From: Paenibacillus sp. BIHB 4019
Lineage (GTDB): Bacteria; Bacillota; Bacilli; Paenibacillales; Paenibacillaceae
Length of the DNA stretch: 64,000 nucleotides
Assembly (NCBI RefSeq): GCF_002741035.1
Contig: NZ_CP016808.1
Span: 6,806,501-6,870,500 of the forward strand
Direction: 5' to 3'
Shown: in pieces, positions 1-64,000 of the stretch
Layout: each line of letters opens with the position of its first letter
Numbering within the stretch: the stretch's first letter is position 1
Program-made: the position numbers and the translations under genes
Notes under the pieces: generated by a model
Seen by the model: the letters and a program-made list of their open reading frames with translations, nothing else
The model's database searches: none
What the model was told of the DNA's origin: nothing

Positions 1-626
1 TGAACGATTTCCTCTTCCGAGTCCAGCTTGCGCTGAGCAAGCTGCTCCAGCTCATAAAGATTCGGCTTGACCGCGTAAGGAGTCGCTTTGATTCCAGAAA
101 CCATCGCCTCGCCATCCGCATCCAGAATCGTACGTACGCCTAGCTTGCGCGCTTTCAAAATAAAATCATGATACAGCTGCGGCGGCGCCCCCTTCGGCAG
201 ACTGCCTCCAAGGACGAGTACCGACGCTTTCGGCAGCAGCTCATCGAGCAGCTGATCCAGCTCGGCAAGCTGGCTTTCGCTGACCGCAAAGCCCGGCTCA
301 TTCACCTCGGTCGTCGTTCGCTGCTTCTGATCTACAAGCTTCATATTCGTCCGCGTCTCGCCCGGTACTTCAACAAATGCCGTATGAATGCCTGAACGAT
401 CCAGCTCATCTTTAATTCGTTTGCCTATGCCGCCAGCGATAAATCCTGCGGCGGTAACGCTGGCTCCAAAGGTGTGCACGATTCGCGCCACATTAATGCC
501 TTTCCCGCCGGGATCAAGGCGGATGTCCTCCGCCCGGTTGAGCCCGCCCAGCTTCAGCTCCTGAAGCATAATCGTCTTGTCCATGGAAGGATTCAAAGTA
601 AGTGTAATGACTTGCTGCTTGGACAT
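1..626 (-). CDS. fruK: 1-phosphofructokinase, partial (C-terminus outside window)
   Basis: Reading the minus strand from ATG at 624-626 gives a PfkB-family sugar kinase starting MSKQQVITLTLNPSMDKT, followed by GGLNRAEDIRLDPGGKGINVA in two blocks around residues 27-47 and a substrate-side GGSLPKGAPP segment. This family phosphorylates fructose 1-phosphate to fructose 1,6-bisphosphate in the cytoplasm after uptake by a fructose PTS. About 208 codons are present; the nucleotide-binding C-terminal third lies beyond position 1. The start is four bases after the stop of the DeoR regulator gene and its GGAGG site lies inside that gene's last codons, so the two are co-transcribed and probably translationally coupled. 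A tagatose-6-phosphate kinase is the main alternative, less likely given the DeoR neighbour. Confidence 0.9.
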   Translation of the reverse strand, partial: MSKQQVITLTLNPSMDKTIMLQELKLGGLNRAEDIRLDPGGKGINVARIVHTFGASVTAAGFIAGGIGKRIKDELDRSGIHTAFVEVPGETRTNMKLVDQKQRTTTEVNEPGFAVSESQLAELDQLLDELLPKASVLVLGGSLPKGAPPQLYHDFILKARKLGVRTILDADGEAMVSGIKATPYAVKPNLYELEQLAQRKLDSEEEIV

Positions 627-630
627 GCTG

Positions 631-1419
631 TTACGCCTCCTTTCCTGCCGAGGTTCGATACACCTCGACGCCTCGCTCTTCCAGCTTCCGGGCAAATTCC
701 TCCGGCATATCCGAATCGGTAATGCACACGTCAATATCGCTCCAATCAGCGAAGCGCGCGAAGCTGATCTGATTCACCTTGCTGCTGTCGCTGAGTAAAA
801 TAATGCGGTCAGCGCGCTTGATCATTTTGCGCTTGATGTCTCCCTCGACCACGTTCGGCGTGCTAAGTCCTTCCTCCAAATCCATGCCGTTCGTCGCCAT
901 AAACGCCTTGTCAACCTTAATGAAATCCAGGCTGCGCTCGGTAATCGGCCCGACCAGTGACAATACGCCAGGCCGGTAAGCCCCTCCTAGTACAATGACA
1001 TCAATGCCTGGCGGCAGCTCCAAATCCTGCGGAAGCATGAGCGAATTGGTCACAACCGTCAGCTTCGTAAACGCTGTCAATTGCTGCATCAAATAAAAAG
1101 TAGTTGTGCCGGAGTCCAGCAAAATCGTATCCCCATTGCTAATCCATTGAACCGCTTTAGCTGCAATCGCTTTCTTTTGCTCCGTTGATGTAATCTCCCG
1201 CTCGGAAAAGCTCGGTTCAAAGTTAACGCTGCGAATGGATATCGCTCCGCCATGCGTGCGCTTAAGCAGCCCGGCTTCCTCCATCTCCCGCAAATCCCGG
1301 CGAATCGTCGACTCTGATACTTGAAACTTTTCACATAGTGCCTGCAGGTCAACTCGCTTCTGCTCTTCTACTAAAGCTAAAATTAAATTTTTGCGTTCTT
1401 CACCAAAAATGTTCCTCAC
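631..1419 (-). CDS. fruR: DeoR/GlpR-family transcriptional regulator, FruR-like
   Basis: The 262-residue protein has an N-terminal DeoR winged helix (about residues 5-57, with RRDLREMEEAGLLKRTHGGA) and a C-terminal sugar-phosphate-sensing domain (DSGTTTFYL near 102, then VTNSL). DeoR regulators of fructose operons usually repress and are released by fructose 1-phosphate; that effector is inferred from the downstream fruK. The start is uncertain: a TAG stop lies one codon before the GTG at 1417-1419, so GTG is the earliest possible start, but the GGCGGTGAGG sequence that would serve as a ribosome site overlaps it, so an initiation a few codons later is possible. The repeats at 1431-1565 are its likely operators. 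Confidence 0.88.
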   Translation of the reverse strand: MRNIFGEERKNLILALVEEQKRVDLQALCEKFQVSESTIRRDLREMEEAGLLKRTHGGAISIRSVNFEPSFSEREITSTEQKKAIAAKAVQWISNGDTILLDSGTTTFYLMQQLTAFTKLTVVTNSLMLPQDLELPPGIDVIVLGGAYRPGVLSLVGPITERSLDFIKVDKAFMATNGMDLEEGLSTPNVVEGDIKRKMIKRADRIILLSDSSKVNQISFARFADWSDIDVCITDSDMPEEFARKLEERGVEVYRTSAGKEA

Positions 1420-1430
1420 CGCCTATTTGA

Positions 1431-1565
1431 TCGTTTATGAAATCATTCAGCCATTCAAATGAATGATTATGAACGTTTTATTTATAAACCGATTATATTC
1501 AGTCAAAGACGTGATGTCAATTGGTTTATTTAACTATTATTTTCATAAACGGTCATACTCAGTCA
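1431..1565. promoter_or_regulatory. Candidate FruR operator repeats upstream of fruR-fruK
   Basis: Two 25-bp elements begin at 1481 and 1541, exactly 60 bp apart, and share TTT..AA.CG.T.AT..TCAGTCA. An inverted related element (reverse complement TTTCATAAACGATCA) sits at about 1428-1442, next to the fruR start. Repeated sites of this kind are usual for DeoR proteins. The rest of the 1420-1787 gap holds no gene; a CATTC/GAATG inverted repeat lies at 1451-1465. Confidence 0.5.
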
Positions 1566-1787
1566 TTCCCTGAACTTATTCAAGGCAAATGGTCTGCGCA
1601 TGCCCATGACCATTCACACATTGCTATTTAGAAGGTTAAGCCTATAAAATAGGATAAGACAAGCGTAAACGGCTTTGCCGTTCTCTGGCGGCACAGCGCG
1701 TTTCAGTCCAAGAAATATAGAGAATGGATGGATAATCATATCCTTTCCTCTATTTCAAAAAAATCAATTATTGCGAGGTGTTTTCTT

Positions 1788-2336
1788 ATGCAGCCAACAC
1801 TAGAAACAGAACGATTGATTTTGAGAGCGTTTAACTTAGACGACGCAAGCAGAGTCCAGAAACTGGCCGGCAATATTGAAGTAGCAAGTACAACACTGTC
1901 TATTCCTTACCCCTATCCTGATGGGGCAGCCGAGGATTGGATTAGCAACAATACAATTAGAGCAAGCAATGGAGAGGGCTTCCCTTTCGCAGTGACCCGC
2001 AAAAAAGACAATGCCTTAATCGGCTGCATGAGCTTAAATCTGAGCAAGCCCGATCAGCGAGGCGAACTGTCTTACTGGTCAGGTAAGCCTTATTGGGGGC
2101 ATGGCTACGCCACAGAAGCGGCAAAGCGTGTCATCCAATTCGGCTTTGAGCAGCTGGCTTTGAATAAAATTATGGCAGCAGCTATGGCCAAAAACCCTTC
2201 TTCCTCCAATGTCATGAAAAAAGTTGGCATGAAATATGAAGGCGAATTCAAGCAGCATATTTTCAAATGGGGCGAATTTGAGGACCTGGTCTTTTACGGA
2301 TTGACAAGGGCGGATTATGAGGAGCTTAATCGTTGA
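1788..2336 (+). CDS. GNAT N-acetyltransferase, RimJ/RimL type
   Basis: The 182-residue protein starts MQPTLETERLILRAFNLDD, the standard opening of the RimJ/RimL-like GNAT family. It carries GELSYWSGKPYWGHGYATEA (strand 4 and the acetyl-CoA loop, about residues 92-111) and NPSSSNVMKKVGMKYEGE near the C-terminus. The family transfers acetyl from acetyl-CoA to N-terminal amines or small amines; the substrate here is unknown. ATG at 1788 was chosen over an upstream in-frame ATG at 1728 because GAGGTG (1775-1780) lies seven bases before it and the family homology begins there. The gene stands alone and ends at a hairpin terminator. Confidence 0.92.
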   Translation: MQPTLETERLILRAFNLDDASRVQKLAGNIEVASTTLSIPYPYPDGAAEDWISNNTIRASNGEGFPFAVTRKKDNALIGCMSLNLSKPDQRGELSYWSGKPYWGHGYATEAAKRVIQFGFEQLALNKIMAAAMAKNPSSSNVMKKVGMKYEGEFKQHIFKWGEFEDLVFYGLTRADYEELNR

Positions 2337-2404
2337 TTTTGAATAAAAGCAAGTTTGCATGAAAAGCATGTCTGCAACAATAAAAAATCGTGCATGAATA
2401 GAAG

Positions 2405-2432
2405 GAAGAGGAGGGCAGCTGCCCTCCTCTTC
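2405..2432. terminator. Perfect palindromic terminator after the GNAT gene
   Basis: A 28-bp perfect palindrome centred on AGCT (2418/2419) with a pyrimidine-rich flank can end transcription from both sides. Its central 20 bp, AGGAGGGCAGCTGCCCTCCT, recur exactly at 3001-3030. Confidence 0.75.
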
Positions 2433-2446
2433 TTCTGCTTATGAGC

Positions 2447-2857
2447 TTATGATTTATGACGGCTTTTTAAAATTTCAATCTCTTCTTCGACCTTCGCAAT
2501 CATGTTCCGATGGGCGTCAAGCCGATAAACGATTACAGATGATACCACCTCGGTAATGCGCGCTGTCTGCTCAAAGGTCGCTTCAAGCTTTAATTCCATA
2601 CGCTCCAGCTGCTCATTCACTTTTCTAAAGCCTTCGCGCTGACTATCAGCAAGCGCTTGATGACTTTCAGCAAGCGTCTGGTGACTTTCAGCAAGTGCCT
2701 GATGACTTTCAGCAAGCGATTGTTGACCACTAACAAGCACCTGATGACTTTCAGTAAGTGCTTGCTGCCCTTCTTCCAACGTTCCTACCCGTTCGTTGAT
2801 GATCTTAACGACAGAAAGCAATTCCTTCAAAGTAGATTCAATAATGTTGTTTTCCAT
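2447..2857 (-). CDS. Small coiled-coil protein with tandem heptads, function unknown
   Basis: The 136-residue protein is almost entirely helical. An N-terminal helix (MENNIIESTLKELLSVVKII) leads into a run of near-identical seven-residue units of the type ALAESHQ, followed by a charged coiled coil (REGFRKVNEQLERMELKLE) and a final EEEIEILKSR helix. It has no signal peptide or membrane segment. ATG at 2855-2857 is chosen; AAAGG lies 12 bases upstream, so the TTG directly before it could be used instead. Related Bacillota proteins are annotated only as hypothetical. A scaffold or oligomerisation role is a guess from the coiled coil. The gene lies between two matching hairpins. Confidence 0.75.
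   Translation of the reverse strand: MENNIIESTLKELLSVVKIINERVGTLEEGQQALTESHQVLVSGQQSLAESHQALAESHQTLAESHQALADSQREGFRKVNEQLERMELKLEATFEQTARITEVVSSVIVYRLDAHRNMIAKVEEEIEILKSRHKS
2641..2766 (-). repeat. 21-bp tandem repeat coding for heptads
   Basis: Six consecutive imperfect 21-bp units (GACTTTCAGCAAGCG-type on the plus strand) lie inside the coiled-coil gene. Each encodes seven residues, so loss or gain of a unit keeps the frame and only changes coil length. Confidence 0.85.
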
Positions 2858-3000
2858 CAAGTCAACCAACCTTTCGCTTTAATTACGGTTAGTATGATGG
2901 AAGATTTGGAAGACGTCAAATTGCCACTGCCTCTGCAAATTTGACAAAATATCTTTAATATGCTTGCGTGATTTATAAGCTATGAAGACCCGACTATAAA

Positions 3001-3030
3001 AAAATAGGAGGGCAGCTGCCCTCCTATTTT
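3001..3030. terminator. Perfect palindromic terminator
   Basis: A 30-bp perfect palindrome (AAAATAGG...CCTATTTT) has A and T runs on opposite sides, so it can terminate in both directions. It follows the beta-galactosidase gene and precedes the coiled-coil gene on the minus strand. Confidence 0.8.
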
Positions 3031-3083
3031 CCCCACTCTCGTTGTACAGCCATTCAAGCACAAAATGCTCTTTACTTTATCGC

Positions 3084-6209
<3,126 letters not shown>

Positions 6210-6212
6210 TCA

Positions 6213-7037
6213 TTATTTGACCGAACCGGTCATACCCGCTACAAAATGTCTTTGCATCAGGAAGAACACAAGCGCTGTCGGAATCGTCGAAATCACGATT
6301 GCCATCATGATCATGCCGTAATCCGGCGTGTAGCTGGAGCCCAAATTGGAGATCAGCATTGGAATCGTACGCTTGTCTGGCGATTGCAGCACGATAAGCG
6401 GCCACAAGTAGTTGTTCCAGCTCGACATAAACGTAATAATTCCCGCTGCCGCATACGTCGTCTTCATCGTCGGCACATAAATGCGGAAGAACAGGGCCAG
6501 CTCGTTCAAGCCATCAATACGGCCTGCTTCAAGCAGCTCTTTCGGGAACATTTTAGTGTTTTGACGGAAAAAGAAGATGAGAAACGCTGTCGTCATCGTC
6601 GGCAGCACGACGCCCGATAGGGTATCAAGCCCTAAAAACGGAACGCTGCTCGAAATTCCTGCGAACATTTGATACAGCGGAACCATAATCGCCGCGAACG
6701 GAATCATCATCGACAGCAGCAAAATCGTGAAGACGATGTCCTTCGCCTTGCTTTTATAAATTTCAAAGCCGTAACCTGCAAGCGAAGCAATCAGCATCGC
6801 CAGCAGCGTCGTCGAGATCGAAATTTTAGCCGAGTTCATGAGCGCCGGCACAATGTCGACCGAGCTGAACAAGTTATTAATATTTTCAATAAGCTTGCTG
6901 CCTGGAAGCAGTCGCCCTTGAGTTACATCTGAGGAGCTGTTCGTCGCGCTGACGATCATCCACAGAAACGGGAAAATGGAAATGAACGCTGCGACGCTGA
7001 GAAAAATATAAACCGATACCCGTTTTAGCTTATCCAT
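6213..7037 (-). CDS. CUT1 sugar ABC transporter permease, LacG/AraQ type
   Basis: This 274-residue inner-membrane permease has six predicted helices and the cytoplasmic EAA loop (EAGRIDGLNELALFFRIYVP, about residues 182-201) that contacts the ATPase. ATG at 7035-7037 has AGGTGA five bases upstream. It overlaps the preceding permease gene by eight bases (ATGGATAA), a sign of translational coupling. No ATPase gene is encoded here, as is usual for CUT1 systems of Bacillota, which share a common MsmX-type ATPase. The substrate is probably a beta-galactoside, inferred from the adjacent lacZ. Confidence 0.9.
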   Translation of the reverse strand: MDKLKRVSVYIFLSVAAFISIFPFLWMIVSATNSSSDVTQGRLLPGSKLIENINNLFSSVDIVPALMNSAKISISTTLLAMLIASLAGYGFEIYKSKAKDIVFTILLLSMMIPFAAIMVPLYQMFAGISSSVPFLGLDTLSGVVLPTMTTAFLIFFFRQNTKMFPKELLEAGRIDGLNELALFFRIYVPTMKTTYAAAGIITFMSSWNNYLWPLIVLQSPDKRTIPMLISNLGSSYTPDYGMIMMAIVISTIPTALVFFLMQRHFVAGMTGSVK

Positions 7038-7926
7038 TTTTATCACCTGCCGCTTTAAACTGAACAAATGCCAAAATAATAATCATAATTACGATAGAAT
7101 AAGACACCGTTGCTGCATATCCGAAATCTGCGGAATATTTGAAGGACAGATTGTAAATGTACTGGGAGATGGACATAGACGCGTTGCCCGGACCGCCCTT
7201 CGTAATGTTCACAACCTCGTCGAACAGCTGCAGTGTACCGATAGTCGATGTAATGGATGTAAATAAAATAATAGGCTTCAGCAAAGGCATCGTTATGCCG
7301 AAAAACTGTCTCGTCGAAGAAGCTCCGTCGATTTTGGCAGCCTCATAAATCGAATGGTCAATATTTTGCAGAGCTGATAAGTAGAAAATCATGTTATAGC
7401 CTGTCCAGCGCCATGTAATGGCAATAATAACCGTAATTTTAGCCCAAAATGGATCTGTTATCCATTGAATAGGCGTGCCAATCAGATGCAGCTTGAGCAG
7501 CAGTTGGTTCACAAGGCCGTCGCCTGCAAATAAGTATTTGAAAATAACCGAGTAGGCAACAAGTGAAGTAACCGCCGGCAGAAATATTGCTGTACGGAAA
7601 AAGCCCTTCAGCTTCAGCTTGCTGTCATTGAGCAGTACGGAAATAAACATGGCTAGCACAATCATAACCGGTACTTGAATGATCAGATAAATAAATGTAT
7701 TCTTTAGCGCCACACGGAACGTCTGATCACTGAATAGACGAATGTAGTTGTCAAAGCCAACGTAGTGGAGGTTCATCCCTTTGCCGGATTTGAACGAGAG
7801 AAGAAGCGCTTGAATCATTGGATAAAAATAAAAGGATGCGATTAGCACGACGGCAACGATGACGAACAGCCATCCCGTCAAGTTAGCTCGATTACGAATT
7901 TTTATGCCAGGCTGCGCTGATTTCAC
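7030..7926 (-). CDS. CUT1 sugar ABC transporter permease, LacF/MalF type
   Basis: The 298-residue permease has a cytoplasmic N-terminus, six helices and the EAA loop EAAKIDGASSTRQFFGITMP. It pairs with the downstream permease to form the membrane channel. Translation starts at GTG (7924-7926) after a GGGG-containing site. A large stem-loop (7955-8035) separates it from the binding-protein gene, which probably lowers permease expression relative to the binding protein. Confidence 0.9.
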   Translation of the reverse strand: MKSAQPGIKIRNRANLTGWLFVIVAVVLIASFYFYPMIQALLLSFKSGKGMNLHYVGFDNYIRLFSDQTFRVALKNTFIYLIIQVPVMIVLAMFISVLLNDSKLKLKGFFRTAIFLPAVTSLVAYSVIFKYLFAGDGLVNQLLLKLHLIGTPIQWITDPFWAKITVIIAITWRWTGYNMIFYLSALQNIDHSIYEAAKIDGASSTRQFFGITMPLLKPIILFTSITSTIGTLQLFDEVVNITKGGPGNASMSISQYIYNLSFKYSADFGYAATVSYSIVIMIIILAFVQFKAAGDKNG

Positions 7927-7954
7927 GAAAGCCTAACCCCTTTCTTCACGGAAA

Positions 7955-8035
7955 TAAAATCTCGGGGCAATCGCCGCCCCCGCCAATCCAAGCACGAGCT
8001 TTTCTGGCGAGGGCTTGTGATCACCCAAGATTTTA
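7955..8035 (-). other. Intercistronic stem-loop between binding protein and permease genes
   Basis: Outer arms TAAAATCTCGGGG and ACCCAAGATTTTA pair around an inner GC-rich hairpin. Such structures after binding-protein genes often stabilise the upstream message and limit readthrough. That role is inferred; no long T run follows. Confidence 0.55.
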
Positions 8036-8057
8036 TTCATCTGCCGTATGGTCGAAT

Positions 8058-9353
8058 TTATTTAACTTGTGTTTCTGCTTGAGCTTGAGCATCAGCCAAT
8101 ACTTGGTCGATTGCTTTGCCGCCCATGAAGTTTTGCATTTCTACAACAAGAATGTCCTCGATTGCATACGTATGCATACCGTAGTTAACTCTTGGAATTT
8201 CAGCTGTCCATTTTGCAAAATCAGCTACAACTTTTTGTCCGCCGAAGAAATCATCAGCTGCTTTGTAAGCTTCGCCGTCAGCTGCTGCTTTCAGTGTGCC
8301 GATTGCGCCGATATCTGTAGCAAGCTTCTGGTACAGATCCACATCGGAACCGAATGTTTCTTTCAAAAATTCAGCTGCCGCTTCCTTGCCATCAACGTTC
8401 ATTACATACCACGAGCTGCCGCCAAGGTTCGAAGCGCGAACGGAATCAGCGTTGTTCGCCAGTTTAGGGAACGGTACAACCGCCCATTTGCCGGACTGCG
8501 ATGCTTCTGCTTTAACCGAAGCGGTAATCCAGTTGCCCGTTGGAACGCTTGCTACTTCGCCGCTGTTAAACGCGCCTACAAACTGGCTCCAGTCGGAAGT
8601 TACTTTTACAATGTCCGCTTCCATCAGTTTTTTGTACGTTTCAAATGCTTCTTTCAAAGCCGGGTTGTTTGCCAGGTCTGGCGTTACGCCGTCTTCTTTC
8701 AAATACCACGAGCCAGCGGATTGAATCATCATCCGAATAAGGCCAAGATCGTTAGGATCTTGTGTCAGCAGCTGTTTGCCTGTTTTGGCTTTTACTGCTT
8801 TGCCGATTTCGATAAATTTATCCCAATCCAGCTCTTGCAGATCAGCTACTTTGTAGCCTGCTTGCTCCAAGTAGTCTGTTCTTACATAAAGACCCGTTAC
8901 ACCGGAGTCGAATGGTACGCCGTATTGCTTGCCATCAAGGCTTGTCGGCCCGATTTTGTAATCGGCGAAGTCTGCCGGTTTGATGTAATCCGATAGGTCA
9001 AAGAATGCGTCCGGGTAAGCTTGCAAGAAGCTTTGTGCACGGTAATCTTCAATCAAAATAATTGTTGGAAGACCTTTTGTCGTGCCCGAGTTAAGACCTG
9101 CATTCAGCTTTTGGATAATGTCAGCTTGTGCATTTTCAACAATGTTAAGCTTTACGCCAGCATCAGGGTGCTTAGCGGCATAAGCCTCACCCGCACGCTC
9201 CATAGCGCCGATGTTAAACGTTTTGTCCCAAGCCCAAACGGTAAGTTCTTTTGTAGCTTCTCCGCTGCCTGTGTTTGTAGAATCATTTGTTTTAGCTGAA
9301 CATGCTGTGAGCAGCACGAAGCTGGCCAATAGGATGGCAAGCATTTTTTTCAC
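8058..9353 (-). CDS. Sugar ABC transporter substrate-binding lipoprotein
   Basis: The 431-residue protein begins with a lipoprotein signal (KKMLAILLASFVLLTACS; the Cys of LTAC is lipidated), followed by a Gly/Ser/Thr-rich linker and a family-1 extracellular solute-binding fold (LTVWAWDKTFNIGAMERA). It catches sugar outside the membrane and hands it to the two permeases. GTG at 9351-9353 is chosen because AAGGGG lies nine bases upstream and the signal peptide begins there; longer in-frame readings add a sequence that is not a signal peptide. It is the first gene of the operon, with a cre box in its leader. Confidence 0.92.
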   Translation of the reverse strand: MKKMLAILLASFVLLTACSAKTNDSTNTGSGEATKELTVWAWDKTFNIGAMERAGEAYAAKHPDAGVKLNIVENAQADIIQKLNAGLNSGTTKGLPTIILIEDYRAQSFLQAYPDAFFDLSDYIKPADFADYKIGPTSLDGKQYGVPFDSGVTGLYVRTDYLEQAGYKVADLQELDWDKFIEIGKAVKAKTGKQLLTQDPNDLGLIRMMIQSAGSWYLKEDGVTPDLANNPALKEAFETYKKLMEADIVKVTSDWSQFVGAFNSGEVASVPTGNWITASVKAEASQSGKWAVVPFPKLANNADSVRASNLGGSSWYVMNVDGKEAAAEFLKETFGSDVDLYQKLATDIGAIGTLKAAADGEAYKAADDFFGGQKVVADFAKWTAEIPRVNYGMHTYAIEDILVVEMQNFMGGKAIDQVLADAQAQAETQVK

Positions 9354-9386
9354 TGAACCCAACCCCTTTTTTATTGTCTGCGTAAC

Positions 9387-9420
9387 TGAAAGCGTTTGCC
9401 GGCTAACATTATTCATTATA
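9387..9420 (-). promoter_or_regulatory. cre box and -10 of the beta-galactoside operon
   Basis: TGAAAGCGTTTGCC (9387-9400) fits the CcpA cre consensus TGWAANCGNTNWCA except at the last base. It lies 15-28 bases downstream of a TATAAT (reverse complement of 9415-9420), about at the transcription start. That position fits glucose repression by blocking RNA polymerase. Confidence 0.65.
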
Positions 9421-9499
9421 ACAATCTGTTTATTCCATTCGATAGCAATATCTTTATAGGGATTTGTCATTCTTTTATTTGATGTACAACAGTGATTTT

Positions 9500-9531
9500 T
9501 TACCAATAGTAATTAATTTGCTTATTGGTAA
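9500..9531. promoter_or_regulatory. Inverted repeat upstream of the binding-protein gene
   Basis: TTACCAATA (9500-9508) and TATTGGTAA (9523-9531) form 9-bp arms 14 bp apart, upstream of the promoter. It may be a binding site for an activator of the operon. The rest of 9532-9760 shows no gene or clear signal. Confidence 0.4.
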
Positions 9532-9764
9532 TATATTTAGACGCTTGATGGTAAGGAATTGATGCATATGGTAAATGTTGGGTTGACCATGTACACAAGC
9601 GCTTCTCCTGCCAAATCCTATTTACACCGCTTCGCCTCACTCCCTCCGGTTGCTCTTCACTACTACATCGTTCTTTTTCTTTGGACAATCATGCCTTGTA
9701 TATGAATTTTGCTCCATCGACAGTCTGATTATTCACGCCGCAAGCATTCGCCAGCGCTATTGAA

Positions 9765-9809
9765 AAAAAACAGTGGCTGATGCAGGTTTAACCTGACAGC
9801 CACTGTTTT
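9765..9809 (-). terminator. Terminator of the TetR gene
   Basis: CAGTGGCTG and CAGCCACTG arms enclose an inner stem (CAGGTTTAACCTG). On the minus strand the stem is followed by eight T, just after the TetR stop. Confidence 0.85.
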
Positions 9810-9860
9810 ACAATCATGAGCAAGCGCACCTTTCTTCTTTTGCAGGACGAATTCGGCATT

Positions 9861-10532
9861 CTAATATAAACTTTTGTTTATTTTCTGAACCAAATAGTCA
9901 AACCTAGGCGACATCAGCTCATCGTCTACGACCTCCAGCTTTTCAGGCTTGAACAATTGGAGTTTTTTTAAGATGTAATAATCAGAGAGTACCTGATGGA
10001 CCGACAGCTGATTCTCCACTAAATATTTAATATCAATCATGCTTTGCAATAGCTCATCCTGCAAAATCAACAGCTTGCCGCTGATTTTATTAAATATACC
10101 TTTATGTATCCCCTCTGCATAAAAGTCCAGCAATTGCTGCTCCCGTTTCTGCATCGCATTTTTTAGCCGCTCGTAACCGTCTGGATAGCTGTCCGCCAGT
10201 TCCTTTAAGAACACATCTGTGATGTTTACTGCAAGCAGGACAGACTGCTCAAAAAGCAGTTGGAAGCGGATCCCATAGCTTCGTTCACTTTCCATCTCAT
10301 CCCCGACAAGCTCATTAATATAGGTTACAAAACCCTCTACAAGTCCCCCAATAATCTCTTCTTTAGCGGAAAAATATTTATAAAGAGTGGCTCGGCTCAC
10401 ATCCATAATTTTTGCAATATCATCCATCCGCAAAGCTTGAAAACCGTTTTTAAGAACATACGGCATCAATTTTACGATTAGTCTCAATCGGGTCTCGTTT
10501 AGTTTATCATTGACTTTATTCTCATCGTGCAT
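9861..10532 (-). CDS. TetR-family transcriptional regulator
   Basis: The 223-residue protein has an N-terminal TetR helix-turn-helix (about residues 12-58: GFQALRMDDIAKIMDVSRATLYKYF split at the turn) and a helical ligand-binding domain rich in aromatic residues. ATG at 10530-10532 was chosen for the GGAGG eight bases upstream. It is divergent from the aldo/keto reductase gene, with 170 bp between starts, so it most likely represses that gene and itself. The ligand is unknown. Confidence 0.9.
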   Translation of the reverse strand: MHDENKVNDKLNETRLRLIVKLMPYVLKNGFQALRMDDIAKIMDVSRATLYKYFSAKEEIIGGLVEGFVTYINELVGDEMESERSYGIRFQLLFEQSVLLAVNITDVFLKELADSYPDGYERLKNAMQKREQQLLDFYAEGIHKGIFNKISGKLLILQDELLQSMIDIKYLVENQLSVHQVLSDYYILKKLQLFKPEKLEVVDDELMSPRFDYLVQKINKSLY

Positions 10533-10636
10533 TTCAAATGCCTCCTCATATTTGTTTAGTATACCTGATCCCACCTCTAGAATAAACACGGTTCACGAAT
10601 GAAGTATATAAAATAGACAAAAAGAATATATTTTGT

Positions 10637-10665
10637 TTGAGTTGTATACATTCTTGTGCTATGAT
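10637..10665 (+). promoter_or_regulatory. Promoter of the aldo/keto reductase gene
   Basis: TTGAGT (10637-10642) and TATGAT (10660-10665) are 17 bp apart. AT-rich partial inverted repeats (GAATGAAGTATATA at 10597 and GTATACATTC at 10644) around it could bind the divergent TetR protein. Confidence 0.55.
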
Positions 10666-10702
10666 GATTTCGAATCCGAGAAACGAAGGAGAGATACTTA
10701 TA

Positions 10703-11644
10703 ATGAAAACACGTAAGCTGGGCAATAGTGACTTGGTTGTTTCTTCAATTGGCCTAGGTTTAATGGGCATGTCCCCCGGTATTTATGGAGCAACCGATGA
10801 TGAACATTCCATTCGTACGATTCACCGTGCCTTGGAGCTAGGTGTTACATTATTGGATACTGCAGATGTTTATGGCAATGGTCATAATGAACAATTACTG
10901 GGACAAGCTCTCAAGGGCCGTCGTGAACAAGCTGTCGTTGCTACAAAGTTCGCTTTCGCACCTAATTTCGGCGTCATTAACGGTCATCCCGATTATGTAA
11001 AAAAATCAATAGACGAGAGCCTGCAACGTTTAGACATTGATTATATTGATCTGTATTACCAGCACCGTGTAGATCCAAATGTCCCTATCGAGGAAACAGT
11101 AGGTGCGATGGCTGAACTGGTTGCTGCCGGTAAAGTTCGTTATTTGGGCTTGTCTGAAGCAGATTCCGCTACCATTCGCCGAGCTCATGCCGTCCATCCG
11201 ATTACGGCTTTGCAAACCGAATATTCGCTTTGGAGCCGGGAAGTGGAGGATGACATTTTACCTACCGTGAACGAGCTGGGTATTACGTTTGTAGCTTACA
11301 GTCCGCTGAGCCGAGGCTTTATTTCTGGCGAATTGCAGAAGTTTGAGGATCTGGAAGCGAATGACGTTCGCAGACATTTGCCGCGATTCCAAAAGGAGAA
11401 CTTCCAAAAAAATGTGGAGCTTGTAAACAAAATCAAAGAAATTTCCATTGAAAAAAATGTCACCGCTTCGCAACTGGCACTATCGTGGACCATTGCAAAT
11501 GGTACACTTCCGATTCCGGGAACTAAACGCTTGAAATATATCGAGGAAAATGCAGGAGCGGTCGATATTGAACTAAGCGCCGAGGATCTGGCCCGCATTG
11601 AAGCTGCTAGTCCAAAAGATACAGTGCACGGTACTCGCTACTAA
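10703..11644 (+). CDS. Aldo/keto reductase
   Basis: The 313-residue protein starts [19 protein letters not shown], the AKR family opening. It has the catalytic Asp in [11 protein letters not shown] with the conserved Tyr four residues on, Lys in VVATKFAF, and YYQHRVDP with the catalytic His; a C-terminal PIPGTK motif binds the NADPH phosphate. It reduces aldehydes or ketones in the cytoplasm with NADPH; members like this act on reactive carbonyls or sugar-derived aldehydes. ATG at 10703 has AAGGAGA ten bases upstream. The adjacent TetR gene suggests induction by a toxic substrate. Confidence 0.93.
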
Positions 11645-11681
11645 TGAAATGCAGAGCTGCAATCCAGCCTGCCTTTTGCAA

Positions 11682-11720
11682 AAAAACAGCAGCTCTCCCA
11701 TGAGGAGAACTGCTGTTTTT
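11682..11720. terminator. Bidirectional terminator
   Basis: AAAACAGCAG..TCTCC and GGAGA.CTGCTGTTTTT form the stem. It lies between the converging reductase and histidine kinase genes and has A/T runs on both sides. Confidence 0.85.
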
Positions 11721-11768
11721 ATTTTTAATGCTCATGCTTCAGATTTCATCCTTCTTAAGTCGTGTCCG

Positions 11769-13571
11769 TTACTCAAACAACAACGGAAGCTTGATTTTCA
11801 CGCGTGTCCCTTGGCCCGGATCGCTGACTATCGTCACCCCGTAGCCTTCGCCATAAAGCAGCATCAGACGGTCATGCACATTGCGAATGCCAATGCCCGA
11901 GAAAAAATGGCTGGCCGAATGCACGCCGCGCTCACGATCCGTCTCAGCTGCTCCTAATTCATCACCGGATTTACCGAGCCCGCTAATGCCGACGCCATTG
12001 TCAACGACCTCACAAATAAGCGAATCGCCCTCACGGGAGATGAGTACATAAATATAACCTTCGCTGCGCTCATGAAAGGCATGGAAAAAGGCATTTTCCA
12101 TAAATGGCTGGATGACCAGCTTCGGCAAATGCGCCCCCATACAGTCCTTGTCCGCAAAATAATTGACCCGAATCTGCTCGCCATAACGCACATGGTTAAT
12201 AAATACGTAATTTTTCAGGTTGACGAGCTCCTGCGAAACCGGAATTGTCTCGCTTATGTTGCTCACTGTATTTTGCAGCAAGGAAATCAGTGCGTTTATC
12301 GTGTCCGCAGCCTTGTCCTTGTTGCCCTGCTGCACCAAAATTTTAATCGACGCCAGCGTATTATATAAGAAATGCGGATTGATCTGCATTTGCAGGGCAG
12401 ACAGCTCGGCATTGCGCTGATCCTTCTGCGTCTGAATAAGCCGCTTAATGTAATCGTTCAGCTCATCCAGCATATAGTTGTAGGCATTGCCCAATTGCTT
12501 GATTTCATAGCTTCCGGTTACCGATGTATAATTGTTGAAATCATTTTTCGTCACTCTAGAAATTTGCCGCGCCAGCAGCGTAAGCGACCTCGTTAGCCGC
12601 CTTGAAATCACAAAGACGATAATGAGCGCCAGCAGCACGATCGCAAGGGAGATGAGGGCAACCATTTTGAAATCAACCATTTGGCTCATGACCTGCTGCT
12701 TATCAATCAAGTTCACCAAATAAAAGTCATAGGTCGGCAAATATTTTGACAGCACGAGGCTGCTTTTTCCCAATGCCGTTGTATCCATAACGTCCAGCTG
12801 CTGCTCTTCAATTTTCTTGGCATAGGTCAAAAGCTCTGGCACCGTCGTCCCTACAAGCTGCTCCTGGTTGCTCGAAACGATCATGCCCGCTTTATTTATA
12901 ATTACAACATCATTTCCGATGCTCGTAAAGCTCGTATAAAACTTCCGAAAATCCTTCTCTTTTATGGCAAAATAAAGCTGGCCGTAAGGCTGGCCGCTCG
13001 TCCGCTCCAGCAGCGTTTTCGAGGCTACAACAACCGCATTTGAGCTGTCTTCAGGCTTCATGCTTTCCTGATCCAGCTCATATAAAATACGCCGCGGCTC
13101 CTGCAGCGCATGCTCCGTAAGCTCGCTGCTGCGAAGCTTTTCGATAGAGCGAGGCCAATAGGTGCTGTCAGACGAATGGCTGCGGCCATTAATGCCTGTG
13201 ATCGTAATGTTCACCGAATATGCGGAAACGTTCGATTGAATCCGCTTCATCTGCGTATTGGCTTCATAATACCTTTTCAGCGACTGAGCGGTGCTCTGAT
13301 CGGGCTCCTTCAAAAACGATTTGAGTGTTCCGCTTTGCTGCACATCATTGGTCGCGGTCACAATGGAATAGCTGAACGACTCGAAATTGGTCTGGACCTG
13401 ATTAATGATTTTTCCATTCGTAATGCTGAACGTATCCATGAACAGACGCTGCGACATCTGCATCATCACAAGCGTAGTAAGCAGCGAAACGGTAATTATG
13501 CTGACTAAGGTGACGGTGAACATTTTAATAAACAAGCCGTGATATTTAAATTTTGCTAAAAATGCCTTCAT
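11769..13571 (-). CDS. Membrane sensor histidine kinase, YesM type
   Basis: The 600-residue protein has a membrane helix near residues 14-36, an extracellular Cache-like sensor of about 260 residues, a second helix near 300-322, a HAMP segment, a His_kinase domain with the phosphorylated His at about 400 in INPHFLYNTL, and an HATPase_c domain with DNGVGISGLG. YesM-type kinases sense extracellular saccharides and phosphorylate an AraC-type response regulator. That partner gene lies three bases upstream in the same operon, and the stop of that gene overlaps this gene's ribosome site. No transporter is adjacent on this strand; the GH51 gene is the nearest sugar gene. Confidence 0.93.
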   Translation of the reverse strand: MKAFLAKFKYHGLFIKMFTVTLVSIITVSLLTTLVMMQMSQRLFMDTFSITNGKIINQVQTNFESFSYSIVTATNDVQQSGTLKSFLKEPDQSTAQSLKRYYEANTQMKRIQSNVSAYSVNITITGINGRSHSSDSTYWPRSIEKLRSSELTEHALQEPRRILYELDQESMKPEDSSNAVVVASKTLLERTSGQPYGQLYFAIKEKDFRKFYTSFTSIGNDVVIINKAGMIVSSNQEQLVGTTVPELLTYAKKIEEQQLDVMDTTALGKSSLVLSKYLPTYDFYLVNLIDKQQVMSQMVDFKMVALISLAIVLLALIIVFVISRRLTRSLTLLARQISRVTKNDFNNYTSVTGSYEIKQLGNAYNYMLDELNDYIKRLIQTQKDQRNAELSALQMQINPHFLYNTLASIKILVQQGNKDKAADTINALISLLQNTVSNISETIPVSQELVNLKNYVFINHVRYGEQIRVNYFADKDCMGAHLPKLVIQPFMENAFFHAFHERSEGYIYVLISREGDSLICEVVDNGVGISGLGKSGDELGAAETDRERGVHSASHFFSGIGIRNVHDRLMLLYGEGYGVTIVSDPGQGTRVKIKLPLLFE

Positions 13572-13574
13572 GCA

Positions 13575-15146
13575 TTAGTCCCTTTTCTGGTTGACATATT
13601 GTTTGCGGTAATGGCTGGGCGACAAGCCGGTTATTTTTTTAAACACTTTTGTAAAATAGCTGTGATCCGAGTACCCTACCATGCCGCTGATTTCCGAGAT
13701 GGACGCCGAATCGGCAAGCAGCAGCTCCGCCGCCTTCTCCACCCGGATTTTGTTCAAATATTCGCTAAAGCCCTCATTATTATGCGCACTGAAATACGTA
13801 GACAAATACGACGGGTTAAAATGAAAATGCTTCGCCAGCTCCGTCAGGCTAAGCGGCTCGGCATAATGCTCGCCAATATAGGCAAGCAGCATCGCCATAT
13901 TCGGATTGCCCGCTCCCTGTTTTCGAGTCGCCAGCACAGCCTCTGCATCGCTCACGAATGCTTCCATTAAAACAATCGCTTCGCTTATATGCGCTGCATC
14001 GCCAATTTCCTTGAAGTAGCGGTATTTCGCCTCCTCCAGATGCGATGCATCCACCTCCAGACGGCCCAATACAATTGTCATATTAAAAATAACATTGCTA
14101 AGGAACGATTTAAACTCAAATACATCCTTCTTATAAAAATGCGAAGCGCCCTGCACATAGGCGAGCAGTTCGCTAAAAGCGCTCTCAAACTGCTGCTTGC
14201 TCAGCTGCTCGGAAAACCGCGGCAAATCAAACTTATCCTCTACTGGCGGCATATAGGGCAGTTCCCCTGCAATAAGCAAACGATCCGGGTCCGCTAGAAA
14301 AAAGCGGTAGTCGCTCATTTTGAGAAAATGAAGCTTGAAATGATCCCCCACCTCGGTATAATCGCTGAACGGCTCGCCCAGCGTCCATCTCGCCTCAAGC
14401 TTCTGCTCGCTTGTCCAGTCATCAAGCCTGCGTGCGGCGGCAGCAAGCTGCGAACTCTCCTGCTCGTTCAAATTAATGAGCAGCACGACGCGTCCGGCCT
14501 CCGACCTAAGCGGAAAATAGACCGACTGCTCCAGCGAAACATCGAGCTCCGCCTGCATTCTTTTTTTCAGCAGCTCGGCTGTAGCAAGCACCGCATTTTT
14601 GTCTCCAGATGGCTTGCACTCTGCACCGAGCATTCGAAAGCTGTCGTAAGGAAAAGTTGCATCTTCCTCATCAAGCTCTACGCCAAACCCATCCATCAGC
14701 ATATCCAGCAGCACCTGTACCGTTGTATTTTTATCAGTCGGGGCAAGCTCCAGCTTTAATGAAGGAATTCGCTGCGCGGTGCGCTTCAAAACCTCAAGCA
14801 GATGGGTCGCCTCCAGCTTCGGCTTCAATATATAATCGGCAACGCCGCTTTGAAAGGTCGATCTGACATAATCGAATTCCCCAAAGCTGCTGAGCACAAT
14901 GACTTCGATTTCCGGAAATCTCGCTTTAACGATCCGGGTCAGCTCCGCGCCATCCATGACAGGCATGACGATATCCGTTATGACGATATGCGGCTCCAGC
15001 TGCTGAATCAGCTCCAAAGCTTCCGTTCCGCTCGCAGCCTCGCCGACAATTTGAAAGCCTTCCTTTTCCCAATTCAATAAATGCTTGATGCCTTGCCTGA
15101 CTAATAGTTCATCATCTACAATGAGCACGCGGCAAAAAGGCGCCAT
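13575..15146 (-). CDS. Response regulator with AraC-type DNA-binding domain, YesN type
   Basis: The 523-residue protein has an N-terminal receiver (acidic pair at residues 11-12 and phosphorylated Asp58 in ITDIVMP), a long middle region typical of YesN proteins, and a C-terminal AraC double helix-turn-helix (LSLTELAKHFHFNPSYLS and ISEISGMVGYSDHSYFTKVF). Phosphorylation by the downstream YesM-type kinase should let it activate sugar-use genes. ATG at 15144-15146 follows GGAGGG. The targets are not evident; abfA nearby already has its own divergent regulator. Confidence 0.93.
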   Translation of the reverse strand: MAPFCRVLIVDDELLVRQGIKHLLNWEKEGFQIVGEAASGTEALELIQQLEPHIVITDIVMPVMDGAELTRIVKARFPEIEVIVLSSFGEFDYVRSTFQSGVADYILKPKLEATHLLEVLKRTAQRIPSLKLELAPTDKNTTVQVLLDMLMDGFGVELDEEDATFPYDSFRMLGAECKPSGDKNAVLATAELLKKRMQAELDVSLEQSVYFPLRSEAGRVVLLINLNEQESSQLAAAARRLDDWTSEQKLEARWTLGEPFSDYTEVGDHFKLHFLKMSDYRFFLADPDRLLIAGELPYMPPVEDKFDLPRFSEQLSKQQFESAFSELLAYVQGASHFYKKDVFEFKSFLSNVIFNMTIVLGRLEVDASHLEEAKYRYFKEIGDAAHISEAIVLMEAFVSDAEAVLATRKQGAGNPNMAMLLAYIGEHYAEPLSLTELAKHFHFNPSYLSTYFSAHNNEGFSEYLNKIRVEKAAELLLADSASISEISGMVGYSDHSYFTKVFKKITGLSPSHYRKQYVNQKRD

Positions 15147-15195
15147 TACGATCCCTCCATTATCATCTTGCTATTCCCTTTGAAGTGTCTGGGGT

Positions 15196-16098
15196 TTATT
15201 CATAATAGGTGCGAATTCTTATATCCTGATTGTAATTGCCAAACCCCTTGCCGTACAAGGTTAATCCTCCCCTGCCCGGCACACTTTCCTCTGCGCTGAT
15301 GCGCAGCGTCAAAAACGGGCTTTCCCAATCCAGATCATGAATGGTCAGCTCTGATATTTGCAAGCCATCTATAAAGGTGCCGTTCTCATTCAGGCGCAGC
15401 ACCTTCAATAAGCCATATTGATTCACGTCGCCCCGCCACCAGTCTGGAGACAGCCTCCCGCGCACACGTCCAAAATCGCCCGGACTCGTCCACTCGCCTA
15501 CATACAAGCCATTGATGAAAAAACGGATATCCGACGGCCAATTTTCATTAATTTGCGGCGCTTCCGAACCAATTTCCAGTGAAATTTCCAATTCCTGAAC
15601 CCGTTGATCAACAAAAAGATGATTGGGCACCTTATACTCGACATACCCTCTGGCAAACCATAAAATGCCGGCATTCATCCGCTCCGGGTCCAAAAAATAT
15701 TTAGGGTTATCATATTGTCCGATCAGCTTTTCCGTAGTGGCAATGCCGCAGGTCGGAAAGGCGGCTACATCGGTATAATGGCCGACTGGGAGCATCGTTT
15801 CGATGCTTTTCCGCTTCTGATCGTTTGGCCTCGACAGCCTGATTTGCAAATATTCCGCTGACAACGAGCAATATTTATAGGTGCCGCCGCCTACCCGTTT
15901 CATTTTGCTGGTCACAATGCCTGCCTGCTGAAGCTTGTTCACATGGGTGCTGACAATTGCGCTGCTCAAAAAAAGCTCCGCTGCCAGCTCCTTAATATGA
16001 CGCTCCCGCTCGTCCAGCAAATCGATAATTTGCAGGCGAACCTCGCTTGCCAGCGCCTCATATACGCGAAGCGATTCCGCATTCGTCGTTAAGTACAT
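15196..16098 (-). CDS. ArsR-like regulator with a C-terminal beta-rich domain
   Basis: The 300-residue protein has an ArsR-type winged helix at residues 6-75 (ASEVRLQIIDLLDERERHIK, then LFLSSAIVSTHVNKL). A beta-rich C-terminal domain of about 200 residues follows, with many Trp, Gly and Pro (PDWWRGDVNQYG). Classic ArsR metal-binding Cys pairs are absent, so a metal sensor is unlikely. It is divergent from abfA; similar pairs occur in Paenibacillus, so it probably senses an arabinose-containing sugar through the C-terminal domain. That ligand is inferred from context only. Confidence 0.8.
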   Translation of the reverse strand: MYLTTNAESLRVYEALASEVRLQIIDLLDERERHIKELAAELFLSSAIVSTHVNKLQQAGIVTSKMKRVGGGTYKYCSLSAEYLQIRLSRPNDQKRKSIETMLPVGHYTDVAAFPTCGIATTEKLIGQYDNPKYFLDPERMNAGILWFARGYVEYKVPNHLFVDQRVQELEISLEIGSEAPQINENWPSDIRFFINGLYVGEWTSPGDFGRVRGRLSPDWWRGDVNQYGLLKVLRLNENGTFIDGLQISELTIHDLDWESPFLTLRISAEESVPGRGGLTLYGKGFGNYNQDIRIRTYYE

Positions 16099-16117
16099 TC
16101 TGTCACATCCTATTTAC

Positions 16118-16141
16118 AGGATTATCAATTTAGCTAATCCT
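16118..16141. promoter_or_regulatory. Inverted repeat between the ArsR-like gene and abfA
   Basis: AGGATTA (16118-16124) and TAATCCT (16135-16141) are 10 bp apart, 20 bp upstream of the regulator start. It is a candidate operator for that regulator. Confidence 0.45.
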
Positions 16142-16241
16142 TCATTATTACGGGCCTTATTTATTGCTTGTATTTATTCATTATGTTAAAAATATAAGGA
16201 GATAGCAAGTACATGAATTCAGTTTTTGGCTAATTCATTAA

Positions 16242-17771
<1,530 letters not shown>

Positions 17772-17794
17772 TTCGCTGCCAGCCAGCTGGATCA

Positions 17795-17840
17795 AAAACC
17801 CTCCGAAATTCGCCTGTATAAGGGATTTCGGAGGGTTTTT
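17795..17840. terminator. Terminator after abfA
   Basis: Arms AAAAACCCTCCGAAAT and ATTTCGGAGGGTTTTT are perfectly complementary, and a T run follows. Confidence 0.9.
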
Positions 17841-17963
17841 TATTGAAGCTTGTTATGTAATAATTACAGGCTCTAAGCTTGTATCTGTTCCTTTGGAAAA
17901 CATGTGACTGCTGTTGTTCGTGAAAAAAGCGGGGAATGGACTGCCGTAATAGTTGCTGCAAAT

Positions 17964-18239
17964 CTATGTAATTCCGTGCGAGGATGGTATAGCAGCAGAT
18001 TTGCTAAGCAAGGAATGCTTCATGACGGCTCGTTTCGTTTGCAGCTTTTGCACAGGCTGTGGCTGCTCGAAAAACAGCCCATCCTGAAACAATTGTTTAA
18101 AAGCCTGCATCACTGCCTGAGCCGCCAGCGCTTCATCCTCCAGTATATAGCAGGCAACCTGATAACCATAAACCTCATATTGTTTGAGCACAGCAGCTTT
18201 ATGCTGCAGCTCCTGCTGCCTTATCAAAGATGCGTTCAT
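17964..18239 (-). CDS. Small protein resembling sigma-70 region 2
   Basis: This 91-residue protein has ATG at 18237-18239 after an excellent GGGAGGTGA site. Residues 19-52 (YEVYGYQVACYILEDE, then ALAAQAVMQAFKQLF) follow the pattern of sigma region 2, where a helix with an acidic tail is followed by a DAVQEAF-like helix. Region 4 is missing and the usual DNA-melting aromatic positions are weak, so it is not a complete sigma factor. It could be a remnant, an anti-sigma decoy or a partner protein. The assignment is by eye. Confidence 0.6.
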   Translation of the reverse strand: MNASLIRQQELQHKAAVLKQYEVYGYQVACYILEDEALAAQAVMQAFKQLFQDGLFFEQPQPVQKLQTKRAVMKHSLLSKSAAIPSSHGIT

Positions 18240-18371
18240 GGCGTCAAGTCACCTCCCTGCCCCTGGCGAATGTTCCTTATAACGATATACCTATTATTAA
18301 GAGGGGAAACAGCAGTATGTATGTTTGCCATATATGTCTAACTTAACTATACAAGAGGTTGCTTGCCTGCA

Positions 18372-18407
18372 ATAGTACCATGTTTTTATAGTACCTCCGA
18401 TAGTACC
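18372..18407. promoter_or_regulatory. Three ATAGTACC direct repeats
   Basis: ATAGTACC occurs at 18372, 18388 and 18400 in the gap between the sigma-like gene and the SET gene. It could be an operator. The rest of 18240-18526 shows no gene. Confidence 0.35.
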
Positions 18408-18526
18408 TTCGGCTGGGCGCCCCTGAGTCGCCAGGAAACAGCGGCATTGCTATTTTCAGCGAAAGCGGGCTATAATGTTGAGAAAAAGAATTCCATTATA
18501 TGATTTAGTGGACAGAGGATACTTTC

Positions 18527-18925
18527 ATGATTGAAATTCGTACTTCCCAGCTCAGCAATGGCGAGCTGAACCGCGGCGTATTCGCCACCCAGGACATTGC
18601 CGAGGGCGCGCTTATTCACGAAGCGCCGGTCCTTCCTTACGAGAACGAGGAGCACGTCCACCTTGAGAAAACGATTTTTGCCGATTACGCTTTTGAATAT
18701 GGAGCAAACCATTCCGCTCTTTTGCTGGGCTACGGCATGCTGTTTAATCATTCGTATACGCCGAATACGTTTTACGAGCTTAATTTTGACAATTTGACGG
18801 TAGACTTTTTTGCCTTTTCCGATATTAAGGCAGGAGAAGAACTGCTGATTAACTATAACGGTGAAGTCGATTGCGAGGACCCTCTTTGGTTTAATGAGGA
18901 ACAAGGCGCGGATAAAGCTGATTAG
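18527..18925 (+). CDS. SET-domain protein
   Basis: The 132-residue protein consists of one compact SET domain. It has NRGVFATQDIAEGALIHEAP at the start, the NHSYTPNT motif (about residues 74-81) that forms the SAM-binding knot, and AGEELLINY before the C-terminus. SET proteins methylate lysines of proteins; in bacteria the targets are mostly unknown. AGAGGA lies nine bases before ATG. The lack of pre-SET and post-SET Cys clusters is normal for bacterial members. Confidence 0.88.
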   Translation: MIEIRTSQLSNGELNRGVFATQDIAEGALIHEAPVLPYENEEHVHLEKTIFADYAFEYGANHSALLLGYGMLFNHSYTPNTFYELNFDNLTVDFFAFSDIKAGEELLINYNGEVDCEDPLWFNEEQGADKAD

Positions 18926-18948
18926 CTGAACGATGAATAGTAGAATTG

Positions 18949-18999
18949 AAGCCCGAAAGATAGGCACTATGGAATTAGTGCACGTCTTTCGGGCTTTTT
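18949..18999. terminator. Terminator between the SET and HPP genes
   Basis: AAGCCCGAAAGA and TCTTTCGGGCTT arms with a TTTT tail lie between converging genes. Confidence 0.85.
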
Positions 19000-19014
19000 A
19001 TGCTTGAGCCAGGC

Positions 19015-19548
19015 TTACCTCCAAAAGGTCGGGTACTTCTTGGACTTGTCCAAATTGTTTATTACAAGGGCCATTCCGACAATGACGATAGTACCTAAAA
19101 GAACGGGGTTTATTAAAAAAGACCAGGTGCTGCCAGCCATGATGACAACTAGCGGATCGGCTCCTGCAGGAGGATGAGTCGTCTTGGTTACCATCATTAG
19201 TCCGATCGCAAGACCTACTCCAGCAGCCATAACGAGGCTCCCCTGCCCAAACAAATGATAAAGAAGCAAGCCAATGCCCGTCGATATCAAATGCCCGCCG
19301 ATCACACTCCGCGGTTGCGACAGCGGGGAATCCCATATGCCAAAAACGAGTACACAGGTTGCTCCAAACGGTGCCATAATCCATACAAAATCCGACTTTT
19401 CAGTCAGCATGGATAGCAGAAAAATGACAGCAAAACCTCCAAAAACACCCCATGCCGCTTTGGGCAATGAAATGGTTAAAGGACTCCGCCTGCCACTTGC
19501 TTTCATCTCCTTCAGCTTCGTTGTTAACCGCACAAAAGACGTGTGCAT
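19015..19548 (-). CDS. HPP-family integral membrane protein
   Basis: The 177-residue protein has four hydrophobic segments and the family marks APFGATCVLVFG, PLSQPRSVIGGH and the THPPAG motif that names the family. HPP proteins are inner-membrane proteins; some plant and cyanobacterial members move nitrite, but the substrate here is not known. ATG at 19546-19548 has GGGAG seven bases upstream. Its promoter shares an operator with the divergent GntR gene, so that protein probably represses it. Confidence 0.88.
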   Translation of the reverse strand: MHTSFVRLTTKLKEMKASGRRSPLTISLPKAAWGVFGGFAVIFLLSMLTEKSDFVWIMAPFGATCVLVFGIWDSPLSQPRSVIGGHLISTGIGLLLYHLFGQGSLVMAAGVGLAIGLMMVTKTTHPPAGADPLVVIMAGSTWSFLINPVLLGTIVIVGMALVINNLDKSKKYPTFWR

Positions 19549-19569
19549 CCTTCCACTCCCTTTAAATGA

Positions 19570-19621
19570 ATAGTTGACTAGTTATATAGTCATTTATAAA
19601 GGAATCAACCGATATTGTCAA
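19570..19621 (-). promoter_or_regulatory. HPP gene promoter with a GntR operator
   Basis: On the minus strand TTGACA (19616-19621) and TATAAA (19593-19598) are 17 bp apart, a near-consensus promoter. An ACTAGT-centred operator, TAGTTGACTAGTTATATAG (19571-19589), follows directly, placed to block initiation. Confidence 0.75.
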
Positions 19622-19651
19622 CGTTACATTTCGTCTAATCAAACCGTAAAA

Positions 19652-19697
19652 TTGTTATTCCTTTATCAAACAAGCTATAATATAACTAGTTGACTAT
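19652..19697 (+). promoter_or_regulatory. GntR gene promoter with a matching operator
   Basis: TTGTTA (19652-19657) and TATAAT (19676-19681) are 18 bp apart. TATAACTAGTTGACTAT (19681-19697), an inverted copy of the element at 19571, overlaps the start site, so the regulator probably represses its own gene. Confidence 0.75.
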
Positions 19698-19714
19698 GAA
19701 ATGAGGTAAGCTCT

Positions 19715-20692
19715 ATGCAGCATAAACGGCTTATTCTACGCGTCGATCCGACACTAACCTTTAATGTAAATACTCAAATTAAAGAGCAGTTTAAATGGCT
19801 CATTGGCACCGGGGAAATTCAAGTAGGCGAAATGTTGCCGCCTGCCGGCGAATTAGCCGAATTATTAGGCCTTAATCGAAATACGGTCAATTGGGTATAC
19901 AGCCAGCTAAAAGAAGAAGGGCTCGTTTCCGTCCAAAAAGGCCGAGGCACTCAGGTTTGTTCTGGCCCAGAGGTTGAACGGCTGCAAAAGGAACGAATTC
20001 CGATGAAAAAGATGTTTACAGAGGCACAAAAGGAAGCGAGCCGCCATCAAGTATCGTTAAAAGAATATTTTCAGGCAGGCTTGGCCTATACCCTAATGCT
20101 AGAAACAGAAACGGCTAGACAGAAGAGGCTTATATTTGTGGAGTGCAAGGGCCATGATTATTTATTTTACAGCAGCGAGATTCGCCGGCTGACAGGCGCG
20201 GATGTGGAAATTTGTTTTTTAGAGGATATACGTTCAGAGAGCGGCCCGCTTAAAGAGGCAATCCGCCATGCGGATGCTGTTGTAACTACGCTGAATCATG
20301 CTGAAGAAGTAAAGCAATTGATCCATCCATTCGGGAAAAAATTGACCGTTATAGGCGCTATTATCGAGCAGGCTTCCCTATTGGAAATCGCGAAATTGCC
20401 CGCTGCCGCCTCTCTTGCTTTCGTTTGTCTAGGTAAAGTAGGCGGGGAATGGATGGCTGACCGCATATTAGAGGCTGGAATTGAACTCGCGAATTGCCGT
20501 ACAGCGGGAACGGATGATTCCCTGCTGCTGGGCAAAGTGCTGAGCGAGACGGATCATGTGTATGCTTCATCAGCTGTATTCGAGTCTCTGAAGCATAAAA
20601 CGCCCGCTAACGTTCATTTATACCCTATGCGGCTGGAGAAAAGCAGCGAATTGCTTTTACAAGAGTTGGCCGCTAATACATCCATTCGTTGA
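19715..20692 (+). CDS. GntR-family transcriptional regulator, YtrA-like N-terminus
   Basis: The 325-residue protein has an N-terminal GntR winged helix (residues 12-85: MLPPAGELAELLGLNRNTVN, then LVSVQKGRGTQV). A C-terminal domain of about 220 residues with alternating strands and helices follows (RLIFVECKGHDYLFYSSEIR, then DAVVTTLNHAEEV), reminiscent of a periplasmic-binding or Rossmann-like effector fold. It does not match the usual FadR, UTRA or aminotransferase-type domains I can recognise. Operators shared with the HPP gene point to joint control of both. Confidence 0.88.
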   Translation: MQHKRLILRVDPTLTFNVNTQIKEQFKWLIGTGEIQVGEMLPPAGELAELLGLNRNTVNWVYSQLKEEGLVSVQKGRGTQVCSGPEVERLQKERIPMKKMFTEAQKEASRHQVSLKEYFQAGLAYTLMLETETARQKRLIFVECKGHDYLFYSSEIRRLTGADVEICFLEDIRSESGPLKEAIRHADAVVTTLNHAEEVKQLIHPFGKKLTVIGAIIEQASLLEIAKLPAAASLAFVCLGKVGGEWMADRILEAGIELANCRTAGTDDSLLLGKVLSETDHVYASSAVFESLKHKTPANVHLYPMRLEKSSELLLQELAANTSIR

Positions 20693-20712
20693 GAATACAG
20701 AGCGATTGCAAG

Positions 20713-20764
20713 AAAAAAAGAAGCATCCTTCAGCCGAGCAATCGGCCGATAGGCTGCTTCTTTT
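20713..20764. terminator. Bidirectional terminator overlapping the end of pflA
   Basis: AAAGAAGCA (20717-20725) pairs with TGCTTCTTT (20755-20763). The stem contains the last ten or so codons of pflA and gives a T run on the minus strand. It also serves the GntR gene from the other side. Confidence 0.8.
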
Positions 20765-21518
20765 CTATGCTCCCCACTTCTAAAATGCTCGACGCTGCAT
20801 GGACACCGCCCTCCTGCACAAGGCGGTATGCCCGCGCGACCTCTTGCTCCGTCGGGCTCGGAACGCCCTCCAGCGGATATGCCCGTCCGAGCTGCTGCCA
20901 CTTGTACACGCCCATTCGGTGATAGGGCAAAATCTCAAACTTCTCAACCGATTGAAGCCCGCTAATATAAGCGCCAAGCGCGCGCAAATCGTCGCCGCCA
21001 TCGGTCACCTGCGGAATGAGCACATGCCGAATCCATACCGGCTGCTTCCACGAGCTCAAAGCAGCCGCGAAACGCAAAATCCGCTCATTCGGACGGCTGG
21101 TCAACTGCTCGTGCTTGGCGGAATCAATCATTTTCAAATCCAACAGCACCAAATCGGTAACCGCCATAAGCGGCTCGGCGTGATTCGGTTCGCAAAAACC
21201 GGAGGAATCAAGCGCCGTATGCAGTCCCCAGCGCTGCTTGCACGCTTTGAACAGCTCGGTTACGAATGGCGCTTGCAGCGTCGGCTCGCCGCCCGTAACC
21301 GTAATGCCGCCGCCGGAGCGGCGGTAATACGGCACATAAGGCGCTATTTCCTGCAAAATTTCGTCGATCGTCACCTGTTTTCCCGTTCCAGTATCCCACG
21401 TATCCGGGTTGTGGCAAAACTGGCATTGCAGCGCGCAGCCCTGCATAAAAAGCACGAAGCGGATGCCCGGTCCATCGACGGTTCCAAACGTATCAAAGGA
21501 ATGGATTCTGCCTAGCAT
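20730..21518 (-). CDS. pflA: Pyruvate formate-lyase activating enzyme (radical SAM)
   Basis: The 262-residue protein starts MLGRIHSFDTFGTVDGPGIR and has the CxxxCxxC cluster site in GCALQCQFCHNPDTWD (about residues 30-45), GGGITVTGGEP for SAM binding, and a TIM-barrel core. It makes the glycyl radical on PflB under anaerobic conditions. It follows pflB by 16 bases and is the last gene of that operon. Confidence 0.96.
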   Translation of the reverse strand: MLGRIHSFDTFGTVDGPGIRFVLFMQGCALQCQFCHNPDTWDTGTGKQVTIDEILQEIAPYVPYYRRSGGGITVTGGEPTLQAPFVTELFKACKQRWGLHTALDSSGFCEPNHAEPLMAVTDLVLLDLKMIDSAKHEQLTSRPNERILRFAAALSSWKQPVWIRHVLIPQVTDGGDDLRALGAYISGLQSVEKFEILPYHRMGVYKWQQLGRAYPLEGVPSPTEQEVARAYRLVQEGGVHAASSILEVGSIEKKQPIGRLLG

Positions 21519-21534
21519 GCGTGGGGCCTCCTTT

Positions 21535-23808
21535 CTATACTGCGCCGTGGAACGTACGGTTTATAACATCGAGCTGCTGCTCGCGGGTCAGCTTAATAAA
21601 GTTGACGGCATAGCCCGATACGCGAATCGTCAGCTGCGGATAATTTTCCGGATGCTCCATCGCATCCAGCAGCTGCTCCCGTTCAAACACGTTAACGTTC
21701 AAATGATGGCCGGAGCTGTCCGCATAACCGTCGAGCAGCGACACCAGATTGTTAATGCGCGTCTGCGGCTCCTTGCCGAGCGCCTTCGGAATGATCGAGA
21801 ACGTATTGGAAATGCCGTCGAGACAATCCTCGTACGGAATTTTGGCAACGGATGCAAGCGAGGCAAGCGCGCCCTTGCGGTCTCTGCCATGCATCGGATT
21901 AGCGCCCGGGGCAAAAGGCTCTCCGGCTTTTCTCCCGTCTGGCGTGCTGCCCGTTTTCTTTCCATACACGACGTTCGATGTAATCGTCAGCACCGACATC
22001 GTTGGCAATGCGCCGCGGTAAGTGCGATGCTTGCGCAGCTTATTCATAAACGTTTCGGTCAGCTGTACGGCGATCCGGTCTACCCGCTCGTCATTGTTGC
22101 CATACATCGGATATTCGCCCTGAATGTCAAAATCGACAACGATGCCATTTTCATTTCGAATCGGTATAACAACCGCATGCTTGATCGCACTCAAGCTGTC
22201 TGCCACAACAGACAAGCCCGCAATGCCGCAAGCCATCGTACGCAAAATTTCGCGGTCATGCAGCGCCATCTCCAGCCGCTCATACGCATATTTGTCATGC
22301 ATGTAATGGATAATGTTCAGCGTGTTCATGTAGAGACCAGCCAGCCATTCCAGCATAGCGTCGTATTTGCCCATTACCTCTTTATAATCGAGGCGCAAAT
22401 CGCTCGTTATCGGAGCAAATGCAGGCCCAACCTGCGCACCGGAAACCTCATCCACGCCGCCATTAATCGCATAGAGCAGCGCCTTTGCCAAATTCGCCCG
22501 CGCTCCGAAAAATTGCATCTGCTTGCCGATCCGCATCGCGGAGACGCAGCAGGCAATGCCATAATCATCGCCGAACTGCGGGCGCATAATGTCATCATTT
22601 TCATATTGAATCGAGCTCGTTTCAATCGATACCTTGGCGCAATATTTTTTGAACGCTTCCGGCAGGCTTGCTGACCATAGTACGGTCAAATTCGGCTCCG
22701 GTGCCGGGCCTAAATTATATAGGGTATGAAGAATACGGAAGGAGCTGCGCGTCACCCTAGTCTGGCCATTGACCGCCATGCCGCCAATCGACTCTGTCAC
22801 CCAGGTCGGGTCACCGCTGAACAGCTCATTATAGTCTGGCGTCCGCAAAAACTTCACGATCCGCAGCTTCATGACAAAATGATCCATCAGCTCCTGCGCC
22901 TGCTCCTCCGTCAGCCTTCCTTCCAGCCGATCGCGTTCGATATAAATATCGAGAAAGCTGGAGACGCGTCCGAGGCTCATCGCCGCGCCATTCTGCTCCT
23001 TAATCGCCCCCAGATAAGCAAAGTACAGCCATTGGAACGCTTCCTTCGCCGTAGCTGCCGGACGGGAGATGTTGCAGCCGTAGGCAAGGCTCATCTGCTT
23101 AAGCTCCTGCAGCGAGCGGATTTGCTCGGAAATTTCCTCCCGGTCGCGAATCGTTTCCTCCGTCATCGTGCCTGTTTCCAGCAGCAGCAGCTCCTGCTTC
23201 TTACCAGCGATGAGACGATCAGCCCCGTATAAGGCTACCCGGCGGTAATCGCCAATGATTCTGCCGCGTCCGTACGCATCCGGCAGCCCTGTAATAATGC
23301 CCGCTTTGCGCGCCGCCCGCATCTCTGATGTATAAGCGTCGAATACGCCTTGGTTATGGGTTTTGCGAACCTCGGTAAACATTTTGACCATTTCGGCGGG
23401 AAGCTCGAAGCCGTAGGCCTCGCACGCATCGACGACCATTTTGATGCCGCCGAAGGGCTGAATGGAGCGCTTCAATGGCGCGTCGGTTTGCAGCCCGACA
23501 ATCTGCTCCTTCTTCTGGTCAATGTAGCCGGGCGCATGGGCGGTAATGCTGGAAACCGTATGCAGGTCAATATCCAGCACACCGCCGTTCGCCCGCTCCT
23601 GCTTGACGAGCTGTTGGATTTTTTGCCAAAGCTCGCCAGTAGCCTCGGTGGCTCCCGCCAAAAATTCCTCATTGCCTGTATAAGGCTGGATGTTATGATC
23701 CAGAAAATCCTTTACATCAATGCGTTCCTGCCATTTGCCTGCTGCAAAGCCCCGCCAAGCGCCCGCGGATTCTGCCACTTTAATGCGATCCGTTTGATTG
23801 ACAGCCAT
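21535..23808 (-). CDS. pflB: Formate C-acetyltransferase (pyruvate formate-lyase)
   Basis: The 757-residue enzyme has the catalytic Cys pair in [17 protein letters not shown] (near residue 420) and the glycyl-radical motif RVSGYAVNF near the C-terminus. It splits pyruvate with CoA to acetyl-CoA and formate in anaerobic cells. ATG at 23806-23808 follows GGAGG. An Fnr box lies about 60 bp upstream. Confidence 0.97.
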
Positions 23809-23866
23809 CTTCTCCGCCTCCCATATCCTTTATAGCTTCAGTATAAAACCGGACTCTTTATTAAAA

Positions 23867-23882
23867 TGTGAAAATTATCACA
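23867..23882. promoter_or_regulatory. Fnr box upstream of pflBA
   Basis: TGTGA-AAATTA-TCACA is a perfect TGTGA-N6-TCACA palindrome, the site bound by Bacillus-type Fnr under oxygen limitation. It overlaps the TGA stop (23878-23880) of the upstream hemerythrin-type gene. Confidence 0.85.
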
Positions 23883-24507
23883 ATCTATAAAATAAATAAT
23901 GATTTTCCAGCCGGATATGCTCCAGCAGCTTCGCTTCCAGCTGCTTCAGCCTCGTGTACGTATAAGCGAAAGCCTCGCACGCATCATCCGGCAGCACATA
24001 ATGCGCCGAAGCCAGCCTAAGATGCAGCAGCATATTGCCGATACGCCTATGGTCGCCTTCAAGCTTCTCGACCATTTGCTTCGCCTGCCTGAATGCGGAA
24101 GCGGAATTTCGCCGCTCATATTTCAGAATGAGCGGGAAAAAGCATTCCTCCTCGTCGATCAAATGCTGCTCCAGCAAAACCTTTAAAGCATGAAAGCGCT
24201 GCTGCAGCTCAATCAGCTGGCGGTGCTCGCTGCCATGAACGCTCGTAATAAGCGTGGTCAATTCATGCAGCAACGGCAGCTCGGCTCTGAGAAACAGATG
24301 GTAGCCAAACATGAGCTGGCGCACCATCCCGGCAATGGACTGCTTGCTCCAATCTGCCGGTTTCAGCTTCTCCGGCTGAATGCCGACGTCCTGCCTCTCC
24401 TTCTGCTCCAAAAGCGCATGCAATAGATGGTTGCCGCTGCAGCAAGCACATTCGCCAAAGCCCTTCTTGCCTTGACCGCCCTCCTTGTTAACCGTTGCCG
24501 TATTCAA
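23878..24507 (-). CDS. Hemerythrin-domain protein, ScdA/RIC-like iron-sulfur repair
   Basis: The 209-residue protein has an N-terminal CACCSGNH motif resembling the CCxG motif of ScdA/YtfE proteins. A four-helix hemerythrin domain follows with metal-ligand His/Glu sites in VHGSEHRQL, LEQHLIDEEECFF, LEGDHRRIG and LEHIRLENHYLF. ScdA-type di-iron proteins repair clusters damaged by nitric oxide. Its place directly after nirBD fits a role in protection from nitrite-derived NO. It is slightly shorter than ScdA because the N-terminal DUF542 part is reduced. Confidence 0.82.
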   Translation of the reverse strand: MNTATVNKEGGQGKKGFGECACCSGNHLLHALLEQKERQDVGIQPEKLKPADWSKQSIAGMVRQLMFGYHLFLRAELPLLHELTTLITSVHGSEHRQLIELQQRFHALKVLLEQHLIDEEECFFPLILKYERRNSASAFRQAKQMVEKLEGDHRRIGNMLLHLRLASAHYVLPDDACEAFAYTYTRLKQLEAKLLEHIRLENHYLFYRL

Positions 24508-24544
24508 TAGATAAACCTCCTTTATTCGCTTAAAATACGAGCTT

Positions 24545-24913
24545 CTATCGTTCCAGTGCGAGCTGGCCCGCTTGCTCCAGCGTTAGCCCCAGTTGCACAT
24601 CCTCGCCTTCTATCTTCAAAGGATAAGTTGGCACCATGCCAGTATCTGGCGCCTGCACCTGCCCGGTATCCAGTGCGATCTTCCAATCGTATAGCGGGTC
24701 CAGCACAAAATGTCCCGATACCATGCCTTCCGCCAGTGGGCCTCCCCTGCGATGAGGACTGCGATTGTCCAGTGCATACAAGGTGCCGTCCGTTGTACGA
24801 AACACAACAATTTCCTTCTCGTTCAAGCGGATGACCCGCCCCATCCGTTCGCGAAAATCTTCAAGCGTGCCGATTTTAATATAGGTCAAATCCTTGTTTA
24901 CCTGTGTAGTCAT
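24545..24913 (-). CDS. nirD: Nitrite reductase small subunit, NirD/NasE-like
   Basis: The 122-residue protein has a Rieske-like fold. Two positions where related small subunits bear cluster ligands are changed: NRSPHRRGGPLAEG has Ser where Cys is usual and an extra Arg, and LDPLYDWKI has Asp and Tyr where Cys and His are usual. It therefore should not hold a [2Fe-2S] cluster and probably acts as a structural partner of NirB. It lies 15 bases after nirB. ATG at 24911-24913 has GGAG upstream. Confidence 0.9.
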   Translation of the reverse strand: MTTQVNKDLTYIKIGTLEDFRERMGRVIRLNEKEIVVFRTTDGTLYALDNRSPHRRGGPLAEGMVSGHFVLDPLYDWKIALDTGQVQAPDTGMVPTYPLKIEGEDVQLGLTLEQAGQLALER

Positions 24914-24928
24914 TTGGCTGCTCCTCTC

Positions 24929-27355
24929 CTATTTCAATTGAATGGCTTCGAACAGATAGCTGCTTTCCCCCTGCTCCTCTAGAGCTGCGCTCCACGGCTC
25001 CTGAAGCTCGGCTAGCACGGCTAAAATATCCTGATACAGCTCGCGGCGGCGGTCCATATTGTCAACGACTTCTGCTTTAATCGCCTCAATGCCCAAACGC
25101 TCCACCCACTCCGAGGTGCGCTCCAAATAGTTCGCCGTCAACCGATAATATTGGGTAAAAGCGCCCACCATCTGCACAAGCTCTTCATCCGTTTTCACTT
25201 TGCACAGCAGCTCGGCGATGCGCGGCTTGATTCCGCCATTGCCGCCAACGAACATTTCCCAGCCGCCGTCATTGCCGACGATGCCAATATCTTTCGTACA
25301 CGACTCCGCGCAGTTGCGTGGACAGCCGTTCACGGCCATTTTGAACTTGGCGGGCATATCGATCCGCTCGAACGTTTTTTCCAGCCGAATGCCCATGCCG
25401 ATCGAGTCCTGCGTACCGAAGCGGCAAAATTGCTGGCCGACGCAGGTTTTCACCGTGCGCAGCGCCTTCGCATACGCATAGCCCGAGGGCATATCCAGCT
25501 CTTTCCATACGAGCGGCAAATCCTCTTTCGCGACCCCGATTAAATCAAGCCGCTGGCCTCCGGTCACTTTGACCATTTTCACCTCATATTTCACGGCTAC
25601 ATCGGCAATTTTCTTCAAATCCTCCGGCGTCGTCACGCCGCCGTACATCCGCGGCACGACGGTGTAGGTGCCATCCTTCTGAATGTTGGCGTTCATCCGC
25701 TCATTGACGAAGCGCGAATCCTTCTCGTCCTCATGCGCTTGCGGCCACAGCATGCCCAAGTAATAATTGACCGCTGGACGGCATTTCGAGCAGCCCTCCG
25801 ATTGATGCCACTCTAGTACATGCATGACCTCTTTCACAGTCGTCAAATGCTTCTCTTTTATCGCAGCTACGATCTCATCGCGGCTCAGGTCGGTGCAGCC
25901 ACAAATGCCAGTCTTGGTTTTCTGCCCAGCATATTCGTCTCCTAGCACATATTGCAGCAAATGGCTAACCGTCGGCACACAGCCGCCGCACGAACGCCCA
26001 GCCCCAGTGCATGCCTTCACCTCATCGACCGTGGTGAGCGAGTTGTCCTTAATCGCCTTTACGATGCTCCCCTTCGATACGCCGTTGCAGCCGCATACGA
26101 TTTCATCGTCGGCCATTTGCGCTACGCGATCAGCGGCTGACAGCGCAGTGCCGGCCGTTCCCATCAGCTCCGCATAAATAGCGTCCGTCATCGCCGCCCC
26201 TTCGCGCACCCATTGCTGAATTCGGCTCGAATCGCTGACATCGCCATAAAGCACGCCGCCAACGATGGTATCTCCCTTAAGCAGCAGCTTCTTATATTGC
26301 TGTTTCCAGTCATCCTGCTTGCGAATAACCGTCAGCTCCGGCTGATCCAAAAATACGCCAGTGGAAAATACATCAACGCCCGAAATTTTCAGCTTCGTCG
26401 ACAATTGCGTCCCCTCGTAAGGCTTCGTTTGCACGCCGCATAGCTGCTTCGCGAGTACAGCCCCCTGCTCAAACAGCGGGGCGACCAAGCCATAGCAAAC
26501 GCCGCGGTGCTCGGCGCATTCGCCAACAGCGTACACGCCTTCCGCCGACGTTTGCATGTAATCATCGACGACGATGCCTCGTTTCACTTCAATGCCGCTC
26601 GCGCTAGCCAAAGCCGTATTAGGCCGTATGCCTGCTGCCATGACGATAAAATCCGATTCCAGCTTCGTTCCATCGCTGAATGCCAGTCCCTCTACGCGCT
26701 CGCCGCCATAAATTTCCGCCGTCTGCTTTTCCATAAGAAAATGCAGTCCCTGCCGCTCCAGCTCCGCCTTCAGCATCGCCGAAGCGCTCGGGTCAAGCTG
26801 GCGCTCCATTAAATCCGCCATCAAATGGATAACCGTCACGTTCATGCCCAAATTGAGCAAGCCCTTGGCAGCTTCCAATCCAAGCAGCCCGCCGCCAATC
26901 ACGGCCGCATTGCGATATTGCTTCGCTGTCTCCAGCATGACGCTGCAATCCGAGATGTCGCGGAAGCCTACGACGCCCTGCTTCTGATGCCCAGGAACGG
27001 GCAGTATAATGGGATTCGAGCCTGTTGCTATAATTAGACAGTCATAGGCTGCGAACAGCCCATTGTCCGCAAAAACGATTTTTTGCTGCGTATCAATAGA
27101 GGTTATAGTCGTTCCCGTATGCAGCGTAATCTGATGCTCCTCATACCAGGTCCAGCTGTTCAAAATAATATCGTCCATCGTTTTGCTGCCTTCCAAAACA
27201 TAAGAAAGCATGATCCGGTTATAGTTTGGATGCGGCTCGCTGCCGAATACCGTGATGTCATATTGCTCCGGGGACAGCTTGAGTATATGCTCCAGCGTGT
27301 TTATACCCGCCATCCCATTGCCAATCAGCACAAGCTTCTGCCGTGTGATTCCCAT
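24929..27355 (-). CDS. nirB: NADH-dependent nitrite reductase large subunit
   Basis: The 808-residue enzyme has, in order, a pyridine nucleotide-disulfide oxidoreductase domain (LVLIGNGMAGINTLEHIL at the start), two BFD-like [2Fe-2S] domains (CGCNGVSKGS with GRSCGGC, and CGCTDLSRDE with GCSKCRP), a ferredoxin-like half domain, and the siroheme/[4Fe-4S] domain with CVGQQFCRFG and VNGCPRNCAESC. It reduces nitrite to ammonium in the cytoplasm. GGGAGG lies eight bases before ATG. An Fnr box about 70 bp upstream marks it as oxygen-regulated. Confidence 0.96.
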   Translation of the reverse strand: MGITRQKLVLIGNGMAGINTLEHILKLSPEQYDITVFGSEPHPNYNRIMLSYVLEGSKTMDDIILNSWTWYEEHQITLHTGTTITSIDTQQKIVFADNGLFAAYDCLIIATGSNPIILPVPGHQKQGVVGFRDISDCSVMLETAKQYRNAAVIGGGLLGLEAAKGLLNLGMNVTVIHLMADLMERQLDPSASAMLKAELERQGLHFLMEKQTAEIYGGERVEGLAFSDGTKLESDFIVMAAGIRPNTALASASGIEVKRGIVVDDYMQTSAEGVYAVGECAEHRGVCYGLVAPLFEQGAVLAKQLCGVQTKPYEGTQLSTKLKISGVDVFSTGVFLDQPELTVIRKQDDWKQQYKKLLLKGDTIVGGVLYGDVSDSSRIQQWVREGAAMTDAIYAELMGTAGTALSAADRVAQMADDEIVCGCNGVSKGSIVKAIKDNSLTTVDEVKACTGAGRSCGGCVPTVSHLLQYVLGDEYAGQKTKTGICGCTDLSRDEIVAAIKEKHLTTVKEVMHVLEWHQSEGCSKCRPAVNYYLGMLWPQAHEDEKDSRFVNERMNANIQKDGTYTVVPRMYGGVTTPEDLKKIADVAVKYEVKMVKVTGGQRLDLIGVAKEDLPLVWKELDMPSGYAYAKALRTVKTCVGQQFCRFGTQDSIGMGIRLEKTFERIDMPAKFKMAVNGCPRNCAESCTKDIGIVGNDGGWEMFVGGNGGIKPRIAELLCKVKTDEELVQMVGAFTQYYRLTANYLERTSEWVERLGIEAIKAEVVDNMDRRRELYQDILAVLAELQEPWSAALEEQGESSYLFEAIQLK

Positions 27356-27423
27356 TGCAATCGCCTCCCTGTCCAGCTTTCATCGTACTCACCAACAGTA
27401 TAAACAACAATGATCGGGAGTTA

Positions 27424-27439
27424 TGTGATATTTTTCACA
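27424..27439. promoter_or_regulatory. Fnr box upstream of nirBD
   Basis: TGTGA-TATTTT-TCACA is a perfect Fnr palindrome. It has the same spacing as the box before pflB, so both operons are probably induced together when oxygen is low. Confidence 0.85.
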
Positions 27440-27461
27440 AAATCATCGATTAAAATTAAAA

Positions 27462-27500
27462 TAGCCCCTTGCCGCCATTGTCTATAGCGTAAGGGGCTAG
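27462..27500 (-). terminator. Terminator after the Gfo/Idh/MocA gene
   Basis: TAGCCCCTT and AAGGGGCTA arms lie on either side of a short loop. A TTTTAATTTT tail follows on the minus strand. Confidence 0.75.
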
Positions 27501-27551
27501 CCTATATTTTCATGGGCCTTCAAGCTAGCTGACTTGTCTCCAAATGCATGC

Positions 27552-28562
27552 TTACAGGCGGATTAACGCGCCGCGCTCATCAGCCGAGCGAAGCTCTGCT
27601 TCAATAATTTCCAGCGTGCCTACAGCGCTTTCCGGCATACAGACGGATACAGGCGTACCTGCGTTTACCGATTCAAGGAAATATTTGATTTGGCGGTAAT
27701 AGCCCATGTCCGGCGATAGATCAGCTACAAAGCCCGGCTCGTTGTTGGGATTTACTTTAACCTGTCCGTTCTCAAACAGCAGATTGCCGCCTTCAAAATT
27801 GACGCGATACGTCATCGCAAAGCCGAAATCGCCTTCGAGCGTCCAGTCCGCTTGCGCATTCAGCACTTTGCCGTCCGGGTAGACGTAATTTGTCGATACC
27901 GTATCGTAGCCGCTGCCTGGAATGACGTTGCGAGCGAGCGTCGATACTTGCTCCGGCTTGCCGAACAGCCAGTGGATCATGTCGGTATCATGGATATGCA
28001 TATCCAGTACAGCCCCGCCGCTCTTGCTGCCGTCAAGGAACCAGCCTTTAGGGGCGGCAGAGCCTCTGAAGAAATAACCGCCCGTTACCGCGCCAAAACG
28101 GTTATCGTCCACGACGGTCTTCAAATATTCATAGGCTGGCCAGAAGCGCAAGCATTGGCCGATCATCAGCGTTTTGCCTGTGCGCTCAGCTGCTTGCGCC
28201 ATTTTCCAGCCATCAGCGGAATTTCCGGCTACCGGCTTCTCGCAAAGCACATGCAGCCCCTTTTCCAGCAGGGAGCAGGTCAGCTCGGCATGCAAATAAG
28301 TCGGCAGCGTAATGTCGACGATGTCGAGTTCCTCGTTTTCGAGCATTTTCTCAATGCTGTCATACAGGTTGTACGGCGATAGATCATAAACCTCTTGGCC
28401 CGTCGCCATATTGCCGGAAGCTTTGCCATTTTTCAATTCCTCGATCATCAGATCGCAAATCGCTGCCAATTGTACTGGCGCGCCCTCTTCTGTAAGACGA
28501 ACATAGTTGTCGAAATGCATGCGTCCCATAAAACCGAAACCGATAAGACCTACTTTTAACAT
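27552..28562 (-). CDS. Gfo/Idh/MocA-family oxidoreductase
   Basis: The 336-residue protein has an N-terminal Rossmann fold (VGLIGFGFMGRMH, residues 4-16), the family motif CEKPVAG near residue 100 containing the catalytic Lys, and a C-terminal substrate domain with HIHDTDMIHWLFG. Such enzymes use NAD(P) to oxidise sugars or inositol derivatives. It follows the isomerase gene by 42 bases, so both probably act in one sugar pathway. ATG at 28560-28562 follows AGGGGGA. Confidence 0.92.
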   Translation of the reverse strand: MLKVGLIGFGFMGRMHFDNYVRLTEEGAPVQLAAICDLMIEELKNGKASGNMATGQEVYDLSPYNLYDSIEKMLENEELDIVDITLPTYLHAELTCSLLEKGLHVLCEKPVAGNSADGWKMAQAAERTGKTLMIGQCLRFWPAYEYLKTVVDDNRFGAVTGGYFFRGSAAPKGWFLDGSKSGGAVLDMHIHDTDMIHWLFGKPEQVSTLARNVIPGSGYDTVSTNYVYPDGKVLNAQADWTLEGDFGFAMTYRVNFEGGNLLFENGQVKVNPNNEPGFVADLSPDMGYYRQIKYFLESVNAGTPVSVCMPESAVGTLEIIEAELRSADERGALIRL

Positions 28563-28604
28563 CGTGAATCCCCCTTATCAAATAAAAGCTTTTGGCGAAA
28601 TGAG

Positions 28605-29453
28605 TTAGCCGTTTCCGCGGCCCAAAATCGCATCCATCGCTTTGGAAGTATTAAAAATAATTTGCTCCGCATGATGGGTATACGGCGGAATCATTTCGGC
28701 CGTGACGTAATTGTCATAGCCGATCGCCTGCAGCGCCTCCATGACAGCTGGATAATTCACATCGCCTGCAAGCAGGTCGACAAAACCATGCAGCCCGCCC
28801 GCTTGGCGACGGTAATCCTTGAAATGAACCTTCTTGATCCGATTGCCCAAAATGCGTACCCACTGCTCTGGATAACCGTTTTGCACGACGTTTCCGACAT
28901 CGAAATAAGAGCCAACGTAACTAGAGCCGAATGAATCAATAAACCCGCGCAGCTCAAGCGGCGACAGCAGAAATTTATTCCATACATTTTCAATGCCAAT
29001 CGATACGTTCGCGCTTTCGGCAAAAGGAACGAGCTTCGCAATCGACTCTTGGGCACGGTTATACGCATATTCGTAATCCGTTACTTCGCTGCCGGGAATA
29101 AAATCAACGCCAACCGCGCCAGGAATGACCAAAATCGTATCGACGCCAAGCGCCGCCGCAAGCTCCAGTTGTTTTTTGCATACATCTATCGCTTTGCTTT
29201 GCGTCTCCGGATTCACGCTCGTCATCGCATAATCCCAATACAGTCCCGTTGCTAGGCCCGCGATTTCCAGCTCCGCTTCCTCTAGACGCGCCTTAATGTC
29301 GCGAATTTCCTGATCCGTTGCCGCGAGGCTCAGCTCGCCTGTGCCGTTAAGCGACAGCTCGATGCCCTCGAAGCCGGCTTTTTTCGCCGTTTGGATGCAG
29401 CTGGCGATAGTGGTATTGCTGTTGAATGACCAAATATTAATCCCTTTTTTCAT
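28605..29453 (-). CDS. Sugar phosphate isomerase/epimerase family (TIM barrel)
   Basis: The 282-residue protein is an AP-endonuclease-2-like TIM barrel (MKKGINIWSFNSNTTI, then AGFEGIELSLNGTGELSL). It has acidic and His metal ligands in IGIENVWNKFLL, YFDVGN, HFKDYRR and TAEMIPPY. Family members isomerise or dehydrate keto-sugars or inosose. AGGAGG lies nine bases before ATG. It forms an operon with the oxidoreductase downstream; the substrate is not clear. Confidence 0.9.
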   Translation of the reverse strand: MKKGINIWSFNSNTTIASCIQTAKKAGFEGIELSLNGTGELSLAATDQEIRDIKARLEEAELEIAGLATGLYWDYAMTSVNPETQSKAIDVCKKQLELAAALGVDTILVIPGAVGVDFIPGSEVTDYEYAYNRAQESIAKLVPFAESANVSIGIENVWNKFLLSPLELRGFIDSFGSSYVGSYFDVGNVVQNGYPEQWVRILGNRIKKVHFKDYRRQAGGLHGFVDLLAGDVNYPAVMEALQAIGYDNYVTAEMIPPYTHHAEQIIFNTSKAMDAILGRGNG

Positions 29454-29483
29454 TTGAGAGGCCTCCTGTTAAATAAATTTAGA

Positions 29484-29612
29484 TTAAAAGCTGGATGAAC
29501 AAGGATCGGCGCTGCGTAAAAGATTTGGTTTTCGATCGCTATTGCCTGCGAACGCTCCGCTTCTCAAATCCAAACCTTTTACTCCGCTTGCCTTGCTCAC
29601 CCAACTTTTAAG
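29484..29612. repeat. Long imperfect inverted repeat
   Basis: The left arm (TTAAAAGCTGGATGAACAAG, then GTAAAAGATTTGG) pairs with the right arm (CCAAACCTTTTAC, then CTTGCTCACCCAACTTTTAA) over about 55 bp, with an inner loop containing GATCGCTATTGCC. It fills the gap between the isomerase and the carbohydrate-binding-like gene. A similar element lies at 58603-58777. Confidence 0.65.
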
Positions 29613-29617
29613 AAGCT

Positions 29618-30268
29618 TTAATTAAAAATGAGCTTGCCGAAATGCTGCGGCAGATGGAAATTTACCGCTCGCGTAGGTAGCCATGCTTGATACTCGCGTA
29701 TCCCCTGAACATCTTGATCAATGCGGTATAGATTGATCCGCATCGATAAACCAGGGGCGAAGGGACGCTGGAAATTGGATGCTGGAATATCAATGTAATA
29801 CAATAAGCTGCCTTGACCGTCTGATTGTACGGACGTCTGGAGGCGGGAAAATTGCCATTTTAAATCAGAGGAGCTGATGCCGCCTGAGCCGTCATTTTCG
29901 ATGATGGCATCAAATACGACGTTATGAGGGCTAACCTCCAGCTCCATATAACGCCGGCCTTCCCCCTCCTCGTCAATAAACACCTCGACTACATCCTGCT
30001 CATAAAGCGGCTCATCCCGCTGCGTAAAATCTGAAACGATATGCGAATCCTTGCACGCAAAACGGATATGCAATTGCTCCGAACTCCAGCCTATCCTTAC
30101 CTCTGTCCGCTCCCTTGGCGGCGCGCCCGTTACTGTATCTACCAGCTCCAACGCCTCACAACGGCCCCAATCCAGCGACGCGGATGAAGCGCCAGACTTA
30201 GCGGGCTCAAGCCGCTTGCAAATGTAGCTGCCTCCAATGGCTGCTATAGCGGAATCCATCAGCTTCAT
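29618..30268 (-). CDS. Carbohydrate-binding family 9-like protein
   Basis: The 216-residue protein is a beta-sandwich like the CBM9-type domain found at the ends of xylanases, here alone and without a signal peptide. Typical strings are EVRIGWSSEQLHIRFACKDS, DEPLYEQDVVEVFIDEEGEG, YMELEVSPHNVVFD and the Trp-containing YQAWLPTRAVNFHLP. The role of the free cytoplasmic form is unknown; sugar binding is likely. AAGGAG sits one base before the ATG at 30266-30268 but ten before the next in-frame ATG (30257-30259), so the shorter form may be the true one. It is divergent from the AraC regulator. Confidence 0.78.
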   Translation of the reverse strand: MKLMDSAIAAIGGSYICKRLEPAKSGASSASLDWGRCEALELVDTVTGAPPRERTEVRIGWSSEQLHIRFACKDSHIVSDFTQRDEPLYEQDVVEVFIDEEGEGRRYMELEVSPHNVVFDAIIENDGSGGISSSDLKWQFSRLQTSVQSDGQGSLLYYIDIPASNFQRPFAPGLSMRINLYRIDQDVQGIREYQAWLPTRAVNFHLPQHFGKLIFN

Positions 30269-30431
30269 GCTCCTTTTTTAGCAAAATCCGTTATGTTGAA
30301 TCCCTTTAGCAAACATGTGATAATACATTTATAATAGCTGATTTAATCGGTTTTTTATTTAGTCGAAAAAGAGATTATTTGCACAAATCCGTTTTATTGC
30401 ACATACAAAAACAGGAAAGGCGGTTGACTCC

Positions 30432-31337
30432 GTGGACAACCTTGCTGCACGCTACCCTCTGCAAAGGATAGCTCCTTTTCGGGAATGGTCGCCGAGCGTC
30501 CATTACGCCCAATTTCAAAGCCTGCCGCCGGGCGCTATGCCGCGGCGAAGGCTGTATGATTTTGAGCTGCTGTATGTGACCCATGGAGAAGCAGCGACGC
30601 ATATGCAAGGGCAGCGCTACACGCTTACAGCGGGCCAGCTTATTTTTTTGCCCTCGGGCGTCTATCACCAAAATGAGATTATATCGACTCCTGAAGCGAG
30701 GTTTCTCGGCATACACTTTGATTTTTTCGATGAGCTGGACGTTCAGACCGAGGCAGATATGGTCGTCTATACAGAGGAGGCTCAGGCAGATAAATTTGCG
30801 GTGGAGGCTTGCGCCGAGCAGCTCGCTCCGTTATCGGCAACCATTGTCTATACGCCTTCCCTCGTATGTGTCCAGCTTATGGAGCAACTCGTGCATGAGT
30901 TTACGATGCGTCCGCCCGGCTATGAGCTCGCCTGCAAAGCGTATATGCTGCAAATTCTCACCCATTTGCTGCGCTCCTCCTTATCCAGCTCCGCTACGCA
31001 GGGTTCTGTCCATGGGGACAAGCTGCTGGAGGTCATGAAGCAAATTGAAGAAGCACCCGCGGAGCGGTGGACGAATACAAGCCTTGCGAAACGGCTGAAT
31101 TTGAGCGTCGATCATATGGCGAAGCTGTTTAAACAAATGGCGGGAATGCCGCCAAGCGAATTCGTGCAATCGATCCGCCACCGGGAGGCAAGAAGGCTGC
31201 TGCGCGAATCCGGTCTATCGATTGAAAGCATCGGCGAAAGCGTTGGCTATCCCGATATCCATTATTTCAGCCGTATTTTCCGCCGCCATGAAGGCATCTC
31301 GCCGCGCGAATACCGCAAGCTTTCGAACATTTTATAA
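30432..31337 (+). CDS. AraC-family regulator with N-terminal cupin
   Basis: The 301-residue protein has a cupin sugar-sensing domain (YDFELLYVTHGEAATHMQGQ, then GQLIFLPSGVYHQNE) and a C-terminal double helix-turn-helix (TNTSLAKRLNLSVDHMAKLF and SIESIGESVGYPDIHYFSRI). The start is GTG at 30432 after an AAAGGCGG site. It probably controls the divergent carbohydrate-binding-like gene and the isomerase/oxidoreductase operon; that is inferred from position. Confidence 0.92.
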   Translation: MDNLAARYPLQRIAPFREWSPSVHYAQFQSLPPGAMPRRRLYDFELLYVTHGEAATHMQGQRYTLTAGQLIFLPSGVYHQNEIISTPEARFLGIHFDFFDELDVQTEADMVVYTEEAQADKFAVEACAEQLAPLSATIVYTPSLVCVQLMEQLVHEFTMRPPGYELACKAYMLQILTHLLRSSLSSSATQGSVHGDKLLEVMKQIEEAPAERWTNTSLAKRLNLSVDHMAKLFKQMAGMPPSEFVQSIRHREARRLLRESGLSIESIGESVGYPDIHYFSRIFRRHEGISPREYRKLSNIL

Positions 31338-31365
31338 GCAGCAGCCCCGTAACAAGCATGCCAAA

Positions 31366-31400
31366 AAGAGGACGCCTGATTTACATCAGAAGTCCTCTCA
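31366..31400. terminator. Terminator between converging AraC and LacI genes
   Basis: AGAGGAC..CTGAT and ATCAG..GTCCTCT form a stem-loop with an A run on the left and a T-containing tail on the right. Confidence 0.7.
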
Positions 31401-31450
31401 TTGTTATTGCGGGCCCTAAAAGCTTAACTATAGGTGCTTGCAAAGCCGTG

Positions 31451-32491
31451 TTATGGGGTTGCATGCGTAAGCTTGCTGCTGGTGGAATGGCGGAGCAGAC
31501 AGCGATAAGGTATGACCATTTTGACGGCGATTTCATATTGATTTTCCAAATAATCGATCAGCAGCTTGACTGCGAACATGCCCATCTCCAGCTTGGGCAC
31601 ATGAATGGTTGAAAGCGGCGGCGAAGTAAATTCGGATATTTCAATGTTATCGACGCCAAAAAAAGCAATGTCATCGGGAATTTTCAGCTCGCGCTCCGTC
31701 GCTGCGCGCATCGCCGCAATAGCCATCATGTCGCTGGCGGCAAAAATAGCCGTCGGCCGCTGCGCATTGTTCGCAAAAGCCTGCTTCGTCAGCTCGTAGC
31801 TGAGCGCCACATCCCATTTCACATTAATGACCCATTCATCGTCAATCGGCAAGCCCGCTTCCTTCAAGGCGCTTTGATACCCGAGAAAACGTTTTTCCGC
31901 ACGGAAGTCATCCTTGTATTCCGAGCCGCCTATATAGGCGATATGGCGATGGCCCTGCGCGATAAGATGGTTCACCGCTTCCTTCGCAGCCGCCTCCCGG
32001 TCATAGCTGACCACGGGAACCTCCCGATCGGCAATATCGACGCCGACGACCGCCCGGACATTCGCTTTAATCCAGCGGTACGCTTCAGGATCGATCCGCT
32101 CCACGACGAGCATGCCGTCGATTTGATGCTCCTTCACGAGTGCCTGAAGCTGCTCGGTATCGGTTTCCTTCTCAATGCTGTATACGAATTCGAGGCGCAT
32201 GCCCGAGGCGGCAAGCTCCTTCTCTATCCCTTCCAATATGACGGAAAAATAAGGGTTGTTGTATTTGTTTTGCGGAATCGCGACTACGCAGCCAATTCTA
32301 TAGGCTGTTTTGGCTTCTGCCTTTTTCTTCTTTGCCGGTCGAAGCGTGCGATAGCCAAGCTGCTCGGCGGTTTCCCAAATTTTTTTACGGGTCTCGTCGC
32401 TAACGGAGCGATTCGCATCGTTCTTCATTACGCGTGAAACCGTCGAGATGGATACGCCAACGCGATCCGCTATATCTTTCAGTTTAGCCAT
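31451..32491 (-). CDS. LacI-family transcriptional regulator
   Basis: The 346-residue protein starts MAKLKDIADRVGVSISTVSR, a LacI helix-turn-helix and hinge (to about residue 60). A periplasmic-binding-like effector domain follows (IGCVVAIPQNKYNNPYFSVI, then HRHIAYIGG and FGVDNIEISEF). It most likely binds ATTTGCSGCAAAT, found upstream of its own gene, the CUT1 operon and the DUF4832 gene. The inducer is unknown; the regulon suggests a plant polysaccharide fragment. Confidence 0.93.
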   Translation of the reverse strand: MAKLKDIADRVGVSISTVSRVMKNDANRSVSDETRKKIWETAEQLGYRTLRPAKKKKAEAKTAYRIGCVVAIPQNKYNNPYFSVILEGIEKELAASGMRLEFVYSIEKETDTEQLQALVKEHQIDGMLVVERIDPEAYRWIKANVRAVVGVDIADREVPVVSYDREAAAKEAVNHLIAQGHRHIAYIGGSEYKDDFRAEKRFLGYQSALKEAGLPIDDEWVINVKWDVALSYELTKQAFANNAQRPTAIFAASDMMAIAAMRAATERELKIPDDIAFFGVDNIEISEFTSPPLSTIHVPKLEMGMFAVKLLIDYLENQYEIAVKMVIPYRCLLRHSTSSKLTHATP

Positions 32492-32568
32492 TCCTGATTC
32501 CTCTCTTCACCCAAGCAATAGATATAAGCCCGACTATAATTGGGGCAAATTTTATTTGACTAACAATA

Positions 32569-32581
32569 ATTTGCGGCAAAT
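32569..32581. promoter_or_regulatory. LacI operator at its own gene
   Basis: ATTTGCGGCAAAT lies 78 bp upstream of the regulator start. A weaker copy (ATTGGGGCAAAT) lies 20 bp closer to the gene. Identical sites are at 38884, 39009 and 39187. Confidence 0.75.
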
Positions 32582-32633
32582 ATAATTTTATAGCCCAGCC
32601 CCGGGGAAGTCAAGGAAATCGCCGTTTCTTAAC

Positions 32634-32680
32634 CGCAAAAAAACACCAGGGAGGCTTGCTTTGCCCTGGCGTTTTTTGCG
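32634..32680. terminator. Terminator after the beta-helix gene
   Basis: CGCAAAAAA.ACCAGGG and CCCTGG.GTTTTTTGCG pair almost perfectly. Long A and T runs on both sides allow both directions. Confidence 0.85.
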
Positions 32681-32714
32681 TCTTTTTAACCGTTTGCCTG
32701 CTCAAGTTCTGCCG

Positions 32715-34256
32715 CTACTCGTCTGCACCAATATTAACGGTCGCATCCTGCACACGCGGCTGCCCATCGATATCCAGTAAACCGATAATCGCGGTATCCG
32801 TATCGCCAGCATTAATAGCCGGGGAGGTCGCTTGCAGATGGAAGTCATTCAATGAGGCATTTACGAACTTAGGATCAACAAATAAGGAATGCGAGTCATT
32901 GCCGGAATTCGCTTTGTAGGCAGCGTAGCCGTCATACTCGACATTTTTCCAAACCCAATAGGCCTCCGAGCTTCTGCCTGCTGTAAAATACAAATTGTAA
33001 TCGACGATGTTGCCGGCGTTTTGCGTATATTCATTATAGATGAGGACGCCTGTCGAGCTGGCCACCATAATATTGTTTTTAATCACGTTATTTTTCGTAT
33101 CGAATTGAACGTAAAGCTGGCCGCTGCCATCGCCGAGCGTATCGTTTTTGTACAGCGTATTGTTGACGATTTTGCTGTCTGTCGTCGACCCGCGCTGCTT
33201 ATCGTAGCCGCCCATAGCAATGCCGGTTAGACGGTTGTTGTAAATGATATTGCTGCGAACGGTAATATGGCTCGTTGATTTGCCTTTATGCTCGGAAGCG
33301 ATTTCGATGCCAATATCATTGTTGTAGCTGTAGTTTTGCTCTATGATGCTGTCCTTGCCGCCATCGACATAAATGCCGCCAGCTGCGTTGCTGTTGTTTG
33401 GCAATTTCTTGCCGTAAGAAGGGTTGTTATTGGACGTAATGTTATAGACCCGGTTGCCCTTCACTAGACCGCCCCGAACCTGATCATAGGCTGCATTCGG
33501 GGCGGTTCCCTCAAAGCCGATCAGGTCGATGCCGATATTGTCATTGTCATGGATCAAATTATTCGTTACTTCGAACGTATCCACATTGCCATTGAGCACA
33601 AGCGATTCGCTGGAGCCGAGCACCAGATTGTACAGCTCATTGCCGTCGATCGTCAGATGGTTAAGCGAGGCCGGCGACTTCGTCCCATATACGGCAATGC
33701 CATGAGCATCACGGCCTTGCAGGCCGCTGCCTGTCGGCGTCACCGTATTTTTAATTGCATGAACTTTATTGTCCAGCAGGCCGATATAGCTTCCAGCTCC
33801 GCTTACATAGATGCCTATTGGCACCTTATTTTTCGATGTGCTTGTAAAATTGCGGATTTCCAAGCCTTTAATGGTCACATGGCTGACATCGGTCAAGTTA
33901 ACGAGCCCTTCCGCCCCACTCGCCGTCAGACCCGCGCCGTCAATAACAGCCACCTCTTCTGCGTAGTTCGTGAAGAGGATTGGCCCTGCCGCAGCCGAGC
34001 CAGAGCGGGTTATGTTCAGCTTCTGGTTGTACACGCCGCCCCGAACGTAAACTGTGCTTCCAGCTGGCACCGCATCAGCTGCATGCTGCAGCGTTTTCCA
34101 TGGCGCGGTTATCGTACCGGCATTAGAATCATTGCCCGTCGTTGCGACATAATATTCGGCTCCCTCCGCCGAAACGTCCGGTCCCGAAACACCGATGACG
34201 AGCAAGGTGAATACCGCCATGCCGAGCATGGCTGTTACATATTTATTCATTTTCAT
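32715..34256 (-). CDS. Secreted parallel beta-helix protein, polysaccharide lyase/hydrolase-like
   Basis: The 513-residue protein has a signal peptide (MAVFTLLVIGVSGPDVSAEG, cleavage near SAEG) and then YYVATTGNDSNAGT...PWKTLQHAADAV, a DUF1565-type opening. About 14 right-handed beta-helix coils follow, rich in NN and NTLY (IEQNYSYNNDIGIEIAS). The fold is shared with pectate lyases, alginate lyases and related hydrolases that cut plant or algal polymers outside the cell. Catalytic residues cannot be assigned by eye. GGAG is 13 bases before ATG, rather far. It follows the CUT1 operon but lies behind a terminator. Confidence 0.85.
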   Translation of the reverse strand: MKMNKYVTAMLGMAVFTLLVIGVSGPDVSAEGAEYYVATTGNDSNAGTITAPWKTLQHAADAVPAGSTVYVRGGVYNQKLNITRSGSAAAGPILFTNYAEEVAVIDGAGLTASGAEGLVNLTDVSHVTIKGLEIRNFTSTSKNKVPIGIYVSGAGSYIGLLDNKVHAIKNTVTPTGSGLQGRDAHGIAVYGTKSPASLNHLTIDGNELYNLVLGSSESLVLNGNVDTFEVTNNLIHDNDNIGIDLIGFEGTAPNAAYDQVRGGLVKGNRVYNITSNNNPSYGKKLPNNSNAAGGIYVDGGKDSIIEQNYSYNNDIGIEIASEHKGKSTSHITVRSNIIYNNRLTGIAMGGYDKQRGSTTDSKIVNNTLYKNDTLGDGSGQLYVQFDTKNNVIKNNIMVASSTGVLIYNEYTQNAGNIVDYNLYFTAGRSSEAYWVWKNVEYDGYAAYKANSGNDSHSLFVDPKFVNASLNDFHLQATSPAINAGDTDTAIIGLLDIDGQPRVQDATVNIGADE

Positions 34257-34404
34257 GACGAACGATCATCTCCTTGAGGAATGCTCCACTTTCGTAGCAG
34301 CCATTATGCTGTAGACCTCTGCTTATTTTGCCAGATAGATGGCCTCGTGGCTACCTTTTCTATTATATCGGCATTCTATAGGCCGTACCTTACACAATTA
34401 CAAA

Positions 34405-34449
34405 ACAACAGCAGCCCGGAACCGTAAGCTCGGTTCCAAGCTGCTGTTA
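34405..34449 (-). terminator. Terminator after the CUT1 binding-protein gene
   Basis: AACAGCAG..GGAACC and GGTTCC..CTGCTGTT form the stem. It separates the transport operon from the beta-helix gene. Confidence 0.85.
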
Positions 34450-34458
34450 TTTTTCGTC

Positions 34459-35823
34459 TTAGTTTACTTTGGAAGTCAATTCCTTAATCGCCGCCATTAG
34501 ATCGCCTTCGCCCGCAAGCGGAAGCTTGAGCGATTGCTCGCCATACGTCCATACGAGGTCGGTTTTCTTCGCCGTGAACGGCGATACGATGCCGTATTGC
34601 TGGGCGTCAAGGAAGATTTTGTTCGCTTCGCCCATCGTTTCGATATATGCGTCCGATGCCGCTTTATTAGCCGGAATCGAATACCCTTGCTTCGCCAGCT
34701 CCGTCTGCCCTTCTGGGCCCGCAAGCCATGCCAGCAGCTTGTAAGCTGCCGCTTCATGCTTCGTATTCGCGCTGATTGCCATGCCTGCCGGCTGGACAAC
34801 CGTTTGGTTCGTCTTGAACTTCGGCAAATAAGAGATGCCGTAATCAATGCCCGCTTCTTTATAGTTGGCCGTATTCCAGCTGCCGCCCGGATTCATTGCA
34901 ACCTTGCCTGTTGTAATCGCAAGGTTGACTTGGCCGCCAAGCCCTTCGATTTGCGCAGGCGTTGTGTTGATCTTTTTATTTTTCGTCAAATCAATAAAAT
35001 ATTGCAGCACTTCAATCGATTCCGGCGTATCGAGCGCAAGTGTTCCGTCATCATTGACGAGCTTGCCGCCATTCGACCACAGCTCAGGCTCCAGGAACCA
35101 GTCCATCGTCGAGCCTGGGGAAATCGAAAGGCCCCATTGCACGATGTTTTTGCCATCAAAGCCCGCTTCGCCTGCGTTTTTGCCGTTTTTATCAAACGTC
35201 AGCTTCGTTGCGATATCGGTAATTTCATCCCAAGTTGGCTCAAGCGATGGCACCGGCGCCTTCAGCGGGTTTGTTTTTTCATCAGAGAACAACGCTTTAT
35301 TGTAGTACCATACGATGACGTTCGCATCAATGGGCAGCGACACCTGCTTGCCTTGATACTTATGAAGTCCCAGCAAGCTCGGATCCACATTGTTCAAATC
35401 AAATTTGTTGCCTTCGAGCAAGCCGTCCAGCTCTTTAAAAATGCCCAGCTCCGCATATTTCTCTACATAAGCATAGCTGGTTTTGAATACGTCTGGAAGC
35501 GTACCGCCTGCGGCATTCGCCGTCAGTCCGTCCCAGTAGCTGCCCCAGTCCTTGCCTTCCAGCTTGACGGTAATGCTCGGATTAGCCGTCATGAACTTGT
35601 TTAACAATTCCTGTGTGCGCTGAAGCTCCTCGGCCGTTCCCCATTGGGAATAGGTAATCGTTACAGCCTCTTCAGCTGGCGCGCTGGAATTGCCGCCGGC
35701 GCTTGCTGGATTCGCCGTATTCGTCTGTCCGCCTGCATTGCCGCCTCCGCAGCCCGTTACAAGAATAGACGTAGCCAACAACGTAGTACCTACACTCAAC
35801 TTCCATTTGCTCTTCGTTTTCAT
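34459..35823 (-). CDS. CUT1 substrate-binding lipoprotein
   Basis: The 454-residue protein starts with a lipoprotein signal (KLSVGTTLLATSILVTGCGG; lipobox VTGC), then a Gly/Asn/Ser linker and a solute-binding domain (ITYSQWGTAEELQRTQELLN, ending in YGEQSLKLPLAGEGDLMAA). It should bind an oligosaccharide for the two permeases upstream in the operon. Having the binding protein last is less usual. AGGGGA lies seven bases before ATG. Confidence 0.92.
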   Translation of the reverse strand: MKTKSKWKLSVGTTLLATSILVTGCGGGNAGGQTNTANPASAGGNSSAPAEEAVTITYSQWGTAEELQRTQELLNKFMTANPSITVKLEGKDWGSYWDGLTANAAGGTLPDVFKTSYAYVEKYAELGIFKELDGLLEGNKFDLNNVDPSLLGLHKYQGKQVSLPIDANVIVWYYNKALFSDEKTNPLKAPVPSLEPTWDEITDIATKLTFDKNGKNAGEAGFDGKNIVQWGLSISPGSTMDWFLEPELWSNGGKLVNDDGTLALDTPESIEVLQYFIDLTKNKKINTTPAQIEGLGGQVNLAITTGKVAMNPGGSWNTANYKEAGIDYGISYLPKFKTNQTVVQPAGMAISANTKHEAAAYKLLAWLAGPEGQTELAKQGYSIPANKAASDAYIETMGEANKIFLDAQQYGIVSPFTAKKTDLVWTYGEQSLKLPLAGEGDLMAAIKELTSKVN

Positions 35824-35881
35824 ATACAGTTCCCCTTTTACGTCATGTAGAAAGCAAGAAAACCAGAAACAGACCGCGCCA

Positions 35882-36724
35882 TTACCCTTTGGAGCCCGTC
35901 AGCACCACCCCTTCCACAATGTAGCGTTGTGCGAAGAAATAAAGCAGGCCAATCGGAATGATGCTAATGAAAGCACCAGCAGCAAGCGCAGGGAAATCCT
36001 GGCTAGTTTGTCCAATCAGCAGCTGCAGGCCAACACTTAGCGTGAACAGCTCATTATTTTTGATATACAAAAACGGTCCGAGAAAATCGAGCCAAGAGTT
36101 GACGAAGGCGAAAATGATCGTCGTAATAATAATCGGCTTGGAGAGCGGCATAATGACTCGCGCATATACGGTCCAGCGATTGCCGCCATCGAGATAAGTC
36201 GCCTCATCCAGCTCCTGCGGAATCGTCAGAAAAAATTGCCGGAACAGAAAAATGTAATAAGCGCCTCCGAGCCATGCCGGAACGATCAGCGGCAGCCACG
36301 TATCGATCCACCCCAGCTTCGCAAACAGCACATACGATGGAATCATCATAATAGATGGCGGAATCATCAGCGTCAGCAGCACGATCGGAAAAAGCTTGTC
36401 CCGGTATTTCGTCGCAAAACGCGAAAAGCCATAAGCCACAATCGAGCTGGAAACGACAGCGCCCAAAGCGACGAAAAACGAAATTGCAAAGGAGTTTTGA
36501 ATCCACTGCCACATCATCGGCTGGACGGCAAACAATCGCTCAAACGCCTCAAAGTTCATCTGTTCTGGAAAAATAGTCGGCGGCACCTTGTACGTCTCCG
36601 CCTTCGTCTTCATCATGGTCGAGAGCAACCACACGAGAGGCCCTACAAATAACACCAACGCTATGAGAAGCAATGCATATTTGGAGACCGCTGCTGTCAT
36701 GCTGCTCTTTTGCCCGCCATTCAT
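35882..36724 (-). CDS. CUT1 ABC transporter permease, MalG/AraQ type
   Basis: The 280-residue permease has six helices and the EAA loop DEATYLDGGNRWTVYARVIMP (about 185-205), where Glu-Ala-Thr replaces the usual Glu-Ala-Ala. It ends in VEGVVLTGSKG, the usual MalG-type tail. It starts 10 bases after the preceding permease gene. The operator at 38884 upstream of the operon puts it under the LacI regulator. Confidence 0.92.
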   Translation of the reverse strand: MNGGQKSSMTAAVSKYALLLIALVLFVGPLVWLLSTMMKTKAETYKVPPTIFPEQMNFEAFERLFAVQPMMWQWIQNSFAISFFVALGAVVSSSIVAYGFSRFATKYRDKLFPIVLLTLMIPPSIMMIPSYVLFAKLGWIDTWLPLIVPAWLGGAYYIFLFRQFFLTIPQELDEATYLDGGNRWTVYARVIMPLSKPIIITTIIFAFVNSWLDFLGPFLYIKNNELFTLSVGLQLLIGQTSQDFPALAAGAFISIIPIGLLYFFAQRYIVEGVVLTGSKG

Positions 36725-36734
36725 ATAGATCCCC

Positions 36735-37628
36735 CTATCTCTCTCCTTCGTAATACACGAAGCGATTCGATATTTTCATCAGCACAAAGGTGACGAGCGA
36801 GATCAGCGCAAACAGAAAGATCGATTGTGACATCGCCATGCTGAACTTCAAGTCGGTAAAGGCCGATTTGTAAATATTGTAGACAAATGTATATGCTGCG
36901 TAGTTCGGACCGCCCTTGGAGAGCAGCAGCGCCTCCGTAAACATTTGAAAGTTGTACATCGTTTGAATAATGATGACGAATAAAATCGAAGGGCTAATCA
37001 TCGGCAGCGTGATGGCTAAAAATTTGCGGACACCAGCCGCCCCGTCGATTTCAGCCGCCTCATACAAATGCCTTGGCACATTTTTGAGCGCCGCCAGAAA
37101 GATCAGCACTCCGCTTCCCGAAATCCATACTTGCAGCAGGATAATAACCGGCTTAATCGTATGCTCGCTTCCGAGCCAATCGGTTTTGTCGAAGCCGAGC
37201 AAACCTAACCCCGCATTCAAGATGCCAAATTCCGCATTGAAGACGAGCCGCCAAATAATGACGGTTGCCACAATTGGCACAAGCGTAGGCAAGTAATAGA
37301 AGGTACGGAACAACGCAATGCCCTTCACATTAAAATTAAGCAGCATCGCCAGCACCAGCATGCCCGCCGTTACGATCGGAACACCGAAAACGACGAAATA
37401 CATCGTGTTGAGCAAGCTTTTCAGAAAAATCGGATCATCAATCATATGAATGAAGTTATCGAAGCCGACAAAGTTATAATTGACCGCGCCCGGCAGCTTC
37501 GCATCCGTAAACGCATAAAACACCGAAGTGCCGAATGGAATCAGGAAGAAAATCGTAAAGCCAATGATCCACGGCATAATAAATAGGAAAAACAGCAATG
37601 TGTCATATTTTCGCAAGCTATTCATCAT
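36735..37628 (-). CDS. CUT1 ABC transporter permease, MalF/UgpA type
   Basis: The 297-residue permease has the N-terminal cytoplasmic start, FFLFIMPWIIGFTIFFLIPF as first helix, and the EAA loop EAAEIDGAAGVRKFLAITLP (about 214-233). GGGG precedes two adjacent ATG codons; the second (37623-37625) has the better spacing and may be the true start. It follows the oxidoreductase gene by eight bases. Confidence 0.92.
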   Translation of the reverse strand: MMNSLRKYDTLLFFLFIMPWIIGFTIFFLIPFGTSVFYAFTDAKLPGAVNYNFVGFDNFIHMIDDPIFLKSLLNTMYFVVFGVPIVTAGMLVLAMLLNFNVKGIALFRTFYYLPTLVPIVATVIIWRLVFNAEFGILNAGLGLLGFDKTDWLGSEHTIKPVIILLQVWISGSGVLIFLAALKNVPRHLYEAAEIDGAAGVRKFLAITLPMISPSILFVIIIQTMYNFQMFTEALLLSKGGPNYAAYTFVYNIYKSAFTDLKFSMAMSQSIFLFALISLVTFVLMKISNRFVYYEGER

Positions 37629-37636
37629 GACACCCC

Positions 37637-38737
37637 TTAGCCAGTGATTTCTTCTAAATAGACGTACCGTTCTTCTAAAATAGATTTTTCGGCAGCGAGC
37701 GCGATCAGCAGCGCATTACGTCCAACCTGCGCCGTCGCAAACGGCTGCCTGCCTTCTCTTACGCATTTCAAGAAATCGATACGCTGCGTTTGGCCGCCTG
37801 TATGTCCGCCCATAATCGAATCCGACGTTACGTCAATGTCGAGATGGTCCTTCGTCCAATCCTCGCCGCCAACGATATCAATCGTCTTGTCATTGCGCGC
37901 AACCATCTGTCCGCCATTGTCGCCAATTAAGCCGATTTCAAGTCCTTCGCCAAGCAAGTTTCTTGGCTTCAAATACATGCAAAGACCGAGGTTCGCCTTG
38001 CTGCCATTGTCATAATCAATCGTAATGAAGGCGTGATCGACGATCGACGTATCGGAAATATTTTTCGCTGGATAATGGCTGTAGGAATTCGTAATGAGGT
38101 TCTCTTGCCCCTGCTTCATCACATGCTGGCCGCCGGAAGCAAATACGCGTACTGGATTCGCCTGAATCATCCAATTGAAAATATCAAAGTGGTGGCAATC
38201 CTTCTCGACGATCGCTCCGCCCGATCTCGACTTGTCATAAAACCATTCAGTTGGCGGGAACGGATCACGAAACTCCTTGCACCACATTAGCTTCACATCG
38301 CCCAGACGTCCATTTTCCAGCTCCTTGGCCATTCGGCGGTACAAGTTGGAATAACGGTAAACGAGCCCGATTTGCAAAATGCGCCCGGATTTTTCTGCCG
38401 CTTCAATGATGGCATCGCAATCCTCAATCGTGTGGGCAACCGGCTTTTCCAGAAAAACATGCTTGCCTGCCTCCAGAAAAGCAACCGCCACCTCGCGGTG
38501 CAAATAGTTCGGGACGCTGATGACAACCGCATCCACATCTTCTTTATGCAGCAGCTCGCGGTAATCCGTTACAATAACCGGGCTGCTGTTTTTAAGCTCA
38601 GCAACGGTACGCGCTACGTTAGCTTCGTTCATATCGCAGATATAACGAACGTCACTATCCGGCAGCAAATCAAAACCGATGCAATGATGCGATCCCATAT
38701 CGCCGACACCGATAAAAGCCATTCTAATGTTCCCCAT
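37637..38737 (-). CDS. Gfo/Idh/MocA-family dehydrogenase, first gene of the CUT1 operon
   Basis: The 366-residue protein starts MGNIRMAFIGVGDMGSHHCI (Rossmann fold), with FLEKPVAHTIED near residue 92 and a C-terminal domain containing VEKDCHHFDIFNWMI. ATG at 38735-38737 was chosen because GGAG lies nine bases upstream; an earlier in-frame ATG has no such site. It may oxidise the imported sugar or its product. A strong promoter and a LacI operator lie upstream. Confidence 0.9.
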   Translation of the reverse strand: MGNIRMAFIGVGDMGSHHCIGFDLLPDSDVRYICDMNEANVARTVAELKNSSPVIVTDYRELLHKEDVDAVVISVPNYLHREVAVAFLEAGKHVFLEKPVAHTIEDCDAIIEAAEKSGRILQIGLVYRYSNLYRRMAKELENGRLGDVKLMWCKEFRDPFPPTEWFYDKSRSGGAIVEKDCHHFDIFNWMIQANPVRVFASGGQHVMKQGQENLITNSYSHYPAKNISDTSIVDHAFITIDYDNGSKANLGLCMYLKPRNLLGEGLEIGLIGDNGGQMVARNDKTIDIVGGEDWTKDHLDIDVTSDSIMGGHTGGQTQRIDFLKCVREGRQPFATAQVGRNALLIALAAEKSILEERYVYLEEITG

Positions 38738-38792
38738 GTCTACACACTCCGTTGTCATAAATTTTGCGGCATTCGTTATTCACCGCGTCTCA

Positions 38793-38809
38793 TGTCAGGT
38801 TATCTGACA
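38793..38809. promoter_or_regulatory. Inverted repeat in the CUT1 operon leader
   Basis: TGTCAG and CTGACA arms are 5 bp apart, about 20 bp downstream of the -10 box. This may be a second operator or a short leader hairpin. Confidence 0.4.
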
Positions 38810-38828
38810 AAGTTTTGTATCTGTTACG

Positions 38829-38857
38829 ATAGTAAAACAGTTCGCCTATGTTGTCAA
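38829..38857 (-). promoter_or_regulatory. Promoter of the CUT1 operon
   Basis: On the minus strand TTGACA (38852-38857) and TACTAT (38829-38834) are 17 bp apart. The start site is about 85 bases before the first gene. Confidence 0.8.
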
Positions 38858-38883
38858 TTAATTTTTGGCTAATTTTTCGCTAT

Positions 38884-38896
38884 ATTTGCGGCAAAT
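38884..38896. promoter_or_regulatory. LacI operator at the CUT1 operon
   Basis: ATTTGCGGCAAAT lies 26 bp upstream of the -35 box of the CUT1 operon. Together with the sites at 39009 and 39187 it could allow DNA looping. Confidence 0.8.
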
Positions 38897-39008
38897 AAAT
38901 TGATATTTGCTAAAAACCTTGAATTGGCTGGGGTTTCATCAGGTTTTCATATTTATAAAACGCTTACAAGATGCTGTTTGTTACACCTCTCTTTTCATCT
39001 CGTTAAGT

Positions 39009-39021
39009 ATTTGCCGCAAAT
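39009..39021. promoter_or_regulatory. LacI operator between the divergent units, middle copy
   Basis: ATTTGCCGCAAAT is identical to the sites at 38884 and 32569 on the other strand. It lies 125 bp from the first copy. Confidence 0.8.
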
Positions 39022-39186
39022 TTATTTCATTTGATATAGATTATTACATGGAAATGAAGTTTGTCAACTGCTTTATATTTAGGCAAATTTCATGCGGGAA
39101 TTGGAAATTTTCTCTTGTTCTGTATGTTCATATCGCCTATAATGCAACATATAACCGACTTCTGCATCATGAAAATCCCTCGAATT

Positions 39187-39199
39187 ATTTGCCGCAAAT
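39187..39199. promoter_or_regulatory. LacI operator nearest the DUF4832 gene
   Basis: ATTTGCCGCAAAT lies 196 bp before the secreted protein gene and 178 bp from the middle copy. The rest of this 657-bp gap is AT-rich and shows no further gene. Confidence 0.8.
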
Positions 39200-39394
39200 T
39201 TTCATTTTTAAAAATCTATCATCTAGATGTTCCTGCTCACAATGCTCTCATGAAGGTAACAAATTAAAGGCAGATTTGGACAAGCCCGCTGTTCTGCTGA
39301 AGGGAGGTGATTTACCTGTAAAATGGAAGGATAGACGGCTATTCGTTCGCTTGAAAGTACTAGCGGGACAACCCTATACCCAAGGAGGTTTACC

Positions 39395-41389
39395 ATGTTT
39401 AAAGCAGCCGGCAACAAAAAGCTATTGGTTCATTTATTTTTGATTTTTGCGCTCATCTTCGCGATCTTTCAACCGATTGGCACCGTTCCGGGAGCACAAG
39501 CCGCTACCATTACGGTCGATGGCAATGTCAGCGATTGGAGCAGCATTAACGCGCTCGCTACAGGTACGGGAGCCGCTCAAAGCTTCAAAATGACAAACGA
39601 TGGAACAAATCTTTATTTGCTCATTCAAGGCTCAGGCTTAAGCACGGCAACGGGCAGCTTTTGGCTGAATATCGACAACAATACCGCGACGGGCTATCAG
39701 GCATCAGGCTGGGGCGCTACTGGCATCGAATGGCTGCTGGAAAATGCCGGGTTATACCGCTATGCAGGGACCGGAAGCAATTGGAGTTGGAATGCCAACA
39801 CCACCCTTTCCTCCTCCCAATTTTTCCGCAGCTCATCGGTTATTGAAGTCGCCATACCTCTGGCCACTTTACAGATCAGCGCTGGCAGCACCATTCAAGC
39901 TGGCTATATCGATAACAACTCCACAACCTCGCGGCTGCCTGCGGCAAGCCAGACGCTGCCCTCTTATTTGCTTACTTCCAGCGGCGGATCCAGCGACCCT
40001 GGCGGAGCGACAACGGTCGCATACCCGCTTGAGCTCGACAGCCCGCTTAATAACCCGTTTAAAGGCTGGGCTCCATCGGCTAAAACGACTGGCTACCCCC
40101 AGCAGCACAAGCTCGTTTATGCCGGGGTAACCTGGAAGGAGCTTGAATCGACGAAGGGAACGTATAATTTCGCTGCCATTGAAGCGACGAACAATTTCGC
40201 TCATTGGAACAGCCTAGGCGTTAAAGTTGTACTGCGGTTTATTCTAGACAGCCCAACTGGCGCAGCGCACCGGGATATTCCCGATTGGCTTTATAATGAT
40301 ATGGTCGCCCTCGGCCAATCTCCAGGCACCGCTTATAACGATACGACAGGCGGAATGGGCACTGGCAACAATATGGGCTTTTCGCCCAACTACAGCTCTG
40401 CTTATTTAATTGAGCGGCATAAGCTCGCTATTGAAGCCATTGCCGCCCGGTATAATACAAATGAGCGTCCGGTCGCTTTTGTGCAAATTGGCTCGATTGG
40501 CCATTGGGCGGAATTTCACACTTGGCCTTATGTAGGGCCAAATGGCGAAGCTAATTACACGGGCGCTTTCCCTCCAAATGCGATTTCAAATCAATATGTG
40601 CAGCATTATATTGATGCCTTTGCCGGCAAAGAGGACAAAATGCAGGTGCTGATCAGACGCAGCATTGCGCTTGCCAAAACGAACAATAAGGGGCTAGTTA
40701 TGGGCATGTTTAACGATGTGTTCGGACATAAAGACAGCTTCGATGCCGATTGGGGCTGGTATACCGGCACGCAAAATGGCTACTGGGACGACATCGGCCA
40801 GCAGCAGCCAGCGCACGCTAACTTTTGGGAGACGCGCATTTCAGGCGGGGAATTTTATGGCGGAGCGTCCGGCATGACTGCCGCGCTCACTACGGGCAGC
40901 GGCTTTACGGAAACGCAACGCCAGACGGAGCTGAGCAAGCCAAGCTGGCTCGGTCCCAACTCGCCAGCTTCGCTCGCGGTAGGCAATACGCTGCAAAGCA
41001 ATATGGATACCTTGAAAAAACGGATGGGCTATCATTTTGTTGTGAAGGAAATTTCACATCCATCTGCTATAACCGGAAGCACGTTTGCGACAACGATCAA
41101 GGTGGAAAATAAAGGCGTTCAGCACTTCCCATTCGGCTGGCCAGTCGAAATCCAGCTGCGCAGCGGCAATACGATCGTCGCGAAGAAGACGACAACCGTC
41201 GATTTGCGCACGTGGAAAACAGGCACTTATACAATTTCCGATTCGATCCCCGTCACCGGACTTGCTGCGGGAACCTATGATATCGCAATTGCGATCATCA
41301 GCCCGCAAACGAATGCGCCGGGCGTCGACTTTGCAAATACGAACAGGCTCGCGGATGGGGCTTATAAGCTGAGCAGCGTGACGAAATAG
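39395..41389 (+). CDS. Secreted DUF4832 glycosidase-like protein
   Basis: The 664-residue protein has a signal peptide (FLIFALIFAIFQPIG, cleaved near AQA-ATI). An N-terminal beta-sandwich (about 35-185: TITVDGNVSDWSSINAL) resembles a sugar-binding domain. A Gly/Ser linker and a TIM-barrel region with the DUF4832 signature follow (NPFKGWAPSA, GSIGHWAEFHTWP, ADWGWYTGTQNGYWDD), then a C-terminal immunoglobulin-like domain. It probably cuts a polysaccharide outside the cell; Glu in GHWAEFH is a possible catalytic residue. AAGGAGG lies before ATG. LacI operators upstream link it to the divergent transporter. Confidence 0.88.
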   Translation: MFKAAGNKKLLVHLFLIFALIFAIFQPIGTVPGAQAATITVDGNVSDWSSINALATGTGAAQSFKMTNDGTNLYLLIQGSGLSTATGSFWLNIDNNTATGYQASGWGATGIEWLLENAGLYRYAGTGSNWSWNANTTLSSSQFFRSSSVIEVAIPLATLQISAGSTIQAGYIDNNSTTSRLPAASQTLPSYLLTSSGGSSDPGGATTVAYPLELDSPLNNPFKGWAPSAKTTGYPQQHKLVYAGVTWKELESTKGTYNFAAIEATNNFAHWNSLGVKVVLRFILDSPTGAAHRDIPDWLYNDMVALGQSPGTAYNDTTGGMGTGNNMGFSPNYSSAYLIERHKLAIEAIAARYNTNERPVAFVQIGSIGHWAEFHTWPYVGPNGEANYTGAFPPNAISNQYVQHYIDAFAGKEDKMQVLIRRSIALAKTNNKGLVMGMFNDVFGHKDSFDADWGWYTGTQNGYWDDIGQQQPAHANFWETRISGGEFYGGASGMTAALTTGSGFTETQRQTELSKPSWLGPNSPASLAVGNTLQSNMDTLKKRMGYHFVVKEISHPSAITGSTFATTIKVENKGVQHFPFGWPVEIQLRSGNTIVAKKTTTVDLRTWKTGTYTISDSIPVTGLAAGTYDIAIAIISPQTNAPGVDFANTNRLADGAYKLSSVTK

Positions 41390-41426
41390 TAGATGGATTG
41401 AGGAATGGAATGCTGTAATGAATGTT

Positions 41427-41464
41427 AAAACGGCTGCCGAGGATGCTCGACAGCCGTTTTTTTG
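41427..41464. terminator. Terminator after the DUF4832 gene
   Basis: AAAACGGCTG and CAGCCGTTTT arms with seven T following on the plus strand. Confidence 0.9.
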
Positions 41465-41568
41465 TTTGTAGGGTTCTAATTGAAGCAGCATCTTTGAAGC
41501 ATATCTATTAAGCTTCATGCTCTCGCATGGAAAACAACTTCCAAACTGCAAGAGAAATGGGTATCAAA

Positions 41569-41862
41569 TTATCTATACCATACTGTCCACCAACGCGTGG
41601 AAGTGCTCAGGCTATCATCTATTTCCAAGAAACGGTAGGTATAACCGTTATATTGAATAGTTGCACCAATAAAATCAGAGCGGGAATAATCTTTCTTAGG
41701 ATACGGAAGACCAATCATCGTACACGACGGACAATAGGCTGCAGGAGCAATGACATTGGAGTTGGCGTTAGTTACCGACTGGGCAGATACAGGGATAGCA
41801 GAAATCAAACACAATATAATAACCATACCTAATAAAACTAACTTGCTCTTCTTCAAAATCAC
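41569..41862 (-). CDS. Small secreted protein, function unknown
   Basis: The 97-residue protein has a clear signal peptide (LVLLGMVIILCLISAIPVSA, then QS). The mature part has a close Cys pair (YCPSC), YPKKDYSRSDFIGATI, and aromatic-rich YNGYTYRFLEID...WWTVWYR. The Cys pair could form a disulfide or bind a metal. The start is GTG at 41860-41862 with AAAGG six bases upstream. It lies next to CRISPR array 1 and has no recognisable family. Confidence 0.7.
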   Translation of the reverse strand: MILKKSKLVLLGMVIILCLISAIPVSAQSVTNANSNVIAPAAYCPSCTMIGLPYPKKDYSRSDFIGATIQYNGYTYRFLEIDDSLSTSTRWWTVWYR

Positions 41863-42042
41863 AACACACCTTTCAATAATATAAGATTTGAAATATTGGA
41901 ATACATTTCAACATCAAGTATACTATTGAACGACAAAATAATTCATGAGTCTCCATGACTAAAAACAATTTTTTCGTTTGTAAATTATTGTAGTTTTTTA
42001 AATTAAAATTTTTTCCGCTGATCAGGTCAGTCATTGAATTGC

Positions 42043-42670
42043 GTTTCATTCCACGCTCTTGCACGGAGAGCGACGCATGCTCGCAGAAGATTTAGAGTTT
42101 AGGTTACGTGTTTCAATCCACGCTCTCGTACGGAGAGCGACTGATAAACACAGGGATTTTTATGATGCGATTATGTTTCAATCCACGCTCTCGCACGGAG
42201 AGCGACGTAGCGCCTTATACGATGAATTTGAGCTTCTTTCTGTTTCAATCCACGCTCTCGCACGGAGAGCGACTGACGCTCGTTCCGCACGCTTCAAACC
42301 GCGTGTAAGTTTCAATCCACGCTCTCGCACGGAGAGCGACCCAGAACGGTCCTGGCGGCGGCCACAATATTGGACGGTTTCAATCCACGCTCTCGCACGG
42401 AGAGCGACGCGGATTTACATAAATAACCTTCCCGTCAACAAGTTTCAATCCACGCTCTCGCACGGAGAGCGACCAAGATGCGGCGTGAATATCAAACCAC
42501 CGCTGGGTTTCAATCCACGCTCTCGCACGGAGAGCGACGCAAGCATAAATGTGACGCGCAAAATGATTGCACGTTTCAATCCACGCTCTCGCACGGAGAG
42601 CGACGGCAAATTGATGGTTTTAAGCTCACAAACAGCAGGTTTCAATCCACGCTCTCGCACGGAGAGCGAC
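42043..42670 (-). CRISPR. Type I-C CRISPR array 1, 10 repeats, 9 spacers
   Basis: The 32-bp repeat begins GTTTCAATCCACGC and ends GGAGAGCGAC on the plus strand. Repeats start at 42043, 42110, 42175, 42242, 42309, 42377, 42442, 42507, 42573 and 42639. Spacers are 33-36 nt. The leftmost repeats carry changes (two in the first, one in the second), as expected at the trailer end. The crRNA strand is the minus strand, where the repeat ends in GTGGATTGAAAC, the usual I-C handle. The array is therefore read right to left from the leader at 42671. Confidence 0.98.
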
Positions 42671-42840
42671 AGCATACCATGAAAAGCCTTCACTAGCGCG
42701 GGAAAAATACATATTTTCCGCGAACCTTATCTACCCAGTCTAATCAATGAGCTAAAATAAATACTATTATTGCAACCCGCCATATAAAATACAGTGTGCG
42801 AACCTCCTAGGAAATTCATGGGTGCTTAAGGTTCGCACAG
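42671..42840 (-). promoter_or_regulatory. Leader of array 1
   Basis: It starts AGCATACCATGAAAAGCCTT and contains CCGCGAACC and the inverted repeat TGTGCGAACC (42795-42804) / GGTTCGCACA (42830-42839). The same elements occur beside array 2. The stretch 42841-42931 up to cas2 is AT-rich with no gene. Confidence 0.85.
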
Positions 42841-42931
42841 CAAAAATTTATTCAGTAATTTCGACTTAAATATATTGTTCTAAATCAATACACCTAATCT
42901 TTCCCGTTTCATAATAAGTGTATCTTAACAA

Positions 42932-43225
42932 CTAATCCACTATCAAAATCCCTTCAGGATCATAGCCTTCCTTGGCACCTACATGCTCCACACGCTTCTT
43001 CCAGTTGGCACCAAGCAAATAATAGCGCAGGCTATCTGTATTTTCATTAATTTCCTTAGATAGCTGATCTTTCAATTGCTTGAATTGCAGAGGGTCTACA
43101 ATGCATTCAAAAACAGAGTTTTGAACACGCTGTCCGTAATTTAGGCAGCACTTCGCAACCTGTCGCAGCCGTCTTCGGCCTTCGGGCGTCGTCGTATTCA
43201 CATCATACGTTACTAGAATCATCAT
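42932..43225 (-). CDS. cas2: Cas2, adaptation endonuclease-fold protein
   Basis: The 97-residue protein starts MMILVTYDVNTTTPEGRRRL, the ferredoxin-like Cas2 fold with the first Asp in YDV, and has NSVFECIVD. It forms the Cas1-Cas2 integration complex that inserts spacers at the leader end. It is the last gene of the operon and is followed by the leader of array 1. GGGGA lies eight bases upstream of ATG. Confidence 0.97.
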   Translation of the reverse strand: MMILVTYDVNTTTPEGRRRLRQVAKCCLNYGQRVQNSVFECIVDPLQFKQLKDQLSKEINENTDSLRYYLLGANWKKRVEHVGAKEGYDPEGILIVD

Positions 43226-43237
43226 TGAATTTATCCC

Positions 43238-44266
43238 CTACTTCCACAAAAATGGAGGATATTCCTCCAAATCTCCTCGAATCGTCCTTGCCAATAATAG
43301 TGCTTGGCTATAAGGAAGCAAACCAATTGGAATGATTTCATCCAAAAAAGGGTGACGAATTTCTTCACGCTTTCTTTTTTGCCAAGCCGTAATTAGCTCT
43401 TTCTTCAAATCCGGCTTTAGCAACACTGCACCGTTTTCTTTAATCGTAAAATCATTCGCATGAATCTGCTTACGGTTGATAAGGGAGAGCACTAAACGAT
43501 CTGCCATATAAGCCCGCAACTCTTCCATTAAATCCAACGCAAGGCTTGGTCTCCCTGGACGATCACGATGGAGAAAGCCCGCCGCAGGATCAAGACCCAC
43601 CGTTTCGAGTGCGGATTGAACTTCTAATCGAAGCAAGGTATATGTATAAGACAATAGCGCATTAACACGATCAAGAGGAGGCCGACGATTACGCCCCCTC
43701 AAATAAAAACTTTCTTTATCTGCCAAAATCAACTCATTAAATGCCGAAAAATAGCGGCGTGCTGCTTCTCCTTCAATGCCTCGTATATCATCCAGCCCAG
43801 GAACAGTTAACACCTTATTTAGATACCTTTTTAAGAAATCAGCTTCTTTGTTCACTTTATCTGATGCAATATTTGATCCATGATCGCGTATAGCCCGATT
43901 TAAAACTGTTCTTGAATTGGCGATTTTAGCAAAAATAAACCTCTTCGCATAAATGGCTGCTCTCTCACCGTCAGCCAGCCGATACTGTTTGCGTCTAAGC
44001 AGCACATTCCCAGTTGTCTTCCCATGTACACTTGCCATAAATTGCCCATTCTCTTGTAAAAACGATAAGGAGACTCCACGCTCTGCACACAGCTGCATCA
44101 AGGACGGACTTGCACCCGCATACCCCACTGTTACGATACTTTCCAAAATATGAATCGGCATTCGTAGAGGATCACGATCCTCCGCTTTGACGATTATATT
44201 TTCCCCTTCACGGGTTAAATAGCTGCTAGGCGATGTAATATATAACGTATTTAACAGCTTACGCAT
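43238..44266 (-). CDS. cas1: Cas1 integrase, type I-C
   Basis: The 342-residue protein starts MRKLLNTLYITSPSSYLTRE, typical of I-C Cas1. It has the metal-binding Glu in GEAARRYFSAF and His/Asp ligands in FLHRDRPGRPSLALDLMEE. With Cas2 it integrates new spacers. AAAGGAG precedes ATG by ten bases. It begins 23 bases after cas4. Confidence 0.97.
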   Translation of the reverse strand: MRKLLNTLYITSPSSYLTREGENIIVKAEDRDPLRMPIHILESIVTVGYAGASPSLMQLCAERGVSLSFLQENGQFMASVHGKTTGNVLLRRKQYRLADGERAAIYAKRFIFAKIANSRTVLNRAIRDHGSNIASDKVNKEADFLKRYLNKVLTVPGLDDIRGIEGEAARRYFSAFNELILADKESFYLRGRNRRPPLDRVNALLSYTYTLLRLEVQSALETVGLDPAAGFLHRDRPGRPSLALDLMEELRAYMADRLVLSLINRKQIHANDFTIKENGAVLLKPDLKKELITAWQKRKREEIRHPFLDEIIPIGLLPYSQALLLARTIRGDLEEYPPFLWK

Positions 44267-44289
44267 ATGATGTTTACTCCTTTCTTCGT

Positions 44290-45006
44290 TTAACCCATCT
44301 CCTTGTCTAAATAGTGCTGAAGATATCCCCTAGTTTGCTTAGATTTTCGAGATAGGATTGCCGGCATACATATATCCAATAGCGAGCAATTTTTACATTT
44401 GGAGGAATACACAGCTGGAAGCGTTACTCCTGCTAAAAATAATCCATGCATTTCTTCAAACAAAGCATAAACTCGCCGCCTTAATCCTTCAGTTAGGGTA
44501 ACGCTAACCCTTCTGCCGCGCTCACCATAATACAATGCTCCTTCCGTTAGTTGGACACCGAACATCTCTTCAAGCGCCATTGCCTGGGCACATAGTTGTA
44601 CCTCGTCCCAATCTCCGCTTTTTGGTTTACCGCGCTTGTACTCTACCGGAAAAGGACGCCATAGCCCTTCCCGGCCTGGAAGAGCAATGGCGTCTCTTTC
44701 TCCTATAATGCTACCGCTTCTAGAACTTACTACTGCATGGAATTCAACCACATCCGCTTTACCATAAAACCCAATCGAATAACAAACGAGTGGCAGAGCC
44801 CTTGAGATGAGCACATCGCCGCGCGTTTCACTAAAGTAAGGATCATCCGCCCGGCCGTGCATTTGTTGACCTTCATAAGTAAGAACATTTTCGCTCCACT
44901 GCTGCTCGATGTGAATCAGACTCCACTGACGCTTGCAGAAAGCATAATGCTGAACACCAGATAGCATCAGCAAATTATCTTCCTGATACAGCAACTTCTT
45001 TGCCAT
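44290..45006 (-). CDS. cas4: Cas4, spacer-processing nuclease
   Basis: The 238-residue protein has four Cys for a [4Fe-4S] cluster (AFCKRQW near 22-28 and SSKCKNCSLLDIC near 205) and RecB-type catalytic residues in GERDAIALP and VEYKRGKPK. Cas4 trims prespacers so that they carry the correct PAM. The preceding gene is cas7. Confidence 0.96.
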   Translation of the reverse strand: MAKKLLYQEDNLLMLSGVQHYAFCKRQWSLIHIEQQWSENVLTYEGQQMHGRADDPYFSETRGDVLISRALPLVCYSIGFYGKADVVEFHAVVSSRSGSIIGERDAIALPGREGLWRPFPVEYKRGKPKSGDWDEVQLCAQAMALEEMFGVQLTEGALYYGERGRRVSVTLTEGLRRRVYALFEEMHGLFLAGVTLPAVYSSKCKNCSLLDICMPAILSRKSKQTRGYLQHYLDKEMG

Positions 45007-45027
45007 TGCCCGCCCCCTCTTATTCGC

Positions 45028-45942
45028 CTACCATTCTAGTATTTTGATACCTTCAGGCAAATCATCCCTATTAATCGTAATCTCATATTCTTTGAAAGAA
45101 CGAATCGGCTCTACTGGCAGACTCTGGTCTCTCACACGAATAGCATCAACACGTTCCAACAATTGGTGAGCGGGAGCATTACCAAGCCTTGTCTCATGCT
45201 GGAAAGCAACAAGTTTTCGAACCGTCATTTGTCCCCGTGATGCTGAGCGATCATGCTCAAACATATGAAGCAGAGCTTCCCATAACAATTCCAAATCATT
45301 GTTCGTAAATCCCGTCTTTTCTGCCAAATAACCTGAAATATACCCATCCATACGGTAGAGACCATATGGAACTATGTGTTTACGTCCCATTTCTCTTTCT
45401 TTAGCAGCTCCTTCTTGCGTTACTGCCTGACGAGTAATTGTTAGCTCCTGAGGAAAAATAGGATCAATGCTCCGGGCAAACGTAAACTGAATCGGCCCAC
45501 GCACCTGTCCACAATTCACCTTAGTTGTCATAACTGCACCAAAGGTACGAATATCAAAGAAATTATCACACATCCAACGTGTTAATTGACGTGATTGTTC
45601 CTGACTTTTAGGCTTCAATTCCTTAGTATCAGCATCATCTGGTCGAATCGCTCGATATGCGCGGCGTTGCTGCTCATTAAGCACTGCGCCCTCTGTCACA
45701 TAAATGTTAAAGCCTTCTTCCCCTTCCCTAGTCAGCTCAATATAATTGCGGACTTTTCGTTTAATACATACATCAGTCACAATACCATGACCTGTCTCTG
45801 GATCGGTACGCGGCATATTTCCTGCATCGGGATCACCATTGGGGTTACCATTTGTTACATCAAAAAAAATGGAGAAATCATATCTTTGAGCTAACGCACT
45901 ATTTTGCCCGACTTTTTCCAATTCTGCTTGTTCAATTGCCAT
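45028..45942 (-). CDS. cas7c: Cas7c (Csd2), Cascade backbone subunit
   Basis: This 304-residue protein has the family opening RYDFSIFFDVTNGNPNGDPD and then IVTDVCIKRKVRNYI, DIRTFGAVMTTK and GQVRGPIQFTFARSIDPI. Several copies coat the crRNA spacer. The ATG at 45940-45942 and a TTG six bases upstream are both possible starts after GAGGCGAT. Confidence 0.97.
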   Translation of the reverse strand: MAIEQAELEKVGQNSALAQRYDFSIFFDVTNGNPNGDPDAGNMPRTDPETGHGIVTDVCIKRKVRNYIELTREGEEGFNIYVTEGAVLNEQQRRAYRAIRPDDADTKELKPKSQEQSRQLTRWMCDNFFDIRTFGAVMTTKVNCGQVRGPIQFTFARSIDPIFPQELTITRQAVTQEGAAKEREMGRKHIVPYGLYRMDGYISGYLAEKTGFTNNDLELLWEALLHMFEHDRSASRGQMTVRKLVAFQHETRLGNAPAHQLLERVDAIRVRDQSLPVEPIRSFKEYEITINRDDLPEGIKILEW

Positions 45943-45999
45943 TTTCAATCATCGCCTCTCAAATCGTATTTTCAAAACATAGAGATGGATTATTATCAA

Positions 46000-50931
<4,932 letters not shown>

Positions 50932-50983
50932 GAGAATCACCTCGACATTTTTCACTGAGACCTATATACCATTGCTTTCCATA

Positions 50984-51012
50984 AGTGTACGAGTTAACCT
51001 ATTGGTTGTAAA
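50984..51012 (-). promoter_or_regulatory. cas operon promoter
   Basis: On the minus strand TTTACA (51007-51012) and TACACT (50984-50989) are 17 bp apart. The start lies about 45 bases before the cas3 ATG. The -35 box overlaps that of the divergent mini-CRISPR unit. Confidence 0.6.
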
Positions 51013-51036
51013 GACATTTTTTACCTGAATTACTAT
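51006..51036 (+). promoter_or_regulatory. Predicted promoter of the mini-CRISPR unit
   Basis: TTGTAA (51006-51011) and TACTAT (51031-51036) are 19 bp apart. The predicted start (about 51043) falls at the first base of the degenerate repeat at 51044. Spacing is slightly long. Confidence 0.5.
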
Positions 51037-51043
51037 TTTAAAA

Positions 51044-51121
51044 GTCGTCCTGAATCTAGTTGAGGATGTGGATTGAAACCCTATTTTAAAGATTCCGTTT
51101 GACGCTCCCCGTAAGGGGAGC
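51044..51121 (+). ncRNA. Degenerate mini-CRISPR unit, CreA-like guide RNA candidate
   Basis: A first degenerate repeat (51044-51079) keeps the 5' GTCG, a TCCTGAA/TTGAGGA stem, and the full 12-base handle end GTGGATTGAAAC. A spacer-like segment of 21 nt (51080-51100) starts CCTATTTTAAAGATTC. A second degenerate repeat (51101-51121) keeps GACGCTCCCCGT with a perfect GCTCCCC/GGGGAGC stem, matching 10 of the first 12 bases of the I-C repeat, and lacks the 3' half. The orientation is opposite to both arrays. The known parallel is CreA/CreR RNAs, crRNA-like guides with decayed repeats that steer Cascade to a promoter without cutting. The guide matches a site at 51547-51562. The RNA probably ends at 51197-51243. 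Confidence 0.6.
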
Positions 51122-51196
51122 CTAATCTCACTTATATTCATCACGCTAACTTTCTACTGTCCAACGTAACCCTAAAACTTCAATTTTTGTTTAAAA

Positions 51197-51243
51197 TAAA
51201 GGCCGTAATCCACAGAGCACTTATCTGGCGGATTACGGCCTTT
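51197..51243. terminator. Strong bidirectional terminator between guide and peptide units
   Basis: AAAGGCCGTAATCC and GGATTACGGCCTTT arms with T runs on both sides can end the guide RNA from the left and the peptide transcript from the right. Confidence 0.9.
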
Positions 51244-51338
51244 TTAGCTAAAAACATCTGGTTTTAGAATGGGCATTATTAAACCTATAGTTAGATGTTA
51301 TTGAATGTGACTGCATTTTTACATCGTTTAAAACAAAA

Positions 51339-51446
51339 CTATCTGATTGCCCAAAATCCAAAGCTGAATAATCGGGAGTTCTTGTACCTCAGCCGTGAAA
51401 TTCTATCGTCGATCTTACTGTCGTTAAAATTTGTAAACGTTTTCAT
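51339..51446 (-). CDS. 35-residue cationic peptide, candidate CreT-like toxin
   Basis: ATG at 51444-51446 is preceded by AGGAGGTG (51455-51462) at a normal distance, one of the best ribosome sites in the window. The peptide starts MKTFTNFNDSKIDDRIS and ends RLFSFGFWAIR. It has five Arg and three Lys against three Asp, and an aromatic, cationic C-terminus. All five Arg codons are of the AGA, AGG, CGG or CGA type. It has no signal peptide. It is convergent with the mini-CRISPR guide, which has a matching site at an upstream promoter. I know no family for it. A toxin role is inferred only from this arrangement; an ordinary small protein or a regulatory leader peptide is possible. Confidence 0.55.
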   Translation of the reverse strand: MKTFTNFNDSKIDDRISRLRYKNSRLFSFGFWAIR

Positions 51447-51479
51447 ATAATCACCACCTCCTAAAAATCAAGACTTAAC

Positions 51480-51485
51480 ATTATA
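51480..51485 (-). promoter_or_regulatory. Second possible -10 box for the peptide gene
   Basis: TATAAT lies on the minus strand 34 bases before the peptide ATG. The matching -35 region (GCATAT) is poor, so the promoter at 51555-51582 may be the main one. Confidence 0.35.
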
Positions 51486-51546
51486 TGAAAAAGTCTGAGG
51501 AGATATGCATGTGGGAAGAATAAAAACAAACTCAGGTCGCATAAAA

Positions 51547-51582
51547 GAATTTTTAATATAGAGAAGCACGAAAAAACATCAA
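51547..51582 (-). promoter_or_regulatory. Predicted peptide promoter and guide-RNA target site
   Basis: On the minus strand TTGATG (51577-51582) and TATATT (51555-51560) are 16 bp apart. A TTC PAM (51563-51565) is followed by TCTATATTAAAAATTC (51562-51547). Against the guide CCTATTTTAAAGATTC this matches 13 of 16 positions; the mismatches are at 1, 6 and 12, and positions 6 and 12 are flipped out in type I R-loops. Cascade bound here would cover the -10 box. Confidence 0.55.
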
Positions 51583-51691
51583 GCCACTATATCAATGGAA
51601 TAGTTCATTAGGAGATGTCTTACGTTTTCAAAAAACATTTGCACTGAGAGCAACATATCACCGCCACTACCACCTACATCATCCCCCATGT

Positions 51692-54453
51692 GATTGAATC
51701 CACGCTCTCGCACGGAGAGCGACGATAGCGGCAGCGATAGTGAAAATTGAAGCGACAGTTTCAATCCACGCTCTCGCACGGAGAGCGACGCTAGCCCCCG
51801 TCAGGATGTAAATATAGATCGGCGTGTTTCAATCCACGCTCTCGCACGGAGAGCGACTAGCAGTAAATACAGCGAAATGGGTACATGCTCGTTTCAATTC
51901 ACGCTCTCGCACGGAGAGCGACCAGCGACGGCAGCGGAAGCGGCGGCCAAGTTGGAGTTTCAATTCACGCTCTCGCACGGAGAGCGACGTTTCCGCAGCG
52001 TGCGCAGCGCAGCACGCCAGAGTTTCAATCCACGCTCTCGCACGGAGAGCGACAATGATGACGGCCTGCTTGCCTATACTCGTTTTATGTTTCAATCCAC
52101 GCTCTCGCACGGAGAGCGACCGTATCGCTAAACATAGAAATATGGTCTAGCATGTTTCAATCCACGCTCTCGCACGGAGAGCGACATTTGGTGGGCTCGC
52201 CTAGACGGCGGCACTGGCAGCGTTTCAATCCACGCTCTCGCACGGAGAGCGACCAAACGGCCCACGCCAGTTAAGATACAGCGGCATGTTTCAATCCACG
52301 CTCTCGCACGGAGAGCGACATGCAATGGCGGAAATGGCGGCAGCTGGTGAGGTGGTTTCAATCCACGCTCTCGCACGGAGAGCGACTCCAGTATTTAACG
52401 ATTCCCAAAACAAGAGGCAGGTTTCAATCCACGCTCTCGCACGGAGAGCGACGTGGGAATGATTGTTACAACATTTTTAGGATTTTATGTTTCAATCCAC
52501 GCTCTCGCACGGAGAGCGACTCTACTGGCGTACAGTCGCGCAGAACCAAACCGGTTTCAATCCACGCTCTCGCACGGAGAGCGACTATACCAGGTAGATA
52601 TGTAGAGATAAACGGCAATGTTTCAATCCACGCTCTCGCACGGAGAGCGACCTCTAGCCGCCGTGATATCTTCCAGCATCTTCGCGTTTCAATCCACGCT
52701 CTCGCACGGAGAGCGACAATTGACACAACTGGCTTACCGTTTATTTGCTCTGGTTTCAATCCACGCTCTCGCACGGAGAGCGACCCCACGCCTTTGTCCT
52801 GCGTATCGGAGCCGGTACCGGTTTCAATCCACGCTCTCGCACGGAGAGCGACTCTCCGAAATCCCATCAGCTTGGTAGCCAGCATGGTTTCAATCCACGC
52901 TCTCGCACGGAGAGCGACGCGAGAGCTCGACGGAACGTTGAAGTACATTGACGAGTTTCAATCCACGCTCTCGCACGGAGAGCGACAAGAGCCTGTGGAA
53001 GAGGCTCTCGTAAACGACCTGTTTCAATCCACGCTCTCGCACGGAGAGCGACCCATCCTCAATAAGCTTCTCTGCTATATCTGCCGGTTTCAATCCACGC
53101 TCTCGCACGGAGAGCGACGCGTATATTTGACGGGGTTTTCAGATAGCTTCGTTGTTTCAATCCACGCTCTCGCACGGAGAGCGACCTTCACGTCGTCCGG
53201 GTCTTCTACTCCCGTCGCGGTGTTTCAATCCACGCTCTCGCACGGAGAGCGACCAGGCGAAGACGGAGCAAGCCCGAAATGCTGCATGTTTCAATCCACG
53301 CTCTCGCACGGAGAGCGACTCGTCCACTTCTGCGCCCAAGTCATGCGCCGTATGTTTCAATCCACGCTCTCGCACGGAGAGCGACATGGTCGTGTTTGGC
53401 GTTTTTGTTCTGATAATTATGTTTCAATCCACGCTCTCGCACGGAGAGCGACAAAGCCCCCTTAAGCCGCCGCCTTTTTGAGCCCACGTTTCAATCCACG
53501 CTCTCGCACGGAGAGCGACAAGCATAAGTTGTCAACGCAAACAAGGATTGCGCGTTTCAATCCACGCTCTCGCACGGAGAGCGACGCATAAAACGAGACA
53601 AGGGGTTGTGTTAATGTCGGTTTCAATCCACGCTCTCGCACGGAGAGCGACGAATTCTTTAGCGATTTTGGCAGACATTTCATGAGTTTCAATCCACGCT
53701 CTCGCACGGAGAGCGACCTAACATGCCTATGATAGATATATAACATCATAGGGGTTTCAATCCACGCTCTCGCACGGAGAGCGACTTTACTTTTCTTTTT
53801 CGCACCCTCTACCATGTTACGTTTCAATCCACGCTCTCGCACGGAGAGCGACCTTCATGAGCAAACGTCAAAGTGACGAATTCACTGTTTCAATCCACGC
53901 TCTCGCACGGAGAGCGACAAGCCCCCTTAAGCCGCCGCCTTTTTGAGCCCACGTTTCAATCCACGCTCTCGCACGGAGAGCGACGAGCAGCTTGTCCCAA
54001 TATTTACGACGCAGCTTAGGTTTCAATCCACGCTCTCGCACGGAGAGCGACCGTAACAGTGTTGTGCTGAAGAATGTGTTTAAATTTGTTTCAATCCACG
54101 CTCTCGCACGGAGAGCGACTCTCAGCCTCAGCCTCAGCAGAATGTTTATAATCAGTTTCAATCCACGCTCTCGCACGGAGAGCGACGGTTTCTCTTGCTA
54201 GTATTAGCCGTATTTTTCCTCGTTTCAATCCACGCTCTCGCACGGAGAGCGACCTATACGTTTCAACGCCAACAACCGCGATAGCACAGTTTCAATCCAC
54301 GCTCTCGCACGGAGAGCGACACTTTTGCCCGATCCTATTACCCCTATATACTGTTGTTTCAATCCACGCTCTCGCACGGAGAGCGACCTATCATAGACAA
54401 TTTAACCCATGGTAGTCAATAGTTTCAATCCACGCTCTCGCACGGAGAGCGAC
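51692..54453 (-). CRISPR. Type I-C CRISPR array 2, 42 repeats, 41 spacers
   Basis: The repeat is the same as in array 1. Starts run from 51692 to 54422 with a period of 65-68 bp, and spacers are 33-36 nt. The leftmost repeat (51692) has two changes in its first five bases, and the repeats at 51891 and 51957 share CAATTC for CAATCC, marking the old end on the left. One spacer occurs twice (53453-53487 and 53919-53952). The array is read right to left from its leader at 54454. Confidence 0.98.
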
Positions 54454-54624
54454 AGCATATCTCATGAAGCCTTGCACAGCAAGGGGAAAATGGTATATAT
54501 CCGCGAACCTCTTCATTCAACTCCATTTCCTAATGCCCATGGAAATAAAAATCCGAGTTTTCCCTGATCTGGCGCAGTGTGCGAAACTCCCGGGGTTTTC
54601 ATGGGGGCTTAACGTTCGCGCGAC
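54454..54624 (-). promoter_or_regulatory. Leader of array 2
   Basis: It starts AGCATATCTCATGAAGCCTT and has CCGCGAACC, CAGTGTGCGAA and TTCGCGCGA at positions matching leader 1, so both arrays can acquire spacers with the one Cas1-Cas2 set. It reaches close to the end of the radical SAM gene. Confidence 0.85.
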
Positions 54625-54693
54625 ACTTCTCTTTTATCCTAGCATTCAAACCTGCCACTTACAATCATTTCCTGCGAAACTCCACTCACCCGC

Positions 54694-55512
54694 TCAAGGC
54701 TCAAACCCCGCCTGACTTATAAAAAGCTGCTCTTCCCCAAAAACCTCACGGAACTGCCGATAAACAGCCTCGTAAGCCGAAGGCTCATTCCATTCCTCAG
54801 CTCCCAGCTGCGCATACAGTGTCTCCAGTCCAAGTCGCATAGTTCGTTTACCACCGCTTCCATCACCCATAAAATAATCGTCTATGCACACCCGATCCAC
54901 GAGCGGAGCTAGCTTGCCTGCAAATGCCTCGCTGCTTGGCAGCAGCGGCGCAACCGCCGCCTGAGTCGGTACTCCTGCTTCCTTCAACAATTGCAAAGCT
55001 TTCAATCGCGCTTGAATAGGCGGAGCCATCGGTGAAAAATGCTTCCGAATCGCCTCCAAATCTGTCTCCACCGTCATACTGACGCGTACCCGACTTCCCA
55101 GGCGGTGAAGCAAGTCGATATCGCGAGTGACCAGCGGGCTTCTCGTCTGAACTAGTAAAAAGTCCGGCGGTTCCTCCGCCATCGCCTCCAGCAAGGAGCG
55201 CGTCACCTGCTCCTTATATTCGGCTGGCTGATACGGGTCTGTACTGGAAGACATAAAAATCGTCACGGGCCCCTTCGCCTTCGTTTTTCGCAGCTCTTTC
55301 TTAAGCAGCTCGGCAGCATTCAGCTTGACATCAACCCAGCTTCCCCATTCCTGCCCACGGAAAATGGACACCGGCATGCCGCGCACATAGCAATAAGAGC
55401 AAGCAAATGCGCAGCCTGTATAAGGATTGAGCGAATGGCTGTAGCCTGACAGAAAGCCGGTTCCTTTATTAAGCAGCGTCTTCGGCTGCTTATATAAAAG
55501 CACACTTTTCAT
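54694..55512 (-). CDS. Radical SAM protein, spore photoproduct lyase family
   Basis: The 272-residue protein has the radical-SAM triad in NPYTGCAFACSYCYVRGMPV (CxxxCxxC, about residues 28-47) and then TIFMSSSTDPYQPAEYK and VRVSMTVETD. It belongs to the short SPL-like group (Rv2578c-type), whose substrates are unknown; it lacks the longer N-terminus of true SplB. GGAGGGG precedes ATG. It lies directly behind the leader of array 2. Confidence 0.88.
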   Translation of the reverse strand: MKSVLLYKQPKTLLNKGTGFLSGYSHSLNPYTGCAFACSYCYVRGMPVSIFRGQEWGSWVDVKLNAAELLKKELRKTKAKGPVTIFMSSSTDPYQPAEYKEQVTRSLLEAMAEEPPDFLLVQTRSPLVTRDIDLLHRLGSRVRVSMTVETDLEAIRKHFSPMAPPIQARLKALQLLKEAGVPTQAAVAPLLPSSEAFAGKLAPLVDRVCIDDYFMGDGSGGKRTMRLGLETLYAQLGAEEWNEPSAYEAVYRQFREVFGEEQLFISQAGFEP

Positions 55513-55597
55513 CGTAACCCCTCCAGCTTGCAGAAAGCAGGCTTTGCTTTATTCAGCTTTGCTCTACTTTACTCCTCTATACTTTTCTTCTACAGTA

Positions 55598-56293
55598 TTA
55601 GCTTTTCACGGCTTTCCGCTTCATGCTGCGGATAATCGCTTTCGCATCCGGATCGATGCGGTACGATTCGGTTATTTTTTGCAGCGCTTTGTTATAAGTG
55701 AAAGTGTCGAGCGCATTATTTTTCAAATAGGCCATCGTCGGCTCCGGTTGCTTGATATAGCAAATGGATAGCGCCCATGCGACGGCCATTTTCACATAAT
55801 ACGCAGGATGGTCAATCTGATCGAGCCGCTGAAGCACCCGCTCCATATATTCCTCCGTTACATAAAAATTAAGCAGCATAACCGCGGCAAAACGCAAATC
55901 GTACTCCTGCTCCGAAGCAAAATACGGCTGGATAAAATCCCATATTTCCTGTTCATGTTTTTTGGTCACCTTCAGCCCCGCACAGAAGCTGTCGCAGACG
56001 GACCAGTTATCAATTTTCGGCACAAAATCAGCGATATAGCGCTGAAGCTCCTCCATATCCGTCTTCACGAGGCCAATGACCATGCCTTGCAGCATGACCT
56101 CCTCGAAAAATTCATCGTCCGCCTCCGCCAAGTAGGCGCGCCAGCCGCCCTTCGCAATTTCCGCTGCAAGCTTGCGCAGCTCCGGCAGCCGAACACCCAT
56201 TACATTGCTAATATTCGGAATCAGCGACGCAGCGAACTTCTGATAATCCGCCTCCGCACGCATAAGCAGCTCTTCCCTTATCGTTTTGACCAT
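55598..56293 (-). CDS. DNA alkylation repair protein, AlkD-like HEAT-repeat family
   Basis: The 231-residue protein is all-helical. It has SNVMGVRLPELRKLA at the start, DNWSVCDSFC with the conserved Trp and Asp near residues 97-102, and then LRFAAVMLLNFYV and YYVKMAVAWALSICY. AlkD-type glycosylases remove positively charged alkylated bases without flipping them. GGGGGA lies seven bases before ATG. Confidence 0.9.
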   Translation of the reverse strand: MVKTIREELLMRAEADYQKFAASLIPNISNVMGVRLPELRKLAAEIAKGGWRAYLAEADDEFFEEVMLQGMVIGLVKTDMEELQRYIADFVPKIDNWSVCDSFCAGLKVTKKHEQEIWDFIQPYFASEQEYDLRFAAVMLLNFYVTEEYMERVLQRLDQIDHPAYYVKMAVAWALSICYIKQPEPTMAYLKNNALDTFTYNKALQKITESYRIDPDAKAIIRSMKRKAVKS

Positions 56294-56413
56294 TTCTATC
56301 CCCCGCTATTCCATTTCGTTCGTCTTATCCTTACTATACCTCAAGCAGCCAAGGCTGTAAGCCTAAGAGAATGAAAGAGCAAGATAACGAAATTTCTCAT
56401 AACTAGTTAAAAA

Positions 56414-56451
56414 ATATAGCCAAACAGCGTAAGGATGCTGTTTGGCTATAT
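56414..56451 (-). terminator. Terminator downstream of tyrS
   Basis: ATATAGCCAAACAGC and GCTGTTTGGCTATAT form a 15-bp stem. Six T follow on the minus strand. It lies about 290 bases after the tyrS stop. The gap 56294-56744 holds no gene that I can support. Confidence 0.8.
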
Positions 56452-56689
56452 TTACGCCGTCCCTTTTTGGCCAGGCAACGGTTCAATCTGAATCTTTGGC
56501 GGACAGAGATGCCGCTATTTTCCCAAAACAACGCTAGATGGAGAGGTTCGCGGACTCAGGAGCCGCTAATGGCTGCGAATACCCCGCTTTTGTGCAAAAT
56601 TTCCACAGATAACGGATCTCCTGTCCGCTCAAGCGCTGAAATCAACCAAAAGCTTAAAATAGCGGATCGTCAGGCCGCGAAAAAGAAGT

Positions 56690-56738
56690 ATGCTTCATGC
56701 TTCATGCTTCATGCTTCATGCTTCATGCTTCATGCTTC
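56690..56738. repeat. 7-bp microsatellite (TGCTTCA)n
   Basis: About seven perfect copies of TGCTTCA lie just downstream of the tyrS stop. Such a run is prone to slippage. No function is visible. Confidence 0.9.
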
Positions 56739-56744
56739 CTAATT

Positions 56745-58004
56745 CTAGCTCAGCTTTACTAAGCTGTAGCTTTTTTTGCCTTTGCGGATAATGATGAACC
56801 GTCCGCCAATCGCATGCTCGGCTGTAACGGTAAACTCCAGCTCTGTCACCTTCTCGCCGTTCATGGAGATAGCGCCCTTCGTAATATCCTCGCGCGCTTG
56901 GCGCTTCGAAGGCTCAATGCCGAGATCGACGAGCCAGTCGACGATGTTTTTCGGCTCACCGTCTGCTGTGAAGGTCGGCATTTCTTTAAAGCCCTGCTCA
57001 ATTTCATCCGCTGTGAGCGAGCGAATGTCGCCGCTGAACAGCGCCGCTGTTATGCGCTTCGCCTGCTCCAGCATGTCCTCGCCGTGCACGAATTTCGTCA
57101 TTTCCTCTGCCAGCGCCTTCTGCGCCTCGCGTTTATGAGGCTCGGTTTGCACCTTCTCCTCAAGCGCTTCAATTTCCGCCTTGCTCAGGAACGTAAAGAA
57201 CTTCAAGTATTTCACGACATCGCGGTCATCGGTATTCGCCCAGAACTGGTAAAATTCGAATGGCGTCGTTTTATTCGGGTCAAGCCAGATCGCGCCGCCC
57301 GCCGTTTTGCCGAATTTCGTGCCGTCGGCTTTCAGCATGAGCGGAATTGTCAGGCCGAACGCTTTCGCTTCTGCGCCTTCTTTTTTCCGAATCAGGTCAA
57401 GGCCGCTCGTAATGTTGCCCCATTGATCGGAACCGCCGATTTGCAGCTGAACATCCTCGTTCTGGAATAGGTGCAAGTAGTCGAGCGACTGCAAAATTTG
57501 GTACGAAAACTCGGTAAACGAGATGCCGCTATCGAGTCTGCTCGAGACGACGTCCTTCGCCAGCATCGTATTGATGCTGAAGTTTTTACCGAAGTCGCGC
57601 AAAAATTCAATGACATTGATTTTGTGCGTCCAGTCGTAGTTGTTGACCATGCGCACCTGGTTGTCGCCGTCGGTCATAAAAAGCTTTTTCAGCTGGGCAC
57701 TGAGTGCATCCACATTCGCCTGCACCTGCTCCAGCGTTTGCAGCGAGCGCTCGGTCTGGCGTCCGCTCGGATCGCCGATCGTTCCGGTCGCTCCGCCAAT
57801 CAGAATGACCGGGCGATGGCCTGCCAGTTGGAAACGCTTGAGCATCATAAACGGAATCAAGTGGCCGATATGCATGCTGTCGCCTGTAGGATCAACGCCG
57901 CAGTACAGCGATACGGCCTTCGTATTCGTCAGCTCGCGAAGTCCTTCCGCATCCGTCTGCTGGTTAATAGCATCGCGCCATTCGAGTTCATCCATAATAT
58001 TCAA
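56745..58004 (-). CDS. tyrS: Tyrosyl-tRNA synthetase
   Basis: The 419-residue class I synthetase has the HIGH motif in SMHIGHLIPF, KFGKT (a KMSKS variant) in ADGTKFGKTAGG, Tyr-binding YQILQSLDYLHL and a C-terminal S4-type RNA-binding domain. The ATG at 57993-57995 lies 18 bases from AAGGGG, so TTG at 58002-58004, nine bases away, is the likely start. It is controlled by a T-box leader about 290 bases upstream. Confidence 0.95.
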   Translation of the reverse strand: MNIMDELEWRDAINQQTDAEGLRELTNTKAVSLYCGVDPTGDSMHIGHLIPFMMLKRFQLAGHRPVILIGGATGTIGDPSGRQTERSLQTLEQVQANVDALSAQLKKLFMTDGDNQVRMVNNYDWTHKINVIEFLRDFGKNFSINTMLAKDVVSSRLDSGISFTEFSYQILQSLDYLHLFQNEDVQLQIGGSDQWGNITSGLDLIRKKEGAEAKAFGLTIPLMLKADGTKFGKTAGGAIWLDPNKTTPFEFYQFWANTDDRDVVKYLKFFTFLSKAEIEALEEKVQTEPHKREAQKALAEEMTKFVHGEDMLEQAKRITAALFSGDIRSLTADEIEQGFKEMPTFTADGEPKNIVDWLVDLGIEPSKRQAREDITKGAISMNGEKVTELEFTVTAEHAIGGRFIIIRKGKKSYSLVKLS

Positions 58005-58087
58005 AGCAAACAACCCCTTTTCTATTCGATAATAATGGTCATGATTTACGTTAATGAGCACAATAACGCACTGGGCTAGGCTTTTTC

Positions 58088-58135
58088 AAAATATAAGCAT
58101 TTATAAGTTTTTCACGTATAAATAGGCTTATATTT
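58088..58135. repeat. Palindromic repeat, copy 1, in the tyrS leader
   Basis: AAATATAAGCATTTATAAG and TATAAATAGGCTTATATTT form an imperfect hairpin. The sequence recurs at 58190. It lies between the T-box terminator and the tyrS start. Confidence 0.85.
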
Positions 58136-58189
58136 CTACGACAAAGCTCTTCGCACGTCCCAGAAGGACGACGAAGTCGTTTTTGCTTG

Positions 58190-58236
58190 AAATATAAGCA
58201 TTTATAAGTTTTGCACTTATAAATAGGCTTATATTT
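58190..58236. repeat. Palindromic repeat, copy 2, in the tyrS leader
   Basis: Nearly identical to the repeat at 58088, 102 bp away, with a more complete stem (TTATAAG / CTTATAA). It resembles an interspersed palindromic element of the genome. Confidence 0.85.
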
Positions 58237-58295
58237 CTCGGACTGAAACGCGCCGCGCCGCCTGAGGACGGCGACAGCCGTTCCACCTTGGGCAA

Positions 58296-58560
58296 CAAAA
58301 AATCGCCCCTCGTCTACTGGAGACATAGGGACGATTGAATAACCGTGGTACCACCCAACTTGCACAAACAGCTAGAAAAAAAGCTGCTCATACCGCTTTC
58401 GGCGAAATATCGTTCGCCCTGCCGCTTGGCATTACCCAAGATACTCCAGAGTGTAATTCGCAGCCCATGTATGTGTCAGGTCTCATCAACCCCTGACTTT
58501 CTGCAACAGGGACAAAGCTGCTACTGCGCTCTATCAACGTATAACATGTATTAGATTATA
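58296..58560 (-). ncRNA. T-box riboswitch of tyrS
   Basis: On the minus strand a stem I with a UAC (Tyr) triplet in CGAATTACAC (about 58453-58455) is followed by the T-box GGGTGGTACCACGG (58343-58356). A terminator follows (58296-58337, ending in a T run). Uncharged tRNA-Tyr would bind and favour the antiterminator. The specifier is read by eye. Confidence 0.9.
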
Positions 58561-58563
58561 GAC

Positions 58564-58592
58564 AGTATAGCGGAACGTGAAAATCATTGCAA
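58564..58592 (-). promoter_or_regulatory. tyrS promoter
   Basis: On the minus strand TTGCAA (58587-58592) and TATACT (58564-58569) are 17 bp apart, just upstream of the T-box stem I. Confidence 0.75.
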
Positions 58593-58602
58593 GCCTAAAC
58601 GT

Positions 58603-58777
58603 GAGGTGAAAACATATGATGAAAAAGAAGCTGCGCTGCATGAAAAGCTTGGCTTACGATCGCCATTCCCCTTGAAATTCTTTGAATCAGCCACAATAGG
58701 TTGAATTTCAAGGGTAAAAGCGAACGCTGACGCTTCTTCAGCTCAACCTTTTCATTTCGCTACGCTTTTTTCACCGC
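58603..58777. repeat. Long imperfect inverted repeat
   Basis: GAGGTGAAAA and GAAAAGCTTGGCT on the left pair with AGCTCAACCTTTTC and TTTTTTCACC on the right. An inner pair CCCTTGAAATTC / GAATTTCAAGGG closes the loop. It resembles the element at 29484 (GATCGC near the loop, GCGAACGCT, CTTTTC). Confidence 0.6.
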
Positions 58778-58791
58778 CCTTTTTTGCCTTC

Positions 58792-59703
58792 CTATTCCTT
58801 TACCGCCCCTATAGTCAGCCCTTGAACGAAATAACGCTGGAAAAAAGGATAAGCGAGCACGATCGGTCCCGTCGCCAGCACGACCATCGCCATCCGCGAC
58901 GTATCCTGCGGCATGTTTTGCAATATACCGGTGCTGATCGCCGAATTGGTCGAATTTTGCATAATGAACTGCATGCTCGTCTCAATTCGCATCAGCATCG
59001 ATTGCAGCGGCACCAAATTAGGCGAATCAATATACAAGAGTGCATTAAACCAGTCATTCCAATAGCCAAGCGTATTGAATAGGCCAATCGTCGCAATGCC
59101 GGGAAGCGACAGCGGCAGCACGAGCCGAATAAACGTTTGCAGCTCGCTCGCCCCATCGATTTTTCCCGATTCAATAATGGCGGTAGGCACCATCGTACTG
59201 AAAAATGTTCGCATAATGAGAATATAAAACGCATTGACGAGCATTGGCATAATGAGCGCCCATATCGTATCCTTCATATGCAGCAGTTGCGTAACGACGA
59301 TGAAGGTCGGCACCATGCCGCCGTTGAACAGCATCGTAAAAATCGCAAAAAAGCTGAATAATTGGCGATATTTAAAGCTTTTCTGGGAAATCGCGTACGC
59401 ATAAAGCGTAATGATGACAAGGCTTAATAGCGTACCGACAACCGTTACAAAAATCGTAACGCCATACGAGCGCAGCAGCGCCTCGCCTGTCCGAAATATA
59501 TATTGGTACGCCTCCAGGCTCCATTCCTTCGGAATAATGCGGTAGCCGTTCGAGGCGAGCGATTTTTCATTCGTAAATGAAATAATGACGACGAACACAA
59601 AAGGAAAAACGCAAGCAATCGCAATGACACCTGTCAGCAGGCTCAGGAGAAAGTTGGCAGCAGGTGAGATTTGATCGAAACGCTTTGATTTTTTTACGGG
59701 CAC
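58792..59703 (-). CDS. CUT1 ABC transporter permease, LplC/YtcP type
   Basis: The 303-residue permease has the Lpl-type features: the cytoplasmic EAA-like loop IESGKIDGASELQTFIRLVL and an ending in GLTIGAVKE. The EAA motif is altered to ESG, as in LplC/YtcP proteins. GTG at 59701-59703 follows GGAGGAG. It is the last gene of this operon. Confidence 0.92.
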   Translation of the reverse strand: MPVKKSKRFDQISPAANFLLSLLTGVIAIACVFPFVFVVIISFTNEKSLASNGYRIIPKEWSLEAYQYIFRTGEALLRSYGVTIFVTVVGTLLSLVIITLYAYAISQKSFKYRQLFSFFAIFTMLFNGGMVPTFIVVTQLLHMKDTIWALIMPMLVNAFYILIMRTFFSTMVPTAIIESGKIDGASELQTFIRLVLPLSLPGIATIGLFNTLGYWNDWFNALLYIDSPNLVPLQSMLMRIETSMQFIMQNSTNSAISTGILQNMPQDTSRMAMVVLATGPIVLAYPFFQRYFVQGLTIGAVKE

Positions 59704-59721
59704 CTATAGCTCCTCCTTCGT

Positions 59722-60663
59722 TTAAAACAAGGCATTATCCTTGTTTTTTCTTCTGACGATGTAGTTAGATAGCAGAACAAGCAGAAACCCGACGAAGGAC
59801 TGATAAAGCCCGGCAGCCGTGCTCATGCCGATTTCGCCGTTCACCTTCAAGCCTCGGAACACATACGTATCAATGACGTTGGTCATCGAATAGAGCAGGC
59901 CTGAATCCCGTGGCACCTGATAAAAGAGTCCAAAATCCGCGTAAAAGATTTTTCCGACAGCGAGCAGCGTCATAATCGATATGACCGGAGCGAGCAGCGG
60001 AATCGTAATATTCGTAATTTGCTTCCATTTGCCTGCACCGTCAATCATCGCAGCCTCATAAAGCGAGCGGTCAATTCCCATAATAGCCGCCAAATACACG
60101 ACGCTGCTGTAGCCAACGCCTTTCCACAGGTTGACCAATACGAGAATAAACGGCCATTTGGATGGCTCCGAATACCAATTAATTCGTTCCATTCCCATCC
60201 ATTCGAGCGTTTTATTCATCAGCCCTTTATCAAAGCTGAGGAAGCTGAATACAAAATAGCCGACAATGACCCATGATAGAAAATAAGGCATAAACATTGC
60301 GGTTTGAAAAAACTTGCTCAGCCGCCTATTCTTAAGTTCGACTAAAATAATCGCCAGCGCAACGGCCAAGATAAGCCCTAAAATTATAAAGGCTGCATTA
60401 TAAAGCACCGTATTGCGCGTAATGATGTAGGCGTCCGAGGTGCTGAACAAAAACTTAAAGTTGTCTAGACCCACCCACTTGCTATTCATGATGCTGGCAA
60501 AAAAGCCATCCTTGCTGTATCTGTACTGTTTAAAGGAAATAATCGTTCCCGCCATCGGCAGGTAGGAAAAAAGCAAAAACCAGAGGGCACCTGGCAGCAC
60601 CATCAAGAGCATCGCTCGATTGCGCAGAATGTCCCGTGAAAATATTTTCAGCTTGTCGAACAT
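59722..60663 (-). CDS. CUT1 ABC transporter permease, LplB/YteP type
   Basis: The 313-residue permease has LLMVLPGALWFLLFSYLPMA as first helix and the EAA loop EAAMIDGAGKWKQITNITIP. ATG at 60661-60663 was chosen because AAGGAG lies nine bases upstream; an in-frame ATG nearer to it has no spacing. It ends 18 bases before the next permease gene. Confidence 0.92.
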   Translation of the reverse strand: MFDKLKIFSRDILRNRAMLLMVLPGALWFLLFSYLPMAGTIISFKQYRYSKDGFFASIMNSKWVGLDNFKFLFSTSDAYIITRNTVLYNAAFIILGLILAVALAIILVELKNRRLSKFFQTAMFMPYFLSWVIVGYFVFSFLSFDKGLMNKTLEWMGMERINWYSEPSKWPFILVLVNLWKGVGYSSVVYLAAIMGIDRSLYEAAMIDGAGKWKQITNITIPLLAPVISIMTLLAVGKIFYADFGLFYQVPRDSGLLYSMTNVIDTYVFRGLKVNGEIGMSTAAGLYQSFVGFLLVLLSNYIVRRKNKDNALF

Positions 60664-60711
60664 GTCGTTCATCTCCTTAAGCGGGCAGCTTCCCAATGCT
60701 CGTTATCGTTA

Positions 60712-60746
60712 TAAAAAAGAGAGGCAAATCCGAAAATTCGCCTCTC
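60712..60746 (-). terminator. Attenuating terminator between binding protein and permeases
   Basis: GAGAGGCGAA and TTTGCCTCTC form the stem, and six T follow on the minus strand. Partial readthrough would give more binding protein than permease. Confidence 0.8.
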
Positions 60747-60758
60747 CCTATCCACAGA

Positions 60759-62264
60759 TTATTTAGGATTAGCCGCTTTCCATGCATCAAGCTGGGTCTG
60801 CGCTTCCGCAATGACTTTATCCAGACCTGCTGCTTTAAACTTCTCAATCGCCTTTGGCAAATATTCATTCGGATCAACCGTACCCGTCATTAGCGCCGAC
60901 CAAAACTCGCCTTTAACGTTTTGGATCGATGCCAGCTCAGTCGTGACGCTCGTTGAGTCAAAGTTGAAGCCCAGCGTTGGAGCTACTTTGCCCGCTTCAT
61001 TAAATACTTTGTATTCATCCCATTTGTTCTCAGGATCGCCCGTATTGAGATACGTCAACGTTACATTGCCAAGCGAGAAGGTCGGCATATCATAGTTTTT
61101 CGACTCATCCAGGTTCTCCATCGCATTGTCAGCTGTTTTCTTATAATGCACGTTTTCAATGCCGGAATCGATCATATTGCGCAATACCGGATCGGTGTTC
61201 AGCAGGTTTAGAAATTCCATCGCTTTCTCTGGATGCTCCGAATTAGCCGAAATCGCCTGCATCGAGCCCATGACGGACCAGTTGAAAATCATCGATTCGC
61301 TCGCTGGCGTTGACACGACAGGGTAGCCATAGCTTGCGCTCCACAGATTATCGGCGAATGGCGTCGTCGCTGCGCGGTCAAGGAACCATTTGCCTGATTT
61401 TTGCGTATCATCCAGCCCATTGGTCGTTGCCGCCTCTGGCGAAACGTAGCCCTTCTTGTAATAGCTGTGCATCGTATCCAGCGCTGCTTTAAGCTCTGGC
61501 GTCTCCAGCACGTTTACGACTTTGTAGTCGCCTTTATCCAAGCTTACGACCATTGGCAAGTTGGAGATCAAATAATCGTAAGGCAGCACAGGCATATAAT
61601 CCTTCGTTATCGCGAATGGAGTAATGTCCGGCTCGCTGTCTTTAATCGTCTTCAGCAGCGGCTCTATGCTTTCCAGCGTATAGATGCCGTCCATGCTCAA
61701 ATTATATTTATCGAGCAAGGTTTTGTTAAAGCGCCACACTTCAAGCGCCGGCAGCTCTTTTTTCGCCGGAATGCCGTAGTTGTGGCCATCTACTTTAGAG
61801 CCTTCCAGGAAGGCCGGATCAAGCGTCTCCACAATTCCTTTGCCCTGCTCCTTCAGCAAATCGTCAATTTCATAAAAGGCTCCTTTACGGGCATTTTGTA
61901 CGTAATCGAAGGCCCATGAAGAAGTAAACATGATGTCCATAGGCGTTCCTGATGAGGTAGCAATTTGCATTTTTTGCGTGTAGTCGCCCCAATCAATTTG
62001 GGTCATTTTGATCGTTACGCCAATTTTCTCTGCCGTATATTTGCTGACTTCCTCCATGACGCGGTTTACATCCTTTTGCGGGGTACCGATTGTGTACCAG
62101 CTCAGCTCCACCGTTTCATCTTTGCCCGCATTGCCGCCGCTGCCGCTGCTCTCCGCGGTTTCACCTGTTTCTTTCGCACCGCCATTTGTGCTGCATGCCC
62201 CTAGCAGCAGCGAGAATGAAAGCAGCACCCCGAGCAGCAGCATCCAGCTTTTGTTTTGTTTCAT
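60759..62264 (-). CDS. Substrate-binding lipoprotein, LplA type
   Basis: The 501-residue protein has a lipoprotein signal (SWMLLLGVLLSFSLLLGACS; lipobox LGAC), a Gly/Ser linker, and a long solute-binding domain. Features include VELSWYTIGTPQKDVNRVME near the start and a C-terminal part with TLTYLNTGDPENKWDEY, seen in LplA/YtcQ proteins. ATG at 62262-62264 follows GGGAGGT. Such systems import complex oligosaccharides, for example rhamnogalacturonan fragments; the substrate here is not shown. Confidence 0.92.
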   Translation of the reverse strand: MKQNKSWMLLLGVLLSFSLLLGACSTNGGAKETGETAESSGSGGNAGKDETVELSWYTIGTPQKDVNRVMEEVSKYTAEKIGVTIKMTQIDWGDYTQKMQIATSSGTPMDIMFTSSWAFDYVQNARKGAFYEIDDLLKEQGKGIVETLDPAFLEGSKVDGHNYGIPAKKELPALEVWRFNKTLLDKYNLSMDGIYTLESIEPLLKTIKDSEPDITPFAITKDYMPVLPYDYLISNLPMVVSLDKGDYKVVNVLETPELKAALDTMHSYYKKGYVSPEAATTNGLDDTQKSGKWFLDRAATTPFADNLWSASYGYPVVSTPASESMIFNWSVMGSMQAISANSEHPEKAMEFLNLLNTDPVLRNMIDSGIENVHYKKTADNAMENLDESKNYDMPTFSLGNVTLTYLNTGDPENKWDEYKVFNEAGKVAPTLGFNFDSTSVTTELASIQNVKGEFWSALMTGTVDPNEYLPKAIEKFKAAGLDKVIAEAQTQLDAWKAANPK

Positions 62265-62331
62265 CAATCGTTACCTCCCTTATTTTGTAGCCCCTTTACT
62301 AACGCTTAACACTTACTTGTAGATTAACGGA

Positions 62332-62345
62332 TGTAAGCACTTTCA
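62332..62345 (-). promoter_or_regulatory. Candidate cre box for the Lpl-type operon
   Basis: TGAAAGTGCTTACA on the minus strand differs at one position from the CcpA consensus. It lies 68 bp upstream of the binding-protein ATG. Confidence 0.5.
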
Positions 62346-62469
62346 AATAGAGAAGAAACTAAACAAACGCTGTTCAAAATAAACATATACAAGGCCTTTC
62401 TTTATGTATTTGGCTGTGTTAAACCTTAATGTTGATATTGGATGATTACGAACAGATGAAGCGATTGGC

Positions 62470-62732
62470 GGTCATCTATCGGATTTCAACGTGCTTTGTA
62501 CGGATGCCTGGCGAGCAAAAACGCAAACAGCTATTACAGCCGATTGAAGAAATGGATGGACCACTTTAATGGAGTGGCAACCAAATATTTGCAACATTAT
62601 TTGGCTTGGTTCCGTTATTTAGACAGCAAGGAGTATGATAATACCTCATCGAATAAAAAAAATATGTTGGTTAAATCGTGCTTGTTTACGGTGACCGGCA
62701 CGAATGCCAAACTTCGGCTTTCTACTTACTAA
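62470..62732 (+). pseudogene. IS1595-family transposase remnant
   Basis: A short LCTDAWRA segment in one frame is followed in another by NSYYSRLKKWMDHFNGVATK and YLQHYLAWFRYLDSKEYDN, the end of an IS1595-type DDE transposase. The catalytic centre between them is deleted and the frame is broken. No terminal inverted repeats are evident. Confidence 0.75.
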
Positions 62733-62755
62733 TGTTTATTCGAAAGGATGTTTAG

Positions 62756-63076
62756 ATGAAGAAAATAATAATTTCATTCTTGATGTTACTTATTATTTGT
62801 TCGTGTAGTAGTCAGTTTGACAAAGAAACATGGTTAAAAGAACCAGAGAAAAGACAGGATATGGTAAGCAGTTTAACAAACAAGTTCAAACTTAAGGGTA
62901 TGACTGAGAATGAAATTATTGACTTGCTTGGAGAACCAGCGGAAAAGTTATCTGAACCATCACGACAATTCTTGTACTACATCGGGAGTGCAGGATTAGG
63001 GATAAAGGTTACTTTATTACAACTTCAATTGGATGAAAACGGAAAAGTGGAGAGTCATGACATCATATATAAATAG
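62756..63076 (+). CDS. Small lipoprotein with a BamE/SmpA-like domain
   Basis: The 106-residue protein has a lipoprotein signal (KKIIISFLMLLIICSCSS; lipobox IICSC). It also has the helix-turn pattern KGMTENEIIDLLGEPAEKL, as in BamE/SmpA-like domains of surface lipoproteins. AAAGGATG precedes ATG. Its base composition is more AT-rich than its neighbours. It follows the transposase remnant, so it may have been acquired. Confidence 0.75.
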   Translation: MKKIIISFLMLLIICSCSSQFDKETWLKEPEKRQDMVSSLTNKFKLKGMTENEIIDLLGEPAEKLSEPSRQFLYYIGSAGLGIKVTLLQLQLDENGKVESHDIIYK

Positions 63077-63091
63077 GAAAATGATTAGAAT

Positions 63092-64000
63092 TTAACATAG
63101 CCATGTATTTAAGTCATCGGGTTCGCTGCTTGCTTCAAATAACATGCTTTTATAATCCGCTGGCGTTACGCCAACATATTTTTTAAACTGTTTATGAAAA
63201 TAGCCGCTGTCCCAATAGCCAACGTTTCGGGAAATTTCATGGACCTTCAGCGCGGTTGTGCGGAGCAGCAGCTTGGACTGCTCGATCCGGTGTTTGTTGA
63301 CGTATTCCGTAAAGCTTTCCCCCGTTTCCTTCTGGAACAGCTTGCCTAAATAAACCGGATGAATATGGTATTTGTGCGCCAGCTGCTTGAGGGACAGATC
63401 AGTGGCAAAAAATTTCTCCACGTCATTCAGCACCAGCTTAACCGTGGGATTGGTCTTCTCTTTAATAAGCATCGTGGACATGCCACGGATCGTACTGGTC
63501 ATAATGGCAAGCAGCTCCTCCCATTCGGACGCTTTCGCCGCCTTGTTAAAGGAAGCATTCATATGCTCCGCAATAATGACATTAACCGTATTGGCTCCTC
63601 CCATCTCCTGATGCAGCCAGAGCAGCATCTGCATCACCAACATGCGAAGCCTGCTAGGCGTCGCTGCGCTAGATGCTTGAATCGCCTGGAAATCGCCTGT
63701 CAGCTCAGCGACAAGCGCCTCCGTATCCGCAGCGGAAACCTTCTTCCTGTAGCTGGCCCAGTTTAATTCTGCATCAGGGAGCAGCTCACCCCTTCTTGCC
63801 GCATAATCTTCATACAAAGCAATTTCTTCCTTATGCAGCAGCAAAAAATACTCCTGAGCCCGCAGCGCATGCTCATAGCTGAGCGCCTCCTGCGCTCCTC
63901 TAGCCTGCGGGGAGCCGATCGAAATCCGATAAGGACGCGCCTCCTCCCTCTGCCTTAGCTGCAAGGCAAATTGCATAGCTTTGGCCGTGCAATCCGCTTC
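63092..64000 (-). CDS. AraC-type regulator, YesN-like, partial (N-terminus outside window)
   Basis: At least 302 residues are present and the frame stays open to the edge. The C-terminus has two helix-turn-helix motifs (SLKQLAHKYHIHPVYLGKLF, and HEISRNVGYWDSGYFHKQFK). The upstream part has the long helical middle region of YesN-type response regulators, so a receiver domain is expected beyond the window. It probably regulates the Lpl-type operon. Confidence 0.88.
   Translation of the reverse strand, partial: EADCTAKAMQFALQLRQREEARPYRISIGSPQARGAQEALSYEHALRAQEYFLLLHKEEIALYEDYAARRGELLPDAELNWASYRKKVSAADTEALVAELTGDFQAIQASSAATPSRLRMLVMQMLLWLHQEMGGANTVNVIIAEHMNASFNKAAKASEWEELLAIMTSTIRGMSTMLIKEKTNPTVKLVLNDVEKFFATDLSLKQLAHKYHIHPVYLGKLFQKETGESFTEYVNKHRIEQSKLLLRTTALKVHEISRNVGYWDSGYFHKQFKKYVGVTPADYKSMLFEASSEPDDLNTWLC

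Follow-up and report, generated by a model that had tools for sequence, protein, structure and literature searches.

A subtype I-C CRISPR-Cas locus of Paenibacillus sp. BIHB 4019 carries, outside its two arrays, a short unit built like a degenerate repeat with a spacer, which raises the question of what this unit silences, if anything. We analysed it within a stretch of 64,000 nucleotides (the window) of the 7.25 Mb chromosome. The locus is flanked by arrays 1 and 2, which share a 32-nt repeat (GTCGCTCTCCGTGCGAGAGCGTGGATTGAAAC). The genes cas4, cas1c and cas2 lie on the - strand together with the cas genes of Table 1 and are likewise free of internal stops. CreTA modules (type VIII toxin-antitoxin systems) go with type I Cascade genes at the locus, and here cas5c, cas8c and cas7 are present as frames without internal stops. 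The one Rfam hit, a CRISPR repeat match within array 2, stayed below threshold. The same genome holds a second I-C locus (G000:C1:722248-727320; L014, L155 and L156), in which the cas8c matches are split into two pieces; no handle hit was found in the 5385 bases around its cas3 (L014). A Cas3 scan of the genome contigs gave a single locus, L016, without a guide hit.

Table 1. Features of the I-C locus (window coordinates) and of the guide-bearing Hol_Tox loci of three relatives
Feature	Position	Strand	Remarks
array 1	42043..42670	-	same repeat and strand as array 2
cas7	45028..45948	-	TIGR02589; no internal stops
cas8c	46000..47904	-	TIGR01863; no internal stops
cas5c	47901..48617	-	TIGR01876; no internal stops
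cas3	48592..50931	-	no internal stops
predicted cas3 operon promoter	50984..51012	-	TTTACA-17-TACACT; no good guide match beside a TTC PAM
weak candidate guide-unit promoter	51011..51039	+	AAGACA-17-TATTTT, picked out by eye; missing from the promoter scan
psiR1	51044..51079	+	degenerate 36-nt I-C repeat; 3' handle GTGGATTGAAAC intact
guide, spacer-like	51080..51100	+	21 nt
psiR2	51101..51121	+	5' two thirds of repeat, strong hairpin, no handle
hairpin, likely terminator	about 51198-51243		between convergent units; T-rich DNA on both sides
candidate toxin, 35-residue cationic peptide	51339..51446	-	reading frame; net charge +5
ribosome-binding site	51457..51462	-	AGGAGG, upstream of peptide frame
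protospacer	51542..51562	-	equals guide at 2-5, 7-11, 13-16, 19, 20
TTC PAM of target	51563..51565	-	adjoins protospacer
predicted small-unit promoter	51555..51582	-	TTGATG-16-TATATT; -10 inside protospacer
array 2	51692..54453	-	repeat handle end reads on -, opposite to guide unit
guide unit, TTC target(s), Hol_Tox	L030:3815-4200		coordinates with cas3 on +
guide unit, TTC target(s), Hol_Tox	L032:3810-4180		coordinates with cas3 on +
guide unit, TTC target(s), Hol_Tox	L149:3780-4080		coordinates with cas3 on +

The unit (psiR1, guide and psiR2; 51044-51121 on the + strand) lies between cas3 and array 2, diverging from cas3 and opposed to both arrays. It carries the repeat-like sequence and exact 12-nt processing handle that a CreTA guide unit has outside the arrays: the + strand of the window has a single copy of GTGGATTGAAAC, the 12-nt end of the array repeat, at 51068, and the 48 copies on the - strand are all within the arrays. 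psiR1 keeps 12/12 of these last repeat positions, and its first 20 positions, compared without gaps, match 8/20 of the first 20 of the repeat; psiR2 keeps 10/12 of the first repeat positions and forms a 7-bp hairpin. The two-part degenerate repeat with an intact I-C handle, the 21-nt guide and the orientation given in a preliminary description of the locus thus all hold. A psiR2 made of the 5' part of the repeat is common, though not universal, in CreTA. The window unit shares the pattern of two-repeat creA genes, in which, according to excerpts of PMC8501985, the 5' handle is retained by psiR1 and the 3' handle by psiR2. Folded alone, psiR1 forms a hairpin like that of the true repeat (-8.4 versus -10.9 kcal/mol); in the predicted best structure of the whole 79-nt unit, psiR1 pairs with the guide, its hairpin is lost and only the psiR2 hairpin stays. 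The processed guide RNA is predicted to start with the handle TGGATTGAAAC at about 51069. Upstream of the unit, CTATTTTAAA at 51033-51042 repeats guide positions 2-11 beside a triplet other than TTC; this copy, which the first of the shuffle tests below stopped short of, may reflect chance or self-regulation.

The guide matches 13 of the first 16 positions of a site adjoining a TTC PAM, with differences at 1, 6, 12, 17, 18 and 21. Three of these six (6, 12 and 18) fall at positions that take no part in pairing, position 18 being unpaired by the same 6-nt period as 6 and 12, so that 1, 17 and 21 remain. For CreA guides, excerpts of PMC8501985 describe 6 and 12 as uninvolved in pairing. The match is rare by several measures. 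At TTC sites, 13/15 non-flipped positions were reached by 0/3000 dinucleotide shuffles of 51123-51690 and by 0/3000 shuffled guides, and in a second test over 62 TTC sites 0/5000 shuffled guides reached the match; with any PAM allowed, 6/1000 shuffles reach 13/15. Across the 7.25-Mb genome, the target pattern TTCNCTATNTTAAANATT has exactly one mismatch-free occurrence, and one mismatch adds a single site (two for the reversed control pattern at the same tolerance). The match itself, and the placing of two of its three mismatches within positions 1-16 at 6 and 12, are as first described, the third being position 1.

The site overlies a predicted promoter at its -10 box. Taken alone this promoter call is weak, since 50900-51760 holds five promoter-like sites where 2.5 would be expected. 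Downstream, the - strand is predicted to carry, in order, this promoter, AGGAGG, the 35-residue frame and the hairpin, as in the preliminary description, which had a convergent gene for a cationic peptide with a good ribosome site. Its strong terminator fares less evenly: a hairpin in T-rich DNA is present, but the terminator scan did not list it. Up to E 1, the peptide matches nothing in Pfam, and so has neither a match to Hol_Tox (PF16935) nor the KilA-N domain of CrePA. No convincing relative of it was found in 393 other genomes of the family sample (best E 0.08), and a DNA search of 59 relatives found no copy of the module. We only infer that the peptide is toxic.

In its anatomy the window resembles CreTA of I-B haloarchaea and I-F Acinetobacter: two divergent psiR elements, a short guide, a PAM-linked partial match over the predicted promoter of an adjacent small gene, a strong ribosome site and neighbouring cas genes. 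It differs in its subtype (I-C), in the convergent orientation of the target unit, in the unpaired position 1 and in having a candidate toxin only. Bacterial CreTA modules were reportedly predicted in the 2021 Science paper on CreTA. The codons after the start of the peptide frame include no consecutive AGA pair, unlike CreT of H. hispanica (PMC8501985, in excerpt). Seed rules give a mixed answer. In a haloarchaeal I-B CreA each of positions 1-5 and 7-11 was essential and a position-1 mismatch was not tolerated (same excerpts); the window guide satisfies 9/10, failing at position 1. For Acinetobacter I-F CreA, excerpts of PMC10097628 give a cost below 2 logs for a position-1 mismatch and list 2-5, 7-9 and 13-17 as essential, all of which the window guide keeps except 17. 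The position-1 mismatch is the main weakness of a CreTA-like reading, and the mismatch at 17 also speaks against it. CrePA, a KilA-N protein toxin repressed by CreA (PMC12737573, in excerpt), is alike in that a crRNA-like guide silences a protein toxin, but the window peptide has no KilA-N match and the candidate toxin of relatives L030, L032 and L149 is Hol_Tox.

We looked for such guides in other I-C loci. Cas3 searches covered 51 genomes of the genus, 392 of the order and 398 of the class in overlapping samples, with smaller searches around two relatives; 94 of the 137 places listed by the order search were examined, as were 32 of the 52 from the class search. With 60 further stretches added, 104 I-C-like loci were scanned for isolated handles with at most one mismatch, excluding before counting those with N in the guide or a guide shorter than 21 nt. 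A guide and target were paired if a TTC site within 800 nt matched at least 9/10 seed positions (1-5 and 7-11). The scan gave 53 isolated repeat handles, 35 of them, the window included, with such a site and 29 with 10/10; these counts are not independent events because the loci are related by descent. The other 18 have no 9/10 match, and some resemble true array units or chance handles. Among the 35 pairs, matches number 34, 34, 35, 35 and 35 at positions 1-5, 4 at position 6, 35, 34, 34, 35 and 33 at positions 7-11, 8 at position 12, 33, 32, 28 and 25 at positions 13-16, and 9-16 at positions 17-21. Positions 6 and 12 are thus free to differ and pairing ends near 16. Since pairs were picked by 1-5 and 7-11, with the total over 1-16 as a tie-break only, what is seen at 6, 12 and 13-21 depends little on the selection. 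Position 1 is mismatched in the window guide alone.

Perfect seeds of the 53 isolates lie beside TTC in 29 cases, versus 4 for the remaining 63 triplets combined, and only 2/227 array spacers reach 9/10 in the same regions. Guides compared with the regions of other loci reach 9/10 in 74/1190 and 10/10 in 12/1190 cross pairs, a background above that of array spacers because many guides are alike. In 27 more loci of the class (46 handle hits), further cases come from other families (L135, L140 and L142), with a weaker one, L133, in which 13-16 are mostly unmatched; L122, a two-mismatch handle without repeat-like context, was excluded. A looser handle scan (2835 candidates) added only L029; L068, L069, L090 and L099 were excluded by eye because they look like palindromes or array self-matches. 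In L029 (860-1150, cas3 on +) the guide is array-born: it is the final spacer of a normal array and matches, with a 10/10 seed beside TTC, the beginning of a short unit that has a likely terminator. A family-like guide unit at L070:4692 has no matching TTC site nearby and is possibly a decayed case.

Where do these guides point? In 22 of 37 pairs (the 35 together with L029 and L032), at most 105 nt separate the target from the next called long frame, mostly cas3 or cas5 as assigned by frame starts, not every frame having been identified. In 14, the window included, the distance is 208-711 nt, and one target meets a contig end. In the I-C relatives examined, such guides most often target DNA directly ahead of cas genes, which the preliminary description had not foreseen. 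The 22-pair group reads as CreR, that is, as autorepression of cas genes. One-repeat guide units with targets directly ahead of cas5 or cas3 occur in L006, L008, L054, L058, L071, L078 and others, and these are likely I-C CreR. Much of the 208-711 nt group has small frames between target and cas. Frames in that place in relatives include HTH_Tnp_1 in L095, DUF6398 in L041 and a 34-aa frame in L089, with transposase-like frames, judged by eye only, in L083 and L029; those of L095, L083, L029 and L041 are possibly other Cascade-controlled genes. The window stands apart: its offset of -494 is the sole negative value and the other 36 are positive, its target lying on the far side of the guide unit from cas (L044 and L060 also carry the label 'far side' in the offset output; in these two the called frame begins before the target).

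Within the Cas3 clade of the window, three loci couple a guide to a known family of putative small toxins. In L030, L032 and L149 the TTC target lies between cas3 and cas5, directly upstream of a Hol_Tox gene (29.8, 36.9 and 37.0 bits; Pfam cut-off 23.3), and we regard these loci as likely I-C CreTA modules; the window peptide is outside this family. They were retained even though two seeds fall below 9/10, L032 having 8/10 with one wobble and L149, outside the 37 pairs, 8/10 with two wobbles (P 0.015). L030 and L032 share a guide type and have fitting targets. In L149 the guide differs from theirs and the target differs along with it, so that guide and target covary, with a weaker match in L149. 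The covariation proposed earlier is seen between these relatives; of the window module itself no copy for comparison was found in the 59 relatives. With clade labels assigned by us, the window and the three loci fall into one nine-member Cas3 clade (support 0.983); a guide was not detected in the other five members, some of whose stretches are cut by contig ends or N. A profile built from the three Hol_Tox frames found, in 134 loci, one other clear frame (L098, 4.4 kb from its guide) and a doubtful one (L053, E 0.2). A blastn search with the L030 module found none in plasmids.

That the window guide silences a small accessory gene other than a toxin seems unlikely to us. Non-toxin-like small frames such as those of L095, L041 and L089 speak for it, as does a peptide unlike any known toxin; however, the target unit is self-standing, having a predicted promoter and terminator to itself as well as a strong ribosome site, and Hol_Tox genes occupy that place in three loci of its Cas3 clade. 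We also think it improbable that the guide unit is a CreR-type cas regulator whose effect on the peptide unit is incidental, as apparently applies to most guide-bearing I-C relatives. CreR has been reported for I-B, I-E and V-A (PMC13131331, a review, in excerpt), mini-CRISPR guides of this kind match DNA directly ahead of the next long frame, mostly cas3 or cas5, in 22 of the 37 pairs, and the window unit shares its divergence from cas3 with most of these loci. However, the window guide has no useful TTC-flanked match in its own cas promoter: the best TTC site in 50932-51043, upstream of cas3, matches at 7/15, and the best site beside any triplet, 9/15, is equalled by 87% and 75% of two kinds of shuffle. 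Moreover, its actual target is 607 nt upstream of the called cas3 frame, beyond the likely terminator, at the only negative offset. A non-working relic mini-array with a historical or fortuitous match would fit the position-1 mismatch, the weak guide-unit promoter and the upstream copy of guide positions 2-11, but is very improbable given that positions 2-5, 7-11 and 13-16 all still pair and that the site pattern occurs nowhere else in the genome.

The window is best read as a CreTA-like addiction module, because its lone far-side target fronts a self-contained small unit and because Hol_Tox modules occur in the same Cas3 clade. We consider it probable that, directed by the crRNA-like two-repeat unit, I-C Cascade silences what is likely the promoter of a small and probably toxic gene, a system that works like CreTA, with no claim of proven membership. 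The guide unit would be transcribed and cut at the psiR1 handle by Cas5c, the RNA-processing enzyme of subtype I-C, which has no Cas6. Guide-loaded Cascade would then sit over the -10 box and keep the candidate toxin off, and its binding would spare the chromosome because the match is short. Were Cascade lost, the 35-residue peptide or its RNA would be made and the cell harmed, and the cas genes would therefore be addictive, as in CreTA. From the I-C CreTA proposal of the preliminary description, the pairing of guide and target and the CreA-like anatomy emerge strongly supported, with CreTA-like I-C layouts in the Hol_Tox relatives; the toxic peptide and the harm following loss of Cascade we infer.

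A full-text search of open-access literature, which included PMC8501985, PMC9458426, PMC10097628, PMC12948488, PMC13131331, PMC8730458 and PMC12737573, some of them in excerpt, found no I-C CreTA or CreR, and an earlier mention elsewhere is possible. If our reading is true, I-C would be a further subtype for CreTA (characterised in I-B and I-F) and for CreR (I-B, I-E and V-A), as far as those sources extend, and Hol_Tox would connect classic small toxins with CRISPR guarding. The guide and target grammar provides a simple computer test for many more genomes. More broadly, we lean slightly towards I-C Cascade being a general RNA-guided repressor in this lineage, where decayed one- or two-repeat guides would silence cas promoters in many loci and, in a sub-clade, would have become addiction modules that guard Cascade by means of small peptide toxins (Hol_Tox in three relatives; in the window, a new peptide of 35 residues). 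This suggests a way in which a CRISPR locus may resist loss or inhibition.
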